Of a DNA stretch of 64,000 nucleotides, positions 1 to 64,000 are shown in pieces (the first letter of the stretch is position 1; each line of letters opens with the position of its first letter). Under the pieces are notes generated by a model that saw only the letters and a program-made list of their open reading frames with translations, did no database searches and was not told the DNA's origin. Source of the stretch: Deltaproteobacteria bacterium HGW-Deltaproteobacteria-13 (GTDB lineage: Bacteria > Desulfobacterota > Syntrophia > Syntrophales > Smithellaceae); assembly GCA_002840555.1 (NCBI GenBank), contig PHBJ01000015.1, positions 1 to 64,000 on the forward strand, in the 5' to 3' direction. A program made the position numbers and the translations under genes.

Positions 1-1
1 C

Positions 2-77
2 TGGAGCGGGAAACGGGATTCGAACCCGCGACCCTCAGCTTGGAAGGCTGACGCTCTAGCCACTGAGCTACTCCCGC
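2..77 (-). tRNA. tRNA-Gly (anticodon UCC)
   Basis: Read on the minus strand, this is a complete cloverleaf. A 7-bp acceptor stem starts GCGGGAG, the D arm contains AGCTCAGTGGC, the anticodon loop is CTTCCAA (anticodon TCC), and the T arm carries GGGTTCGAATCCC. The CCA end is encoded in the DNA. It is the third and last visible member of a Thr-Tyr-Gly tRNA cluster. In many proteobacteria this order continues into another tRNA-Thr and a tuf gene, which here would lie beyond the left edge. Confidence 0.97.
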
Positions 78-100
78 TTATTTCAATTTCAAAAAATCCC

Positions 101-185
<85 letters not shown>

Positions 186-208
186 AGCATATATTTTAAC
201 AGCCAAAC

Positions 209-284
209 TGGAGCTGGCGATGGGACTCGAACCCGCAACCTGCTGATTACAAATCAGCTGCTCTACCGATTGAGCTACGCCAGC
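209..284 (-). tRNA. tRNA-Thr (anticodon UGU)
   Basis: This 76-nt cloverleaf on the minus strand has acceptor GCTGGCG, D arm AGCTCAATCGGT, anticodon loop TTTGTAA (anticodon TGT), T arm GGGTTCGAGTCCC and an encoded CCA. It is the first gene of the Thr-Tyr-Gly tRNA run and lies about 80 nt downstream of a strong promoter match. Confidence 0.97.
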
Positions 285-626
285 AAATCCCACCTAAATA
301 TCTTTTAATATCATAACATTACGCTTTAAAATGCAAAAACGCGCACAACTACGCCCTTAAGCGAATTGTGGAATCTAATTTTTATAGACGTTTTTGTCAA
401 GTAAATTTTTTAAAAATCTTATAGATAAGCTTTAAATCCTGACAGAGAGCTTGAATAGACAAAAACCTTTTCCTCGATAATTATGAATTATAATCCCCAT
501 CCAAAATCGTGCCAACATAAAAACAAATGCTTTTATGCTTCCGTCTAATTTAGTTAGTTATTAATATTATTTCTATTTTATCTATTGAGCATCAATTTTT
601 TTGTCTGAGCTATTTGCCGCTGCAAA
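285..626. other. AT-rich gap upstream of the tRNA cluster
   Basis: No convincing coding sequence is seen here. It holds the tRNA promoter (372-400, minus strand) and the 5' leader of the tRNA transcript. The remainder is AT-rich spacer separating the tRNA transcription unit from the 3' end of the propeller-repeat gene. No clear terminator for that gene was found. Confidence 0.6.
372..400 (-). promoter_or_regulatory. sigma-70 promoter of the tRNA cluster
   Basis: On the minus strand there is a perfect -35 TTGACA (395-400), a 17-nt spacer and a -10 TAGATT (372-377). Transcription would begin near 365 and run into tRNA-Thr, giving a leader of about 80 nt. The match is strong, and the position fits the tRNA operon. 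Confidence 0.75.
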
Positions 627-2000
627 TTAATTACCCTTTATCTTAACTTCAACCAGAAAGATATTTGTATCTCTGGCTGCAAGGTAATGAAGACTATCCA
701 ATGAGTCAAAAACGATGCTTCCTCTCATCACATTATCGTAGTGCTTTCCCTCTCTCTCATCAACAATGACCAATCGCTTATTCCCTGATTGAGCTCCATA
801 GGCCACGTGTCTACTGTCCGGGCTGAAAACAAAAGTACCATTTCCTATATTTTCGTATTGTTTTCCTTCTTTTCCATCAGCAACGATAAACCAATTATTC
901 CCTGATTGAGCCACATACGCCATCCGCTTACTGTCCGGACTGAAAACAAGAGTAGACCCGATACTGTCATATGACTTCCCCTCTTGCCCGCCGGCCACCA
1001 CAAAACGCTTTTTTTCTGATTGAGCCGCATAGGCAATACGCTTACTATCAGGACTAAAAATGAGAGTGGCACCGATGCCGTCATAAGACTTTCCCTCTTG
1101 TCCATCAAGTATAACGATCATCTTTTTGCCTTCATGAACCACATAAGCCAAATGTCTGCTATCCGGGCTGAAAATGAAACCAGGGCGAATGACATCATAT
1201 TGTTTTTCTTCTTTTTCATTAATAACCGCAAACCGTTTTTTCCCTGACAGAGCCCAGTAGGCCATGCTCTTGCTGTCGGGGCTAAAAACAAGATCAGACC
1301 CGATACCGTCATAATATTTTCCCTCTTTATCATCAACAACGACAAATTGTTTATTTCCTGATTGAGCTCCATAGGCCACATGCCTGCTGTCGGGACTGAA
1401 AACCAGATTAGATCCGATGCCGTCATAACTTTTTCCTTCTTTTCCATCAACAATCACAAAACTCTTATTTTCTTTCTTTGCGCTATAAACCAGCCGCCTG
1501 CTGTCCGAACTGAAAATGAAAGCAGTGCCGACAGCATCGTATTGTTTTTCTTCTTTTCCATCAATCACGATAACCTGCTTATTTCCAGCCTGAGCCCGAT
1601 ACGCCAAATGTCTGCTGTCGGGACTGAAAATCAGATTTGTTCCGATACCATCGTAATATTTCCCTTCTTTTCCATCAATGATTACAAAACCCTTGTTTCC
1701 CATCCTGACGCTATAAGCCACTCGCTTGCTGTCTGGGCTGAAAGTAAGCGTAGACCCAACACCATCATAAGGCTTTCCCTCTTTTCCATCAATGACGACA
1801 AATTGTTTACCCTCAGCCTGGGCCACATAGGCAATACGCCTGCCGTCAGGGCTGGCCACGAATAACAGTGGAGTAAATTTAACATTAACAATGCTACTCT
1901 CGGAAATATCAACACCGGAAGCTTTCTCTTCGGCAAAGGACGCCATACTGTTCATCATAAGAAAAACGGCAGCCAATAAGCATATAAATTTCTTCAGCAT
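627..2000 (-). CDS. secreted beta-propeller repeat protein (PD40/TolB-like repeats)
   Basis: The 457-residue protein starts with a signal peptide (MLKK, a hydrophobic stretch, then ASFA before EEKA). It then has ten consecutive repeats of about 38 residues and a partial eleventh. Each repeat follows the pattern FSPDS(K/R)xxAY...VxDGKEGKxYDGIG. The FSPDSxxxAY core is the hallmark of WD40-like PD40 repeats seen in TolB and related propellers, which usually fold as a propeller outside the cytoplasmic membrane. A GAGGAGAA ribosome binding site precedes the ATG. The repeats are similar at DNA level (114-bp period), so unequal recombination could change their number. No neighbouring gene suggests a partner. 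The specific function is unknown; a periplasmic binding scaffold is the most that can be inferred. Confidence 0.8.
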   Translation of the reverse strand: MLKKFICLLAAVFLMMNSMASFAEEKASGVDISESSIVNVKFTPLLFVASPDGRRIAYVAQAEGKQFVVIDGKEGKPYDGVGSTLTFSPDSKRVAYSVRMGNKGFVIIDGKEGKYYDGIGTNLIFSPDSRHLAYRAQAGNKQVIVIDGKEEKQYDAVGTAFIFSSDSRRLVYSAKKENKSFVIVDGKEGKSYDGIGSNLVFSPDSRHVAYGAQSGNKQFVVVDDKEGKYYDGIGSDLVFSPDSKSMAYWALSGKKRFAVINEKEEKQYDVIRPGFIFSPDSRHLAYVVHEGKKMIVILDGQEGKSYDGIGATLIFSPDSKRIAYAAQSEKKRFVVAGGQEGKSYDSIGSTLVFSPDSKRMAYVAQSGNNWFIVADGKEGKQYENIGNGTFVFSPDSRHVAYGAQSGNKRLVIVDEREGKHYDNVMRGSIVFDSLDSLHYLAARDTNIFLVEVKIKGN

Positions 2001-2338
2001 CTAAAAGTTCTCCTCATACCATTACTGTAAATTGACATTTGCCCGGCAACTTACTGATAATTTATTTTGATCGAATTTATCTTTAAAATATATCGTAGTA
2101 AGTTTTCTTATTCAAGCCAATAATTATTTGAACCATCGCGACAAATACATTCTTTATTTTGGTGACATTAAAAACGATGCGGTCATCGCCTGATGGACTG
2201 TTCTCATTTAAATTTTTATTTTCCAAGCATAGGTCTTTAACATTGTGAAGATTTTTTACGGAACCGAAAAAATATTTTGACAATAATTATTTTTTGCAAT
2301 AGACTATATAGAATTTCAAAATTAAGGTTATAAAAACG
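2001..2338. other. divergent intergenic region between the propeller gene and the leu operon
   Basis: This holds the ribosome binding site of the minus-strand propeller gene and the putative leu promoter (2277-2305). A 66-codon minus-strand reading frame at 2083-2283 has no recognisable features and no good ribosome binding site, so it is not called. TTGCCCGGCAA near 2039-2049 is a short palindrome of unknown meaning. Confidence 0.5.
2277..2305 (+). promoter_or_regulatory. putative promoter of the leu operon
   Basis: A perfect -35 TTGACA (2277-2282) lies 17 nt before TAGACT (2300-2305), a 4-of-6 match to the -10 consensus. Predicted transcription starts near 2312, about 27 nt before the leader-peptide ATG, as expected for an attenuation leader. 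Confidence 0.5.
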
Positions 2339-2458
2339 ATGCCGGATAGAGCGAAAAAACAGATTTTAGCGATCAACCTTCTCCCCCTGATTCTGGGACT
2401 CGCCCTGTTGCGCCTTTTACTAAAGGCCGCCCGCCCATCGTTTTTAGGTCATCACTAA
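2339..2458 (+). CDS. leuL: leucine-rich leader peptide of the leu operon
   Basis: This 39-codon ORF is too short for usual gene calling. It begins MPDRAKKQ, and 12 of its 39 residues are leucine, concentrated in a run that includes LL, LL and LLL. It ends at TAA 2456-2458, 23 nt before an intrinsic terminator and about 175 nt before leuA. The arrangement matches the leader peptides of leu operons in enterobacteria. There, ribosome stalling at Leu codons when charged tRNA-Leu is scarce favours an antiterminator. Here CGCCCA at 2432-2437, inside the ORF, can pair with TGGGCG at 2490-2495, the 5' arm of the terminator. Only a weak AAGG precedes the start. Function is inferred from architecture. 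Confidence 0.75.
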   Translation: MPDRAKKQILAINLLPLILGLALLRLLLKAARPSFLGHH

Positions 2459-2481
2459 CGCTATAAATAACTGATTACCTG

Positions 2482-2515
2482 AAAGGCCGTGGGCGAAAAC
2501 CCCACGGCCTTTTTT
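2482..2515 (+). terminator. intrinsic terminator acting as leu attenuator
   Basis: A 12-bp perfect stem (AAAGGCCGTGGG at 2482-2493 with CCCACGGCCTTT at 2501-2512) encloses a 7-nt loop and runs into a T tract ending at 2515. It lies between a leucine-rich leader ORF and leuA, with no other gene for it to terminate, so attenuation is the natural reading. Confidence 0.85.
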
Positions 2516-2633
2516 ATTATTTATAAAATGGAGGCACCTATCCCGACAGCCTCTGGCTGCGGGATCAATTCGACTGACAAATATTATTGCGCTGCACTGG
2601 CAATATTCGAGTCTCATGGAAAGGAGATAAATT

Positions 2634-4178
<1,545 letters not shown>

Positions 4179-4230
4179 ACTCTAAAAATAAGCTAAAAAG
4201 TTGATTCACTTTTCATAAGGAGCATAAATC

Positions 4231-5490
4231 GTGGGCAACACTATTACGGAAAAAATTTTAATGGCTCATACGGGACTAAAAAAAATATCCGCCGGGCAGT
4301 TGATTAACGCCCGGGTGGATATCGCTTTGGGCAACGATGTCACCGCGCCCATAGCGATTAATGAATTCAAAAAAGCAGGCGGGAAAAAAGTATTTAATAA
4401 AAACAAAGTGGCTTTGGTTTTAGATCACTTCACACCGAACAAGGATATTAATTCCGCCCAGCAATGCAAGGCTGTGCGCGAATTTGCCCTGCAGCAGAAA
4501 ATAACTCATTTTTATGAAGGCGGCCGGGTGGGGGTTGAACACGCTTTATTGCCGGAACAGGGCATTGTCCTGCCCGGAGATTTAGTCATCGGCGCGGACA
4601 GCCATACCTGCACTTACGGCGCCCTGGGCGCGTTTGCCACGGGCGTGGGCAGCACCGATCTCGCGGCGGCCATGCTCACGGGTGAACTCTGGTTGAAGGT
4701 GCCCCAATCGATCAAATTTGTTGTTTACGGCAAACTGCAAAAATGGGTTTCCGGCAAGGATTTAATTTTGCATATCATCGGACGCATCGGTGTTGACGGA
4801 GCTTTATATCAGGCGATGGAATTCACCGGGGAAACCATCGGCAAACTGCCGATGGCCGACAGATTTTCCATGGCCAACATGGCCATCGAAGCCGGCGCAA
4901 AAAACGGCATTTTCGCTCCAGATAAAATTACCGCGGATTTCATCAAAAAAAGAGCGAAGCGCAAATATAAATTTTATGCTTCGGATGCCGACGCCGTCTA
5001 TTCCGATATTATCGAAATCAACGCTGCGAAAATCGAACCCCAGGTGGCCTTCCCCCATTTGCCTTCCCACGTTAAAGGGATAAGCAAAGCGGGCAGGGTA
5101 AAAATTGACCAGGCGCTTATCGGCTCCTGCACCAATGGCCGGATTGAAGATTTGAGAATCGCCGCGGGGATTTTGAAAAACCGCCGGGCCGCGTCCCATG
5201 TAAGATTGATCATTGTTCCGGCAACCCCGGAAATTTACAAGCAGGCATTGAAAGAGGGGCTGCTGGACATTTTTATGAAAGCCGATGCCATCATCAGTCC
5301 GCCTTCCTGCGGCGCCTGCTTAGGCGGGCACATGGGAATCCTGGCGGAAGGTGAAAGAGCAGTCGCCACCACGAACCGCAATTTCGTCGGCCGCATGGGG
5401 CATACCAAAAGCGAAGTCTATCTGGCCAGCCCCGCCGTTGCGGCAGCCTCTGCCGTATTAGGGAAAATCGCTTCACCTGAAGAACTGTAA
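4231..5490 (+). CDS. leuC: 3-isopropylmalate dehydratase large subunit
   Basis: This 419-residue aconitase-family subunit works with LeuD to isomerise 2-isopropylmalate to 3-isopropylmalate. Its 4Fe-4S ligands are visible as C300 (GSCTNG), C360 and C363 ([10 protein letters not shown]). [13 protein letters not shown] is the conserved substrate and cluster region near residues 121-133. At about 420 residues it belongs to the shorter HacA/archaeal-like LeuC group rather than the roughly 466-residue enterobacterial form. The start is GTG at 4231 with AAGGAG upstream. It lies 52 nt after leuA and 25 nt before leuD in the same operon. Confidence 0.96.
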
Positions 5491-5515
5491 AATAAATCAA
5501 AGAGGATTTCTGGCA

Positions 5516-6022
5516 ATGATATTTAAAGGGAAAGTTTGGAAATTTGGAGATAATATAGATACCGACGCGATTATTCCCGCACGCTATCTGACAACATCGG
5601 ATCCCCTGGAGCTTGCCGCTCACTGCATGGAAGATGCCGATCCGGATTTTGTTAAAAAGATGCAAGCGGGCGATATTATTCTGGGCGGAGAAAATTTCGG
5701 CTGCGGCTCTTCGCGCGAACACGCGCCTATCGCGATTAAGGCTGCCGGTGTTTCCTGCGTCATCGCTAAAAGTTTCGCCCGTATTTTTTATCGCAACGCC
5801 TTCAACATGGGCCTTCCCATTTTCGAATCAGCAGAGCTTGCCGATGCGATTAAGGAAGGTGAAGAAGTAACCGTGGACAGTGCGAAAGGAACTATTATCA
5901 TAACCGATTCAAATAAGTCTTTCACCATTAATCCTATTCCGCCTTTCATGGAAGAACTCATTAACGATGGCGGATTAATGAAGCATATAGCCAAGACAAG
6001 GGGCAAGAATGAAACAAAATAA
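5516..6022 (+). CDS. leuD: 3-isopropylmalate dehydratase small subunit
   Basis: This 168-residue swivel-domain subunit completes the isopropylmalate isomerase with LeuC. The motif [15 protein letters not shown] and the early [10 protein letters not shown] segment are diagnostic of LeuD. The length matches the short LeuD form that accompanies 420-residue LeuC proteins. The ATG at 5516 follows AGAGGA. Its 3' end overlaps the start of leuB by 14 nt, which suggests translational coupling. Confidence 0.96.
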
Positions 6023-7103
6023 TTATAATATAGCCGTATTTGCCGGTGACGGCATCGGACCGGAAATAATAAAAGAAGCTTTAAAGATTTTAAAGATTAT
6101 AGCGGAGAAAAAGAAGCTTAACCTGCAACTCCACGAAGGACTTGCAGGGGGATGCGCCTATGATCGTTTTGGAGTCCCCCTGCCGGATGCGAGTCTGGAA
6201 CTTGCGCTGCAAAGCGACGCGGTTTTGCTGGGAGCCGTTGGCGGGCCCCAATGGGAGTCTCTGGATTACAAAGTGAGACCGGAAAGAGCGCTTCTGGCTT
6301 TACGGGAGAAATTGGGTATTTTTGCCAATTTGCGGCCGGTTGTTGTCTTTGAAGAACTTCTGGAAGCCTCACCGCTCAAGAAGAATATCGTGCAGGGCAT
6401 TGATATCATGATTGTCCGCGAATTGACCGGCGACGTTTATTTCGGCAAACCGCGCGGTGTAAAAAAAGGAAAAGACGGGAAACGCTATGGCGTCAACACA
6501 ATGGTTTACTCTGAAGATGAAATCCGCAGAATTGCCGTTCGCGCCTTTGAAATTGCCCGGACGCGCAAAAAGAATCTACTTTCGGTAGACAAAGCGAATG
6601 TTCTCGAATGCACCGAACTCTGGCGCAATGTAGTGACGGAAGTCGGACAAAATTATCCCGACATCACTCTGAAACACATGTATGTCGATAACTGCGCTAT
6701 GCAGCTTATCCGCAATCCGGCTCAATTCGACGTCATTGTTACATCCAATTTATTCGGAGACATATTAAGCGATGAAGCCGCCATGCTGACCGGTTCCATC
6801 GGTATGCTTCCTTCAGCCAGTCTGGGAGAAAAAAAGGCTTTATATGAACCCATTCATGGTTCGGCACCGGATATCGCCGGGAAAAATATCGCTAATCCGC
6901 TGGCCACCATTCTTTCGGCAGCGTTGATGCTGCGTTACTCTTTTTCCATGCAGCCGGAAGCCGAATTAATCGAAAAAGCGGTTGCTGAGACATTAAAAGA
7001 AGGATTCCGGACTCAGGATATTCATCAGCCCGGCACAAAACTCATCAGCACCGAAGCCATGGGCGATGCTGTTGCAAAAAACGTACGTAACCTCTTAAAC
7101 TAA
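6009..7103 (+). CDS. leuB: 3-isopropylmalate dehydrogenase
   Basis: The 364-residue enzyme oxidatively decarboxylates 3-isopropylmalate to 2-oxoisocaproate with NAD. Family signatures are GDGIGPEI near the N terminus, [18 protein letters not shown], and the metal and substrate region [45 protein letters not shown] lies near the C terminus. The ATG overlaps the end of leuD and has AAGGGG just upstream. It is the last of the four leucine genes. The following two genes run the same way after a 35-50-nt gap and could be cotranscribed. Confidence 0.97.
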
Positions 7104-7153
7104 TGAACCCTTAAGAAAGCCTGGGATAAAGAATTCCCGTGAGGCAGGAAAAG

Positions 7154-7774
7154 ATGGCATCCCTTGTTTTTCTGGAAAAGATATCGATTGATCCTCCCCG
7201 CGAAAAAATATACCAGCGGCTCGGCTACAAAAAAAGAACGACCGAAATCTCGGCAAAACAGCTGGAGGAAACCGATTGTTTTATCCATGAAGCTTCCCGC
7301 CTTATTTCACTCAAGGGATCGTTGCTGCGCCTTTCTATTCTTCAAAATGATGGCGAAAAAATAATCCTGTCTAAAAACTTAACTTTCAAAAGCAAAAAAC
7401 TATCCGCTTTCCTGCGCGACTGCGGGGAAACCGTTCTGATGGGCGCAACAGCGGGCAGTGTCATTATGGAAGCTATTAAGGAAAAAACCCGGCAGGATGA
7501 TTTAGCCGCCGCCGTCGTTTATGACGCCACCGCCAGTGAAATGACGGACGCCGCCCTGGATTGGATGACGGATTATTTTAATCAGCTTATCCGCCGCGAA
7601 GGAAAAACTCTTTTGCCCCGGCGCTTTTCGGCGGGCTATGCCGATTTTCATCTGGAAAATCAGAAATCAATTTATGAAATGCTGCAAATGGAAAAATTTG
7701 GCGTGGCCATCACTTCAGAATTTATCCTTCTTCCGGAAAAATCAGTTACCGCCGTCAGCGGCATTTGTGGATAG
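7154..7774 (+). CDS. stand-alone MetH activation-domain-like protein
   Basis: This protein of about 206 residues resembles the C-terminal AdoMet-binding reactivation domain of cobalamin-dependent methionine synthase. The strongest signal is the C-terminal block RRFSAGYADF followed by FGVAITSEFILLPEKSVTAVSGI. It parallels the R-x-x-x-G-Y and 'IGV..TES..M.P..SVSG' segments of MetH. The MetH encoded at 15529-17931 lacks this domain, so a role in reductive reactivation of cob(II)alamin is a reasonable inference. The chosen ATG has AGGA 4 nt upstream; an in-frame GTG at 7139 is the alternative start. It sits between leuB and a ferredoxin-like gene that could supply electrons. Confidence 0.7.
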   Translation: MASLVFLEKISIDPPREKIYQRLGYKKRTTEISAKQLEETDCFIHEASRLISLKGSLLRLSILQNDGEKIILSKNLTFKSKKLSAFLRDCGETVLMGATAGSVIMEAIKEKTRQDDLAAAVVYDATASEMTDAALDWMTDYFNQLIRREGKTLLPRRFSAGYADFHLENQKSIYEMLQMEKFGVAITSEFILLPEKSVTAVSGICG

Positions 7775-7817
7775 CAGGCAAAGCAATTCACCGCTCTGTA
7801 AAAAGGAGAATAACGCT

Positions 7818-8591
7818 ATGAAGCGCAAAATCATCAAAATCGACGAAGAAAAATGCACCGGCTGCGGTTTGTGCGTGCCGGGATGCCAGGAAGAGGCCAT
7901 CAAAATAATTGACGGCAAGGCCAGGTTGGTCAAAGATGTTTTTTGCGACGGACTGGGAGCGTGTCTGGGAGAATGTCCCGAAGGAGCGCTTTCCATCGAA
8001 GAACGTGAAGCTGAACCTTTTGATGAAAGATTGGTTCAGGAAACCATCGCCCAAAGGAAGGAGAAAGAAACCTCTTCTCACGGCGGTCAATCAGATCGGC
8101 AAAATCTTCATATCATAAATCCCGCGGGTTCCTGCCCCGGCTCGGCTCACACGGTATTGCAAAGAAAACCGCAGGCCGCCGTGAATGCGCTTCCGTCGGA
8201 AGCGCAGCCATCGGAGCTTACCCACTGGCCGGTTCAACTGCACCTGATCAATCCCGCGGCTGATTTTTTTAAAGGAAAAGATGTGGTGCTGGCCGCCGAT
8301 TGCGTGGCCTTTGCGCTTGGTGATTTTCATGCAAGATTCCTGAAAGGCAAAAGTCTGGCCATTGCCTGTCCGAAACTGGACGAAGGACAGGAAGAATATG
8401 TAGAAAAAATCCGGCGGCTGGCAGATGAGGCTAAAATCAATACCCTGACTGTTATGATCATGCAGGTCCCCTGCTGCCGCAGCCTGATCCAGATTGCCCG
8501 GACAGGCCTTAATCAGGCCACAAGAAAAGTGCCGCTCAAAACGGTTGTTATCGGCATCAATGGAGATGTTCTTTCTGAAGAATGGGTTTGA
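7818..8591 (+). CDS. ferredoxin-like 4Fe-4S protein with conserved C-terminal domain
   Basis: The 257-residue protein begins with a ferredoxin-type domain. C13-x2-C16-x2-C19-x3-C23 (CTGCGLCVPGC) is a full motif. The second motif, C43-x5-C49-x3-C53 (CDGLGACLGEC), lacks the usual CxxC spacing, so the second cluster may be unusual or absent. The C-terminal half has a conserved region with VPCCRSL, typical of ferredoxin-domain proteins common in anaerobes, whose exact function I do not know. AAGGAG precedes ATG 7818; an upstream in-frame extension to 7638 overlaps the previous gene and is rejected. It is the probable operon partner of the MetH-activation-like protein and a candidate electron donor for it (inference). 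Confidence 0.75.
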   Translation: MKRKIIKIDEEKCTGCGLCVPGCQEEAIKIIDGKARLVKDVFCDGLGACLGECPEGALSIEEREAEPFDERLVQETIAQRKEKETSSHGGQSDRQNLHIINPAGSCPGSAHTVLQRKPQAAVNALPSEAQPSELTHWPVQLHLINPAADFFKGKDVVLAADCVAFALGDFHARFLKGKSLAIACPKLDEGQEEYVEKIRRLADEAKINTLTVMIMQVPCCRSLIQIARTGLNQATRKVPLKTVVIGINGDVLSEEWV

Positions 8592-8633
8592 AAGGAATAT
8601 CCGCATCCGTAAACATTTTTGCATTCTTTCGAG

Positions 8634-8772
8634 AATAACAACATTTCTTGCTTTTAAAATTGTATATGTGTATGCTTAAAAAGCTTGTCGGTATTATATG
8701 AAAATTCAACGATTTTATATCTATTCTCATTTCTCCTTACCGTTATAAAAAGCACAAAAGGATAATAAATAC
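8634..8772 (+). repeat. copy 1 of the leader block upstream of the HD-GYP genes
   Basis: The roughly 130 nt before the gene at 8773 are clearly related to the block before the gene at 12009. Shared segments include a GTATA-containing core, TATTATA, TTTTATATCTATT and CGTTATAAAAAGCACAAA just before the ribosome binding site. The repeat shows that the duplicated unit included its promoter and leader. Confidence 0.7.
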
Positions 8773-11754
8773 ATGGGGGAAAACACCTCAGCGAAAATTA
8801 TCCATCGGCAACCGTTGCGGGCATTAATTGTCGATGATTCGGAAAATGATGCATTGCTGATCATCCGTGAACTTAAAAAAGGCGGATACAATCCGGTATA
8901 TGAGCGGGTGGAAACCGCCGCCGTAATGGAAAAATCCTTAAAAGATGGAACATGGGATATTATCCTTTGCGATTATAATATGCCAAAGTTCAATGCGCCA
9001 TCGGCTCTGGCGATCTTGAAGAAAGCAAATATCGACACCCCTGTCATCATTGTATCCGGAACGATTGGTGAAGAAACTGCCGTTGAGTGCATGCGTTTGG
9101 GTGCACAGGATTATATCATGAAAGACAGGTTTTCCCGTTTATGCCCGGCCATTGCCCGAGAATTAGAAGAAGCCAGAGTCAGAAAAAGCAAAAAACAGAC
9201 GGAAGAATCGCTCTGGAAAAGCGAGGAACGATATCGTAAAATCACCAAATGTATTCCAGACCTGATATGGACGATGGATTTGTCAGGCCGTTTCATTTAT
9301 GCCAACGAAGCCGTGGAGCGCACCCACGGCTGGACGGTTGATGAATATCTGAAACTCACCTTGCAAGATTTGGTTTCACCGCAACAAGCTGCCAAGAATG
9401 CTGCACTACTTGAAGAAAAACTTGCGGAAATGAATGACCCCTCTTATGACCGCAATTCTACTCTCACTTATGAATCGGAGGAAATACGCAAGGACGGCTC
9501 TACTTTCTGGGCAGAGGTTACCGCCACCTTCCTATGGTCGGATGATGACAAACCTATTGGCGTTATCGGCATTACGCGCGACATCACGGAACAAAAGAGG
9601 GCGCGTGATATCCTGCAGGAAAGCGAAAAAAAATACAAGATGCTCGCCGAAAAAATGAACGACATCGTATGGATTGCGGATATGGATTTACGGACGCTCT
9701 ATATCACTCCTTCCGTCAAGACAGTGCTCGGATTCAGCCTGGAAGAACTCCCTAAAACCGTTGAAAAACAAATGACTCCCGAATCGTTGGCTGTTGCCAT
9801 GGAGACATTGGCTAAGGAACTCGCCATCGAAAAACGGGGTGACGGGGATCCCAACAGGGCAGTAGCCCTTCTATTGGAATATTACCACCAGGACGGATCA
9901 ACCCGTTGGCTGGAGACGATTATCAGCGGGCTTCGCAATGAACAAGGCGTTTTAACCGGCATTCATGGTGTATCCAGAGATATCACTCAGCGCCGGCAAG
10001 CCGAGCTGACAAGAGAGGGCGCTCTGGAGAAACTGCGGAAAAGTGAGGAATTATACACAAAATTGGTCGATACGATCCCGGATAGTATTGTCCGCACGGA
10101 CCTTACAGGGACAATCCTCTTTGTGAATAATTACACCCTTCAACTCAGCGGTTACAGCCGGGAGGATATGCAGGGTCAGAACATTCTCAAATTCGTTGCT
10201 CCTGAAGATCATGAGGCTGTGATCAAAAATATACAACTCATGATGGAAAACAGACTGGGTCCCAGAGAATATAACCTGATCATAAAAGATGGGAGTAAAG
10301 TTCCCTTCGAAGTGAACGGAGATATCTTGCGGAACGAGGATGGAACACCTTTTGCCATTGTGAATGTATGTCGGGACATCCGTGAACGCAAGCGGACGGA
10401 AAAGACTCTGAGGGAAAACGAGGAACGTTTGCGCGGCATCACCCAAAACTTGCCGGGAATTATTTTTCAATTCTACGCAAAAGACAGTGACGAATACGGA
10501 ATGAGCTACGCCAATGAACGTCTGTTGGAATTTCTGGGAATAAAGACCCCCATAGAGGATCTGTTCCCCTCATTTCTTGCTCACGTCCATGAGGAGGACA
10601 GGGAAAGACTTCTGGCTTCCATTAAAACAGCAACGGGAACAGGAACCCCCTGGAATTTTGAAGGTCGCGTCGCCATCCAGTCCGGCGAGATGATCTGGTT
10701 TCAGGGACTGGCCACGCCGACACGCCATGAAGATCAACTGATCTTTGACGGAATTTTACTGGATATTACGGAGCGCAAGCTGGCGGAAGAGAAATTTCAT
10801 AAAGTTTTCATGACGACACCGGACTGTATCGCAATTACGCGTAGGAAAGACGGGCTTTTGATTGATGTCAACAAGGGATTCGAAGATATGATCGGATTGA
10901 AAAGGGAACAGGTGATTGGAACAAACTCTACCGACCCGCCCATGAATTTCTGGCCTAATCAATCAGATCGGGATCAGATGGTGTCGGACTTGAAAGCGGG
11001 AAGGGATATTCTGCATCGCGAATTTGAATTCCGGCGCGGCGATGGTGCTATCCGCAACGGTATATATTCCGCCCGTCCCCTCATCATCGACGAAGAGGAA
11101 TGCCTTATTTTCATCCTGCAGGACATCACCGAGCATAAACGGATGGATGCAGAGCTTCAACGTACCCTGGACAGTCTTAGAAAAGCATTCGGCACGACCA
11201 TGCAGGTCATGATATCCGCCATAGAGATGAGAGACCCCTATACGGCCGGTCATCAGAAAAGGTGTGCGGACGTTGCCAGAGCCATTGCCTCGGAAATGGG
11301 GCTGGATCAGGAAAAAATTGACGGCATCCGCATGGCCGGAACGATCCACGACATCGGAAAATTATCCATACCCGCGGAGATTCTGACCAAGTCTACCAAA
11401 CTGACAAAAATCGAGTTTTCCCTGATTCAAGAACACTCTCTGAGCGGATACGAAATGTTGAAGGATGTGGAGTCTCCCTGGCCGCTGGCGGAGATTGTCT
11501 ACCAGCATCATGAACGGATTGACGGATCAGGCTATCCCAGAAAGTTGAAAGGCGATGAAATTCTCATCGAGGCCCGCATTATGGCCGTGGCGGACGTCGT
11601 GGAGGCCATGGCTTCCCACCGTCCTTATCGCGCGTCATTGGGTGTTGAAGCAGCCCTTGAAGAGATCGAGAAAAACAAGGGAATTATTTATGACCATGCT
11701 GTCGCCGATGCCTGCCTGAGATTATTCCGGGAGAAAGGCTACCAACTTCCCTGA
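8773..11754 (+). CDS. response regulator with PAS domains and HD-GYP domain
   Basis: The 993-residue protein is a receiver domain (residues 14-130; D21, D22, phosphoacceptor D67 in CDYNMP, K117), five predicted PAS domains (about 154-790) and a C-terminal HD-GYP domain (about 800-990). The HD-GYP residues are intact: H859-D860 in TIHDIGK and HHERIDGSGYP at 912-922. HD-GYP enzymes hydrolyse cyclic di-GMP, so this is a likely phosphorylation- and ligand-controlled c-di-GMP phosphodiesterase. No membrane segment is visible, so it should be cytoplasmic. AAGGATAA precedes the ATG. No partner kinase is adjacent. A close paralogue follows immediately downstream, so the pair arose by tandem duplication. 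Confidence 0.92.
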   Translation: MGENTSAKIIHRQPLRALIVDDSENDALLIIRELKKGGYNPVYERVETAAVMEKSLKDGTWDIILCDYNMPKFNAPSALAILKKANIDTPVIIVSGTIGEETAVECMRLGAQDYIMKDRFSRLCPAIARELEEARVRKSKKQTEESLWKSEERYRKITKCIPDLIWTMDLSGRFIYANEAVERTHGWTVDEYLKLTLQDLVSPQQAAKNAALLEEKLAEMNDPSYDRNSTLTYESEEIRKDGSTFWAEVTATFLWSDDDKPIGVIGITRDITEQKRARDILQESEKKYKMLAEKMNDIVWIADMDLRTLYITPSVKTVLGFSLEELPKTVEKQMTPESLAVAMETLAKELAIEKRGDGDPNRAVALLLEYYHQDGSTRWLETIISGLRNEQGVLTGIHGVSRDITQRRQAELTREGALEKLRKSEELYTKLVDTIPDSIVRTDLTGTILFVNNYTLQLSGYSREDMQGQNILKFVAPEDHEAVIKNIQLMMENRLGPREYNLIIKDGSKVPFEVNGDILRNEDGTPFAIVNVCRDIRERKRTEKTLRENEERLRGITQNLPGIIFQFYAKDSDEYGMSYANERLLEFLGIKTPIEDLFPSFLAHVHEEDRERLLASIKTATGTGTPWNFEGRVAIQSGEMIWFQGLATPTRHEDQLIFDGILLDITERKLAEEKFHKVFMTTPDCIAITRRKDGLLIDVNKGFEDMIGLKREQVIGTNSTDPPMNFWPNQSDRDQMVSDLKAGRDILHREFEFRRGDGAIRNGIYSARPLIIDEEECLIFILQDITEHKRMDAELQRTLDSLRKAFGTTMQVMISAIEMRDPYTAGHQKRCADVARAIASEMGLDQEKIDGIRMAGTIHDIGKLSIPAEILTKSTKLTKIEFSLIQEHSLSGYEMLKDVESPWPLAEIVYQHHERIDGSGYPRKLKGDEILIEARIMAVADVVEAMASHRPYRASLGVEAALEEIEKNKGIIYDHAVADACLRLFREKGYQLP

Positions 11755-11865
11755 GCCGAAAATTGCCAAAACATGGGACTCGATAAAAACAAGCGAGGCT
11801 CAATCCTGACTAAAATATTTTACCGAAACGAAAGAACAGGTAAAAAGAATAAACCTGTTTTTCCT

Positions 11866-12008
11866 GTCTGTCCTAAAATAAATCACACTTTCCTTTTTAA
11901 AAATGGTATAAGTGCTTCGTCATGTTGTCGATATTATACTAAAATTTAACTGTTTTATATCTATTGTCATTTGTAATTATCGTTATAAAAAGCACAAAGG
12001 ATAGATAT
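11866..12008 (+). repeat. copy 2 of the leader block upstream of the HD-GYP genes
   Basis: This block precedes the second HD-GYP gene and shares TTTTATATCTATT and CGTTATAAAAAGCACAAA with copy 1. Its 5' part (TCCTAAAATAAATCACACTTTCC through GGTATAAG) is instead closest to the segment before metH (copy 3). Confidence 0.7.
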
Positions 12009-15000
12009 ATGGGGGAAAATACCGCATCTAAAACGAGCAATCAGCAATCACTTCGGGCATTAATTGTTGAAGATTCGGAAGATGATGTATTGCTTATTAT
12101 TCGTGAGCTTAAAAAAGGCGGATACGATCCGGTATATGAACGGGTAGAAACCGCCGCCGCAATGAAAAAAGCCCTAAAAGAAAGGCCATGGGATATTATT
12201 CTTTGCGATTATAATATGCCGAATTTCAGCGCTCCCTCAGCTATCGCCCTGTTAAAGAAAGCAAATATCGATATCCCTCTTATCATTATATCCGGCGCTA
12301 TCGGCGAAGAAACAGCTGTGGAATGTATGCATTCAGGCGCCCGGGATTATATCATGAAGGGCAACTTTTCCCGTCTTTGCCCGGCCATTACCAGAGAATT
12401 AAAGGAAGCGGACGCCAGAAGCAGGCAAAAGCGAGCGGAAGAAGAGATGTATAAGCTTGCTCTCATCATCCATAATTCCGGCGAACTGATCAACCTGTCC
12501 ACCCTCGACGGGAATATGGTATTTTTAAATGAAGCAGGCTCCAGAATACTGGGCATCTCTCCCGATAAGATCAACCAGATTAACATCATGCAGATCATTC
12601 CCACCCATTTAAAGGATATGGTTAGAAAAAAGGTTCTGCCTGCCCTGTTGAATAAAGAGAAATGGTCCGGTGACCTGCAGTACATGAACATCAAGACCGG
12701 ACAGATTACCGATTTCCACTCTACATGCTTTGTCATTAAAGATCTGAAAACGAACAAACCGATCTATATGGCCAATGTTTCCCTCGACATCACCGAGCGC
12801 AAGAAAGCTGAAGAAAAGTTACGGGAGAGTGAGGAAAAATATCGAACCATTCTGGAAAACATGCAGGAAGCCTATTTTGAAGTTGATCTTTCCGGCAATT
12901 TTACTTTTTTCAATGATGCCGTGTGCCGTGACTTCGGCTATTCCAGAGATGAATTGATGGGCATGAATTTCCGGCATTATATGGACCCGGATACCGCAAA
13001 AAAACTTTTTCAGGCCTATCATAAAGTTTATACCTCCGGAGAACCTATCAAAGACATCTCCTGGCAGATAACCAGAAAAGACGGAGCTAAAAAATATATT
13101 GAAGGTTCTGTATCGCTAAAAAAAGATTCATCGGGAAACCCCATCGGATTTAAAGGAATCGATCGCGACATTACCGAGCGTAAGCAGTCCGAAGAAGCCC
13201 TGAGCGAAAGCGAAAGACAACTCAGAGAAGCTCAGGAAATGGCTCACTTGGGCCATTGGATATGGGATGTGAGGACAGGCAAGGTGGAATGGTCAGAAGA
13301 GGTATTCAAAATATTTCAACTTGATCCGAATTCCTTCACTCCCCAAATAGATTCAATCCAAGATTTATCTCCGTGGCCCGATGACCATGAGCGTGATAAG
13401 GAATTGATCCGGAAGACCATAGAATCTCATGAGGGCGGCAGATATGAGCAACGGTTTCTTCGTCCGGACAAAAGTATCGGATACTATTTTTCGAGCTACC
13501 AGGGTAAATACGACGATCACGGCAATCTCATTTCCATTGTCGGGACCGTGCAGGACATCACAGAGAGCAAGCTGGCGGAAAATAAATTACGACAGAGCGA
13601 GGAAAAATATCGAACCATTCTTGGAAATATTCGTGAAGCCTATTTTGAAGTTGACCTCGCCGGCAACCTTATTTTTTTCAACGATTCATTATGTCGAATA
13701 ACGGGATTCACCAGAGAAGAACTGGATGGTGAGAATTACAGCAAACTCTCCGATAAAGAAACTGTATTAAATGTTTTTCAAATATTTAATAAAGTTTATA
13801 AAACAGGAGAACCCACCGAAGGCTTCGATTGGCCGATTACAAGAAAAGATGGCTCTAAAGGATATGTCGAAGCGTCGATATTACTGGAAAAAGATTCTGC
13901 AGGCAAGCCGACCGGTTTTAAAGGAATGTTGCGCGACATCAGCGGACGCAAGCTCTCCGATGATGCCTTGCGGGCGAGCGAGGAATTATACACCAGACTT
14001 GTAGATACCATCCCTGATATCATTGTCCGCAACGACCTTGCGGGAAAGATTCTCTTTGTAAATGATTATGCCCTCAGGATCAGCGGTTACAAACGGGAAG
14101 AAATAGAGGGAAAGAACCTTCTTTCTTTTTTCCCCCCTGAAGAGCATGAGAGATTGACACAAGACATCCTGCTCATGTTGGAAAGCAAGCAGGATCCCAG
14201 AGAATACAATTTAATCATAAAAGACGGACGGGAAATTCCTCTGGAAATAAACGGAGACGTCTTGCGGAATGAAGACGGAACGCCTTTTGGCATTGTTACG
14301 GTAAGCCGGGACATCAGTGAACGCAAACGGACGGAAAGAGCGCTGCGGGAGAAGGAAGAGAGTTTACGCGGCATCACCCAAAACTTGCCGGGAATCATTT
14401 ATCAGTTCTATGCGAAAGACAGCGGTGAATACGGGATGAGCTACGCCAGTGAACGCCTGAAGGAAATCTTTGGAATAGAGGCAAGCGCGGATGCGCTGTT
14501 CCCCTTATTCCTTTCTCATGTCCATGAGGAAGACAGGGAAAGCTTTCTGATATCCATTAAAAAAGCGGTGGAAGCAGAATCTACCTGGAATTTCGAAGCG
14601 CGAGTCTTCACAAGAGACGACAAGATGATCTGGTTTCAGGGAATAGCCACACCAACGCGTCATGAAGATCAACAGGTCTTTAACGGGATCTTATTGGACA
14701 TCACCGAACGCAAACAGGCGGAAGTAAAACTTCAAGAGCTTCTCGAGAGCCTCAGAAAAGCGTTTGCCGCTACCATTCAGGTTATGGTCTCCGCTGTTGA
14801 GATGAGAGACCCTTATACGGCCGGACATCAGGCAAGGACAGCGGACATAGCGAGGGCCATTGCCACGGAGATGGGATTAGATCAGGACAAAATTGATGGA
14901 ATTCGCATGGCCGGAACTATCCATGACATCGGGAAATTATCCATACCCGCGGAAATATTATCTAAACCGACAAAACTGACAAACCTTGAATTTTCTCTGA

Positions 15001-15332
15001 TCAAAGAACATCCCAAGATCGGTTATGAGATATTGAAGGATATCGAATCTCCCTGGCCGCTGGCAGAAATTGTCTACCAGCACCATGAACGGATGGACGG
15101 ATCAGGCTATCCAAGAAAATTGAAAGGTGACGCCATTATCATGGAGGCCCGGATTATGGCCGTGGCGGATGTGGTGGAGGCCATGGCTTCCCACCGTCCC
15201 TATCGTGCGGCATTGGGTATTGAAGTAGCTCTTGAAGAAATCGAAAAAAATAAAGGAACTTTTTACGACAATACGGTCGCCGAGGCTTGTCTGAGATTAT
15301 TTCGCAATAAAGGCTACAAACTTCCAAACTAA
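12009..15332 (+). CDS. response regulator with PAS domains and HD-GYP domain (paralogue)
   Basis: The 1107-residue protein has the same plan as its upstream neighbour, with one more sensor domain. It carries a receiver (E21, D22, phosphoacceptor D67), six predicted PAS domains and an intact HD-GYP domain ([18 protein letters not shown]). PAS domains 2 and 4 resemble one another closely (EEKYRTIL..M/I.EAYFEVDL), which indicates internal duplication. An ATG at 11964 is in frame, but the start at 12009 is chosen because it matches the neighbour's N terminus (MGENT) and follows AAAGGAT. It is probably a c-di-GMP phosphodiesterase. Receiver and HD-GYP ends are nearly the same as the neighbour's, whereas the PAS region differs, so the two likely sense different signals. 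Confidence 0.92.
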   Translation: MGENTASKTSNQQSLRALIVEDSEDDVLLIIRELKKGGYDPVYERVETAAAMKKALKERPWDIILCDYNMPNFSAPSAIALLKKANIDIPLIIISGAIGEETAVECMHSGARDYIMKGNFSRLCPAITRELKEADARSRQKRAEEEMYKLALIIHNSGELINLSTLDGNMVFLNEAGSRILGISPDKINQINIMQIIPTHLKDMVRKKVLPALLNKEKWSGDLQYMNIKTGQITDFHSTCFVIKDLKTNKPIYMANVSLDITERKKAEEKLRESEEKYRTILENMQEAYFEVDLSGNFTFFNDAVCRDFGYSRDELMGMNFRHYMDPDTAKKLFQAYHKVYTSGEPIKDISWQITRKDGAKKYIEGSVSLKKDSSGNPIGFKGIDRDITERKQSEEALSESERQLREAQEMAHLGHWIWDVRTGKVEWSEEVFKIFQLDPNSFTPQIDSIQDLSPWPDDHERDKELIRKTIESHEGGRYEQRFLRPDKSIGYYFSSYQGKYDDHGNLISIVGTVQDITESKLAENKLRQSEEKYRTILGNIREAYFEVDLAGNLIFFNDSLCRITGFTREELDGENYSKLSDKETVLNVFQIFNKVYKTGEPTEGFDWPITRKDGSKGYVEASILLEKDSAGKPTGFKGMLRDISGRKLSDDALRASEELYTRLVDTIPDIIVRNDLAGKILFVNDYALRISGYKREEIEGKNLLSFFPPEEHERLTQDILLMLESKQDPREYNLIIKDGREIPLEINGDVLRNEDGTPFGIVTVSRDISERKRTERALREKEESLRGITQNLPGIIYQFYAKDSGEYGMSYASERLKEIFGIEASADALFPLFLSHVHEEDRESFLISIKKAVEAESTWNFEARVFTRDDKMIWFQGIATPTRHEDQQVFNGILLDITERKQAEVKLQELLESLRKAFAATIQVMVSAVEMRDPYTAGHQARTADIARAIATEMGLDQDKIDGIRMAGTIHDIGKLSIPAEILSKPTKLTNLEFSLIKEHPKIGYEILKDIESPWPLAEIVYQHHERMDGSGYPRKLKGDAIIMEARIMAVADVVEAMASHRPYRAALGIEVALEEIEKNKGTFYDNTVAEACLRLFRNKGYKLPN

Positions 15333-15446
15333 ATAAATTACCGGACCGTTGGTAAAGGCCGTAAGAGTCAATCAGCCTTTCGTGTTAATTTCCTATCAAA
15401 TCAGAACACTTAAGTAAACCGGATGAATATGTTTTTTGTCTGTTTG

Positions 15447-15492
15447 TTCTAAAAAAAATCACACTTCTTGCGTCAAAGGTGGTATAAGGACG
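15447..15492 (+). repeat. copy 3 (partial) of the HD-GYP leader block, upstream of metH
   Basis: TTGTTCTAAAAAAAATCACACTT and GGTGGTATAAGGA here align with TGTCCTAAAATAAATCACACTT and ATGGTATAAGTG in copy 2. The similarity stops before the ribosome binding site of metH. It marks the downstream edge of the duplicated unit and may donate promoter elements to metH. Confidence 0.6.
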
Positions 15493-15528
15493 CCGTAAAA
15501 TAACAACTTGGATCTCAGGGAGGATCTT

Positions 15529-17931
15529 GTGATTGAAATCAGCAGAATAAAAAGCCTTTTAACGAAAAAAATTGTTGTTCTGGACGGCGCCTTCGGTACG
15601 GAACTGCAAAAGAAAGGCATGCCCGGCGGTGTTTGTCCCGAACAATGGTGTATCGATCATCCGCAAATTATCGGTGATTTGTATACAGCCTATCAAAAAG
15701 CGGGATCGCAGATAGTTTATACCTGCACTTTCGGCGCTAACCGCTTTAAGCTGAAACAATACGGCGTTAGGAAAAATTCTTATCAAATGAATTATGAACT
15801 AGCCCGTCTGGCAAAACAGGTTTGCGGCAAAAAAACTCTGGTGGCCGGAGATATAGGTCCCACCGGTTTATTTATCGAACCCTTCGGTCCGCTGGCCTTT
15901 GAAGAAGCAGTGGATGCCTTTAAGGAACAGGTGCGCGGCCTGATTGATGGCGGGTGCGATCTCATCGTCATCGAAACCATGATTGACATTCAGGAAGCGC
16001 GCGCGGCGCTGCTTGCCGTCAAAGAGATTAAAGATATTTTTACGATCGTCTCCATGACCTATGAAAAAGACGGTCATACACTGGGCGGCACCGATCCGGT
16101 CACCGCGCTTATCACACTGCAGAGCCTCGGAGCGAATGCCGTGGGCTGTAATTGTTCCACGGGTCCTGAAAAGATGGTGGAATTTGTCACCGCGATGAAA
16201 CCGTACGCTGCGGTGCCGCTGGTGGCCAAACCCAACGCAGGGGTTCCCCGCCTCGAAGGCGGAAAAACAATCTTTGAGATGGACGCAAAAACATTTGCGT
16301 CTTACGGACGCAATCTGGCCAAAGCGGGAGCGAACATGCTGGGCGGATGCTGCGGAACAACACCGGCGCATATTCAGGAACTTGCGAAGAGCGTCGCGGT
16401 CATCAAACCCAAAATGCCTGTTAGACAATCCATCAGCGCGTTGAGTTCGGCGCGCGGGTTTCTCCACATCACCGAAAATCAGCCTCTTTTCATCGTGGGC
16501 GAAAGAATAAATCCCACCGGTAAAAAAGCACTTCAGCAGGAACTTGTTGAAGGGAAATTGTCCATCATACGCCGGATGGCTGCCGAGCAGGAAACACAAG
16601 GCGCGAATTTGCTGGATATTAATGTCGGCCAGCCCGGCATCGACGAAGAAAAAACCATTAAAGACGTCATTTCACTTCTCGCCACAACGACCAAACTGCC
16701 GCTGGTGGTGGATTCTTCCAACATAAAAACCATTGAGGCCGCATTGCGGATTTATCCGGGCCGAATGCTGATTAATTCCATCTCCGGTGAAAAAGAAAAA
16801 TTGACCAAACTTCTGCCCCTGGCCGCCAAATACGGCGCCATGTTCATTCTCCTTCCCCTGACCGGCGGCGAAGTACCGCAAACAGCGCAGAAGCGGCAGA
16901 TCATTGTAAAAAATATTTTTCAGGCGGCAAAAAAATACGGTTTTACCCAGGATGATTTTATTGTGGATTGCCTGGTGATGGCCGTGGCCTCCAATCCCGC
17001 CGCCGCTTGTGAAACACTCAAAACCCTTCATTGGTGCGCGCAGACTTTTAAAAGCAAAACCATCCTGGGACTTTCCAATGTTTCTTTCGGCATGCCCGGA
17101 CGCCCGTGGCTCAACGCGACTTTTCTGGCCATGGCGCAATTTTGCGGATTGACCATGGCTATCGCCAATCCCGGAAGCTCCGAAATGATGAATGCAACAA
17201 AAGCGGGAGATGTTCTTCTGGCCAAAGACAAAGACGCCCTGCGTTTCATTAAACATTTTTCCGCTCAGACTGATGTGAATGCCGTCGCTGCCGCCGGCAA
17301 AATTCTTACACCCCAGGAAAAGATCGCTGAAGCGATCATGAATGGCGACCGGGAGAATATTATCCCTTTGATTGAAACCGCGCTTTCTGCCGGCAGTCCG
17401 GCTCAAGAGCTTGTGGACAAGATCATGATTCCTTCCATCGTTCGCGTCGGCGATTTATACGAAAAGAAAATTTATTTTTTACCGCAGCTGATGGCTGCCG
17501 CCGAAGCCATGAAAAAGGCGCTGGGTTTTTTGGAACCCCTCTTAAAGAAGGGGTCTGCCGGAAACAAGGGCAAAATAATTCTGGCAACCGTGAAAGGCGA
17601 TATTCACGATATCGGGAAAAACATCGTTGCCCTGCTTTTGAGAAATTATGGTTATCATGTTATTGATCTGGGCAAAGACGTCACCGCGGAAGCTATTATT
17701 GAAACAGCGAAAAAGGAGAAGCCGGACGTTATCGGCCTTTCCGCATTGATGACCACAACAATGATCAATATGAAAGATGTGATCACACTGGCGCGGACAA
17801 GAGGAATTCAAGAGCCGTTTATGATCGGCGGCGCGGTAGTGACCGACGCTTATGCCAAATCGATCGGAGCGTCTTTTGCACGAGATGGTGTGGAAGCTGT
17901 TAAAGTAGTAGAAAATTTAATTAAAAAATAA
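15529..17931 (+). CDS. metH: cobalamin-dependent methionine synthase lacking the activation domain
   Basis: This protein of about 800 residues has the homocysteine-binding barrel with Zn ligands C209 (GCNCS) and C274/C275 (GGCCGTTP). Next comes the methyltetrahydrofolate-binding pterin domain (VGERINPTG), then the B12 cap, then the B12-binding domain with GDIHDIGKN, the DxHxxG motif whose His coordinates cobalt. The protein ends right after the B12 domain. The roughly 330-residue AdoMet-dependent activation domain of E. coli MetH is missing, as in Thermotoga-type MetH. The start is GTG 15529 because AGGGAGG lies 5 nt upstream; a TTG at 15508 gives seven extra residues and has no such site. 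It methylates homocysteine to methionine in the cytoplasm. Confidence 0.95.
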   Translation: MIEISRIKSLLTKKIVVLDGAFGTELQKKGMPGGVCPEQWCIDHPQIIGDLYTAYQKAGSQIVYTCTFGANRFKLKQYGVRKNSYQMNYELARLAKQVCGKKTLVAGDIGPTGLFIEPFGPLAFEEAVDAFKEQVRGLIDGGCDLIVIETMIDIQEARAALLAVKEIKDIFTIVSMTYEKDGHTLGGTDPVTALITLQSLGANAVGCNCSTGPEKMVEFVTAMKPYAAVPLVAKPNAGVPRLEGGKTIFEMDAKTFASYGRNLAKAGANMLGGCCGTTPAHIQELAKSVAVIKPKMPVRQSISALSSARGFLHITENQPLFIVGERINPTGKKALQQELVEGKLSIIRRMAAEQETQGANLLDINVGQPGIDEEKTIKDVISLLATTTKLPLVVDSSNIKTIEAALRIYPGRMLINSISGEKEKLTKLLPLAAKYGAMFILLPLTGGEVPQTAQKRQIIVKNIFQAAKKYGFTQDDFIVDCLVMAVASNPAAACETLKTLHWCAQTFKSKTILGLSNVSFGMPGRPWLNATFLAMAQFCGLTMAIANPGSSEMMNATKAGDVLLAKDKDALRFIKHFSAQTDVNAVAAAGKILTPQEKIAEAIMNGDRENIIPLIETALSAGSPAQELVDKIMIPSIVRVGDLYEKKIYFLPQLMAAAEAMKKALGFLEPLLKKGSAGNKGKIILATVKGDIHDIGKNIVALLLRNYGYHVIDLGKDVTAEAIIETAKKEKPDVIGLSALMTTTMINMKDVITLARTRGIQEPFMIGGAVVTDAYAKSIGASFARDGVEAVKVVENLIKK

Positions 17932-17946
17932 AAACTTTTTCCCAAA

Positions 17947-18678
17947 ATGAAACCTGTAAAACCGGAAAATAAAAATCAGGCCTTCATCGCGGCCGTCTGC
18001 ATCTCCCTGCTGATTCACTTCGCTGTGGGAGCAGTTCTGATATGGGGTTTATCCAACAACGGGATTTCCCCTCCAAAATTAAACGGTATCAATCTGGTCT
18101 GGGTCTCTCTGGATGGTAAAAGCAAAAGCGGCGTTGAAATAAAAAATGTACCGGCTCGTCAACCATTGCCGGCCATGGAAAGAATAACTGAAAAGCAGGC
18201 AAATATTGAAAAACCGGTTTCAGGACCTCAAACCACACAAATATTTTCAGCGGCAGTGAAGGAATCGGCCGGCGCCATCACCCTGGTCAAATACGACGGC
18301 TCAGGAACAAAAGCGAAAGGCCTGCAGGATAATATAACCGGATACGGCGAGAACAAATCAGCCGGGAAAACATCCAATGCAAACACCGTCATTGCTTACC
18401 CTTTATATAAAGAAAACGCGCCGCCTGTGTATCCGGAAATAGCGCGTGTTCGCGGCTATGAGGGTATCGTTTTAGTCTTCGCGGAAATTTTACCGGACGG
18501 CCGCGTGGGAGAAATTAAAATACGAAAATCATCCGGATACGCGATCCTGGATCAATCGGCCATCCAGGCGGTAAAACCATGGAAGTTCGAACCGGCAAAA
18601 AAATCGGGCAATCCCTTTGCGGCCTGGGTGGAATTGCCTATTAAATTTATTTTGCATCATGATGGTTCGCAATCATAA
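17947..18678 (+). CDS. TonB-family energy transducer protein
   Basis: The 243-residue protein has one N-terminal membrane segment (about residues 10-32, AFIAAVCISLLIHFAVGAVL), a linker, and a C-terminal TonB domain. The key region is YPEIARVRGYEGIVLVF followed by SGYAILDQSAIQAVKPWKF, characteristic of TonB C-terminal domains that contact outer-membrane receptors. No ExbB, ExbD or receptor gene is nearby, so its partners are unknown. It begins 16 nt after metH and runs straight into pyrE, so the three may be cotranscribed. Confidence 0.88.
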   Translation: MKPVKPENKNQAFIAAVCISLLIHFAVGAVLIWGLSNNGISPPKLNGINLVWVSLDGKSKSGVEIKNVPARQPLPAMERITEKQANIEKPVSGPQTTQIFSAAVKESAGAITLVKYDGSGTKAKGLQDNITGYGENKSAGKTSNANTVIAYPLYKENAPPVYPEIARVRGYEGIVLVFAEILPDGRVGEIKIRKSSGYAILDQSAIQAVKPWKFEPAKKSGNPFAAWVELPIKFILHHDGSQS

Positions 18679-18704
18679 GTTTGATTTAATTGGAGGAGAA
18701 TACA

Positions 18705-19277
18705 ATGACCACGAACACGTTAAAGGAAAGATTGGGCGAAATCATTCTCGAGCGGTCTTTCAAATACAGCGAAGATCCACCCTTCACCCTCGCATCCGGA
18801 AAGAAAAGCAATTTTTATTTCAATTGCAAGCCGACCACGCTTGACCCCGAAGGCATGAATCTTATCGGAGCCATTATTTTCGACATGATCAAAGACACCG
18901 GAATTACCGCGGCCGGAGGACTTACTCTGGGGGCAGATCCGATAGCCAACGCGCTGGCGGTCATATCCTACCAGAAAGGGAAACCGATAAAGTCTTTCAT
19001 TGTTCGAAAAGACATTAAAGATCACGGCACGAAAAGCGCCATTGAAGGCAATGTCAGGGCCGGGGAAAAGGTTGCTATTATTGACGATGTTATTACAACC
19101 GGCGGCTCCACGATTACCGCTATCGAGCAGGCGCGCAAAGCGGGGCTCAGCGTCGAAATGGTTATCACGCTTATTGACCGAGAAGAAGGGGGCAGAGAAA
19201 ACATCCTTCAGCACATTGATAATATAAAAAGCATTCTGACCCGGACCGAGGTCATGGAGATGCGGGCAAGAAAATAA
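18705..19277 (+). CDS. pyrE: orotate phosphoribosyltransferase
   Basis: The 190-residue enzyme transfers a phosphoribosyl group from PRPP to orotate in pyrimidine synthesis. The PRPP-binding motif VAIIDDVITTGGSTITA is intact. FTLASGKKSNFYFNCK is the conserved N-terminal substrate region, and FIVRKDIKDHG holds the flexible-loop lysines. GGAGGAG lies 6 nt before ATG 18705. A TTG at 18690 would place the start inside the upstream region and is rejected. Confidence 0.95.
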   Translation: MTTNTLKERLGEIILERSFKYSEDPPFTLASGKKSNFYFNCKPTTLDPEGMNLIGAIIFDMIKDTGITAAGGLTLGADPIANALAVISYQKGKPIKSFIVRKDIKDHGTKSAIEGNVRAGEKVAIIDDVITTGGSTITAIEQARKAGLSVEMVITLIDREEGGRENILQHIDNIKSILTRTEVMEMRARK

Positions 19278-19369
19278 GCACTCCACCGAGAGACAAAGAC
19301 TGCAAAAGACTTTTTACAAACATGACGGATGGAAATTACTTTGCAGCCCGGCGGCAGCTTCCAAACAAA

Positions 19370-19398
19370 TTGACAGATTATTCGTATTATCCTATGTT
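19370..19398 (+). promoter_or_regulatory. promoter of the 19452 lipoprotein gene
   Basis: TTGACA (19370-19375), a 17-nt spacer and TATGTT (19393-19398) lie about 55 nt before the lipoprotein ATG. This is a strong sigma-70-type match, so the lipoprotein gene is likely its own transcription unit. Confidence 0.65.
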
Positions 19399-19451
19399 GC
19401 TGAATAATTATTAAATCTTTCATCATGTCAATCGATGCATGAGGTAAAAAT

Positions 19452-19850
19452 ATGACCAAAAAAACAGTGCCTTTTTTGTTTCTAATTTTTCTGCTTCTGG
19501 CGGGGTGCAATGCGGCTATAAACATGAATGGCAAAATTGCCAGCATTAATTCCGGAAAATTCCTTTACCAGGATGGAAATCTTGTCAGCAACTATCAGGC
19601 AAATATTGATCGGGTCTGGAATGCCTGTGAAAAATCAGTTGCTGACTTAAAAGCGACGGATGTTCAGAAAGAACGGAAAATTTCCACGGGGATGATTAAA
19701 GCTGTTATTGAAGATGAAAAAGTCATCATCAAAGTTGAATACATAGACAGGGACTTAACCTCCGTTTCCGTGTTCGTCGGAACGGTAGGCAACAATATGG
19801 CCTCCCGCCTGATCCATGACAAGATTATCGGCTATTTAGCAAAAAATTAA
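19452..19850 (+). CDS. small lipoprotein, DUF3568-like
   Basis: The 132-residue protein has a lipoprotein signal (MTKKTVPFLFLIFLLLAGC, lipobox LAGC with the lipidated Cys at 19). The mature part resembles the DUF3568 type: an envelope protein with 'F..G.L......ID.VW.AC..A...L' followed by strands ending in the conserved VSVFVGTVGN and a C-terminal helix. No function is known for this family. It has its own promoter and no obvious partner gene. Confidence 0.7.
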   Translation: MTKKTVPFLFLIFLLLAGCNAAINMNGKIASINSGKFLYQDGNLVSNYQANIDRVWNACEKSVADLKATDVQKERKISTGMIKAVIEDEKVIIKVEYIDRDLTSVSVFVGTVGNNMASRLIHDKIIGYLAKN

Positions 19851-20000
19851 CATCCGTTCATCATGGAAAAATCTGACATGCACGCACCTTATTTACTTAT
19901 CGCTGGCCCTGCTTCAGCCAAAGTGCTTATATGTGTCATTGCTAATACTGCAAATGACGCAAAAATTATATCCTAATTTAATGAAGAATGATTTTCTAGT

Positions 20001-20030
20001 GATTACAGGTTGTAACCTAGCATAAAATTA
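20001..20030 (+). repeat. dispersed 30-nt repeat, copy 1
   Basis: GATTACAGGTTGTAACCTAG followed by CATAAAATTA. Two further copies lie at 52638-52667 and 53094-53123 in the same orientation, always in non-coding DNA. The centre AGGTT-GT-AACCT is an inverted repeat. Confidence 0.75.
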
Positions 20031-20143
20031 AAAATTTATGAAATAAGACCTTTCATTACATCTTATGTCAAGAAAACTTAATCCTGTGACAATTAATAAT
20101 TACCGGCTGATAAAACCATTTTATACTATTCTAAAAGGAGATG

Positions 20144-20241
20144 GAGGCTGTTCAAAAATGCTTAGATGCAAGGCGCGCGAGTATCGCGGAGTGAGGCCTA
20201 CTTTTTCGTAGGTCGCAGCGACGCGCTCCCGGTCAACAGTC
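20144..20241 (+). repeat. GC-rich intergenic repeat, REP/MITE-like
   Basis: The element starts GAGGCTGTTCAAAAATG, contains GCAAGGCGCGCGAG and GGAGTGAGGC, then a small hairpin CCTAC-loop-GTAGG, then GTCGCAGCGACGCG. I recognise this style as an intergenic element common in deltaproteobacterial genomes, usually ending in a sequence complementary to its start. Here the right end is shortened. No second copy was seen in this window. Confidence 0.5.
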
Positions 20242-20245
20242 TTAT

Positions 20246-21439
20246 TTAATTTTTTTTGACCAGTAACAACCCTTTAAGATACCGCCCCTCCGGATGTCCT
20301 AACAAAGTGGGATGATCCGGCCCGGCTTCCAATCTTGTTAAAAGCTGTAAATCAGCGCCGGCATCCCGCGCCGCGGCAAGGACAATTTTATAAAAAAGAT
20401 CTTCCTCGATAAAATTAGAACAGGAAAAAGTAGCCAATATACCGCCTCTCGTAAGATGCTTGATCGCCTGTAAATTAATTTCCTTATAACCCCGTGTCGC
20501 TTTCGCCACATCTCTTTTTGTTTTGGCAAAAGCCGGAGGGTCGAGAATGATCATACTGAAAGTTTCCTGCATATTGCGCAAATAGGCAAAAACATCGGCT
20601 TCGATTACCGGATAATTTTCTACGGAAAACCAATTAAGATGTAAATTTTTTCTGGCGGCGATGCAGGCAGGCTTGGATATGTCCAGCGAAACAACCCGTT
20701 TTGCTCCGCCTTCGGCGCAATAAACGGAAAAAGCCCCTGTGTAAGAAAAGCAATTCAATACATTCGCGTCGCGGCTCAGGCTCCCGATCCTTTCTCTGTT
20801 GACGCGCTGGTCAAGAAAAAATCCCGTTTTTTGGCCGGCAATAACATCGACTTCAAATTTCAGACCGTTTTCCATTATTTCTACAGTGTCACTTTTGTTT
20901 TCCCCGAAGACAACACCCTTCTTATTTTCCAATCCTTCCAACTTGCGAGAACGGCTTTCGCTTTGTTCATAAATCCATACCGGCTTTAATTGGGAAATAA
21001 GAGCATTTAAAATATGATTTTTTTGTTTTTCCATACCGGCGGTGGCAATCGAAAAAACAAGAGCCGTATTATAGACATCGGCAATCAATCCCGGAAATCC
21101 GTCACCTTCGGCATTAATCAAACGATAGGCGTTTGTTTGTTCGCCAATAATATTCTGCCGCAATTTATACGCGGCCTGCAGACGGGACTGCCAGAAATAT
21201 TGAGAAATATTTTCTTCACATCTTCTGGTCAATACACGAAAAGCTATATCCGTTGAAGGATTGAAAAATCCTAACGCCAGAGGCCTGCCGGCCGAATCTT
21301 TGGCTAAAACAATGTCCCCCGCGCCGGGATCTCCTTTCATTGCGGCTATTGCACCGGAGAAGACCCAGGGATGTCCGCGCAGAAGAGCGGCTTCCCGTCC
21401 CTTTTTAAAAGTTATTTCCGGATATATCGTCGTTGACAT
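20246..21439 (-). CDS. class I SAM-dependent rRNA cytosine methyltransferase, RlmI-like
   Basis: The protein of about 397 residues has an N-terminal PUA domain starting KKGREAALLRGHPWVFSGAI, as in E. coli RlmI. It continues with the EEHB-type linker and a Rossmann methyltransferase domain (VLNCFSYTGAFSVYCAEGGA, motif I; ILDPPAFAK, motif IV). RlmI makes m5C in 23S rRNA, and a similar role is likely. The start is placed at 21439 (MSTTIYPEI) because the family begins there; an in-frame upstream extension to 21613 has no family similarity. No strong ribosome binding site is seen. It follows the catabolic cluster on the same strand but is functionally unrelated. Confidence 0.88.
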   Translation of the reverse strand: MSTTIYPEITFKKGREAALLRGHPWVFSGAIAAMKGDPGAGDIVLAKDSAGRPLALGFFNPSTDIAFRVLTRRCEENISQYFWQSRLQAAYKLRQNIIGEQTNAYRLINAEGDGFPGLIADVYNTALVFSIATAGMEKQKNHILNALISQLKPVWIYEQSESRSRKLEGLENKKGVVFGENKSDTVEIMENGLKFEVDVIAGQKTGFFLDQRVNRERIGSLSRDANVLNCFSYTGAFSVYCAEGGAKRVVSLDISKPACIAARKNLHLNWFSVENYPVIEADVFAYLRNMQETFSMIILDPPAFAKTKRDVAKATRGYKEINLQAIKHLTRGGILATFSCSNFIEEDLFYKIVLAAARDAGADLQLLTRLEAGPDHPTLLGHPEGRYLKGLLLVKKN

Positions 21440-21638
21440 GATGGTTTTAAATATATTTTCCAGCTGGAAATTGCAAGACACATTATACAATGCCATTTCT
21501 GAAGGACGTTTTCGCCATGCCGGTAAAAACTTACGGCAAGGCAAGGTTCCTTTTATTATGCGCGTCCTCTGGGGTTGCACACCCGGATTTATATTTGTTG
21601 AGAAAACCGGCAAACCCGGCGAATCGGGGGCCCTTCAA

Positions 21639-22442
21639 TTAAATCTTCATACCCGGCATGTTGAGTGATGCCGTATTGCCGCCGTCCACCGGCAAAGCCT
21701 GTCCCGTGATAAAGCTTGCATCATCGCTGGCCAGAAAGCATATAGCCAGGGCAACTTCTTCAGGACGGCCATAGCGTCTCAATTCGCAGCGGTTGCCTAG
21801 CTTATCCATCTTTCCTTTTTCACGGGCCAGATCAAAAAAAGGACGGGTCATTCCCGTTTCGATCAATCCCGGGCATACGGCGTTGACCCGGATATTATAA
21901 CCACCCAGATCGCAGGCCGCCGTCTTTGTAAAATTAATCACCGCGGCCTTACTGGAGCTGTAGGCGTTTAATCCCGCGCCGGCTCGTATTCCGGCAACGG
22001 AAGCCGTGTTAACGATGGCGCCGGATTTTTGCTCCCGCATATACTTTGCCGCATGTTTAACGCCGTAGACGGCACCGAGAACATTCACCGCGTAAACCTT
22101 CTGCCAATCGTCGCCATTCTCCTGATCAAGTCCCAGAAACTGCCCGGTAATGCCGGCATTATTGCAAAGGATATCAATCCTGCCGTATGTTTTTACCGCA
22201 AGGTTGATCAGTTCTTCCACATCGTTTTCCAGGGAAACATCCGCCTGTTTGCCGACTACAGATCCCCCTTCATCCTTCACCAGCGTTATGGTTTCTTCCA
22301 GACCTTTTTCATTGATATCGGCGATAACCAGTTTCGCGCCTTCACGGGCAAAAAGCACGGCTGTCGCCCGGCCTATCCCGTCTGCAGCTCCGGTTATTAC
22401 GGCAACTTTACTTTCCAAACGTCCATCTCTGTTTTTTTTCAT
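21639..22442 (-). CDS. SDR-family NAD(P)-dependent oxidoreductase
   Basis: This 267-residue classical short-chain dehydrogenase has the cofactor motif TGAADGIG (residues 17-24), NNAG, the catalytic Ser in NTASVAG and the YSSSK active-site motif. The C-terminal SFITGQALPVDGG is typical of the FabG-like branch. The substrate is probably a hydroxyacyl or alcohol intermediate, given the neighbouring acyl-CoA synthetase and dehydratase-like genes (inference). It is the last gene of the minus-strand cluster that starts at 27040. A second SDR gene survives only as a remnant just upstream. Confidence 0.9.
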   Translation of the reverse strand: MKKNRDGRLESKVAVITGAADGIGRATAVLFAREGAKLVIADINEKGLEETITLVKDEGGSVVGKQADVSLENDVEELINLAVKTYGRIDILCNNAGITGQFLGLDQENGDDWQKVYAVNVLGAVYGVKHAAKYMREQKSGAIVNTASVAGIRAGAGLNAYSSSKAAVINFTKTAACDLGGYNIRVNAVCPGLIETGMTRPFFDLAREKGKMDKLGNRCELRRYGRPEEVALAICFLASDDASFITGQALPVDGGNTASLNMPGMKI

Positions 22443-22486
22443 GACTCGGTAATCTCCTGTCTTTAATTTCTATGCACTATTTTTTC

Positions 22487-22546
22487 TTAAGCGGGAAGGC
22501 CGCCATCTATCGCGAAGATTGCTCCGTTGGTAAAGGATGCGGCGTC
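22487..22546 (-). pseudogene. C-terminal remnant of a second SDR gene
   Basis: Directly after the amidohydrolase stop codon, and in the same frame, 19 codons read DAASFTNGAIFAIDGGLPA and then stop. This is the usual C-terminal end of a classical SDR (compare ASFITGQALPVDGG in the next gene). Nothing else of that gene remains, so a deletion joined the amidohydrolase gene to the tail of a lost SDR gene. Confidence 0.75.
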
Positions 22547-23419
22547 CTAATCCAAACCGGCGGCATCCGCAAAACTTCCTCCCAGAAGCTTTTCTCTGAT
22601 CTTCAAATCAACAAACAGGCCTTCGATCCTGCGCTTGATAAAGCCGTAGTCGTATTGATGATCAGGTCCGTGAAAACCGAAGGGTCCGTCCGTGCCGAAG
22701 AAAAGTCTGTCCGCGCCGAAATATTCAACAGCCTTCCGGGTCATCTTCTCACTGGTATATGTCGTCTGGGAAAGATCAAGGTAAATATTTTTTTGAGATT
22801 TGATTTTCGCCCATGTTTCCGCATAATATGGGAAACCGGCATGAGCGAGGATGAGTTTAAGGTCCGGTACTTTTTTCAGCAGGGCTTCAAAATTGCCTTC
22901 TTCGCCGAATCCGGCATGAATCAGAAGAGGCTTACCGGTCGCGGCCAGCCTCTCGGCCACGGGAGCAAGTTCCACCGGTGTGAAGTGATGCCAGAACGGA
23001 TGCGCCTTGACGCCGATAAAGCCTTTTGCATCTTTATATTTTTCAAACTCCGCTACCTGGTTTTTCTTGCCTCTGGGGTTTACAAATATCCAACCGAGGA
23101 ACTTATCCGGATATTTTTTTACGGCATTGAATACCTTTTCGTTATCCGGGTCCGTTTCAATGGGATACGGCTTCCCCATGATCTTGAGTTCGCCCTGATC
23201 AGTGTATTTCGTTATAAATGCCTTACCCAGGCCTCTCGAGAGGGAATGCTCCAGAAGATTCTGAAGTACAGTGACAAGAAACCGGGGCGGCTCTTCGAAA
23301 GGCCCGATAATGCTGCCCATGAGTGCTATTTTGTCAACACCGGATTTCTGCATCTCGCTGATCAGACGGTCAACCGGATAAACCCTCTCTTCCAGATGAT
23401 AATGACAATCAATGATCAT
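22547..23419 (-). CDS. amidohydrolase-family protein (Amidohydro_2-like)
   Basis: This 290-residue TIM-barrel metal hydrolase or decarboxylase opens with the metal motif DCHYH. It has GVKAHPFWHHF, LLIHAG and LAHAGFPYY carrying later histidines, and FGTDGPFG near the C terminus with the metal-binding Asp. These match the PF04909-type family, which includes ACMSD-like and resorcylate decarboxylases. The substrate cannot be told from sequence. It lies between the acyl-CoA synthetase and SDR genes and is probably cotranscribed with them. Its C terminus (GGSFADAAGLD) abuts an SDR remnant, so the last few residues may have been altered by that deletion. Confidence 0.82.
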   Translation of the reverse strand: MIIDCHYHLEERVYPVDRLISEMQKSGVDKIALMGSIIGPFEEPPRFLVTVLQNLLEHSLSRGLGKAFITKYTDQGELKIMGKPYPIETDPDNEKVFNAVKKYPDKFLGWIFVNPRGKKNQVAEFEKYKDAKGFIGVKAHPFWHHFTPVELAPVAERLAATGKPLLIHAGFGEEGNFEALLKKVPDLKLILAHAGFPYYAETWAKIKSQKNIYLDLSQTTYTSEKMTRKAVEYFGADRLFFGTDGPFGFHGPDHQYDYGFIKRRIEGLFVDLKIREKLLGGSFADAAGLD

Positions 23420-23460
23420 ATTCTTCCCTCCCTATATACAATCGAGAACGGTGCTGTTTT

Positions 23461-25476
23461 TTATTTATTGTACATTTCCTCAATTTCTTTTTGATATTTT
23501 TCATTTACCACACGGCGTTTGATTTTCATAGTCGGCGTGAGTTCGCCGGAGGCAACATCAAAGGCGCGATCCAGAATAGTAAAATATTTTATCTGCTCAT
23601 ACCGTGCCAGCGCGGCGTTGACATGATCGACTTCCTTCGTAATGAGCGCCTTGATTTCAGGATGCCCGACCATTTCCTCCTGAGAGGAGCAGGGAATGCC
23701 CTTGTCTTTGGCAAAGCGCTTCAGGCTTTCAAAATCGGGAATAATAAAAGCGGTCAGATATTTGCGTCCGTCGCCGATCAGACAGGCCTGATCGATGCAG
23801 GGTCTTTCTATCAAAGCGATTTCTATCGGATGCGGCGCGACGTTCTTGCCGCCCGAAGTCACGAAGAGTTCCTTTTTGCGATCTGTTATTTGCAGGAAGC
23901 CTTCCGCATCAGCCGCACCGATATCGCCGGTCATGAAAAATCCATCCGGCGTGAAAGCCTCGGCGGTATCTTTTTCGCGCTTCCAATATCCTTTGAATAC
24001 CTGCGGGCCTTTAATCAGTATTTCGCCGTCTTCGGCAATGCGCATTTCCGTATCAGGAACAGCCCGCCCGACAAAACCCGGTTTGACCCTCAATTTGTAA
24101 ACAAGGGTATTATAGCAAAGAGAAAGGAGCAGTGACATAATCGGATTGGCATAGGGCGACTTGCCCTGTGATTGCCTGACCACCATTAAATGAAGTGTCA
24201 AGGCCATGATTTTATCATAGAGGACTTTGAAAAAACCCGTGGGAGGTTTCTCCATCATTATTTCCGGAGCGTTCAAGTTGTTAATGGCGGTCGTCTCCGT
24301 CAGTCCGTACCCTTCGATCAACTGGATGCCCAGTGCGCGGTAGAAAACGCATATATCTTTGGAAAGTTTTCCTCCGCCCGAACAGGCCATGACCAGATGG
24401 TCCATGCACATTTGTTTTTTCAGACGGTCGAAAACAAGACTGTTGGCCAGGCCGAAAAGCATGAGTTGATGAGGCGGCATGCGTTTGCCCGTTGCCATGC
24501 ACTCCACGTAAATTTTGCCCTTGCTCATCGCCCAGTTATATATGGACTGATAAGGTTTCTTTGTTCTGGAGAGCGTGGATTGCACTATTTCATAAGTCTT
24601 TTCATAGAGCCTTGGAATGCTGTTGATGATATGAGGCCGGACGTCGCGCAGGTCACGGGCGATGGTATTATAACTCTCGGCAAAAACGAGTTCGCCGCCC
24701 ATCTTTAAGCCTGCGGTGTGATAATCGCCCATCCTCCCGTAGACATGGCAAAGCGGCAGATGAACCAGGGCCTTGAGATGCAGATCTTTCTTGGCGGTCA
24801 GTGCCATTATTTCGGAGGCGGAACACTGATGCATGGAGTTACTCCAGTTGGACTGGGTAAGAATCACGCCTTTCTGCTTGCCGGTTGTACCGGATGTGTA
24901 AATAATCGAAGCGACATCTTCCGGAACAACACTCTTTACGCCCTTCTCGATTACATCCGGGCTTATTTTTGGATCGCCCAGCGCGAAAACTTCCGGGAAT
25001 GTGTATACCCCTTCGGGCTTCTTATCGTTTCCATCCCACGGGCTCATCATAATTACAGGAATTTTATTTTTGCCCGCTGATACCTTGAGCACAAACCGGG
25101 CCTTCTCCGGCGTGGAAACAATTGCCAAACACGATTCGCTGTCCTCCAGCATGTAATCCAGTTCTTCTTCCGAAACAGTGGGATAAAGAGGGACACCGAT
25201 GGCGCGACAGGCCTGAACAGCCTGATCGGCAATGATCCAGCGCGGACGGCTCTCGGAATAAATGACAACCTTGTCGCCTTTTTTTATCCCGATCGCTGTC
25301 AGCCCTCTGGCCAGAGCAATGGCCTCGTCACGTGTCTGCTTCCAGGTGCGTGAACTGAAGTTTTGGCTCTGTCGCCCCTCGGCATCGAACCTGCCTGTTA
25401 AGAATACAAAATCATCTCCGTAACGTTCGGCCTGATTGTGGAACAAGCCACACATGGTATCATTTCTATAACCCAT
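23461..25476 (-). CDS. long-chain acyl-CoA synthetase (AMP-forming)
   Basis: This 671-residue member of the ANL superfamily contains IIYTSGTTGKQKGV (AMP-binding P-loop, about residues 191-204), the GYGLTETTA motif, GYWKREKDTAEAFTPDGFFMTGD and the C-terminal GKNVAPHPIE hinge region. The overall plan is that of long-chain FadD15/FAA1-like enzymes, which adenylate a carboxylic acid and then form the CoA thioester. An internal hydrophobic segment in the family-typical position may give membrane association. It lies 70 nt after the dehydratase-like gene and 41 nt before the amidohydrolase gene, suggesting it activates the acid that the cluster degrades. Confidence 0.93.
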   Translation of the reverse strand: MGYRNDTMCGLFHNQAERYGDDFVFLTGRFDAEGRQSQNFSSRTWKQTRDEAIALARGLTAIGIKKGDKVVIYSESRPRWIIADQAVQACRAIGVPLYPTVSEEELDYMLEDSESCLAIVSTPEKARFVLKVSAGKNKIPVIMMSPWDGNDKKPEGVYTFPEVFALGDPKISPDVIEKGVKSVVPEDVASIIYTSGTTGKQKGVILTQSNWSNSMHQCSASEIMALTAKKDLHLKALVHLPLCHVYGRMGDYHTAGLKMGGELVFAESYNTIARDLRDVRPHIINSIPRLYEKTYEIVQSTLSRTKKPYQSIYNWAMSKGKIYVECMATGKRMPPHQLMLFGLANSLVFDRLKKQMCMDHLVMACSGGGKLSKDICVFYRALGIQLIEGYGLTETTAINNLNAPEIMMEKPPTGFFKVLYDKIMALTLHLMVVRQSQGKSPYANPIMSLLLSLCYNTLVYKLRVKPGFVGRAVPDTEMRIAEDGEILIKGPQVFKGYWKREKDTAEAFTPDGFFMTGDIGAADAEGFLQITDRKKELFVTSGGKNVAPHPIEIALIERPCIDQACLIGDGRKYLTAFIIPDFESLKRFAKDKGIPCSSQEEMVGHPEIKALITKEVDHVNAALARYEQIKYFTILDRAFDVASGELTPTMKIKRRVVNEKYQKEIEEMYNK

Positions 25477-25546
25477 CGCGTCCCCTCCTTAAGTGATATT
25501 AGTATTTCAATGGCGTTCGTTGCTAAAATCCTGTTTATGCGAAATC

Positions 25547-27040
25547 TTATATTTTCGTAATGCGGCTATAGTCAAGTTTTTCTATACCCGCGGCGGCATT
25601 AATCAAGTGTTCCCGTAATTTTGTATCGTACTGCATGGTGATGGCAATCTGCTCCATGATGGGTGATCCGCCACCATGATAAGAGCCGTAACACATGAAG
25701 CCGGTGTTGGAAGAACAGGTGACTTCCGCGAACAACAGCCAGAATTTTATCTGATCGGCTATCGGAATTTTAGGATTGCGCTTCAGATATTTTTCCAGAA
25801 GCGTTTTCAGTTCGGGATTGGCCAAATCTGCTTCGTAGGGGAATGTTGAAGGCAGACCGCCTGCTATGTTGCAGAGCATTTCCTGTTCATCGAATACAGC
25901 CTCACCGGTAAGACATCTGCCCACGTTGGCATAGATGGAATGCGGAATATAACTTCCCGGACCATAAGGCATCTGGCCTATGCCCGGCACATATATTTCG
26001 GGTTTGCTCTTTGCCGAGGCGGTAAATCCGGCCGCATAGCCCAGTTCGGTAATCATAATAATTTTTGATAATATTTCCCTGACATGATGAGCCTTGGATA
26101 TACCATTCATTTTTGCCGCCATCGATGCAAGCCCCAGCAACATGTCGCCAATGGCCGGTTTACAGCCGGAGTAACTGTGGCGATGGAACAGGGCAAAAAG
26201 CATCGCCAGAGCGCCGCCGTGCAGATACTCACCGCAGAGAAACACTCTTTCCCAGGGAACAAAAACGTCATCGAAAATAACATAGGCATCGGTATATCCG
26301 ATTTCAGGATTTCCCGTTTTGAAGTGGGTTCTTTTGCGCACTTTATGAATATGCACAACCTGTTTTACTCCGTCGTAATCCGCCGGTACCGCAAATGATA
26401 CGGCGTACTGCTGTTCATCCGGTCCCATAATTCTGGTAGGAACGACGATAATCTCATCAGCAATAGACGCCTGGGAAATATGCAGTTTGCAGCCCCTGAC
26501 GACGATACCATCACTTTTTTTCTCCACCATTCTTAAATACATATCGGGATCGGTCTGCTCGGCAGGCCTTTTAAGACGCTCCCCTTTTACATCGGTTTGA
26601 GCGCAGCAGCCGACCAGATCGTTGCGCTGGTAATTTTCCAGCCATTTTAAGAAGTTTTTGTGATAGGAAGTGCTCCCGTTGTTTTGCTTGTCCGCCTCAA
26701 AACTTGCCGCGTTAACGGCGTTGATCGCATCCGCACCCATGCAGCGCTGAATGCACATTCTGCCGGTCCGGCACAGGGCGCGTGTCATATCCTGTTTGTT
26801 ATGCAGATCCTGCGCGTTTTGATGAATATGACAGAAGCGATTGATGGTTTCTCCTGTAAGATGTGATTTAGCGGTGCACAGATCCCTGAATTCGGGAATA
26901 TGCGGAGCATCGAAAGTAAACCCCATAACATTCAAGGCGGGAAGCTGCTCTTCGTCATCCCGGTCAATTTTGTTGCCGTTAAAATATAAATTGCGACGCA
27001 TCTTTTTGAGTCCATCAACATACTGCTCTTTTGTTCTCAT
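25547..27040 (-). CDS. 4-hydroxybutyryl-CoA dehydratase / vinylacetyl-CoA isomerase-like protein
   Basis: The 497-residue protein belongs to the 4-hydroxyphenylacetate 3-hydroxylase / 4-hydroxybutyryl-CoA dehydratase fold. All four 4Fe-4S ligands known from clostridial AbfD have equivalents: C96 and C100 in RMCIQRCMGAD, and H286 and C293 in FHRHSYSGCK with the same 7-residue spacing. True flavin hydroxylases lack them. The conserved DPDMYLRMVEK...GIVVRG block also matches AbfD. This supports an oxygen-sensitive FAD/Fe-S radical dehydratase rather than a monooxygenase. The actual substrate may differ from 4-hydroxybutyryl-CoA. It is the first gene of the minus-strand cluster, divergent from a TetR-type regulator. 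Confidence 0.85.
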   Translation of the reverse strand: MRTKEQYVDGLKKMRRNLYFNGNKIDRDDEEQLPALNVMGFTFDAPHIPEFRDLCTAKSHLTGETINRFCHIHQNAQDLHNKQDMTRALCRTGRMCIQRCMGADAINAVNAASFEADKQNNGSTSYHKNFLKWLENYQRNDLVGCCAQTDVKGERLKRPAEQTDPDMYLRMVEKKSDGIVVRGCKLHISQASIADEIIVVPTRIMGPDEQQYAVSFAVPADYDGVKQVVHIHKVRKRTHFKTGNPEIGYTDAYVIFDDVFVPWERVFLCGEYLHGGALAMLFALFHRHSYSGCKPAIGDMLLGLASMAAKMNGISKAHHVREILSKIIMITELGYAAGFTASAKSKPEIYVPGIGQMPYGPGSYIPHSIYANVGRCLTGEAVFDEQEMLCNIAGGLPSTFPYEADLANPELKTLLEKYLKRNPKIPIADQIKFWLLFAEVTCSSNTGFMCYGSYHGGGSPIMEQIAITMQYDTKLREHLINAAAGIEKLDYSRITKI

Positions 27041-27304
27041 TTTCTTCTCCTTTCAATCATATGTCAAATTACAACGATTATTAATGACGATAATTATAAT
27101 TGCATAAATATTAATTAACATTAAATAAAAGTCAAGTTTTTTTTATTGACAGTAATTTATATATGGATATAAGACAACTTACATGAAGATATATTGACAA
27201 ATATATGGTATTGAACAGGCGAGCTTTTCGCGTCGTTTCAGATGAATATGCTTGCCTTTTGACATCTCCTGATTTAAAACAAATCAAACCGCTAAGGAGG
27301 CTCT
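27041..27304. promoter_or_regulatory. divergent promoter region of the dehydratase cluster and tetR
   Basis: This AT-rich 264-nt region holds TTGACA (27146-27151), 16 nt, TATAAG (27168-27173) reading toward the TetR gene. A related second element, TTGACAAATATATGG, begins at 27194. The two share ATTGACA and ATATATGG and lie 48 nt apart, so they are candidate operator or promoter repeats for the TetR protein. No exact operator was resolved. Confidence 0.45.
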
Positions 27305-28009
27305 ATGGCTCGAAACGACATCATGGTCGCAAGAAAAGATAACATCATCGATTCCGCATTACAGGTATTTGCCGAAAAGGGCTATGCGGATGCCACAATG
27401 ACTGACATTGCCAAAAAGGCCGGTGTTTCCACTCCGGCTCTGTATGAATATTTCAAAACCAAAGAGGACTTGCTTTTTGCCATTCCTGAAAAATTTATGG
27501 AAGAACCGATTCGTATACTGGAATATGTGGCTCCCTATCTCCGGGGAGCGGAGGCAAAAATCAGAGGAATTGTTCAAGGGTATCTAACTGTCTATGACAC
27601 CAATCCCCTCTATACCTCTCTGGTTATGCTGGAGTTGAAAACAAACAGAAAATTTCTAAAAACCAAAGCATACGGCATGGTCAGGAAAGTGTCCGGAGGA
27701 ATTCTGGGTGTCATTCAGGAAGGAATAAAAGACGGAACATTTAAAGATAACACCGATGCCTTTCTTATTCGCTCCATGATTTTAGGAACCATTGAACATC
27801 TGTGTATTCGTAAGCTGCTGCTCGGTGAGCCTAGAAATCTTCCACAATATACGGATGCGATTGTCGACACCATTCTTAACAGCATCAGAAAGGAATCAAA
27901 GCATTTTTCCATCAACCTGAACATAAACGATCTGGTCACGCAAAAGATCGAAGCGACAGACAATGCGGAGAAAAAAGAGTCTCCCGAGTCAAAGAGAAAA
28001 AAACGATAA
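27305..28009 (+). CDS. TetR/AcrR-family transcriptional regulator
   Basis: The 234-residue protein has a typical N-terminal TetR helix-turn-helix: IIDSALQVFAEKGYADATMTDIAKKAGVSTPALYEYFKTKEDL in outline, about residues 14-57. The C-terminal ligand domain resembles FadR/TetR_C types that bind acyl-CoA-like molecules. AAGGAGG lies before ATG 27305. It is divergent from the dehydratase-acyl-CoA synthetase cluster and likely represses it until an acyl-CoA or related inducer binds (inference). A lysine- and arginine-rich tail ends the protein. Confidence 0.92.
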   Translation: MARNDIMVARKDNIIDSALQVFAEKGYADATMTDIAKKAGVSTPALYEYFKTKEDLLFAIPEKFMEEPIRILEYVAPYLRGAEAKIRGIVQGYLTVYDTNPLYTSLVMLELKTNRKFLKTKAYGMVRKVSGGILGVIQEGIKDGTFKDNTDAFLIRSMILGTIEHLCIRKLLLGEPRNLPQYTDAIVDTILNSIRKESKHFSINLNINDLVTQKIEATDNAEKKESPESKRKKR

Positions 28010-28170
28010 AATATTCTTCGCTAAAAAAGCTTTTATCGGCAGGCGCGCCTTTGTTTATTGCAGGATTAAAGGTAAGTCGGCCGATAGGAATTGAATTAAA
28101 AAGATAGCCCTTTGGTTTAGAATTCGTATCATAAGCATTGGGCGTAATATAAAGGCAGGGAGTTCAAATA

Positions 28171-29247
28171 ATGTACGCAGTCATCATGGCCGGTGGGAAG
28201 GGCGCAAGGTTCTGGCCCCGCAGCAGAGAAAAAAAGCCCAAACACTTGCTGGATATAACCAGCGAAAAAACGATCATCCAGGAAACGGTTGACCGGATAA
28301 AACAGCTTATTCCTCAGGACAATATCCTGGTGGTGACGGGAAAAAAACATGCCCGGACTTTAATCAGGCAGCTCCCCGAAATTCCATCCCGAAACATTCT
28401 TATTGAACCGGAAGGGAAAAACACCGCGGCCTGCATCGGTCTGGCCGCCTTGCATATTCGGAAAATGGTTCCCGACGATGTCATGGTCGTCCTTCCTTCC
28501 GATCACGCCATTCATGATTCTCAAAGATTCATAGACGTTATCGGCGCAGCAGCAAAAGTTGCCGCGCAGGAAGATGCGCTGGTAACCATCGGCATCAAAC
28601 CTACAAGCATTCAAACGGGGTTTGGATATATTGAACAGGCGGATTCCTTTCAACGCATAGGCCATGAAGAAATATTTCGCGTGAAATCTATCCGCGAAAA
28701 ACCTGATTTTCAGCAGGCAAAAGAATTCATTGAAAGCGGTAAATTTTATTGGAACAGCGGCATGTTTATCTGGAAGGCCTCAACCATATTGAAAGAGATC
28801 GGCCGCTGGCTGCCGGCTCTGGATGGGGGACTGATGAAGATCAATGAGGCAATCGGCTCGCCCCGGGAAGCGGTCATTGTACCCCGTGTTTACAGAAAGC
28901 TTGCGTCCATTTCCATTGACTACGGTGTTATGGAAAAAGCGGATAACGTTTTTATGATTCAGGGAGATTTCGGCTGGAGTGATGTCGGAAGCTGGGATGC
29001 GCTTTGGGAAATATCACCCAAGGATATTCAAGGCAATGCGGCGCTTGGCGGCAGTGAGACCATTTTTGAAGATTCGGAAGGATCTCTTATTTACAGCCCG
29101 CGAAAGCTTGTCGCTCTTGTCGGAATAAAAGATTTAATAATCGTCGAAACAAAAGACGCTCTACTGATCTGCAAAAAAGGTTCCTCTCAAAATGTAAAAA
29201 AAGTAGTTGATATTCTGGAAGGGAAAAAGCTTAAAAAATACTTATAA
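28171..29247 (+). CDS. manC: mannose-1-phosphate guanylyltransferase
   Basis: The 358-residue enzyme makes GDP-mannose from mannose-1-phosphate and GTP. The nucleotide-binding signature GGKGARFWPRS...PKHLLDI is at the N terminus. EPEGKNTAACIGLAA, VLPSDHAI and EKPDFQQAKEF...FYWNSGMFIWKA follow as in the family. The length fits the single-domain form without the phosphomannose isomerase part. GGGAG precedes the ATG. A glycosyltransferase gene lies nearby on the other strand, consistent with a surface polysaccharide role. Confidence 0.93.
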   Translation: MYAVIMAGGKGARFWPRSREKKPKHLLDITSEKTIIQETVDRIKQLIPQDNILVVTGKKHARTLIRQLPEIPSRNILIEPEGKNTAACIGLAALHIRKMVPDDVMVVLPSDHAIHDSQRFIDVIGAAAKVAAQEDALVTIGIKPTSIQTGFGYIEQADSFQRIGHEEIFRVKSIREKPDFQQAKEFIESGKFYWNSGMFIWKASTILKEIGRWLPALDGGLMKINEAIGSPREAVIVPRVYRKLASISIDYGVMEKADNVFMIQGDFGWSDVGSWDALWEISPKDIQGNAALGGSETIFEDSEGSLIYSPRKLVALVGIKDLIIVETKDALLICKKGSSQNVKKVVDILEGKKLKKYL

Positions 29248-29469
29248 GACCAATTCTAAATTAAAGATGAGATTGAGGCGGCCAAGAGAAGGCGAGGAGA
29301 CTTATTAATAATACGTTGAGGAAGCCGATAACGCCAACAGAAATAGCGTTTTGACCTAGAATTTGTAAGATTATAAAGAAAGATGTTTGCACGGCAAAGG
29401 TTATCATTATGGCCGGAGTACAACAAATAATCAATAAAACGGACAAATATTTTATCAAAATCACCCTGT
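29248..29469. other. gap between manC and a convergent glycosyltransferase gene
   Basis: A 67-codon minus-strand frame (29261-29464, GTG start) encodes hydrophobic residues, but it has no ribosome binding site and no recognisable family, so it is not called. Around 29409-29425 the sequence GCCGGAGTACAACAAA resembles GCCGGAGTACAGCAGA at 30705-30720, on the other side of the glycosyltransferase gene. Confidence 0.4.
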
Positions 29470-30519
29470 TTACAGTTGAATGCTGTAGATCTTCCTGAAG
29501 AGTCTGTGAATATTATTTTTGATACCTTTCTCTCTGATAATATTTTTGTAGATTCGAAATCTGCAATATATCAGGTAAATCTGCAAAGCTCCCGCAAAAC
29601 GGGAAAAGGCCAGATCATATAGTAATTTTTCCCGGGGCCATAAGAAGCGGATATTCCCGAACTCCCGGCAAAAAGCGGCATATCTTTGTCGCAGCCCGGC
29701 ACAGGCTTGGTCATTGCCTGAATTGATATTGGACATATAATTATTACGCAGGGCCGTAAGATAAACGTAAGCGGCCCGACGGAAAAAGCGTTTCTTGCCC
29801 TTGGCGAAAAAATAACGGATTCTTTCATAATGTGCCGCATGACAATCCCCGTTTAGAAAACCCTCTACGCTGCCGCTGATACTGGCGCTTCGCTGCAGAT
29901 AATGATATTGGGGGACATTATGCAAAACGACACGCCTCGCTTTTTCAAAGATGAGATGCTGGGTGAAAATATCTTCGAATGTTTTCCCTTCCGGCATTCT
30001 GAACCCGTTGGATAAATCCCTTTTATAAAGCTTGCTCCAAAAGTGACTCTGGATTATTCCGTCCTGCAGCAGCAGCTCCAGAGCCTCATCCCGTTCCAGA
30101 ACGCTGTGGGTGTATGATTTATCATTGGGTTCTTCGATATGATTAAAAGTTAGGAAAAATCCGCAGCAAGCAATATCCGCTTGGGCGCTCAAGAGATCGT
30201 TTTGCAGAAATTTATACATATCGCTCTCCAGCCAGTCATCGCTGTCGGCAAAGCCCAAATACTCCCCGGTGGCGACATTCAACCCCGAATTACGGGCAGC
30301 CGAAACGCCACCATTTTCCCGGTGGATGACCTTTATTCTACCGTCTCTTGACGCATACCGGTCGCAGATTTCTCCGCTGCCGTCCCTGGAGCCGTCGTCG
30401 ACAAGAATGATCTCCAGATTCCGGTAGCTCTGACCGACGATCGAATCCAGGCATTTCTCCAGATAGTGTTCGACATTATAAATTGGAATAATCACGCTGA
30501 TCAGCTTTTCCTTTTCCAT
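29470..30519 (-). CDS. family 2 glycosyltransferase
   Basis: This 349-residue GT-A fold enzyme has the N-terminal VSVIIPIYN-type block (LISVIIPIYNVEHYLEKCL), LVDDGSRDGS for nucleotide binding, GGVSAARNSGL and FADSDDWLE, which holds the DxD-like metal site. The rest resembles EpsJ/CgeD-type transferases for extracellular polysaccharide. The start is ATG 30519 because GGAAGG lies 7 nt upstream; a GTG at 30534 is the alternative. The substrate is unknown. GDP-mannose from the neighbouring manC is a possible donor (inference). Confidence 0.88.
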   Translation of the reverse strand: MEKEKLISVIIPIYNVEHYLEKCLDSIVGQSYRNLEIILVDDGSRDGSGEICDRYASRDGRIKVIHRENGGVSAARNSGLNVATGEYLGFADSDDWLESDMYKFLQNDLLSAQADIACCGFFLTFNHIEEPNDKSYTHSVLERDEALELLLQDGIIQSHFWSKLYKRDLSNGFRMPEGKTFEDIFTQHLIFEKARRVVLHNVPQYHYLQRSASISGSVEGFLNGDCHAAHYERIRYFFAKGKKRFFRRAAYVYLTALRNNYMSNINSGNDQACAGLRQRYAAFCREFGNIRFLWPREKLLYDLAFSRFAGALQIYLIYCRFRIYKNIIREKGIKNNIHRLFRKIYSIQL

Positions 30520-30949
30520 AAGCAGACCTTCCACTAAAAATTTTATTCCTAAGTATTTCTTGGCCTTCAGACGACATGGAAGCAGAGCTTTTAAACGCTG
30601 CTGCGGACAACAATCCGGTAGGGGGAAATGCTTCGTCGAATTGACTCCATGACGTCGAGGAATATAGGGAAATTCTGTTTTAATGTCAAAGGTTAAAATT
30701 TATTGCCGGAGTACAGCAGAAAATGATCAAGGGGGAAAATAAAAAATTCGGAATTTATCAATATCCTTAGAGTGATTGGTTAGAAACAGAGGGGGCCTGT
30801 TAACTCATAAACTTTCGCCTTGATGAAGGCGAAAGGGCAAGCCTTCTTTGGGCATATGTAGGTAGCATGAAGAACGGCATCCAGATGAAATAAGAAAACT
30901 GGATTCCCGATTGAGTCGGGAATGACAGTCGGAAAAGATATCTCTGATT
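30520..30949. other. non-coding gap with hairpins
   Basis: No ORF is supported in these 430 nt. A 10-bp hairpin (CTTTCGCCTT at 30812-30821 with AAGGCGAAAG at 30826-30835) and the inverted repeat near 30903-30922 are the visible structures. Their role is unclear apart from possible termination of the selenoprotein transcript. Confidence 0.5.
30903..30922 (-). terminator. inverted repeat after the selenoprotein gene, possible terminator
   Basis: ATTCCCGA and TCGGGAAT form an 8-bp stem with a 4-5-nt loop, starting about 28 nt after the selenoprotein stop codon on the minus strand. The following sequence is only moderately T-rich, so termination is a weak call. Similar hairpins are frequent intergenic repeats in related genomes. 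Confidence 0.4.
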
Positions 30950-31246
30950 TTATTTTGTATAAACAGGTTTCCCTATTATTTTATTTCCTCCTTTTTCCAG
31001 ATTGTTGGTAATGATATCAAGGGTCGTGATGTTGTCATCAAAAGTTACGATCAAAATATCCTTGTCCTCGAACTGATATTTTTTTACACCTTTCATTTCT
31101 TTCAGGATAGCCCCTATCCTGTGTGAAGCGCCTCAAGCGGCACAACCCGGTACTGTTAACTGAACGACCCTTTCTTCAGCTGAGGCAACGTTCCCCAAAG
31201 CCGCTAAGAAAATCAGAGCCAGAAATACGGTAAATTTTTTTTTCAT
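30950..31246 (-). CDS. MerP/HMA-like selenoprotein with CxxU motif (UGA read as Sec)
   Basis: Translation with one in-frame UGA (31133-31135) read as selenocysteine gives 98 residues. There is a signal peptide (MKKKF, hydrophobic core, ASA before EER), then a heavy-metal-associated domain. The stretch VVQLTVPGC-AAU-G aligns with the MerP segment ending GMTCAAC, so Sec38 replaces the second Cys of the metal-binding CxxC (C35-A-A-U38). The rest also follows MerP: GVKKYQFEDKDILIVTFDD against the GVSKV...VTFDD part. A perfect SECIS-type hairpin begins 11 nt after UGA. AGGGAG lies 6 nt before the start; an ATG one codon upstream is the alternative. The likely role is periplasmic binding of a soft metal or redox chemistry. 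Ordinary ORF calling breaks the gene at UGA. Confidence 0.88.
31103..31121 (-). promoter_or_regulatory. bacterial SECIS element
   Basis: On the coding (minus) strand CAGGATAG pairs perfectly with CTATCCTG around a GGG loop. The stem begins 11 nt after the UGA, and the loop is 19 nt after it, inside the 16-37-nt range usual for bacterial SECIS elements. G occupies the first loop positions, as SelB recognition requires. The hairpin lies within the coding sequence. Confidence 0.88.
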
Positions 31247-31274
31247 CATCAACTCCCTGAGTGCTTTTTATTTT

Positions 31275-31304
31275 ATAATAACGCCAATCGCCATCGGAAT
31301 GCAA
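31275..31304 (-). promoter_or_regulatory. promoter of the selenoprotein gene
   Basis: On the minus strand TTGCAT (31299-31304), an 18-nt spacer and TATTAT (31275-31280) precede the gene by about 30 nt. This supports the gene being transcribed independently. Confidence 0.55.
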
Positions 31305-31382
31305 TGACAATTTACAATTGACAGGCTCCGTTAAATTTGTGATAGACATAAGCATAACAGGTCTGAAGAAATATAAAATATT

Positions 31383-31976
31383 ATGTCTATTACTTCCAAT
31401 TATTTATTTATTCTGGCATCCGAGTCGCCGCGCAGGCGGGAAATTCTTAAATCAGTCGGTTTGAAATTCAAAACCATTCCGGCCCACGTTAATGAGGATT
31501 ATCTTGCCGGAGAAAGTCCGCGGGAGCATGTCAAAAGACTCTCCCGTGACAAGGCGCTGGTCATTGCCCGGAAAAATCCGGAATCGTGGGTGCTGGGCGC
31601 CGATACGATTGTCGTAATCGATGGAATGATCCTGGGAAAACCCAAAAACAAAGCGCAGGCAAAAATAATGCTCGAAAGGCTCAGCGGACGTGAACATAAG
31701 GTTTTCACAGGTTTTACCATTGCTCATATGGCTTCGGGAATTTGTCAGACGAAAGTCATTCAGTCCGCTGTGCGCTTTAAATTGATAAGCCCTGAAGAAT
31801 TAAACTGGTACATCGCTTGCGATGAACCCTATGATAAGGCCGGCGGATATGCCATACAGGGAAAAGGCGCCTATTTTATCCAATCAATTCGGGGATCTTA
31901 TACGAACGTGATCGGTCTGCCGCTTTGCGAAGTTCTGGAGACGTTAAAAGAATTCAAAGCAATCCATTTTCGGTAA
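31383..31976 (+). CDS. maf: Maf-family nucleoside triphosphate pyrophosphatase
   Basis: The 197-residue protein has the Maf signature LASESPRRREILKSVG at the N terminus, then SRDKA, VLGADTIVVIDG and GKPKNKAQAKIML. The C-terminal YDKAGGYAIQGKGAYFI block completes the family pattern. Maf proteins hydrolyse non-canonical NTPs (dTTP/UTP or modified nucleotides) and can affect septation. It lies upstream of yggS on the same strand, separated by a hairpin. Confidence 0.93.
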   Translation: MSITSNYLFILASESPRRREILKSVGLKFKTIPAHVNEDYLAGESPREHVKRLSRDKALVIARKNPESWVLGADTIVVIDGMILGKPKNKAQAKIMLERLSGREHKVFTGFTIAHMASGICQTKVIQSAVRFKLISPEELNWYIACDEPYDKAGGYAIQGKGAYFIQSIRGSYTNVIGLPLCEVLETLKEFKAIHFR

Positions 31977-31978
31977 TC

Positions 31979-32009
31979 CCCGCTAAAAGATCGTTGATCT
32001 TTTAACGGG
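31979..32009 (+). terminator. hairpin between maf and yggS
   Basis: CCCG(ct)AAAAGATC, loop GTT and GATCTTTT(aa)CGGG form a long stem just after the maf stop. No run of T follows, so it may be an mRNA-processing or partial termination structure rather than a true terminator. Confidence 0.4.
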
Positions 32010-32045
32010 ACGGCTCAAACGGAGCTTTTAAACGGGGTAAACCTT

Positions 32046-32738
32046 ATGGGAACAGACATTGCCGCCAATATAAAAACAATTCAACAAAGGATTGTTGCCG
32101 CTGCCGCAGGATGCGGCCGTGATCCCGATTCCGTCAAACTTTTAGCGGTAACAAAAACTGTTTCGCCTCCCGTTATCGAACAGGCAATCAACGCGGGCCT
32201 GACGGCTTTCGGAGAAAATTATGTTCAGGAAGCAAAAGAAAAAATTGCTTTGATGGAGAAAAGCGTTCAGTGGCACATGATCGGACACCTTCAAACCAAC
32301 AAAGCAAAATATGCGGTCAATCTGTTCGATTACATTCACTCCGTCGACCGCCTGGAACTGGCCGGCGAAATAAACAAAAGGGCCGGTCTGATCAACCGTA
32401 AAATTAATATTCTGATTGAAGTCAATGTCAGCGGTGAAAAAACAAAAAACGGCATACCGGCGGCTCATGCTGCTGACCTGATTAAAGATGTCTCCCGACT
32501 GGAAAACATTTTGGTGAAGGGATTAATGACGATGGCGCCTTATTCCACCCATCCCGAAGATTCCCGCCCGTATTTTTCCGCACTCAGAAACCTTCGCGAC
32601 AATATCATCATCGAGGGAATTACCGGCATTCAAATGGAGGAGCTTTCCATGGGCATGACCGATGACTTTGAAATCGCCATTGAAGAGGGTGCGACTATTG
32701 TGCGTATCGGCAGAGCAATTTTTGGAGAAAGGAAATAA
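32046..32738 (+). CDS. yggS: YggS-family pyridoxal phosphate homeostasis protein
   Basis: This 230-residue single-domain PLP-binding barrel contains [10 protein letters not shown] with the PLP lysine, [12 protein letters not shown] and [13 protein letters not shown], all standard YggS/PROSC segments. [28 protein letters not shown] at the C terminus is diagnostic. It binds PLP without catalysis and keeps PLP and amino-acid pools in balance in the cytoplasm. It starts 69 nt after maf and ends 9 nt before the convergent HD-GYP gene. Confidence 0.95.
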
Positions 32739-32747
32739 GAAAAGCTA

Positions 32748-33896
32748 TTAAACCTGAAAGTAAGCATCCTGTTTATATACTTTTAAGCAGGCGTCCACAA
32801 CGGAGGAGTCATAGGTGACACCTCTGAATTTAACGATCTCTTCAATCGCCGCATCAACTCCCAATGCCGGCCGGTAAGGCCGATAGGAAGCCATCGCGTC
32901 AATAACATCCGCAACCCCGATAATACGCGCTTCCAGCGCAATATCTTCTCCCTTTAACCCCCGGGGATAACCTGAACCGTCCATTCTTTCATGGTGTTGA
33001 TAAATAATCTCCGCCACCGGATAAGGGAACTCAATATTGACCAGAATATCATTGGCAACCTTACAATGCGTCTTGATGATTTCCCTTTCCAGATTGCTCA
33101 AAATGCTGGGTTTGGTCAGGATTTCCGAAGGGACGGATATCTTTCCGATATCATGGAGAGTCGCGGCAATATGAATGGAGGAGACTTGATCTTCCGTCAA
33201 TTTCATTTCCTTGGCAATCCGGCAGGCAATCTTCGCGACCTGATCCTCATGTCCTGATGTATAAGGATCTCTTGTTTCCACGATCTTAGACAACGTCTTG
33301 ACAATGCCGTCTAAAATGAGTTGAGATCTTTTATAGCTGTCCTTGAGTTTTTCAGTTTGAGCTAAAAGATCATTCGTTCGATCATGGGCTTTTTTCTCAA
33401 GAGTTTTATTTAACTCCATCAATTCCTTATTTTTAGTCTTTATTAATTCTATGAGACGTTTATTTTCCGCTAATATTTCAACCTTGGAAAGCGATTGCTT
33501 GATATGAAGCAGCACCTCTTCTTCCCGCCACGGTTTTGTGAAATAAAGATGAACACCGCCTTTATTAATAGCGTCAATGATAGCTCCGGAATCGGCATAG
33601 CCCGTCAAAAGGATGCGGACGGCGTCCGGGAAGAGATCCTTGGCTTGAGCAAAAAATTGAACACCGCTCATCTCCGGCATTCTTTGATCGGAAATAATAA
33701 GGGAATAAGGATTTTTAGTCGTGCGAAGATTATATAACCCTTCTAAACCGTTGTTCACCGTGTGAACATCATATTCTTCATCGGCCAACATGCGTTTAAA
33801 AGCATTGAGGATGGAGTCCTCATCATCTACAATTAATATGGAATGCTTATATTTTAAAGATTTAGACAGTTCAATATCCTTTCCGGCCACATGCAT
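32748..33896 (-). CDS. response regulator with HD-GYP domain (RpfG-like)
   Basis: The 382-residue protein has a receiver domain (VDDED, phosphoacceptor D70 in [15 protein letters not shown] for the conserved Lys), a coiled-coil linker (about 150-195) and a complete HD-GYP domain ([19 protein letters not shown]). It should degrade c-di-GMP when phosphorylated. Unlike the two regulators at 8773-15332 it has no PAS domains and is a plain RpfG-type protein. It converges with yggS and has no adjacent kinase gene. Confidence 0.94.
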
Positions 33897-34049
33897 AAAA
33901 AAACTTTTATACTATTTAAAACATAAAACTATTTTGATAATTATGTCAAGATATCATTTTTTGCCGGATCATCATTATGCAAATTTATTTTTTATAATTT
34001 AAGCAATCGCCCTGCAAAAATATTGGCTGTACCGAAAAAAAGAAAAACT

Positions 34050-36863
34050 TTATCCTGAAATCATTTTCCGCAAAAATTGACCTGTTGAAGATTTTTCTTC
34101 CCCGGCCACTTTTTCCACCGTGCCGGAAGCAACAATTCTGCCGCCTCCGGAACCGCCTTCCGGTCCCAGATCAATAACATAATCAGCGCACTTGATGATA
34201 TCCAGATTATGCTCAATGACGACCATTGTATTGCCCATATCCACCAGGCGCATCAAAACATCCAGCAATTTTTGAATATCCGCGAAATGCAATCCGATGG
34301 TGGGTTCATCCAGAATATAAAGCGTATTGCTGTTTGTTTTCTTGCCCAGCTCCCGCGCCAGTTTTATCCTTTGCGCTTCGCCGCCGGAGAGAGTCGTCGC
34401 CGACTGCCCGAGATGAATATAGCCCAAGCCGACATCGCTCAGCATTTGCAGATGCGATTTAATCGACGGGATATTGGAAAAAAATATCAGCGCCTGATTA
34501 ACCGTCATGTCTAAAACATCCGCAATATTCTTATCCTTATATCTGATATCGAGCGTGTCGGCATTGAATCGTTTGCCGTGGCAAACATCGCAAGTCACGT
34601 AAATATCCGGCAAAAAATGCATCTCAATTTTAATCAGGCCATTGCCTTCGCAAGCCTCGCAGCGTCCGCCTTTCACGTTAAAGCTGAAACGCCCGGGCTT
34701 ATATCCGCGCATCCTTGATTCTGGAAGATTGGTGAATAAATCGCGGATAAAGGAAAAAATTCCGGTATAAGTTACCGGGTTGGACCGCGGGGTGCGGCCG
34801 ATGGGATGCTGATTAATCATGATGACGCGTTCAATATCTCCCAAATCGACAACTTTTTTAATTTTGCCCATTGATCCGGTATGCTGGTTCAAACGGCGCG
34901 CCATCACTTTATACAAAGTTTCAATGATCATGGTACTTTTACCGGAACCGGATACGCCGGTTACCGCCGTAAAGACTCCCACCGGTATTTTAATATCTAT
35001 GTTTTTGAGGTTATTTTCACTGGCCCCCTCCAGAATAATATATCGTCCGCCGACGGACCGTCTCTTGGACGGCATGGCTATGGACTCTTTCCCCGATAAA
35101 TATCTGCCGGTCAGCGAAACATCGCTTTGCAAAATTTCTGCGGGAGTTCCCTGGAAAATAATTTCTCCGCCCTGTGTTCCGGCGCCCGGACCGATATCCA
35201 CAATATGATCGCAGGCCAGCATCATATCAGCGTCGTGTTCCACAACCAGCACGGTATTGCCCATATCGCGCAGTTTTTTTAAAGTATCAATCAGGCGCAT
35301 ATTATCTTTCTGATGCAGTCCGACCGTGGGTTCATCCAGCACATACAGAACCCCCATTAATCCGGAACCGATTTGCGTGGCCAGCCGGATGCGCTGGCTT
35401 TCCCCCCCCGATAACGTTGAGGTCGATCTCGCCAGCGTTAAATAATCCATGCCGACGTTCAGTAAAAATTGAAGCCGGTTTTTAATTTCCCTGATAATTC
35501 TTTCGGTGATGTTTTTTTCCTGCGGCGACAGTTGCAGTTCTTCGAAAAAATGATAACAGTCGCGGATGGACATCAGGCAGAGTTCGTAAATATTCTTGCC
35601 CATCACGGTGACGGCAAGTGTTTCTTTTTTTAAGCGCGCGCCATGACAAGTATCGCAGGCGCTCAAATCAATGTAACGCATCAGATCATTGCGCACCCCT
35701 GTCGAAGCCGTTTCTTTCCAGCGGCGATCCAGTTGTTTGATCGCGCCTTCAAACGGGCGGTTGGCAAAATATCTTTTATTCCCGCGATCATGATAAAATT
35801 TAATATCTTCATCGCCAGACCCGTAAAGAAGAACCTTTTGGATTTTGCCGGGCAGCTTATTAAACGGAGTGTTCAAATCAAAACCGTAATGGGTGCTGAG
35901 CGCATCCAGAACATTATAATAGTAAAGAGAGCTCCGTCCGGCCCAGGGCGCGATGGCCCCTTCCCTCAAAGACAATCCCGCGTCCGGCACAACCAGATAT
36001 TCCATGAAGCGCATGGAAGAACCGAGACCGTTGCAATCAGGACAGGCGCCGTAAGGGTTATTGAAGGAAAACATGCGGGGAGTCAGGACGGGAAGACTGA
36101 TGCCGCAATCGGGACAGGCGTATTTTTCGCTGAAAAGCATTTCTTCGCCATTGACGGGAACAATGCGCACAAGTCCTTCCGCGCGGCCGGCGGCAATTTC
36201 CAGGGAATCACGCAATCTCTTTCTCACGCCTTCTTTCAACACCAGACGGTCAACAACCAGATCAATATCATGGCGCTTATTCTTTTCCAGAATAATATCT
36301 TCAGCCAGATCACGGATTTTCCCGTCAATCCGGACGCGCGCGAATCCTTCCTTTTGAAGCTTTTTTAATTCTTTCTGGAACTCACCTTTTTTCCCGCGCA
36401 CGAGCGGCGCCAGAACACTGAATGACGTATTATCCGGTAGAGAAAGGATGCGCTCCAGGATACTGTCTATGGTTTGCGATTGAATAACGCGTCCGCAGCG
36501 GTAACAATGACAAACCCCTATGGCGGCGAAAAGCAGACGGAAATAATCGTAAATTTCCGTGACCGTACCCACTGTGGAGCGCGGATTATGGCTGGCCGTG
36601 CGCTGCTCAATAGCGATAGCAGGCGATAAGCCTTCTATGGATTCCACATTCGGCTTATCCATCTGTCCGATAAACTGACGGGCGTAAGTGGACAAGGATT
36701 CCACATACCGTCTTTGACCTTCGGCATAGATGGTGTCAAAAGCAAGCGATGACTTACCAGAACCGCTCACACCGGTAATTATGACAAATTTGTCCCGAGG
36801 TATATTCAGACTTATATTTTTTAAATTATGCTGAGAAGCCCCTCTGATTCTTATCTCGTCCAT
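34050..36863 (-). CDS. uvrA: excinuclease ABC subunit A
   Basis: This 937-residue damage-recognition ATPase of nucleotide excision repair carries two ABC domains (GVSGSGKSSLAFDT near residue 30; GVSGSGKSTMIIET in the second half) and two LSGGE(S/A)QRI signatures. Zinc-finger cysteines are seen in CYRCGR, CPDC-type and CEACEGNG motifs. The length and motif order are normal. It is the last gene of the mfd, PPIase, PPIase, uvrA run, 21 nt after the preceding gene. Coexpression with mfd would link transcription-coupled repair to UvrA supply. Confidence 0.97.
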   Translation of the reverse strand: MDEIRIRGASQHNLKNISLNIPRDKFVIITGVSGSGKSSLAFDTIYAEGQRRYVESLSTYARQFIGQMDKPNVESIEGLSPAIAIEQRTASHNPRSTVGTVTEIYDYFRLLFAAIGVCHCYRCGRVIQSQTIDSILERILSLPDNTSFSVLAPLVRGKKGEFQKELKKLQKEGFARVRIDGKIRDLAEDIILEKNKRHDIDLVVDRLVLKEGVRKRLRDSLEIAAGRAEGLVRIVPVNGEEMLFSEKYACPDCGISLPVLTPRMFSFNNPYGACPDCNGLGSSMRFMEYLVVPDAGLSLREGAIAPWAGRSSLYYYNVLDALSTHYGFDLNTPFNKLPGKIQKVLLYGSGDEDIKFYHDRGNKRYFANRPFEGAIKQLDRRWKETASTGVRNDLMRYIDLSACDTCHGARLKKETLAVTVMGKNIYELCLMSIRDCYHFFEELQLSPQEKNITERIIREIKNRLQFLLNVGMDYLTLARSTSTLSGGESQRIRLATQIGSGLMGVLYVLDEPTVGLHQKDNMRLIDTLKKLRDMGNTVLVVEHDADMMLACDHIVDIGPGAGTQGGEIIFQGTPAEILQSDVSLTGRYLSGKESIAMPSKRRSVGGRYIILEGASENNLKNIDIKIPVGVFTAVTGVSGSGKSTMIIETLYKVMARRLNQHTGSMGKIKKVVDLGDIERVIMINQHPIGRTPRSNPVTYTGIFSFIRDLFTNLPESRMRGYKPGRFSFNVKGGRCEACEGNGLIKIEMHFLPDIYVTCDVCHGKRFNADTLDIRYKDKNIADVLDMTVNQALIFFSNIPSIKSHLQMLSDVGLGYIHLGQSATTLSGGEAQRIKLARELGKKTNSNTLYILDEPTIGLHFADIQKLLDVLMRLVDMGNTMVVIEHNLDIIKCADYVIDLGPEGGSGGGRIVASGTVEKVAGEEKSSTGQFLRKMISG

Positions 36864-36884
36864 ATTTTTACTTCTATTACTTTG

Positions 36885-37859
36885 TTACAATCTTGTTTCA
36901 ATGTGCGACTTGCTCCGGACGGAAGAAATCCATTCATCAAATTTCTTATCTAATTTTTCATCTTCAATTTTTGCCTTAATTTCTTCCCGCACCATGGCAA
37001 TCGGTTTCAACCCGGCGCCTCTCTTATCCACCACTTTAATGATATGAAAACCCAGGCTGGATTCAATGACTTCACTGACCTGCTCCAACGGAAGGCTGAA
37101 AGCCGCTGCTTCGACTTCCGGGATAATGGTTCCTTTTTCGATGAAACCGACATCACCGCCCTGAGCCGCCGCCGGTCCCTTGGAGTATTTCGCGGCCAGC
37201 AAATCAAAGGATTCCCCGCTCATAATAAGCGCGCGCAAACGCAAAGCTTCATTTTTCAATTTCGCTTTTGCCGTTTTATCCGCGCCGGGAGGCAGCACCA
37301 ACATAAGTTGTTTCATTCTGACGCTTTCTTTACCTTCGTATTCATCGCGGTGGCTGTTGTAATATTCGCCGATTTCCTGATCACTGACAATTATTTTATC
37401 TTTTATTTCCCGTCTTAACAGCCGCATGCGAACCAGTTGCGACCTTATCTCTTTTTTAACCGCTTCAACGGAGTTGCCGTCCTTCTCAAGATTTTTTGCA
37501 AAATCCTGCATGCTTATTTTTTGTTTCATCAGCACATCCTGGAGCACATTCATAACATCAGTATCCTTGACGCTGGCGCTAATGCCCGTTTTTTTGGCTT
37601 CCTGCTCAATCAGGATATTATCAATCGTTCGTTGAAACAAAGTCTCTCTTGTCTGTTTTATTAAGGTTTCTTTATCATTTCCTTTATAAGTATTTTCGAT
37701 ATTCCTCCGGTACGGTTCAAATGACGCGTTAAATTCATACAGGGTGATGATCTCATCATTGACCACAGCGATAATTCTATCGACCACCTCCGCGCGAGCC
37801 GGCACGCACATAAGCATTACACTCCACAAAACCAGAATAATCTTTTTGTAAAACTTCAC
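36885..37859 (-). CDS. periplasmic SurA-like peptidyl-prolyl isomerase
   Basis: The 324-residue protein has a signal peptide (MKFYKKIILVLWSVMLMCVPARA), a SurA N-terminal chaperone domain beginning VVDRIIAVVNDEIITLYEF and one parvulin domain (about 175-275) with RMKQLMLVLPP, GPAAAQGGDVGFI and LGFHIIKVVDKR. SurA helps outer-membrane proteins fold; E. coli SurA has two parvulin domains, and this one has one. It is 22 nt downstream of another parvulin gene, so the pair forms an envelope-folding module. Confidence 0.9.
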   Translation of the reverse strand: MKFYKKIILVLWSVMLMCVPARAEVVDRIIAVVNDEIITLYEFNASFEPYRRNIENTYKGNDKETLIKQTRETLFQRTIDNILIEQEAKKTGISASVKDTDVMNVLQDVLMKQKISMQDFAKNLEKDGNSVEAVKKEIRSQLVRMRLLRREIKDKIIVSDQEIGEYYNSHRDEYEGKESVRMKQLMLVLPPGADKTAKAKLKNEALRLRALIMSGESFDLLAAKYSKGPAAAQGGDVGFIEKGTIIPEVEAAAFSLPLEQVSEVIESSLGFHIIKVVDKRGAGLKPIAMVREEIKAKIEDEKLDKKFDEWISSVRSKSHIETRL

Positions 37860-37881
37860 AACGATTCCTCCCCGTTTAATT

Positions 37882-38886
37882 TCACTTGGTTAATTTCTTT
37901 ATTTTGATATTGGTTTGTTTTTTAATCACCGCTTTTTTCTTTAATGCTTCCAGCCAGGCGATAAAAGCCGCATCTTCCTTCTGCCTCCGGATATCGGCAA
38001 TCACATCTTCTCTGACATCCGAAAAAGTTGCGGTTTTTGCCGGTTTACTCTCCAGGACTTTGAAAATATGAAATCCGTAAGAACTTTGCACGATCGGACT
38101 TATTTTATTAACCGGCATTTTGAAAATCGTTTTATCCAGCGGTTCCGGCATGACCCATTTGGTAACAAATCCCAGATCTCCGCCGCGGCGGGCTTCGGGG
38201 CCGATAGAGACCTCGGCGGCCACTTTGGCGAAATCTTCTCCGGCGTTTAATCTCTCCACTACTTTTTGAGCTGTTGCCGAATCCCGAACAACGATCTGTG
38301 CAACTCTTACGCGGGCTTCCTTTTTGTAATGATCACCGTGTTCTTTAAAATAATCTGCGGCTTCACCATCCGATATTTTAATTCCGGCATTGACATCGGC
38401 CGCGATAAGCTTCTGGAAAAGCATCTCTTTTCCGAAGTTATTTTTCCATGTCTCATAATTTACATTTTCCTGCGCAAACAGGCCGGTGAAATCCTGTCCA
38501 TAATCTTTTTTGATTTCTTTAATTTTATTCTCCAACTCGGTGTCGCTCACGGAAATATTGAGTTCCCGTGCGCGCAGCAACATTATTTTTTCCGTAATCA
38601 TGTCATCCAGCACTTCGTCTTCAAATCGTTTTACATAATCCGGCTGATCCAAAAACTCTTTGGGCATGATATACATTTTTTGATCCAACTGCAGCTGATA
38701 CTCGTTGAGATAAATTTTGGAACCGTTAACCGTGGCAACATAGGGACGGGAGAACATGTCAATCTGGTCGCAGGCGGCAATAAAACCCGGCAGGAGCAAA
38801 AATAATAAACCGCAACGAATCAATAAAATCCCCGGGGATTTCCTGGCGGCAGAAAAAATATCAGAATGCAGTTTCGCATTAATCAT
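37882..38886 (-). CDS. lipoprotein peptidyl-prolyl isomerase (PrsA/PpiC-like)
   Basis: The 334-residue protein has an N-terminal lipoprotein signal with lipobox FIAAC (about residue 39), a SurA_N-like helical domain (YVATVNGSKIYLNEYQLQL) and a parvulin domain (VRVAQIVVRD, GPEARRGGDLGFVTKW, SSYGFHIFKVLESK). It probably acts as a membrane-anchored periplasmic foldase. Of the alternative starts, the full-length ATG at 38886 is kept because it provides the signal sequence, though an internal Met could be used. It lies between mfd and the SurA-like gene with gaps of 22-27 nt. Confidence 0.88.
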   Translation of the reverse strand: MINAKLHSDIFSAARKSPGILLIRCGLLFLLLPGFIAACDQIDMFSRPYVATVNGSKIYLNEYQLQLDQKMYIMPKEFLDQPDYVKRFEDEVLDDMITEKIMLLRARELNISVSDTELENKIKEIKKDYGQDFTGLFAQENVNYETWKNNFGKEMLFQKLIAADVNAGIKISDGEAADYFKEHGDHYKKEARVRVAQIVVRDSATAQKVVERLNAGEDFAKVAAEVSIGPEARRGGDLGFVTKWVMPEPLDKTIFKMPVNKISPIVQSSYGFHIFKVLESKPAKTATFSDVREDVIADIRRQKEDAAFIAWLEALKKKAVIKKQTNIKIKKLTK

Positions 38887-38912
38887 AATATTTCTTTATA
38901 CCCTGCTTGCGT

Positions 38913-41900
38913 CTATTGGGCAAGCATCTTTAATAACAGCGCGGCTTGCTCCAATATTTCCTTTTCGCCTAGCCCTGGCGCCGGCACATACAATTTATAA
39001 TCCGGCGTGAAACGTAATCCCTTAATTTTCTTGTGATAAAGCGCGATAATCTTTGCGGGATCAACCGGAGATGAATCTCTGAAGAAAATATACAGATATT
39101 TGCCGTCATAACCCATCTTTTTACCCCGGAGCGGTTTGAGAGAATTTCTGATGCTGATGACCTGCAATAAATTCTCCGCAGAGTGGGGTAAATCCCCATA
39201 ACAATCCTGTAGTTCGTTTTTAATCTGATGAAGGTCTTCATCATTTCCGGCCAGGGATATCCTTTTATACAAGATCAGGCGCTGATGGACATCCTGAACA
39301 TACTCTTCCGGAATAAAAGCGGAAATTCCCAATTGAATTTCGGGCAATACTTCCTCTTCGCCGGTTTTTTCTCCCTTGATTTCCCGAACGGTTGTTTCCA
39401 TTAATTCGGTATAAAGTTCATAGCCCACGGCGGAAATGTGGCCGGACTGCGAAATGCCCAGCAGATTTCCTCCACCGCGGATTTCCAGATCGTTGTAGGC
39501 GATCCGGAAGCCCGAACCCGGTTCGGAAAATTCTTTAATGACCTGCAATCTTTTCATGGCTTCGCGGGAAAGCATCGCCCCCTTGGGCAGCAACAGATAA
39601 GCAAAGGCTTCCTGATTGGAACGGCCCACGCGGCCGCGTATCTGGTAGAGCTGCGCCAGTCCGAATCTTTCGGCGCGATTAATAATTATGGTATTGGCCG
39701 CGGGGATGTCCAGACCGGAGCCGATGATGGTCGTGCAAACAAGGACATCACATTCGTGGCGGATAAATCCGGTCATCGCTTTTTCGATTTCCGCCGGTTT
39801 CATTTGACCATGGACAACCCCGACTCTCGCCTGCGGCACCAGACGCTGCACCAGACGGGCCATCGAATAAATTGAGCGGACACGGTCATGGACAAAAAAC
39901 ACCTGCCCCTGCCGCGCCAGCTCTTTCTCTATCGCCGCTTTAATCGCGTCCTCATCAAATTCCAGCACATAGGTCTTTATGGACACACGATCTTCCGGCG
40001 GCGTATTAATAATGGATAAATCCCTGATACCGACAAGCGACAGATGAAGCGTGCGCGGAATCGGCGTTGCCGAGAGCGTCAGCACATCTACGAGTGTGCG
40101 CATTTTTTTCAATTTTTCCTTGTGCGCCACGCCGAAGCGCTGTTCTTCATCAATGATGGCCAGCCCCAGATCTTTAAACTCAATATCCTTTTGGAGCAGG
40201 CGATGCGTCCCCACAACGATATCCACTTTTTGATTCTTCATCTCTTCAATAATTTTCTTTTGTTCGGTGGTGCTTTTAAAACGATTCAGCACCTCCACAC
40301 GGACCGGGAAATCACGGAAACGGCGGGAAAAAGTCCGATAATGCTGTTCCGCTAAAATAGTTGTGGGCACCAAAACGGCAACCTGTTTGCCGTCCATCAC
40401 AGCCCGGAAGGCCGATCGAACGGCGACTTCCGTTTTACCGAAACCGGCGTCGCCGCATATCAGTCTGTCCATCGGTTTGGAATCATCCATGTCCAGATGA
40501 ATATCTTCAATGGCTTTGTTCTGATCCGGGGTTTCTTCGAATTCAAAGGTGGAGCAGAATTCCTCGTAAATCCGGTCCGGCGGGGCAAATGATTTTCGCT
40601 CCAGAGCTTCGCGGGCGGCATAAATAGCGACCAGTTCCTCGGCATATTCCCGCACTGATTTTTTAACCTTTTCTTTTACCGCTTCCCAGGAAGTCCCGCC
40701 CATCTTGTCAATTTTCGGCACATAACCGTCGGGCCCGAGATAGCGCTGAATTTTTTCCAGAGAATTAACGGGAAGGTAGAGTTTATCGCCGTCTGAATAT
40801 TCAATGATTAAAAAATCGTTTTCGATTTTACCAACGGTAATTTTTTTCAATCCGCGATAAATGCCAATCCCGAAATCCGTATGGACGATGAAATCATCTT
40901 CTTTTAAATCACCGAAGGATTTAATAAAGTAACCTTCCCGCGCGGGCCGCACGCGGCGGCGGGTAGCTTTTTTGACAAATATTTCCTCTTCGCTCAAAAA
41001 TACCAGCTTCATGGCCGGTATGATAAAACTGGTGGAAATTTCCCCTTCCAGCAAAATAAGCTGAAAATGGCCGTCCCAGCGGTCAATAACTTCCGGGACT
41101 GAATCCTCGGGAGATAAAATCTGTACCGGCAAATCATAGGACAAAAGCAGATGCTTCATCCGTTGAAGTGCTTCCGGAGCCGGGCAAAAGAAAAAAATCG
41201 ACATGTCTTCGGACAGCCATAATCTAATCTTTTCCGCCGTCCACCGCAAACAGGCATCTTCCTTAATCTCGCCGGGGAGTAATTCTCCCGTGCAAAGATA
41301 CTGATAAGTTTCAAAAGAAACCGTGATGGGCGCTTTGTCTTGTTCCTGATCCAGGTTGAGGCCTTCCAGCGTAACTTGTCCAAACCTGTCGAGGTCGGCC
41401 ATGATCTCAGCCGAACCCATGGACGTATTTTCTTTCTCCAGATAAAATTTGCCGCTGTTCTTCGTTTTAAACAAAAGCTTGTCTATGCTCAGTTCGGCAT
41501 TGAGGATAGCCTGATTTACGGCCAGCGGATTATCCAGAATCACTAAAGTATTTTTTGCCAGATAATCAAAAAGACCGGATAACTTATCGCGCGAAAGACC
41601 ATCGCCGTTATCGTAGGATTCATAAAACAGCGGTAAAAATATCGGATTGATGGAGTTGGTCAAACCGTTCTTCAGAGAATCTACCAAACGGTTACGAATC
41701 TCGCGGGGGAGGGAAAGATCGTCGGCACGCCGTCTGATATTGCGAACAGCCAGATCCAAAGTTGACGGATTCATAATAACTTCACTGGCCGGCGGAATAA
41801 TAAAGGCGGATGCCGTCCCTATCGAACGTTGAGAGGAACCGTCAAACGTCCGGATAGATTCAATATCATCGCCGAACATTTCCAGTCTAAGCGGGTTTTT

Positions 41901-42479
41901 TTCAGCGGGAGGAAATATGTCTATAATGTTCCCGCGAATACTGAATTCCCCTTTTTCTTCCACCAGACTTTCTCTTTTATAACCTCCGGACAGAAGGCGG
42001 GCGCAAAAGTCGTCTCGGCTGAGAGCGTCGCCGGAGGAAATGATTTGCAGATAATTATTAAACTCGGGAAAAGGCGTCACTTTTTGCATCAAGGCGATTA
42101 CGGAAGCAACCACTATTGTTTTGGTTTTAATCTGCAGATGGGTAAGCACTTCCAGGCGGGTTAATTCTTCCTCCTTCTGAAGAGCAAACATGTCAATGGT
42201 CAAAAAATCCAGCGACGGATAATGAAACACGTGCTCTTCTCCCAGGAAAAGGGATAAATTCCGCGCGAAGGCCGCCGCTTCTTTTTCTTCCGGACAAACA
42301 ATAAGCAGCGGTCTCTCCAGACGTTCAAAAAGAAGAGAGACTAAAAAGGGACGGGACGATCCGTTAAGGCCCCTGACATCAACCTTTGCAGCACCCTCCA
42401 TAATTTGCCGGATGAGATTACGGAGCGGCTCAATATCTTCTTTAATTTTTTTTGTGATAAGTTTTCGCACTGATTGCAA
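38913..42479 (-). CDS. mfd: transcription-repair coupling factor
   Basis: This 1188-residue protein removes stalled RNA polymerase and recruits UvrA. Domains are a UvrB-like N terminus, the RNA-polymerase-interacting CarD-like/RID region ([18 protein letters not shown]), RecG-like translocase motors with [16 protein letters not shown] (Walker A), DEEQRFGV (DEEQ box) and ATPIPRTL, and the C-terminal TRCF domain. Length and motifs are complete. It is the first gene of a four-gene run with uvrA, preceded by a large inverted repeat at 42499-42558. Confidence 0.97.
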
Positions 42480-42498
42480 CCAAACTTTCCTAAATTAT

Positions 42499-42558
42499 GC
42501 AACACCAAAACCCATTCTGAATGAAAAATGACAATTCAATCCAGAATGGGTAAGTTGC
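42499..42558. repeat. long inverted repeat just upstream of mfd
   Basis: ACCCATTCTG (42510-42519) pairs with CAGAATGGGT (42542-42551), and GCAAC (42499-42503) pairs with GTTGC (42554-42558). Together they can form a 60-nt stem-loop about 20 nt before the mfd start, in the mRNA leader or promoter region. Function is unknown; regulation of mfd or termination of the fic transcript are possibilities. Confidence 0.5.
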
Positions 42559-42635
42559 AATGTTATCTAACCTTCTTCCGCTGATAATTCAATTGAAAAT
42601 TTCAGTAGTGGGTCAGTTTGAATATTAAAATAAAT

Positions 42636-42660
42636 AAGGCCTCTAATTTTAGAGGCCTTT
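42636..42660. terminator. intrinsic terminator after fic
   Basis: AAGGCCTCTAA (42636-42646) and TTAGAGGCCTT (42649-42659) form an 11-bp stem with a 2-nt gap. It lies just after the fic stop codon on the minus strand. On that strand the preceding and following bases are A/T-rich, so it can work in either direction, but the T tract is short. Confidence 0.6.
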
Positions 42661-42672
42661 CTAATAGAATTG

Positions 42673-43836
42673 TTATTTCCCTTTACGCATGGGCATTAAG
42701 CCTTTCATGATATCTATATTTCCTTTGAATTTTTTATCTTGGCGAATGACGAGGCCAAGATTTTCAAGCTCGGAAACATCACGCACCTGCATCGCATTTG
42801 ATCGCCCTGAATACATCTTTGCGAGTGACCCTTTTTCATTTGTCAAATCATCAAGAGATATCCATCTATCAACAGGAAAAGCTAAAGCCAAAGTACGCCG
42901 TCTTTTTACAACAGCCCTAGTCTTTCCCTTCGCCACATTACTATCCAGTTTGTCGTAAATATAATTTTGCCAAGATGTTGTTAAAGCATTTTTTTGAACA
43001 ACATCTAATACTTCATTAAGTCCATCACGGAAACCAAGAATGGCATAATTAATAAATCCAGTCAAATCTCGACTTTTAACGCAAATGTCAAGTTGCCGGT
43101 AATACTCATTTCTCGTATTGTTATAATGATTTGATAAAATATGAGACGCTATATCTGGAAGTCCTACTCGTAATAGTAAATAAAATTCGACAAGTCTGGC
43201 CGTCCTTCCATTTCCATCTCCAAATGGGTGAATCATAGCGAGATAAATGTGTACAACAATCGCTTGCACTATTTGATCTCTAAATAATTGCTCTCCATCC
43301 TCATATTTAAACTCACGGCGTATCCATTCACAAAACTGTTTAACTAAACTCAATACATCTTCCCCTAAAGGCGCACGATATTGACCAACAACAACGTTTT
43401 GTCCAGATATGCGCAACTTTCCAGGAACTGCTTGAAAGTAATCTCCAAGGTTCTGTCCAACTAACCTGTTGAAATTTTCAATCAGTTCTGGAGATAAAAT
43501 GGCGCTTTTCTCCTCTTCAATAACCTCATCGCGTATTTTGTTAAGAGCGTCTATAATATTTTGTACCTCAATCTGAAGATACTCTTTACTAGGTGGAAGT
43601 TTTTCCCCTGCCTCCATTTTCTCGATATCCTCCTCGGATAACGTATTCCCCTCTATAGCTGTTGTGGCTCTAGCTCCTTTCCTTAATGATACCTTTAAAA
43701 GACGCTGCCTATTTTCTGGCATAAGAGGCATGGAAGCAATTGATTGAATAATGCATTCAGATTGTCCTAATCTGTAAATTGTTTCATCATTTAAAGCCCA
43801 TTTTTTTTGGAATGTTATATGTGGATATTCTCCCAT
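42673..43836 (-). CDS. Fic-domain AMP transferase
   Basis: The 387-residue protein has the complete Fic active site HPFGDGNGRTAR (H203-R214). An N-terminal inhibitory helix carries TTAIEGN (T58-x3-E62-G63), fitting the class II (S/T)xxxE(G/N) pattern that blocks ATP until released. The C-terminal part (about 330-387) looks like a winged-helix region, common in Fic proteins of this type. Fic enzymes usually attach AMP to target Tyr, Ser or Thr residues; the target is unknown. DNA here is more AT-rich than the neighbours, and the promoter region has a repeat array, which points to horizontal gain and autoregulation (inference). No antitoxin gene is adjacent. Confidence 0.92.
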   Translation of the reverse strand: MGEYPHITFQKKWALNDETIYRLGQSECIIQSIASMPLMPENRQRLLKVSLRKGARATTAIEGNTLSEEDIEKMEAGEKLPPSKEYLQIEVQNIIDALNKIRDEVIEEEKSAILSPELIENFNRLVGQNLGDYFQAVPGKLRISGQNVVVGQYRAPLGEDVLSLVKQFCEWIRREFKYEDGEQLFRDQIVQAIVVHIYLAMIHPFGDGNGRTARLVEFYLLLRVGLPDIASHILSNHYNNTRNEYYRQLDICVKSRDLTGFINYAILGFRDGLNEVLDVVQKNALTTSWQNYIYDKLDSNVAKGKTRAVVKRRRTLALAFPVDRWISLDDLTNEKGSLAKMYSGRSNAMQVRDVSELENLGLVIRQDKKFKGNIDIMKGLMPMRKGK

Positions 43837-43870
43837 AATATCACCTCGTTATAAATATAGTTATTGATTG

Positions 43871-43931
43871 TTTACAAATACCATATATTATTTGTAAATC
43901 TATTTGTCAAGTTATTTGTAGAGATATTTGT
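43871..43931 (-). promoter_or_regulatory. palindrome and four 12-bp direct repeats upstream of fic
   Basis: TTTACAAATA (43871-43880) and TATTTGTAAA (43889-43898) form a perfect 10-bp palindrome with an 8-nt centre. From 43890 the hexamer ATTTGT recurs at 43902, 43914 and 43926, exactly 12 nt apart. The array starts 35 nt upstream of the fic start codon and is a strong candidate for a multi-site operator. Confidence 0.65.
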
Positions 43932-44008
43932 CGATTACTGGGACGAATTCCGGGGACACCCTGAACCTACCCCATCATTTTTTCCGGCGCAAACCCTGAT
44001 TAAGTTAC

Positions 44009-44038
44009 CCGGAGAGATCATCATGATAATCTCCCCGG
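44009..44038 (-). terminator. hairpin downstream of pal
   Basis: CCGGAGAGAT and ATCTCCCCGG form a stem with one mismatch or bulge around a 10-nt loop, 27 nt after the pal stop on the minus strand. It probably ends the pal transcript, although the U run is weak. Confidence 0.45.
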
Positions 44039-44064
44039 ATATTTTTCTGTGATCGGTGCCGCGT

Positions 44065-44634
44065 TTATTTATAAACCGTCAAAACGAAATGGTCATTCCG
44101 GTTTTTCGCCCATGCAGCTTCGTCATGACCCGGATCAACCGGACGATCCTTGCCGTAGCTGATTGTTGAAATCCTCTTTTTATTTACACCCATTTTAACG
44201 AGATAATTTTTAGCCGCGTCGGCCCTTCTTTGACCAAGCGCCATATTGTATTTCTCGCTTCCCCGTTCATCGCAATTGCCTTCGATCCTGATGCGGTAAG
44301 CCTCGTTTTTCATCAGCCAATCCGCGTGCTCTTTTAACATTTTTTTATCTTCATCGCGCAAGTTATATTTATCAAAATCAAAGTAAATATTGCTCATGGG
44401 TGTTTCTTCCTGCGCCACGACTTCCCTGTTTTCAGGCATTATTGCCTTTTGCTGAATCGCTGGCGGCGCCTGTGCTTCCGGCTGTCCGGCCGCGCATCCT
44501 CCCGGCTGATCGCTGCATCCCGATCCAGCCGAACATCCTCTTACCAGGCCATTCTGCACGCACCCCGATAGAACCAATAAATTGAAAAAACAAACAATCA
44601 ATACAACGAACGGAATGTATAATGATCTTTTCAT
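44065..44634 (-). CDS. pal: peptidoglycan-associated lipoprotein (OmpA-like)
   Basis: This 189-residue lipoprotein has a signal peptide ending in lipobox LSGC (Cys25), then a Cys-, Gly- and Gln-rich linker. The OmpA-like peptidoglycan-binding domain shows IYFDFDKYNLRDED, IRIEGNCDERGSEKYN and ALGQRRADAAKNYLVKMGV. This set is typical of Pal, which anchors the outer membrane to peptidoglycan with the Tol system. The start is ATG 44634 with GGAGG upstream; a 20-residue in-frame extension is rejected. No tol genes are adjacent, so it may be a second Pal copy. The linker has five cysteines, which is unusual. Confidence 0.9.
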   Translation of the reverse strand: MKRSLYIPFVVLIVCFFNLLVLSGCVQNGLVRGCSAGSGCSDQPGGCAAGQPEAQAPPAIQQKAIMPENREVVAQEETPMSNIYFDFDKYNLRDEDKKMLKEHADWLMKNEAYRIRIEGNCDERGSEKYNMALGQRRADAAKNYLVKMGVNKKRISTISYGKDRPVDPGHDEAAWAKNRNDHFVLTVYK

Positions 44635-44861
44635 GATGATTTCCTCCTTTGTCCCTTTTTGAAAAAAGTAGTGTTTTTTATATCTTATGAACATAGATTA
44701 GGATGATTTGTACTAAATACAATGGTAGTTTTTTTATAGCATAGTGGTAGGGGAATGATACCTATCCCGGGAAATCCGGGAACGACATGCCGGTTTGTCT
44801 TGACAAAACAATCAACATTCGGGATGGTCCATTCGACAGGCGAAATGATGAGGAGGAATTC

Positions 44862-45341
44862 ATGGATTTATCGGACAAACAAATGATGGAAATCGCGCAA
44901 CATGCTTTTACGCGGATGGACGGGGCCTGGTTTCTGGCGCTGGCAAAAAAGTTTGGCATTGAGGTTGCCTGGGAGATGGATGTGGAAGCCTGGAAACAGT
45001 TCTCTTATGTTTTCGGCAAAAACCTCCGGAAACATTATATTCCAAATCCGACATGGCCGGATAGTTTTCTTCAGGCGATGGATATTTTCTGCAAGGTCTT
45101 AAAGATCGAAGGACGAGAAATGTCCATGAAGGATGATCAGATTATTTTCCGCATTACGGATTGTGAGACGCAGAAGGCCATTGCCAAAGCCGGCGTCGCC
45201 GATTGCGGTATCGTCACCGTTCAATCGTATGAAGGGATGATCGGCGGACTTTTTAACAGGAGCATCCAGGTTAAGGTGGCCCATACAAAGAATTTAAATC
45301 ATGGAGATGAATGTTGTGAAGTTATTATTACGCGGAAGTAA
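44862..45341 (+). CDS. conserved hypothetical protein, DUF6125-like
   Basis: The 159-residue protein starts MDLSDKQMMEIAQHAF with the frequent pattern 'LS..Q..EI...AF...DG.WFLA....G...A.E.D...W..F'. The second half has conserved cysteines (DCETQKA, DCGIV, GDECCEVII). I recognise it as a small family widespread in anaerobic Desulfobacterota and related to L-2-aminothiazoline carboxylate hydrolase-like proteins, without known function. AGGAGG before ATG 44862 fixes the start; an in-frame extension to 44787 is rejected. The partner is unknown. Confidence 0.65.
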   Translation: MDLSDKQMMEIAQHAFTRMDGAWFLALAKKFGIEVAWEMDVEAWKQFSYVFGKNLRKHYIPNPTWPDSFLQAMDIFCKVLKIEGREMSMKDDQIIFRITDCETQKAIAKAGVADCGIVTVQSYEGMIGGLFNRSIQVKVAHTKNLNHGDECCEVIITRK

Positions 45342-45415
45342 ATGAATAACAAAATCTGAAGGGAGAGATGTTATAAAGTGGAATCCGGCGGCTTAATCAA
45401 TGCTTCCAATATTTG

Positions 45416-45443
45416 TTGACATAGGTCCTGTCTTTGATAAACT
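45416..45443 (+). promoter_or_regulatory. promoter of moeA
   Basis: TTGACA (45416-45421), a 16-nt spacer and TAAACT (45438-45443) lie about 30 nt before the moeA ribosome binding site. The position and match are good. Confidence 0.6.
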
Positions 45444-45471
45444 ACGCATATAATTTAAATGGAGATTAAAC

Positions 45472-46710
45472 ATGATTTCTGTGGAAAAGGCCTTAAAGAC
45501 CATTCTTGCCAATTTTCAGCCGTTAGGCCTGGAAAAGATAAACATTCTGGAAGCAAGGGAACGGCTAATAGGCGAAAATATTTTATCTTCCCGCAATATT
45601 CCTTCCGCCGATAATTCAGCGATGGACGGCTATGCCGTGCGCTGGGCGGACACCAAAGGGACAACCCAGGACCATCCTCTAAAGCTGAAAGTCATCGAAG
45701 ACATTCCCGCGGGCAAAGTCGCCCGAAAGAAAATTAAGAAAGGCGAGGCCGCCCGGATCATGACGGGGGCGGTAATTCCCAATGGCGCTGATGCTGTTGT
45801 CCGTCAGGAAGACACCGAAAAAAACGGCACGACAGTCACCATCTATATATCGGCCAAAAGAGCGGACCATATCCGTTTTACCGGCGAAGATGTTAAAAAA
45901 GGGGAACTGGTTGTCAGGAAAAACAGCTCTTTGCGTCCGGCGGATATCGGCATGCTGGCCGCCTTGGGAAAATCCGTTATCAACGTTTATAGAAAACCCC
46001 GTGTGGCGATAATATCCACCGGCGATGAACTTGTCGACATCAAGACAACCCCCGGACCGGGCAAGATAGTCAACAGCAACAGTTATTCTCTGGCGGCGCA
46101 GGTGCTGGAGTGCGGCGCCGAGCCGATCATGCTGGGTATTGTCAGAGATAGAAAAACGGACCTGGAGAAAAAATTCAAAAAAGCCCTGGATGCCGATGTG
46201 ATTATTTCTTCCGGCGGCGTCTCCGTGGGCGACTACGATTTTGTTAAAAACGTAATGGGCGAAATCGGCAACGCCATGCATTTCTGGCAGGTTGCCATGC
46301 GGCCGGGCAAACCGCTGGCTTTCGGCGCCATCGGAGGAGTTCCTTTATTCGGCCTGCCGGGAAATCCCGTATCCGCGATGGTTTCTTTTGAACAATTCGT
46401 GCGCCCTTCCCTTTTAAAGATGCAGGGACATACAAAAATTTTCCGTCAGACCATAAAAGCCGTCTGTGTTGAAGATTTCCAAAAAAAGACGGGTTTCAGG
46501 CATTTTATCCGGGCCATCATTAGAAGGAAAGGAGACAAATATCTTGCCATGACAACCGGCGACCAGGGTTCCGGCATTCTGAAATCGATGGTCACAGCCA
46601 ACGGTCTGATTGTCATGGGAGAAAACGAAACCCGCATTAAAAAGGGAACCGAGGTAACCGTTCAATTACTGGATAACTCTCTGTCCTTGTCAGAGTCCCT
46701 GCAATTGTAG
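45472..46710 (+). CDS. moeA: molybdopterin molybdotransferase
   Basis: The 412-residue enzyme inserts molybdate into adenylated molybdopterin. It has the N-terminal block NIPSADNSAMDGYAVRW, GEAARIMTGAVIPNGADAVV, and domain-3 motifs STGDELV, NSNSYSLAAQVLECGAEP, SSGGVSVGDYDFVK, MRPGKPLAFG and GLPGNPVSAMVSFEQFV. The length is typical. A decayed fragment of the same gene lies 2.5 kb downstream next to tRNA-Sec, so the locus was duplicated. Molybdenum cofactor supply suggests a formate dehydrogenase or similar enzyme elsewhere. Confidence 0.96.
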   Translation: MISVEKALKTILANFQPLGLEKINILEARERLIGENILSSRNIPSADNSAMDGYAVRWADTKGTTQDHPLKLKVIEDIPAGKVARKKIKKGEAARIMTGAVIPNGADAVVRQEDTEKNGTTVTIYISAKRADHIRFTGEDVKKGELVVRKNSSLRPADIGMLAALGKSVINVYRKPRVAIISTGDELVDIKTTPGPGKIVNSNSYSLAAQVLECGAEPIMLGIVRDRKTDLEKKFKKALDADVIISSGGVSVGDYDFVKNVMGEIGNAMHFWQVAMRPGKPLAFGAIGGVPLFGLPGNPVSAMVSFEQFVRPSLLKMQGHTKIFRQTIKAVCVEDFQKKTGFRHFIRAIIRRKGDKYLAMTTGDQGSGILKSMVTANGLIVMGENETRIKKGTEVTVQLLDNSLSLSESLQL

Positions 46711-46718
46711 AAAATCTT

Positions 46719-46753
46719 TCCCGGACTTCCCGTCCGGTGTGGGGCGCCAAAAC
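46719..46753 (+). pseudogene. partial, decayed copy of tRNA-Sec
   Basis: TCCCGGACTTC, a changed loop (CCG instead of AAA), then TCCGGTGTGGGGCGC and AAAAC match the anticodon arm and variable arm of the complete selC at 49388-49485. The acceptor and T arms are missing and the anticodon is altered, so it cannot function as tRNA-Sec. It sits 9 nt after moeA. Confidence 0.8.
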
Positions 46754-46760
46754 TAAACTT

Positions 46761-47171
46761 TTACGCCACAGGTTTTCTGCTGATCAGCACAGCAACAGCC
46801 AAGCCGAAGATCACACACCAAACATTGATAAACACGTTTAATGCCAGATCAAGTGTTGAGGTCTTATAGATGTCGTTTTGGATATTGAAGCTGAAATCGA
46901 GAAGACCCAAAAACATTAGTCCGCCCGCACAGACCAGAGATAGCGTTCTCCCCGCTTCCCTGTTTTTTAACAGGAGGATGCCTGAAACAAGCAGAGCGAC
47001 GGCCAGGATAATATCGGGCAGGGGGAAGGAATGCTCATAGGCAAAATAGCATGGCGGAGGATTTTCCGGCGCAAGGCCGATGGTAAAAAAGCCTATCCAG
47101 AACAGAATTAATCCGATGCCTGTCAGCAACTCAAGGGCGGCAATTGTTTTCAGTCGTTTTATTTCAATCAT
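46761..47171 (-). CDS. small integral membrane protein of unknown function
   Basis: The 136-residue protein has four predicted membrane segments (about 10-30, 50-68, 78-98 and 108-130) and no recognisable catalytic motif. It ends 9 nt upstream of a decayed selC copy and starts 9 nt from the downstream end of the SDR gene, so it probably forms an operon with the SDR and epimerase-type genes. A helper role for a membrane lipid or sterol-like pathway is possible but unproven. Confidence 0.6.
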   Translation of the reverse strand: MIEIKRLKTIAALELLTGIGLILFWIGFFTIGLAPENPPPCYFAYEHSFPLPDIILAVALLVSGILLLKNREAGRTLSLVCAGGLMFLGLLDFSFNIQNDIYKTSTLDLALNVFINVWCVIFGLAVAVLISRKPVA

Positions 47172-47180
47172 TTCAGCACC

Positions 47181-48002
47181 TCACCCCTGCCTTTGCTGTG
47201 CTTTATTGATGGCCGCCCCCATCACCCTATCAATGATAAAAGGCAGATGCCTCTTTACGAAATAGGTCAGTTTGCCGTCAAATCCCGGAATGATCATAAA
47301 GGTGTTTTTCCTGATACCGGCAATAAGCTCTTTGGCAACAGCATCGCTGCTCATGACCCTGGCGCTGGCCGAGATGGCCCTGGTTTCCGCGGGTTTGGTG
47401 AGGTTTTCAGTGGCAAAACCCGGCGTATCGGTATCGGGCGGGCAAAGCACCGAAACGGTGATATTGTATTTTTTAAGCTCGCTTTTGAGACTTTCCGAAA
47501 ATCCCACAATGGCGAATTTCGAAGCCGCATAATCGCAGTAGCCGAAAACACCCAGAAAGCCCACCATGGAGGAAACATTGACAATCGCGCCGCCTTTCAA
47601 CTTCATATGCGGCACAAGAACCGAACACGCATTCCATATACCATAGAAGTTTGTCTTCATGGTATCATCCAACTGCTGATAGGTGATCTCCTCGAAATAT
47701 CGGGGATAGGCCCTGCCAGCGCAATTGATCAGCACATCCGGTGCTCCGAATTCAGCCAGCGCCGAAGAAAGCACGCTCTCGACGCTTTCCCTTTTGGAAA
47801 CATCCATGGATCTTCCGGCAAACTTCTGTCCCGCAGATATGCCGCAGGACTGTATTTGCCTTAAGGCTTCATCCAGCACCTGTTGCCGCCGGCCGAAGAT
47901 AATGACACTGGCTCCCCCGGCCGCCATTAACCTGGCGGTTGCCAGGCCGATACCGGAGGAACCGCCGGTTATGTAAACCAACTTATCCCTGAAATCTTTC
48001 AT
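47181..48002 (-). CDS. SDR oxidoreductase resembling 3-ketodihydrosphingosine reductase
   Basis: The 273-residue short-chain dehydrogenase has TGGSSGIG, NCAG, a catalytic Ser in VSSMVG and the YAASK motif. Its C-terminal half carries PPDTDTPGFATEN..KPAETR, a segment strongly reminiscent of eukaryotic KDSR, the NADPH reductase of sphingolipid synthesis. The last 45 residues look hydrophobic and basic, suited to membrane contact. This raises the possibility of long-chain base chemistry, but bacterial members of this subgroup may have other substrates. It is flanked by a membrane protein and an epimerase-type gene at 9-12-nt gaps. Confidence 0.85.
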   Translation of the reverse strand: MKDFRDKLVYITGGSSGIGLATARLMAAGGASVIIFGRRQQVLDEALRQIQSCGISAGQKFAGRSMDVSKRESVESVLSSALAEFGAPDVLINCAGRAYPRYFEEITYQQLDDTMKTNFYGIWNACSVLVPHMKLKGGAIVNVSSMVGFLGVFGYCDYAASKFAIVGFSESLKSELKKYNITVSVLCPPDTDTPGFATENLTKPAETRAISASARVMSSDAVAKELIAGIRKNTFMIIPGFDGKLTYFVKRHLPFIIDRVMGAAINKAQQRQG

Positions 48003-48014
48003 CCCCTCTCCCCT

Positions 48015-49022
48015 TTATTTCTTTTTGAGCGAATCGATATCGACCGTTTTGAGCCATTCCATGGTTTTCTGGAATCCTTCCCGGTAAGTAATGCGTGGCT
48101 TCCAGCCCAATTCGCGCTCTGCTTTCTCGATGGAGAATCGGAATCTCGAACCCAGATTGGTAACGGTATAGGTCGTGAGCAAAGGACGATTTTTGATACC
48201 CAAAAACTTCCAGATGAATTCCATCACTCTGGCCGCGGCCATGGCTGACCAGTAGGGGATGTGCGTTTTGATGGGCTGGACACCCAGCGCCCGAGCTATT
48301 CCCGCGCAGAATTCCTGCAGGGTTGTCGACTCGCCGTCGTGCACGAGATAGCCGTTGCCGACAGCCCTTTCATCCTCGGAGATCAGCATCAGGAGATCGA
48401 CAAGGTTATCGATATAGGTGGGCCAAACGATGGCGTTCTTACGCCAGAAGATCAGTTCCCTTTTGATAATCGCGTCAGCAAGCAGCGGCACAAAGGTCTG
48501 GTCGCCCTCGCCGAATACCCAAAGGGGATAGACCATGGTCAGCGGCAATCCCTGCTCCTCGTGGTATTTGCGCATGACCTTTTCGGCATCTATCTTGGAA
48601 TCAGCGTAGGGTTCGCCCCAATATTGCAGCGGCATGCTTTCATCCATCACCTTCGATTCGTCCGTGCCGAACACGTCGCAGGTGCTGACATCCACCAGGC
48701 GGGAAACTTTCGCGTCAACAGCCGCCCGGCAAATATTTTCGGCGCCGCCCACCGTAACCTCCCAGAACAGCTTTTTGGGTGCCCAGTCGGTAACAATCGC
48801 CGCCGTATGGAATATGATATCGACGTTTCCGACCGCACGCCTGACCGCGTCATAATCGCGGATGTCGCCGCTGACAACTTCCACACCCAGCTCTTTTAGC
48901 CAGGCCTCGCCGGCATCACCCGGCAATACCAGCGCGCGCACCTTGTTGCCTTTGGCCAGATTAGCTTTGACGACATGGCGGCCGATGAATCCTGTAGCTC
49001 CGGTGATTAAAACATTTTTCAT
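48015..49022 (-). CDS. NAD-dependent epimerase/dehydratase-family protein
   Basis: The 335-residue extended SDR has ITGATGFIGRHV at the N terminus (NAD binding), STCDVFG and the YADSK catalytic YxxxK. The region VYPLWVFGEGDQTFVPLL is typical of 3-beta-hydroxysteroid dehydrogenase-like or CerR-like proteins. It begins the three-gene run with the KDSR-like SDR and membrane protein. In known bacterial ceramide pathways an epimerase-type protein is one of the reductases, so the pair is of interest, though sterol-like or hydrocarbon substrates are alternatives. Confidence 0.85.
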   Translation of the reverse strand: MKNVLITGATGFIGRHVVKANLAKGNKVRALVLPGDAGEAWLKELGVEVVSGDIRDYDAVRRAVGNVDIIFHTAAIVTDWAPKKLFWEVTVGGAENICRAAVDAKVSRLVDVSTCDVFGTDESKVMDESMPLQYWGEPYADSKIDAEKVMRKYHEEQGLPLTMVYPLWVFGEGDQTFVPLLADAIIKRELIFWRKNAIVWPTYIDNLVDLLMLISEDERAVGNGYLVHDGESTTLQEFCAGIARALGVQPIKTHIPYWSAMAAARVMEFIWKFLGIKNRPLLTTYTVTNLGSRFRFSIEKAERELGWKPRITYREGFQKTMEWLKTVDIDSLKKK

Positions 49023-49387
49023 ATCTCAACCCCTCTCCGCGCTGAGTGCGCACATTTTATACAAAGGTGATGCGAGAAACAAATAATGCTTATTAATGTA
49101 AATATATTTAAAAGTATAGGGAGGCTGTTTTTGCTTGTCAAGTCATATTAGGCGCCGCGAAAAAAGGACTTGGCTGTATCCCCGTCATTGAGAAAAATCG
49201 GCAACGCCATGCGTTGGGGGCCCGTAGTCATGCAGCCGGGCAAGACGCTGGCGTTCGGCGCCATCGGAAGAGTTCCTTTCTTCAGTCATTAACTCTCCTC
49301 TTCTAAAACATCCAACCAGATGTAAAAAAATGCCGCTGACATTTTTGTATGTTGACACAACGCTATTTTGCAGTTAAGTTTATAAAT
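49023..49387. other. gap with a decayed moeA fragment upstream of selC
   Basis: No ORF is supported. The main content is the moeA-derived segment at 49195-49284, about 100 nt before tRNA-Sec. The AT-rich 49080-49140 part may hold the promoter of the epimerase gene. Confidence 0.6.
49195..49284 (+). pseudogene. decayed fragment of moeA
   Basis: AAATCGGCAACGCCATGC, CATGC-GCCGGGCAA, CGCTGGC-TTCGGCGCCATCGGA and GAGTTCCTTT match moeA positions 46262-46351 with scattered substitutions (I estimate roughly 80% identity by eye). Frame and flanks are lost. It shows that the moeA 3' region was copied next to selC. Confidence 0.85.
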
Positions 49388-49485
49388 GGAAGTGCCAAGG
49401 TCACTGGTGGGCCTCCCGGACTTCAAATCCGGTGTGGGGCGCTAAAACCGTCCTAGGTGGGTTCGATTCCCATGCACTTCCGCCA
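49388..49485 (+). tRNA. selC: tRNA-Sec (anticodon UCA)
   Basis: The 98-nt tRNA has an 8-bp acceptor stem (GGAAGTGC/GCACTTCC), a D arm AGGTC/GGCCT, an anticodon stem CCGGA/TCCGG with loop CTTCAAA (anticodon TCA), a long variable arm (GGGGCG/CGTCCT) and T arm TGGG-TTCGATT-CCCA. G73 and an encoded CCA follow. The anticodon arm matches E. coli selC. This supplies selenocysteine for UGA codons, such as that in the MerP-like gene at 30950-31246. selA, selB and selD are not in the window. Confidence 0.97.
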
Positions 49486-49573
49486 ATTAATCCTTTAATT
49501 CCAAACTATTAACTTTTAAAAAGCGTGCCGATGCCGTGCCGATAAAGCGTGATCCATCTTCAGTGATGACTTA

Positions 49574-50767
49574 TTAAAGTTCTTTTAAATTGAGAATCTC
49601 TTTAATTTCTTGTTTCATTTCAACTTCCGTAAGAGGAGCTATCGCAATAGAGGATAATTTTATCAGGGCAAAATGAAATGCTCTACTCCCCATATCTTGC
49701 GTTACTCTAAAATAATACGTTTGCCCCGCCATTACTTCAACTGGTGTTGTTGGTTTTTCTTTAACATCTTTGTAAGCATAAGCTCCGACAGGATGCTTCC
49801 CTGCTTCAATATCAAAAAAAGCAAATCCAACATAATTATCTTGATTCAACTTTTTGCTGTGATTTCCAACGGTAACTGTTATGTAATCCCATAGACCAGT
49901 GCCAACAAAAAACAATCTAGCGTTACCCTCTTTAGGTACCCATAAATTAGCCCCAGCCTTTATCAACTCATCTACAATATATCCCTGAGAACAAGAGAGG
50001 GCTGTGTCTAGAACGTTTTCACCATCTGCATTTTTCGCATTTATATCAGCCCCACTTTTAATAAGTAGTTTTATAACATCAACCGTTTGAGCTAAATCTG
50101 GATTCATTGCTTTCATATCAGTGCCTTTAACTAGTCGTTTAGCCATTTCAACTTTGGATAAACTAGAAGCATAAGGTAATTTAGAGGCGGCAAGAACTAA
50201 AGGTGTTATGCCTGACAAATCTTTCGTTTCTAAATTGGCACCTTTTCCTATTAAGGTTTTTATAAGTTCAATGTCCCTATAGTCTACTGCATAAAATAAT
50301 GCGTCATATCCTTTCTTATCCTTGGTTCTAATATCTGCCCCTGATTCAATTAGTTTTTTTACCAAGTCAATTTTGCCTTTACATATTGAATTCATGAGTG
50401 GTGTTCGACCTTCACCATCTTGTGCATTCACATCCACATCCATAAGAAGTTTAGTTATTTCGTAATTGACATCGTAATTAATTGCATAATGGAAAGCCGT
50501 ATAGCCGTACTTGTCTTTAACTTTTACATCAGCACCTTTATCAATAAGCATTTTCACTAATTTATAATTCCCGTTTGAAACTGCATACATTAAAGGGGTA
50601 ACGCCAGCACTATCTTGTTCATTGATATTAGCACCTTCATTTATAAGCTTTTGGGCAGCCAAAGAATCACCACTTGCTGACGCTTTGATTAGTGGTGTTG
50701 TTGAGGCGCAACCGGTGAGAAAAAATGCAAAAATTATAAAAGCTAAAAGAGCATGATCATACTTCAT
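49574..50767 (-). CDS. ankyrin-repeat lipoprotein with DUF2846-like C-terminal domain
   Basis: The 397-residue protein has a lipoprotein signal (FFLTGC lipobox near residue 19) and about seven to eight ankyrin repeats from residue 25 to 270 (repeating G.TPLM.A...G......LI..GADI). A C-terminal domain follows with ARLFFVGTGLWDYITV and VEVMAGQTYYFRVTQ, as seen in DUF2846 proteins that bind or sit on the envelope. The fusion is unusual. It is probably an outer-envelope protein with a binding scaffold; no target is known. Codons and base composition are AT-rich compared with the flanking core genes, consistent with acquisition. Confidence 0.8.
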   Translation of the reverse strand: MKYDHALLAFIIFAFFLTGCASTTPLIKASASGDSLAAQKLINEGANINEQDSAGVTPLMYAVSNGNYKLVKMLIDKGADVKVKDKYGYTAFHYAINYDVNYEITKLLMDVDVNAQDGEGRTPLMNSICKGKIDLVKKLIESGADIRTKDKKGYDALFYAVDYRDIELIKTLIGKGANLETKDLSGITPLVLAASKLPYASSLSKVEMAKRLVKGTDMKAMNPDLAQTVDVIKLLIKSGADINAKNADGENVLDTALSCSQGYIVDELIKAGANLWVPKEGNARLFFVGTGLWDYITVTVGNHSKKLNQDNYVGFAFFDIEAGKHPVGAYAYKDVKEKPTTPVEVMAGQTYYFRVTQDMGSRAFHFALIKLSSIAIAPLTEVEMKQEIKEILNLKEL

Positions 50768-50842
50768 ATGCTACCCCCTAAATTATTTAGAATTATTGCT
50801 ATTTCTTTTTAGATTGTGGTTTCGATTCGTATTTTTTAAGCG

Positions 50843-50890
50843 CTTCTTCAATAACTTTCCGACGTTAGCACCCCACACTGGATTTGAATT
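50843..50890 (-). repeat. selC-derived repeat, right-module copy 1
   Basis: On the minus strand the sequence includes TTCAAATCCAGTGTGGGG and TGCTAACGTCGGAAAGTTA. The first part matches the anticodon-to-variable-arm segment of selC with two changes, and the second part is shared only with the copy at 53171-53215. The pair is in direct orientation, and both are inverted relative to selC. Confidence 0.75.
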
Positions 50891-50899
50891 ACAGCCGCT

Positions 50900-51577
50900 T
50901 CACTTTTTTCCGGTCTTGATGGGCATAGTCCTCGAAAGCAATACAATACCATATCCAGACAAGAGCAATGCATACAATGGCCAAAAAATAAACCACCAAA
51001 GAATTCTATAGCCGAGATTTTCTGATCTGACCTTTAAATTGATGGGTGACTCGATAATTAAGGTAACTCTTTCCCCAACCAAACTCTTTCCAACTTCAAG
51101 AATGGAAACATTAAGAACTGTTCTCCCTGAAGGTAGTTTTGTAGACAATTCCCACAGCGGTGGCCAACGAAAACGCTTGGGATCATTATCATCGAAAAAA
51201 GGAACTAAATCACGATTCATTGAAGTACCATTATAACCACTCATTGGTAACGCCTCGTAAATAACCTCTTTGTCTCTACAGCGTACGACTAGCTTTATAG
51301 GCTCACCTGGTTCGTCAAATTCAAGATTGCCATATTCTTTGGTACGCCATTTCCCAAGTTCAGATCTATCTTGATGCCAGCCAGATCGCTTGAATTCCAG
51401 TGTCATGCCTAGATTGCATGGAAAAGCACGGAATACGGAGATATTGATTGTTTCTCCAGGATTCAACTGAATAGGAACAATAACAACTGACGAAAAATGA
51501 GCAATGGCAGACCCAACTGTAACTACAATTACCAGTATGAACCAGATGGCCCAATTAATTTTCAGTTTAAGAGTCAT
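50900..51577 (-). CDS. hypothetical membrane-anchored protein
   Basis: The 225-residue protein has an N-terminal membrane segment (about 9-31), a middle beta-rich region with several Trp and Cys residues (CNLGMTLEFKRSGWH, VVRCRDKEVIY), and a C-terminal membrane segment (about 192-214). No family is recognised. It is inside a three-ORF module flanked by selC-derived direct repeats and is probably mobile or accessory. Confidence 0.55.
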   Translation of the reverse strand: MTLKLKINWAIWFILVIVVTVGSAIAHFSSVVIVPIQLNPGETINISVFRAFPCNLGMTLEFKRSGWHQDRSELGKWRTKEYGNLEFDEPGEPIKLVVRCRDKEVIYEALPMSGYNGTSMNRDLVPFFDDNDPKRFRWPPLWELSTKLPSGRTVLNVSILEVGKSLVGERVTLIIESPINLKVRSENLGYRILWWFIFWPLYALLLSGYGIVLLSRTMPIKTGKK

Positions 51578-51607
51578 AATGTGGCATAACCTTTAGCTGC
51601 TAAAGAC

Positions 51608-52570
51608 TTATGTACAGTTCTTTTTAAGCAATCCATTCCATGTTTTTTCGGCATCGAAATCCTTTTTGATCGCATTTTGATACGGGCTGTCATGAAATGC
51701 TTTAATGCCGTGTAAAATCATGTAGGACGGATAATAGGCAGGATATCCCAATGATCTGATATCAGAACATAATTTTGTTCTCGCACTTCCTCCTTTTTTG
51801 AGATCGACCGACAGAGTTTTATTTATCTTATTAATTTTTTGTTTATCGATATTAGAGAAAGCCTCCATCTGAAGGACTATAATTCCTTGAGCCGCTGTCC
51901 TATCGGCCACTCTTTCAGCATCAAATAATCCATACATATTTCCCAACATATACATTTCCGCTCCGACTGTATATTGTCCCAAGGCGATACATTGAACCAC
52001 CCCCCTGTATAGATCTGCCGGTGTGTATGTGTTTTTTAATTCCGAGACGGGATGACAGCCTACATCCTGTTTGGATTCCAAACTACCCTCAGTTCTCATA
52101 CTGGTGATTTTTCCTTTTTTCTCCGTAATTATATTCGGTCTGCCGGTAACCGCGTCTGAAGAATTGCAGGGATAAATTGCAGCCAGACGTTCAATGGTTG
52201 GCTGATCACCATATGTAACATCAGGTAAATTTTGAGACTGACTGTAATTTACCAGTGATTGCGAAATTTCTTTTATGGTTTTTTCCGATGGAACACAGAA
52301 ATATTTTCCATTATTCTTTTTTAGAAGATTGACAAACCATATAGCATCTTTTTTCGCGGAGTTACGTATAAATTGTTTCTTGGTATTTAAAGAGGAAAGC
52401 GGTGAGGTTTCTTTATTTGAGTCAAGCAATTCACATTTTTTCATCTCGTCCTGAGGATGATCGGTAATGATTTCGATCTTGTCTTTGTCAATACATTTAT
52501 ACAACGGACCTGCATTGGCTGATGCTATAAAAGATAAAAACATACATAATATCAAAAACAGTCGTTTCAT
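51608..52570 (-). CDS. secreted hypothetical protein
   Basis: The 320-residue protein has a signal peptide (MKRLFLILCMFLSFIASANA, cleavage before GPLY). The N-terminal segment LYKCIDKDKIEIITDHPQDE resembles the DUF4124 type found in many envelope proteins. The middle resembles Rap1a/Tai-type or similar small all-helical domains with conserved cysteines (YFCVPS, YPCNSS, VGCHPV, KLCSDIR). The function is unknown. It lies 30 nt from the next ORF of the same module. Confidence 0.55.
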   Translation of the reverse strand: MKRLFLILCMFLSFIASANAGPLYKCIDKDKIEIITDHPQDEMKKCELLDSNKETSPLSSLNTKKQFIRNSAKKDAIWFVNLLKKNNGKYFCVPSEKTIKEISQSLVNYSQSQNLPDVTYGDQPTIERLAAIYPCNSSDAVTGRPNIITEKKGKITSMRTEGSLESKQDVGCHPVSELKNTYTPADLYRGVVQCIALGQYTVGAEMYMLGNMYGLFDAERVADRTAAQGIIVLQMEAFSNIDKQKINKINKTLSVDLKKGGSARTKLCSDIRSLGYPAYYPSYMILHGIKAFHDSPYQNAIKKDFDAEKTWNGLLKKNCT

Positions 52571-52637
52571 CTCGTCTCCTTTTTAATAGAGTGGAATCTG
52601 AGCAATTTAATCTTTTTAATTAAGATGGATTTTTAAC

Positions 52638-52667
52638 GATTATGGGTTGTAACCTAGCATAAAATTA
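52638..52667 (+). repeat. dispersed 30-nt repeat, copy 2
   Basis: GATTATGGGTTGTAACCTAG followed by CATAAAATTA, 28 of 30 bases identical to copy 1 at 20001-20030. It lies in the gap between two ORFs of the accessory module. Confidence 0.75.
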
Positions 52668-52761
52668 GAAAATTGAAAATTATGGATAATGGGAAGGAAG
52701 AAATTATCTGAATACATGAACTTTAATTTTCAGGTAAAAGTTAAAATTTGTTTTGGAGAGA

Positions 52762-53064
52762 TTAAGAATATTTTGATTGTTTCTTTTTTCTCATCATTTT
52801 TTTATATAAAAAGACGATGCCAATGATGACAGCAAATGCCACCCATCCGAAGTCATACATATTTATTTCAAAGCCTAAGAAGCTCAAGATGTTGATGCCA
52901 AAAAATACATTGAGAATCAAAATAAGTGGAAAAATTAAAGCACTAAACAGTGGTATAAAAATAATGAATCCAATATCTCGGGCTTCTTCTAACGCGCTGT
53001 CAACCTTCGCGTAAAACAAAGTTTGCTTTATAATGTTAGTTGGTATCTTGAGTTTGACAGGCAT
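52762..53064 (-). CDS. small membrane protein of unknown function
   Basis: The 100-residue protein has two predicted membrane segments (about 32-55 and 71-88) and a lysine-rich tail (KKMMRKKKQSK). No family match is recognised. It is the third ORF of the module bounded by the repeats at 50843-50890 and 53171-53215. The flanking repeats suggest that it was acquired with them. Confidence 0.5.
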   Translation of the reverse strand: MPVKLKIPTNIIKQTLFYAKVDSALEEARDIGFIIFIPLFSALIFPLILILNVFFGINILSFLGFEINMYDFGWVAFAVIIGIVFLYKKMMRKKKQSKYS

Positions 53065-53093
53065 AATTTAGTATTTAGTCGAATTTTTTTAAC

Positions 53094-53123
53094 GATTACA
53101 GATTGCAAATTAGCATAAAATTG
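53094..53123 (+). repeat. dispersed 30-nt repeat, copy 3
   Basis: GATTACAGATTGCAAATTAG followed by CATAAAATTG, recognisably the same element as copies 1 and 2 but with more changes; the central inverted repeat is partly lost. Confidence 0.65.
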
Positions 53124-53170
53124 TAAAAACGCAAATTAAGGATTTTAGGACGAAAGAAATATCTTTTAAC

Positions 53171-53215
53171 CTTCTTTAACTTTCCAACGTTAGCGCCCCA
53201 CACCGGATTTGAATT
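53171..53215 (-). repeat. selC-derived repeat, right-module copy 2
   Basis: On the minus strand TTCAAATCCGGTGTGGGG plus CGCTAA is identical over 24 nt to the anticodon loop and variable arm of selC, then CGTTGGAAAGTTAAAGAAG resembles the copy at 50843-50890. The two copies flank the three ORFs between 50900 and 53064. Confidence 0.8.
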
Positions 53216-53283
53216 AATCCCTCTTTAGGGTGATTGCCAGTTTTTAGGCGCATGTATATTTACGTTTTAGCATTATGTATTTC

Positions 53284-53311
53284 TTGACATACAAATTAAA
53301 TTTGTTATATT
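53284..53311 (+). promoter_or_regulatory. promoter with overlapping palindromic operator
   Basis: TTGACA (53284-53289), a 16-nt spacer and TATATT (53306-53311) form a good promoter. The spacer contains the 15-nt perfect palindrome ACAAATT-A-AATTTGT (53291-53305), well placed for a repressor. Transcription would run toward the lipoprotein at 53474, about 160 nt downstream. Confidence 0.55.
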
Positions 53312-53473
53312 GCACATCACTAAAAAAAATGCCTTGCCAAGTTTAAGAATCACAGAACAATAAGTTACAAATAATAAAATATTTTCATGAGGTGTTATAC
53401 CGCAAATTAGCGGTGTTTGAAGTATTAGCAAAAATACACATAAACGTTTTTATGTTTAATGGAGGATGAAGTA

Positions 53474-54154
53474 ATGAAAAGGTTTTCTACATTTATATTA
53501 TCACTGTTGTTATTGATCAGCTTCATTTTACAGGGTTGTACTTCATTACCCAATCAACCTTACCTTTTAAAACAGACCTCTGAAGCGACCCCTCTGAAAA
53601 TGGCCCGTTATGAAACGCCGAGACTTAGAGTCTATACGAATGGCGGCTTGGTGGCATCAGTCGTTACTGGCGCTGTAGTCGTTGGAGTGCTTGGAGCCGG
53701 ATTAGGGTATTTGATTCATGATGCAATATCGATACAATCGGCAAATCCTGATGTCCTTGATTATGGTAAATTAATAACGGATAAATTTGTTGAACGGTCA
53801 AAGAAAGAAATCCCCAATTGGCCTGCCATGGCAATGCAGGAGGCATTCGCCATAGAAAACGCTTCTATTGATAACACATCATATACCCTGACGCTAAAAG
53901 TAGGTAATGTTAAAATAAACGCTAATTCCGGGTTATCGGTTGATGCGACTATCACCATGCAAGATAAGGAAGGAAAGACCGTTTGGGAGAAAGGCTATTG
54001 GTATGATCCGGTATTGTTCAACCGTTTGACCACCTTTGATGCTTTAAAAGCAGATAAATACAAGAAGCTCAATGAAGAACTTGCATTTGCCGCGGATGCA
54101 ACGGTGACGGACTTCATTAACCATTTTAATAATTCAAAACATCCGTCACCATAA
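53474..54154 (+). CDS. lipoprotein of unknown function
   Basis: The 226-residue protein has a lipoprotein signal with lipobox ILQGC (Cys22), a glycine-rich hydrophobic segment (about 58-80, VVTGAVVVGVLGAGLGYLIHDA) and a C-terminal region with WEKGYWYDP. It resembles small outer-membrane-associated lipoproteins of unknown role. The start is ATG 53474 with GGAGG 8 nt upstream; a longer in-frame form to 53459 is rejected. The operator-like palindrome in its promoter suggests specific regulation. Confidence 0.65.
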   Translation: MKRFSTFILSLLLLISFILQGCTSLPNQPYLLKQTSEATPLKMARYETPRLRVYTNGGLVASVVTGAVVVGVLGAGLGYLIHDAISIQSANPDVLDYGKLITDKFVERSKKEIPNWPAMAMQEAFAIENASIDNTSYTLTLKVGNVKINANSGLSVDATITMQDKEGKTVWEKGYWYDPVLFNRLTTFDALKADKYKKLNEELAFAADATVTDFINHFNNSKHPSP

Positions 54155-54224
54155 TCATGGGAGCAAGTCTTTGCCTGGCTCATCAGCTATGCAGGACACC
54201 GTGATTCAAAGGGGAGGTCTCTGT

Positions 54225-55832
54225 TTATACCGCTTCCGCCAGATATCCCCGCCTGTCCAGATCATCTTCAAAATCCATGGTGCGGTCAATCGCGCCGCCT
54301 TCCGAAGTGATCTCGATAATCCTGTTGGCAACGGTTGAAACAAATTCCTGGTCATGCGAGGCAAACAGAACCACCTCGGGAAACGCGATGAGCCCGTCAT
54401 TAAGGGCCGTGATCGATTCCATATCCAGATGGTTGGTCGGTTCATCAAGGATAAGCACATTCGCTCCGGTCAGCATCATGCGCGACAACATGCAGCGAAC
54501 TCTTTCGCCACCGGAAAGGACGCATGTTTTTTTCAAGGCTTCTTCGCCTGAAAAAAGCATTCTGCCTAAGAAGCCGCGGGCAAAGGTTTCTCCTTCCGCA
54601 GGCGGTGAATACTGCCCCAGCCAATCAACCAGAGTCATCTCCTGCTCAAAGAACCCGCTATTTTCCTGAGGGAAATAGGCGCTGGTAATGGTAATGCCCC
54701 AACGGAAACTGCCGCCATCCGGTTTCATTTCACCGGCCAGAATCTGGAATAGGGTTGTTCGGGCAAGGGAGTTATCTGCGATAAAAGCGATTTTGTCGCC
54801 CTTGCGCACGGACAGGTCAAAATTATTCAAGACCTTGACGCCGTCAATTTCTTTGGTCAGTCCCTTAATGGTCAGGATGATATCGCCGCAGGCTCTCTCC
54901 GGCTTGAACACCACGTGCGGATATCTTCTCGAGGAGACCGGCATATCCTCCAGCGTGAGTTTCTCAAGCAGTTTCTTGCGCGATGTAGCCTGTTTGGATT
55001 TGGAAGCATTGGCGCTGAAGCGCTGGATAAAAGCTTTCAGTTCATCGGCTTTTTCAGAGGCTCTGCGGTTATCGTTCTGTTTCTGCTTTAAGTTTAACTG
55101 GCTGGCCCGGTACCAGAAATCATAATTGCCGACATAAATCTGAATCCGCCCGAAATCAATATCCGCGGTATGCGTGCATACCTGATTGAGAAAGTGGCGG
55201 TCATGCGACACCACGATAACCGTATTGGGAAACCGGGACAGAAAATCTTCGAGCCATCGGATTGATTTCAGATCAAGGTTATTGGTCGGTTCGTCCAGCA
55301 ACAGCACATCCGGATTGCCGAACAGTGCCTGGGCCAAAAGTACGCGCACCTTGTCGCCCGCCTCCAGTTCCTTCATTTTCTTCATTCGCAAATCTTCGGA
55401 TATGCCCAACCCGCTGAGCAGCACGGCCGCTTCGGATTCCGCTTCATAGCCGTTCATTTCAGCGAACAGACTCTCCAATTCCGCGGAACGGATACCGTCT
55501 TCTTCGGTAAATTCCGCCTTGGCATAAATCTCCTCACGCAGCATCATGACTTCATACAACCGTTTATGTCCCATGATAACCGTATTGAAAACTATTTCCT
55601 CGTCGAAGGCGAACTGATCCTGACGCAGAACAGCTATTCTCTCCCGGGAGCCAACTGATATTTCCCCCTTATCGGCATCCAGTTCACCGGCGAGAATTTT
55701 GAGAAAGGTAGACTTCCCCGACCCGTTTGCGCCGATCAGCCCATAGCAGTTGCCGGGGGTGAACTTGATGTTAACATTCTTGAAAAGCACTCGTTTCCCG
55801 TAAGAAAGAGTTATATTTGATGCCGCAATCAT
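54225..55832 (-). CDS. ABC-F family ATPase, YbiT-like, with altered second P-loop
   Basis: The 535-residue protein has two ABC domains joined by the ABC-F linker (about 240-300, RFSANASKSKQATSR) and no membrane segments. NBD1 has an intact Walker A (GANGSGKST, 34-42) and VLLLDEP. Its signature is the non-standard form also seen in E. coli YbiT. NBD2 has LSGGE (439-443) and VLILDEP, but its P-loop reads ADNSLARTT (352-360) where G-x4-GK(S/T) is expected: the Lys is Arg and both Gly are Ala. ABC-F proteins act on the ribosome. The start is MIAAS at 55832; a longer form to 55874 runs through the attenuator hairpin and is rejected. A leader ORF and terminator lie upstream. Confidence 0.9.
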   Translation of the reverse strand: MIAASNITLSYGKRVLFKNVNIKFTPGNCYGLIGANGSGKSTFLKILAGELDADKGEISVGSRERIAVLRQDQFAFDEEIVFNTVIMGHKRLYEVMMLREEIYAKAEFTEEDGIRSAELESLFAEMNGYEAESEAAVLLSGLGISEDLRMKKMKELEAGDKVRVLLAQALFGNPDVLLLDEPTNNLDLKSIRWLEDFLSRFPNTVIVVSHDRHFLNQVCTHTADIDFGRIQIYVGNYDFWYRASQLNLKQKQNDNRRASEKADELKAFIQRFSANASKSKQATSRKKLLEKLTLEDMPVSSRRYPHVVFKPERACGDIILTIKGLTKEIDGVKVLNNFDLSVRKGDKIAFIADNSLARTTLFQILAGEMKPDGGSFRWGITITSAYFPQENSGFFEQEMTLVDWLGQYSPPAEGETFARGFLGRMLFSGEEALKKTCVLSGGERVRCMLSRMMLTGANVLILDEPTNHLDMESITALNDGLIAFPEVVLFASHDQEFVSTVANRIIEITSEGGAIDRTMDFEDDLDRRGYLAEAV

Positions 55833-55854
55833 ACTTTTTGTACTCCTATAAAGA

Positions 55855-55890
55855 AATAAAAAACCACAGGGCATTGTTAGCCCTGTGGTT
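55855..55890 (-). terminator. intrinsic terminator in the ABC-F leader (attenuator)
   Basis: AACCACAGGGC (55862-55872) and GCCCTGTGGTT (55880-55890) form a perfect 11-bp stem with a 7-nt loop; on the minus strand it is followed by six T residues and more T-rich sequence. It starts 2 nt after a leader ORF and ends about 25 nt before the ABC-F start codon, with no other gene upstream that it could serve. Attenuation of the ABC-F gene is the natural interpretation. Confidence 0.85.
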
Positions 55891-55892
55891 AA

Positions 55893-55958
55893 CTAAGGCG
55901 GGAGTACTAGCACACTTTTTGACCGCTTGGCAATACATTTAAAAAATATTTCTGCCAT
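55893..55958 (-). CDS. leader peptide of the ABC-F gene, ending Pro-Pro-stop
   Basis: This 21-codon ORF on the minus strand begins MAEIFFK and ends SKSVLVLPP, its TAG stop lying 2 nt before the terminator stem. Translation of ORFs in this position controls expression of several antibiotic-resistance ABC-F genes through ribosome stalling. A C-terminal Pro-Pro before a stop codon is a known slow or stalling context. The upstream ribosome binding site is weak, which lowers confidence. Stalling near the end would cover the terminator's 5' arm and allow read-through (inference). Confidence 0.6.
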   Translation of the reverse strand: MAEIFFKCIAKRSKSVLVLPP

Positions 55959-56734
55959 GAGAACAAGAGACCGTTGCCTGACTCATTAACGATTATTCTG
56001 CGAAATGGTGGATAAGTAGATGACGTGAATAAGCGGGACAACGAAGGGAAACATCATGCGAAACTTACTGTAAAATCAACCAGGGGTTAGGACATTTGAA
56101 GGTTAAAAAGAAAGAAGAGAGCTGCAATGCTTTTTTATTTATGAGCTGTAGTCAGCTCATTTAAATACCGCTCTTAAAGCAGTTTGCATTACCTCTAATA
56201 CCCAAAAGATGGTTTTCTCTGATTACCTCCAGTGAAATTGTGTAACTTTTTACTCACATCGTCTCGGGCATTGCAGCATCTCTTGGATGTTATTGTACGG
56301 CTGCTGATTGTTAATGTCAAGCAGTGTATCCGAATATAAAGCTTTTATTTTGATCAAGTTTCAAGTGGGACATTTTACCCCTGCGGTTGATATCTTTTGG
56401 CGTCATTAGAAAAATCGTCGAGATTATTGAAGCTTACACGTAACTCATTTATATTATTAGATATATTATTAAGCACAAGGTTTGAGCATTCTGCTAAAAA
56501 ACACTGTCTTTCTATAGGTTAGCTGATTTATCAACAGAGATATCCACAATCATTTCCACTCCGCTGTTGATAGGATACATATGGCGGGCAAGACGAGGAA
56601 GACACGCGGTTATCAGCACTGACAGACATCATTTTCACTGCTTAAAAACCGGCTATGTGCCAGTACAAAAAGTTGACACCGGCAATATAAAGATATAATC
56701 TTAACTCTCATTTCCGGTTATTAAGGAGATTGTG
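55959..56734. other. long non-coding region between ABC-F and a small secreted protein gene
   Basis: No ORF is supported in these 776 nt. Seen are the ABC-F promoter zone (unresolved), a perfect hairpin ATGAGCTG-TAGT-CAGCTCAT (56141-56160), an AT-rich stretch near 56445-56480, a cluster of DnaA-box-like sequences (56528-56573) and the promoter of the next gene (56673-56699). A segment near 56365-56385 resembles an insertion-sequence end but could not be confirmed. Confidence 0.5.
56673..56699 (+). promoter_or_regulatory. promoter of the small secreted protein gene
   Basis: Perfect TTGACA (56673-56678), a 15-nt spacer and a perfect TATAAT (56694-56699) lie just before the gene at 56735. The spacing is short but acceptable. 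Confidence 0.65.
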
Positions 56735-57019
56735 ATGAAGAAGATTTTATGTATCATCCTGATATTTGTCTTTTCACTGACGGTGTTTTTAACGGCAGCC
56801 CTCTGCGGGGATACGACCGGTTCAGGCAAAACCGAGCATGATAAATATCTGGAAAACGGGCGATTCAAAGTAGATATGCCAGGCTGCGATAAGAGCGACA
56901 AAAGCTGCAATGATACCTCTGCCTACCGGAAATTCCAGAAGCAACAAAAGCTCCGGGACGAGTCGAAAGTTAAAAACTGTCCATCCTGCGCTCCGGTGAA
57001 GAACAGTTTGTCCAAGTAA
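56735..57019 (+). CDS. small secreted cysteine-containing protein
   Basis: The 94-residue protein has a signal peptide (MKKILCIILIFVFSLTVFLTAALC) followed by a short polar mature part with MPGCDKSDKSC and NCPSCAPVK. The cysteines could bind metal or form disulphides. No family is recognised. AAGGAGAT before ATG 56735 sets the start; a GTG one codon earlier is possible. It has its own promoter and precedes another secreted protein by 83 nt. Confidence 0.6.
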   Translation: MKKILCIILIFVFSLTVFLTAALCGDTTGSGKTEHDKYLENGRFKVDMPGCDKSDKSCNDTSAYRKFQKQQKLRDESKVKNCPSCAPVKNSLSK

Positions 57020-57102
57020 ATGCCCAAATAATAATCGGGACGTTTGTATTTATTTTAGAACGGATGATTTTAATATAATAACGCAACAGGAGGCGCCATA
57101 AA

Positions 57103-57648
57103 ATGAAAAAGAATATTATTGGGATCGGTCTAATCATTGGTTTTATTTCGATGCTCATGGTTTCATCGGCCATAGCCGCGGACGCACCCGACTTGAGCCT
57201 GGAAAAGAATATGGTGTTGCCGTCACCCATTACTCAAGGGCAGACGGCCACATTGACAATAGAAGTGAAAAACATCGGCAAGGCTAAAAGCCGGGCGGTA
57301 ACCTTGTTTCTTCATGGGAATGAAAATGCCCTACAGGCTTTCGGTGTCCCCATGTATAATTCGGCGGAGCACGGGGTTCCCATGCCGGAATTGGCGGTCG
57401 GCCAGGTTTTCACTTATTCCACCTCAAAGATAATAAAACTGCCTGCAGGAAATTACGCTATCCGGGCCATCATCTGGCCGGGCAATAAACCGATGACGGC
57501 ACAGCCCACGCCCAATGCCGAAAGCAATTTGACCAATAACGAAAAGGAAGTTCAATTCACCGTTAAACCCGGAATCTTAAGACCGTCTAATCTGGGACCG
57601 AAGCATAAGATACCGATGACTCCGTCCGGTCAGGGAGTCCTGAATTAA
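57103..57648 (+). CDS. secreted CARDB-like adhesion or assembly domain protein
   Basis: The 181-residue protein has a signal peptide (cleavage after SAIA-A) and a single beta-sandwich resembling CARDB domains: PDLSLEKNMV, PITQGQTATLTIEVKNIGKAKS, then FTYSTSKIIKLPAGNYAIRAIIWPGN and SNLTNNEKEVQFTV. CARDB domains occur in surface proteins that bind other proteins or carbohydrates. The GGAGG before ATG supports the start. The role is unknown; it is likely periplasmic or surface exposed. Confidence 0.7.
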   Translation: MKKNIIGIGLIIGFISMLMVSSAIAADAPDLSLEKNMVLPSPITQGQTATLTIEVKNIGKAKSRAVTLFLHGNENALQAFGVPMYNSAEHGVPMPELAVGQVFTYSTSKIIKLPAGNYAIRAIIWPGNKPMTAQPTPNAESNLTNNEKEVQFTVKPGILRPSNLGPKHKIPMTPSGQGVLN

Positions 57649-58034
57649 AGAAAAACTGAAATGTTCTTAAAAACGCCGTCCAGGTGTCTGGTCCTTGCCT
57701 GGCTGCTCTCAGAATTTGAACGAAAAAAATACTGGATTAACCGGGACCTTCGCCGGAGAGACAAAAATATAGATTGCGCCCCGGATTAGAAGTCCGGGGC
57801 ACGCTCTGCCCTATGGGCGGCCCGCAATGATATCTGTCTTGTCATGCCGTTGTATATTTTCACGTAAAAAAATATCCGCTTCACATCGTGCGTTCCACAT
57901 TTCAATTGACACGGGTTCGTTCTTTATATAATTTTATTTGCCCCAAATCATCATCCAATGAAAATATATTATTTATTTGTTTTAATTTTCGTGAGGAGTT
58001 TGACGGATATTATTAAAGTAAGCAAAGACCGGTT
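57649..58034. other. gap with a tRNA-Arg-like remnant
   Basis: Besides the tRNA-like element at 57773-57828, no coding or regulatory feature is evident in this 386-nt region. Confidence 0.5.
57773..57828 (-). pseudogene. truncated tRNA-Arg(UCU)-like element
   Basis: On the minus strand ATTGCG and CGCAAT can form a 6-bp closing stem around CCCATAG and a 7-bp anticodon-type arm CCCCGGA-CTTCTAA-TCCGGGG with UCU in the expected place. The D loop is nearly deleted and no T arm is present. It looks like a degraded or rearranged tRNA-Arg rather than a functional gene; a small structured RNA is an alternative. Confidence 0.5.
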
Positions 58035-59960
58035 ATGTTAAATAAGGCAAATTTTAGTTCCCATAAACAAATACTGATCGTTTATATTGTTTTGGCCGTT
58101 GTTACGCTTGCTGTTTTCTGGCAGGTGCATCAATACGGCTTCATCGACTTCGATGATGATGTTTACGTAACACAAAACAGCCATGTCCGGTCGGGAATCA
58201 CTCCGGAAGGACTTCATTGGGCATTCAGCACAACGTATGCTGAATTCTGGCATCCTCTGACGTGGATTTCCCTGATGCTCGATTATCAACTTTACGGTTT
58301 GAATGCCGGCGATTTTCATCTGACCAATCTTATCCTGCACATCCTGAGTGCTTTGATGCTTTTCTGGCTTTTTAACCGCATGACCGGGTCCATCTGGCGC
58401 AGTGCCTTCGTTGCCGGACTTTTTGCTCTTCATCCATTGCGCGTGGAATCGGTGGCCTGGATAGCTGAACGAAAAGATGTCTTAAGCGCTTTTTTCTGGA
58501 TGCTTACGCTCTGCCTTTATGTTTATTACACGGAAAAACCTGCCATAAAAAGGTATCTGCTTGTTCTTTTTTTCTTTGCCTGCGGGCTGATGAGCAAATC
58601 CATGGTTGTCACCCTGCCGGTGGTCATGATTCTTCTCGATTACTGGCCGCTCGGCCGTCTTCAGTCGCAGAAAATCGGGACCAATTCAAAGGAAGCCGCG
58701 TCTGTTTCCGCAAATCAGGAAAAAAAGAAAACCAAATCAAAAAAGGAAGGTCTAAAGAAAAATATATCTCCGTCTCATGAACGGAAACTATCGGAAACTA
58801 CGATCGCGGGAATAATTCCGCTATGGCAGTTGCGGGAAAAAATACCTTTTTTCATCTTTTCCATCGTTTTTTCTGTCCTTACCATTTACGCTCAGCGCTC
58901 ACAGCCCATAAAAGATTATCCCTTTTCTCTGGGGTCCCGGATCGCCAATGCGCCTGTTTCTTTCATGACTTATCTGGAGAAAACATTCTGGCCCCATGAT
59001 CTGGCTGTTATTTATCCTTTCTCAGAACAGCTTCCTCTCTGGCAAGTCGCGGGCGCAACTTTGCTGATTTTAGTTATCAGCGCTGCCGTTATTGTTGCCG
59101 TGAAACGTCTGCCGTATTTATTTACCGGATGGCTATGGTATTTTGTAACTATTTTACCGGTTATCGGGATTATTCAGGTTGGAGACCCCATGGCCGACCG
59201 TTATATTTATCTGCCCTCGATCGGTATTTACATGATGCTGGCCTGGGGGGTTCCATCTCTCATTAAAAATGAAGAAATTCGCAAAAAGATTTTATTCCCG
59301 GCAGCCATAGCCATTCTGGCCATTCTGGCAGTTTCAACCTGGCGGCAATGCGGTTACTGGGAGAACAGCGCCTCTCTCTTTAATCACGCTCTGCAGGTGA
59401 CGAAGGATAATTATCTGGCGTATAATGCCCGGGGAGTTATTTATGCTAAATCAGGTCGGTATCAAAGCGCCATTGAGGATTTCGGCGAAACAATCAGGCT
59501 TCAGCCGGCCTATGCCAATGCCTACTATAACAGGGGGCTTGCTTACGCTAACTCCGGCCAGTATGAGCATGCCATCAGGGACTATAACGAAACAAGCAAA
59601 CTTCAACCGGGTTTTGCCGATATCTATTTCTTCAGAGGAACTGCCTATGGTGAACTCGGTCAGTATCAGCCGGCCATCGAAAGCTATAATGAAGCCATAC
59701 GCCTGAGACCGGATTACATCTTTGCTTACTACAATAGGGGAGTGGCTTACGGGAAACTCCATCAATTTCAACGGTCCGTCAATGACTTCAATGAGACAAT
59801 CCGGCTGAAACAGGATTACGCCGATGCTTATAACGGCAGGGGGATTGCTTATTTATCGCTGGGCGACAAAAAGCTTGGCTGCCCGGATGCGCGAAAAGCA
59901 TGTGAATTAGGAAATTGCAGGGCATTAGAACTGGCGATAGGAAAGGGAGACTGCCGCTGA
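58035..59960 (+). CDS. TMTC-like polytopic membrane protein with C-terminal TPRs
   Basis: The 641-residue protein has about ten hydrophobic segments in residues 12-445 and about five tetratricopeptide repeats in residues 450-620 (YNARGVIYAKSGRYQSAIEDF and related). The FIDFDDDVYV, FWHPLTW and HPLRVESVAWIAERKD motifs are those of bacterial homologues of O-mannosyltransferase TMTC proteins, a GT-C type family that uses polyprenyl-phosphate sugars. A glycosyltransferase role is likely but the acceptor is unknown. A lysine-rich cytoplasmic-type loop (about 218-255) is notable. No RBS of quality was seen before ATG 58035. Confidence 0.8.
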   Translation: MLNKANFSSHKQILIVYIVLAVVTLAVFWQVHQYGFIDFDDDVYVTQNSHVRSGITPEGLHWAFSTTYAEFWHPLTWISLMLDYQLYGLNAGDFHLTNLILHILSALMLFWLFNRMTGSIWRSAFVAGLFALHPLRVESVAWIAERKDVLSAFFWMLTLCLYVYYTEKPAIKRYLLVLFFFACGLMSKSMVVTLPVVMILLDYWPLGRLQSQKIGTNSKEAASVSANQEKKKTKSKKEGLKKNISPSHERKLSETTIAGIIPLWQLREKIPFFIFSIVFSVLTIYAQRSQPIKDYPFSLGSRIANAPVSFMTYLEKTFWPHDLAVIYPFSEQLPLWQVAGATLLILVISAAVIVAVKRLPYLFTGWLWYFVTILPVIGIIQVGDPMADRYIYLPSIGIYMMLAWGVPSLIKNEEIRKKILFPAAIAILAILAVSTWRQCGYWENSASLFNHALQVTKDNYLAYNARGVIYAKSGRYQSAIEDFGETIRLQPAYANAYYNRGLAYANSGQYEHAIRDYNETSKLQPGFADIYFFRGTAYGELGQYQPAIESYNEAIRLRPDYIFAYYNRGVAYGKLHQFQRSVNDFNETIRLKQDYADAYNGRGIAYLSLGDKKLGCPDARKACELGNCRALELAIGKGDCR

Positions 59961-60134
59961 CTCTTTTGGGATCAAGTTTTTGCCCGGACCCTCTCACATC
60001 ACTTTGGGAATATAATTCTTAATTGAGGATTAAAATACTGAATTCTCCGGGTATGCGCCGGGAGGCTCTCCATGCGGAAAAGATAAGGGAAACGGCAACC
60101 TGCCTTCCTGTTTCATTTTGCGGTTTATATTGTA

Positions 60135-60163
60135 TTGACATATAAACCGAACCTGCCTATAGT
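60135..60163 (+). promoter_or_regulatory. promoter of the acyltransferase gene
   Basis: Perfect TTGACA (60135-60140), 17-nt spacer and TATAGT (60158-60163). The gene start is about 100 nt downstream. This is one of the best promoter matches in the window. Confidence 0.65.
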
Positions 60164-60194
60164 CCCCCGGCGTAAAAGCAAGTTCTTATCAATG

Positions 60195-60220
60195 GATATC
60201 ATACCGGGATATCATACCGG
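60195..60220 (+). repeat. 13-bp tandem repeat in the acyltransferase leader
   Basis: GATATCATACCGG is present twice in immediate succession (60195-60207 and 60208-60220), downstream of the promoter and about 40 nt before the start codon. It could be simple slippage or a regulatory pair. Confidence 0.7.
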
Positions 60221-60261
60221 GAATACTGCTTGTGCGTAATGATTTTATGTAGGAATATGTT

Positions 60262-60885
60262 ATGCACAAGACCGTTTTTGATACCCCCGTCATCAAGACT
60301 CTATTCCGTCTGCTTTCGCTCTTCTTGTTGAAGATACTCGGGTGGGAAAAAGAGGGATCGCTTCCTCTGGAGAAAAAATACGTGATGATCGCCGCTCCGC
60401 ACACGTCGAACTGGGATTTTTTTTATACGATACTTATAGCGTTTGCTTTCAAACTGAAGATATTCTGGATGGGAAAAAACACTATCTTTAAAAAACCGTT
60501 TGGTTCTCTCATGAAATGGATGGGCGGCATTCCGGTAAACAGGAGCAAATCGAATAATCTTGTGGATGAGACCATCGCCTGGTTCAACAACAACGAGCGG
60601 CTGATTATTGTCATCCCCCCCGAGGGAACCCGCAAGAAAACCACTTACTGGAAAACCGGTTTTTACCATATTGCTTATGGAGCCGGCGTACCGATTCTCC
60701 TGGGTTACATGGATTATAAAAGAAAGGCCGGCGGTCTGGGGCCTCTGTTTCATCCGACCGGTTCAATCGATGACGACATGGCGAGAATCCGTAATTTTTA
60801 CTCGAATGTGACCGGCAAAAACCCTGATATGTTCAATCAAAAAGCTGATGTCGCTGAATACAAAAAAGAAAAATATGTAGCATGA
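60262..60885 (+). CDS. 1-acylglycerol-3-phosphate acyltransferase-like protein
   Basis: This 207-residue PlsC-family protein has APHTSNWDFF (the H-x4-D motif) near residue 50, GGIPVNRS, and IPPEGTRKKTTYWKTGF for substrate binding. It is short compared with PlsC of E. coli and closer to 'lysophospholipid acyltransferase-like' proteins that may acylate other lipids. One hydrophobic segment near the N terminus suggests membrane association. It has its own promoter. The true acceptor is unknown. Confidence 0.88.
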   Translation: MHKTVFDTPVIKTLFRLLSLFLLKILGWEKEGSLPLEKKYVMIAAPHTSNWDFFYTILIAFAFKLKIFWMGKNTIFKKPFGSLMKWMGGIPVNRSKSNNLVDETIAWFNNNERLIIVIPPEGTRKKTTYWKTGFYHIAYGAGVPILLGYMDYKRKAGGLGPLFHPTGSIDDDMARIRNFYSNVTGKNPDMFNQKADVAEYKKEKYVA

Positions 60886-60925
60886 AAAATTGGAATTTCG
60901 GAAACAGTATATCGGGGTACTAAAA

Positions 60926-60952
60926 TCCCCCCCGGCATTTCCGGGCAGATAA
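60926..60952 (+). terminator. GC-rich hairpin after the acyltransferase gene
   Basis: CCCGG and CCGGG around 60930-60947 form a short stem followed by AGATAAAAAC; there is no T tract, so it is a weak terminator candidate. Confidence 0.3.
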
Positions 60953-61062
60953 AAACAGATTGTCACAGTTCCTGAGAGTCGCCTCGCAATAACATTTTAT
61001 TTTTATGTCGTCTTGATCAGGACGCCGATCTGCCCTCCCCGCCGCCGCTGTTTCCTTTTCTC

Positions 61063-61091
61063 TTGACAGAATCTCCTGGCATCTCTATCTT
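61063..61091 (+). promoter_or_regulatory. promoter of the Prc-like protease gene
   Basis: Perfect TTGACA (61063-61068), 17-nt spacer, TATCTT (61086-61091). A start near 61098 would leave only about 14 nt before ATG 61112 and about 70 nt before the alternative ATG 61169. Confidence 0.5.
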
Positions 61092-61111
61092 TAATAAGGG
61101 CATGCCTTATC

Positions 61112-63268
61112 ATGCCCGGCAAATACAATGGACAGCCGTGTCCGAATGCGGCGGAAAGAACAGAGAACATGAGCGATCCCAATATCAAAAATCTCTCCGG
61201 AAATATCACCGGGGATAATCAACCCAGCCGCAAAACGGCCTTGGGAAGCAAGGACGGTTTCCTTTCATACTTCCGGAAGCTTCTGCTGATTGGGTTTCTG
61301 GTTCTGCTATTGCCCGTTTCCTCCGTGGCTCAAAACAATGCCTGCCACCGCATGCCCATGCTGATGGAAAGGTTTCTGGACAATCACTACGCCATGAAGA
61401 GTATGACCGATGAGCTCAAAACGCACGCCGTCGATCAGATGATCAAAAGTCTGGACCCTTCTAAAACGCTGTTGTATGAGTCCGATTTGGAAAATCTAAG
61501 GCCGGTTCTGCAAAACGCGTTTACCCGCATGCAATCGGGTGACTGTACCCCGCTCCAGCAGGTTTACGACATGCTCGTCGCACGCGCGCGGGAGAATGAG
61601 ACTATTATCAAAAAGATTCTGGGACCGGACTACCGTCTCGACGATACTGTTGAACTGAACATCGACATCGACAAGCGTCCGTATGTGAAGACGGCGGCCC
61701 AAAAGTATGAACTCCTGAAAAAAGTCGTGCAATTCCAGATCGAAAATGCCCTGCTGTCGGGTACGGATTTAGCGGAGGCCAAAAAACAGCAGATTCACCG
61801 CTATGAGTTGCAGACCAGGCGGATCGTTGAGCGCACCCCGGAAGAGCTCATTACGAACGTCGCCAAGTCTTTCGCGCTGGCTCTCGATCCACACACGAGC
61901 TACCTTTCCCCCGAAAACCTTGAGGACATCCGGATCCAGATGCAGCTTTCTCTGGAAGGGATCGGCGCCCTCCTCAAAAATGATAACGGCTTTACCATCA
62001 TTGAAGAGTTGATTCCCGGAGGAGGCGCGGAGAAATCGGGGCTGCTGCATCCAAATGATAAAATCATCGCCGTAGCTCAGGACCGGGGAAAGCCCGTTGA
62101 CGTCATCGACATGGACCTGCGCGACGTCGTCAGTATGATCCGCGGAAAGAAAGGCTCCCGGGTAACACTGACGATCCTGCGTCAAACCCCGCACAAGGAT
62201 CGTTTCGACGTCACCATCATGCGCGATAAGATCGACATGAAAGAGCAGGAGGCTAAAATTACATACGAGATGCGAAAAAGCGGCGGCAAAACCTACCGCT
62301 TCGGCATCATCGATCTTCCTTCTTTCTACGGCGGAGAGACGGGAGGCAAGTCCAGCTACAAAGATGTAAAAAGACTTCTCGCCAGGGCCAGGCAGCAGCA
62401 TGTTGACGGGATCGTGCTGGACTTGTCGCGCAACGGCGGGGGACTGCTCGATGAGGCGGTGCGCATTGCCGGCCTTTTCATTGGAAAGGGAGGAATCGTA
62501 GCAACGAAGGACAGCCGCGGTCAGGTGACGATTCTTACGAATGGTTCGAATGCATCGGAAGGCGACCGGCGCAAAGTGATTGAGTTCCCGGCGGAAGATC
62601 CTCGATCAATCTATACCGGCCCCCTCGTTGTATTGACAAGCCGCATGAGCGCGTCGGCCAGCGAAATCGTCGCGGGCGCCCTGAAAGACTATCATCGCGC
62701 GGTGATCATCGGATCGGACCGCACCTTCGGCAAGGGGTCCGTGCAGACCTTGAAACCGCTTCCGGGAGATATGGGCGGCATGAAGGTCACGACAGCGTTG
62801 TACTTTCTGCCCGGCGGCAAATCCACGCAGAAGACGGGTGTGGAAGCGGATGTGCGGCTGCCAATCTGGTTTGCTCTCGAAGAGGTTGGTGAAACGGCGC
62901 TGGATTATCCGCTCCCGGCCCAGACGATCGCGCCCTTCCTTGACATGCAGGCCAATGCCGGCCCGCCGACATGGAAACCCGTGGAGCAGTCGTTGATCAC
63001 AAAGCTGGCCGCAAAATCCAGGGCCCGCGTTGACAAAGATGTGAAGTTCGCCGAGATCATCAGGAACAACAAAGAGGCCGCCGGAAAGAAGGGGATCATC
63101 CGGCTCGCCGACTTGCGCAAAGAGATGAAGAAGGAAAACGGCGGCAAGAAAAATGAAACATCGGCGGAACTTAGGAAGAAAGCCCGGGATCAGTATGCCC
63201 CCTTTGTGAACGAAAGCGTCAACGTTTTACTCGATATGGCAGCGGCGGACTCAGCTCAGCGCATTTAA
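61112..63268 (+). CDS. prc: tail-specific carboxy-terminal processing protease, Prc-like
   Basis: The 718-residue periplasmic protease has an N-terminal cytoplasmic segment, a membrane or signal segment (about 57-72, LLLIGFLVLLLPVSSVA), the Prc N-terminal domain, a PDZ domain (about 270-370, SLEGIGALL...GLLHPNDKIIAV) and the S41 protease domain. The catalytic Ser lies in SASASEIVAGAL and the general-base Lys in DRTFGKGSVQ, the spacing of E. coli Prc. It trims C-terminal tags and envelope proteins. Two starts are possible: ATG 61112 with a weak AAGGG or ATG 61169; the longer is shown. Confidence 0.92.
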   Translation: MPGKYNGQPCPNAAERTENMSDPNIKNLSGNITGDNQPSRKTALGSKDGFLSYFRKLLLIGFLVLLLPVSSVAQNNACHRMPMLMERFLDNHYAMKSMTDELKTHAVDQMIKSLDPSKTLLYESDLENLRPVLQNAFTRMQSGDCTPLQQVYDMLVARARENETIIKKILGPDYRLDDTVELNIDIDKRPYVKTAAQKYELLKKVVQFQIENALLSGTDLAEAKKQQIHRYELQTRRIVERTPEELITNVAKSFALALDPHTSYLSPENLEDIRIQMQLSLEGIGALLKNDNGFTIIEELIPGGGAEKSGLLHPNDKIIAVAQDRGKPVDVIDMDLRDVVSMIRGKKGSRVTLTILRQTPHKDRFDVTIMRDKIDMKEQEAKITYEMRKSGGKTYRFGIIDLPSFYGGETGGKSSYKDVKRLLARARQQHVDGIVLDLSRNGGGLLDEAVRIAGLFIGKGGIVATKDSRGQVTILTNGSNASEGDRRKVIEFPAEDPRSIYTGPLVVLTSRMSASASEIVAGALKDYHRAVIIGSDRTFGKGSVQTLKPLPGDMGGMKVTTALYFLPGGKSTQKTGVEADVRLPIWFALEEVGETALDYPLPAQTIAPFLDMQANAGPPTWKPVEQSLITKLAAKSRARVDKDVKFAEIIRNNKEAAGKKGIIRLADLRKEMKKENGGKKNETSAELRKKARDQYAPFVNESVNVLLDMAAADSAQRI

Positions 63269-63331
63269 CCCCTGTCCGCTGTAAACCGTTATCTCGCCGG
63301 ATCTCCCGCAAACGGAACATATGATGATCAT

Positions 63332-64000
63332 CTAGCCCGCAAGTTTGGGATAAGTGGAAGAGGAAAGAATCTGTTTCAACTTCGGAAAATTTTTCAATAC
63401 GCTTATGATGGCCTTAAATATTTTTTGAGGGGGCAAACCTCTTGATATGCCGCCACGCTGCTCATAGGCAACCGGGACATAGCCTGCCCTGGCGCCGCTG
63501 AATAGTGTTCTCAACGTCAGCTCCGATCCGATCAAATAGGTGCCGACCCAGTCTTCATTGCCAAGCTTACGAATAAGCTCTCTGCTGTAAATTCTAAAAC
63601 CGCTGTCGGCGTCTTCCAGATAAACATTAAAATATTTTTTCAAAAGAAAATTATAGGCGAGTGTCAGGAAGCGGCGATATAACTGGTCGGATCTTTTTGA
63701 TCTGACGCCGATGACCAGTGAATATTTATCGCGGACATCATATAACTTCCAGAAATCATCATAATCAAATTTACCGCCTGTATCGCTGAAGAAAATATAC
63801 GGATTTTTAGCGATCTTCATCGCGTCTTTTAATGCCTTGGCGTAACCTTTTCTTCGGGGGCCGGTTGAATGAATGACTCCGAAATCACGAACATATTTTG
63901 AAATAATTTCTTTTGTGCCGTCGGTACTGCCGTCTTCGGCGATGATCAACTCTGATCCGTGTAATTTGGATAGAATCTTCCCATGGATACTTAAGATTTC
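63332..64000 (-). CDS. family 2 glycosyltransferase, partial (runs off the window)
   Basis: The frame remains open from the stop at 63332 to the end of the window, so the N terminus is missing. Visible are LIIAEDGSTDGT (the nucleotide-binding region), VIHSTGPRRKGYAKALKDAMK, IFFSDTGGKFDYDDF (DxD-like) and DADSGFRIYSRELI. This matches dolichol-phosphate-mannose synthase-like GT2 enzymes. A start at 63949 would be an internal TTG and is rejected. Confidence 0.85.
   Translation of the reverse strand, partial: EILSIHGKILSKLHGSELIIAEDGSTDGTKEIISKYVRDFGVIHSTGPRRKGYAKALKDAMKIAKNPYIFFSDTGGKFDYDDFWKLYDVRDKYSLVIGVRSKRSDQLYRRFLTLAYNFLLKKYFNVYLEDADSGFRIYSRELIRKLGNEDWVGTYLIGSELTLRTLFSGARAGYVPVAYEQRGGISRGLPPQKIFKAIISVLKNFPKLKQILSSSTYPKLAG

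Follow-up and report, generated by a model that had tools for sequence, protein, structure and literature searches.

A probable CxxU selenoprotein on an HMA-type fold, conserved across the class Syntrophia

Main finding

The window, by which we mean the whole 64,000-nucleotide stretch of DNA analysed here, carries on its minus strand a gene of 98 codons plus TAA (30950–31246, −) with UGA as codon 38, and this gene is almost certainly decoded as a selenoprotein. Its homologues make it a member of a lineage that is conserved across the class Syntrophia and is very probably a real selenium-containing protein. The selenoprotein is encoded by about two thirds (102/155) of the class genomes searched and lies below every curated cut-off in the scans made, and ordinary gene calling is therefore expected to truncate or drop the gene in syntrophic anaerobes.

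A frame interrupted by a single UGA

As described in the original prediction, the locus at 31246–30950 (−) consists of an ATG frame with a ribosome-binding site and a signal-peptide-like N-terminus, one UGA and then a TAA stop (30952–30950, −), and it is missed by standard ORF calling, with no ORF of at least 60 aa called there. The UGA at 31133–31135 (−), read as selenocysteine (Sec), provides U38 of a C35-A-A-U38 motif, which stands in the window protein as G-C-A-A-U. The predicted signal peptide (31178–31246, −) is hydrophobic and lysine-rich and ends in ASA, with cleavage likely after residue 23; this assignment comes from reading the sequence, and relatives have similar N-termini. A ribosome-binding site, AGGGAG (31253–31258, −), lies 5' of the ATG at a place where the 22 aligned relatives have the consensus GAGGT, and an in-frame ATG at 31249 offers an alternative start.

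The stretch that separates the gene from the divergent maf (31246–31383) includes two blocks, CTGTCAATTGYAAATT and TATCACAAATTT, conserved in most of the 22 aligned relatives, the first of which may hold the −35 box of maf, possibly together with an operator-like dyad. A candidate promoter for the selenoprotein gene, TTGCAT-N18-TATTAT (31275–31304, −), is proposed from conservation; a scan with the promoter consensus returned matches no commoner than in shuffled sequence, this candidate not among them. Downstream of the stop there is an intrinsic-terminator-like hairpin with a T tail (30903–30923, −; one found, 0.3 expected). A simple scan of the other UGA frames of the window gave no further convincing selenoprotein, and the frame at 16376 (−), which has a hairpin of equal length, looks accidental.

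Homologues and Sec machinery

Of 60 related genomes, 49 possess a homologue, and all 49 possess a TGA-bearing copy. These searches returned 53 rows, of which 51 contain a single TGA and two have no stop; three were dropped (two fragments and one distant sequence), so that 50 loci were used, and the protein alignment holds 48 rows, leaving out a locus cut by a contig end (L043) and a fusion (L058). In the class-wide search 105 of 155 genomes matched (117 rows) and 102 had a TGA-bearing copy, the three remaining being G525 (L133) and two with partial matches that stop short of the site. The G525 homologue (L133, contig C26) has neither Cys nor Sec there and reads PAIVSLETA. Across a sample of the phylum, 46 of 395 genomes matched at E ≤ 1e-5, ten of them within the same order. 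The 36 matches outside the order comprise six Sec forms like the family, one UxxU protein (G085) and 29 sequences with no internal stop, of which the 13 inspected are canonical Cys HMA domains. Homologues with Sec or Cys at position 38, on whose existence the original prediction depended, were thus found: the Sec rows, two CxxC forms (L039 and L045) and two CxC forms (L131 and L132). A sequencing error, which the prediction had raised as a danger, is excluded because many other assemblies have the UGA at this very codon.

The part of the protein past the UGA appears to be under purifying constraint: when pairs are ranked by pN in this part, the 14 lowest have dN smaller than dS (ratios about 0.06 to 0.63, in a ranking that itself favours low ratios). 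Over 861 pairs the mean pN/pS was 0.51 after the UGA and 0.57 before it, so both parts behave alike; these all-pair values are uncorrected and largely saturated, and weight is therefore put on the close pairs.

The tRNA-Sec gene claimed for the window was located at 49388–49485 (+), with anticodon TCA and 75.1 bits to Rfam RF01852, and the selB (379 bits) and selA (620 bits) genes sought in the genome are both present outside the window with scores above cut-off. Among the 60 relatives, selA was found in 57. Use of UGA as a general sense codon was considered and is unsupported, with UGA ending seven of the 34 open frames of at least 250 codons in the window.

A SECIS-like hairpin maintained by covariation

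Within the frame, a bacterial SECIS-like hairpin (CAGGATAG-GGG-CTATCCTG; 31103–31121, −) was present as predicted, with an 8-bp stem that begins 11 nt after the UGA and a GGG loop (31113–31111) 19 nt after it. Taken singly, the window hairpin is moderately unlikely by chance (P = 0.037 under synonymous recoding), and no more than moderately because it overlaps the conserved RIGAIL peptide. Recoding gave P < 0.05 for 32 of 44 Sec rows and for neither of the two Cys rows, per-row values that are not independent since the rows are related.

Stronger evidence comes from the alignment of the 44 Sec rows, which remain from the 50 loci after exclusion of six others, two of Cys type and four of CxU type. 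Pairing is kept in 94.8% of 344 cells, six of the eight pairs change on both sides, none of 500 shuffles attained the observed pairing and covariation, and pairing fell to 30–45% when the partner strand was slid along the alignment. Codon choice under the stem is similarly restricted: Arg at U+5 is encoded by AGG in 40 of the 44 rows, against a share of 11.7% among the window's Arg codons, and all 36 Ile codons at U+6 are ATA, against a usage of 17.5%. A stem of at least 7 bp occurs in 43 of 48 Sec rows; of the 56 canonical Cys HMA domains compared, which include some near-copies, eight have one. Two of the 48 Sec rows (L015 and L056) lack an uninterrupted stem of 6 bp, and three of eight distant Sec forms (L110, L111 and the UxxU protein L124) have only 5 bp. 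In the two CxxC paralogues the longest stems are 5 and 4 bp, and L039 keeps the RIGAIL peptide with different codons, its hairpin gone.

Decoding of the UGA by SelB and tRNA-Sec, as predicted from these sequences, is the only reading that fits the frame, the hairpin, the homologues and the machinery alike.

Sec and Cys variants

The original prediction spoke of Sec in place of Cys, and Cys counterparts do exist at the site, though the direction of change may be the reverse. The two CxxC forms (L039:4992-5282 and L045:5004-5294) are paralogues in genomes that also carry a Sec copy (G026 and G018) and have lost the hairpin. In a midpoint-rooted tree of 64 rows and 74 columns (omitting L043, L111, L113, L119, L121 and L123) they fall inside a Sec clade, which has support of 99/96, with weaker inner forks at 85/88 and 92/78; the CxC forms L131 and L132, which are outside this tree, belong within the CxU branch. 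On both grounds replacement of Sec by Cys is preferred, and the CxxC forms seem to derive from Sec, apparently after duplication with loss of the SECIS element.

In the CxxU rows the first Cys is nearly invariant (43 of 44, with Tyr in L054). Elsewhere in the phylum, L110, L111 and L112 (GVVU) and L109 (SGGU) keep Sec with no Cys near it, and such distant members would act through a lone selenol. A CxU form of the selenodomain is fused to a thioredoxin-fold domain in five genomes from one family of the order (L058:4603-5337 and L134–L137), a domain identified by Pfam in L058 (Thioredoxin_9) and alike by eye in the other four, with an incomplete thioredoxin motif (CPDS, CKDS, SPGS, SKES or SPDS). 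The family offers a natural series, CxxU, CxU, GVVU, CxxC and CxC, all on a single small fold, from which one could measure directly how metal affinity and redox behaviour differ between Sec and Cys.

Fold and motif register

The likeness to HMA and MerP proteins noted in the original prediction is borne out by both profile matches and the predicted fold. The MerP model TIGR02052 matches the window protein at 34.2 bits (E 2.6e-8), below its cut-off of 92.55, and matches all 48 aligned members at E ≤ 0.01. The HMA model PF00403 has no match to the window protein and matches 12 of the 48 members at the same threshold. Searched against structures, the family profile found copper and mercury HMA domains (best E 1.8e-12; MerP 1osd, 4.2e-9). 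An AlphaFold2 model with Cys for Sec (pLDDT 85.7) has an E-H-E-E-H order in the mature part, and VIA-align ranked HMA domains at the top, with 3dxs at Z 11.6 (rmsd 1.8, 73 aligned), Atx1 (1cc7) at Z 11.0 (rmsd 1.8, 70 aligned) and MerP (1osd) at Z 10.5 (rmsd 2.0, 71 aligned; residues 24–95 on 1–72). The mature protein can be predicted with high confidence to adopt the HMA (ferredoxin-like) fold, and in the model C35 and U38 directly precede helix 1. Other HMA matches of the genome comprise what we read as a CopA and a CopZ with canonical Cys motifs, and a third, weak one.

How the motif lies on this fold depends on the alignment. The family lacks the metal-loop signature GMxCxxC, having GCxxU and no Met in either register. 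The prediction that the UGA replaces the second Cys of a CxxC agrees with phmmer and hhalign, which pair C35 and U38 with the two Cys by means of two compensating 2-residue gaps, from queries in which Cys stood for Sec and so favoured that pairing. Against it, in the gap-free multiple alignment C35 is aligned with the Met of GMxCxxC and U38 with the residue that follows the first Cys, and the CxU and GVVU relatives have U on the first Cys. The structural match to MerP, which has almost no gaps and is known from its end points alone, agrees with the gap-free register, and we lean towards that reading.

A possible soft-metal or redox role

We propose that SelB and tRNA-Sec would decode the UGA at codon 38 with the help of the SECIS-like hairpin, that the leader would direct export of the HMA-fold selenoprotein to the periplasm, and that there the thiol-selenolate pair C35/U38 may capture one of the soft ions Hg2+, Cu+ and Ag+, or perhaps a metalloid. 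The captured ion would then be kept off other targets or handed on. Within this chain the capture of metal is the least secure step, and the chain as a whole, a single-gene exported HMA-fold selenoprotein that is Sec-decoded and binds soft metal in the periplasm, has in our estimate a little under an even chance of being right; for the narrower claim that a soft-metal ligand is the main role, the chances look roughly balanced. Metal capture is preferred because the known relatives use the fold for metals and because a selenolate binds Hg and Cu tightly. Against a metal role are the absence of the Met of GMxCxxC and a register unlike that of canonical HMA domains, and since the GVVU and SGGU relatives have no Cys near U, a two-residue chelate would not be general.

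A serious rival, nearly as plausible and with perhaps a third of our belief behind it, is that the protein uses the HMA scaffold for redox chemistry in the periplasm: C35 and U38 would form a selenenylsulfide, and the protein would reduce disulfides, peroxides or metalloids and carry no metal. The retention of the first Cys in nearly all CxxU rows and the loss of the metal-loop Met would both suit such a role, and the fusion of the related CxU form to a thioredoxin-like domain points towards redox. Selenoproteins more widely lean the same way: in the GOS survey 33 of 51 selenoprotein families are homologues of thiol oxidoreductases or thioredoxin-like (PMC2398784). The redox reading is weakened by the GVVU and SGGU relatives, which lack a nearby Cys partner, although an external partner could serve; by the fold itself, which is that of metal carriers; and by a conserved gene context in which no redox gene stands out.

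Soft-metal capture stays the reading we work with. A broader view can be put forward as a speculation that we consider rather unlikely as a whole. The family might be a class-wide housekeeping HMA-fold lineage defined by Sec and not by the CxxC pair, in which Sec would persist as the Cys neighbour, the spacing (CxxU, CxU, GVVU) and the Met vary, and from which Cys forms would arise by loss of Sec and SECIS; the metallochaperone fold would here be put to a use specific to a selenol, possibly protecting syntrophic bacteria, often ones with hgcA, against mercury or reduced metalloids.

Relation to described selenoproteins

Selenoproteins of HMA type are already known, and among these the CxxU lineage, with its motif and synteny, is on present sequence comparisons a variant that passes no NCBIfam cut-off where bits are given. 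Like MerP (TIGR02052), the window protein is a short polypeptide of HMA fold, predicted to be exported, whose soft ligand pair precedes helix 1; unlike MerP, it scores below the model's cut-off, contains Sec, has no Met before the motif and is apparently encoded outside a mer operon. It shares with the UxxU protein NF041115 the character of an HMA-type selenoprotein, that protein having two Sec at a canonical GMxUxxU whereas the present family has one, in GCxxU. NF045683, a MerT/CopZ fusion, is likewise a selenoprotein with an HMA-type part, and differs in being a 235-position model that includes a MerT part, with a cut-off of 375 bits that the family does not approach.

That the window protein simply belongs to one of these two modelled metal selenoprotein families is improbable. 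At E ≤ 0.01, NF041115 does match 25 of the 48 members and NF045683 three of them, yet NF041115 gives the window protein 12.8 bits, and its cut-off of 95 is passed by none of the matches in the 60 relatives. The motif is CxxU and not UxxU, and the 98-residue protein has only a leader before its domain and no MerT part. Membership in NF041115, NF045683 or MerP was rejected because the cut-offs are failed by the window protein and eight further proteins, which are family members, variants or related proteins; bit scores refer to these nine, and other members were compared by E-value. The UxxU protein found in the phylum sample (L124:1558-1776, G085) reads GMIUPAU and, as a 73-residue fragment, reaches 82.1 bits with NF041115 (cut-off 95); by reading, it would be an HMA selenoprotein of the NF041115 type, and it groups in the tree with canonical Cys HMA proteins (98/95).

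Least probable of all, and to be set aside with very little hesitation, is a true stop at the UGA that ends a 37-residue exported peptide with the remainder a decayed or accidental frame: the silence of standard ORF calling and the use of UGA as a normal stop elsewhere in the window would suit it, whereas the recurrence, in 102 class genomes, of the UGA at this codon ahead of conserved protein sequence, dN < dS past the UGA, the covariation of the hairpin and its absence from both CxxC paralogues speak against it. A pseudogene is rejected as well.

The suspicion that MerP-like selenoproteins had been listed in earlier surveys was confirmed. Table 2 of the GOS survey includes the selenoproteins 'Mercuric transport protein MerP' and 'Putative mercuric transport protein', with two sequences each (PMC2398784), and Table 1 of a 2026 review has a putative mercuric transport protein with PF02411 and a C/SxxU motif (PMC13188914). 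The same review lists the UxxU metal-binding protein NF041115 (PMC13188914), which appears in the tables of reviews as a 'putative mercuric reductase'. The terms PF00403, HMA and TIGR02052 are absent from the text of the 2026 review (PMC13188914), and no such family occurs in the covered text of a 2022 review (PMC9312934) or of the deep-Sep paper (PMC12013277). The mercuric transport entries resemble the present family in being predicted Sec forms of mercury-transport-like proteins that are already in print; compared by description and not by sequence, the review entry differs in its MerT domain (PF02411), which the family lacks. No description of a CxxU lineage with maf–manC synteny occurs in the literature covered, and absence from print is not claimed.

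Genomic context

The surroundings of the gene were compared across 49 loci, several of which are cut by contig ends. A divergent maf lies upstream in 30 loci, a yggS-like gene behind maf in 29 and a manC-like gene converging from downstream in 29, with neighbours named from Pfam matches and reading; the Cys, CxU and distant forms are mostly situated elsewhere. The window has the divergent maf at 31383–31976 (+), which is conserved context and not part of the proposed system. No metal operon was seen around the gene, the recurrent neighbours being maf, yggS-like and manC-like genes. No metal, selenium or redox partner gene stands out in the conserved context of the 49 loci, and the selenoprotein gene thus looks like a single-gene unit. 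A search for MerT (PF02411) in the window's own genome gave no match, the control genomes being silent too.

The distance from the selenoprotein gene to manC is 1708 nt in the window and 8–508 nt in the other 28 loci with manC, and a family 2 glycosyltransferase gene lies between the two in the window (29470–30534); the shorter gap elsewhere suggests that the glycosyltransferase gene was inserted in the window.

With regard to mercury, hgcA scored above cut-off in 34 of the 60 relatives, comprising 32 of 49 genomes with the selenoprotein gene and two of 11 without it. As 36 of the 49 belong to one family, no conclusion is drawn on a link; outside that family hgcA was found in six of 13 genomes with the gene and two of 11 without. 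If the selenoprotein binds mercury, it would bear on the handling of Hg by hgcA-bearing syntrophs. The window's genome itself has an hgcA above cut-off (G000:C21:49581-50561, 472.8 bits) and, judging by this gene, may methylate mercury.
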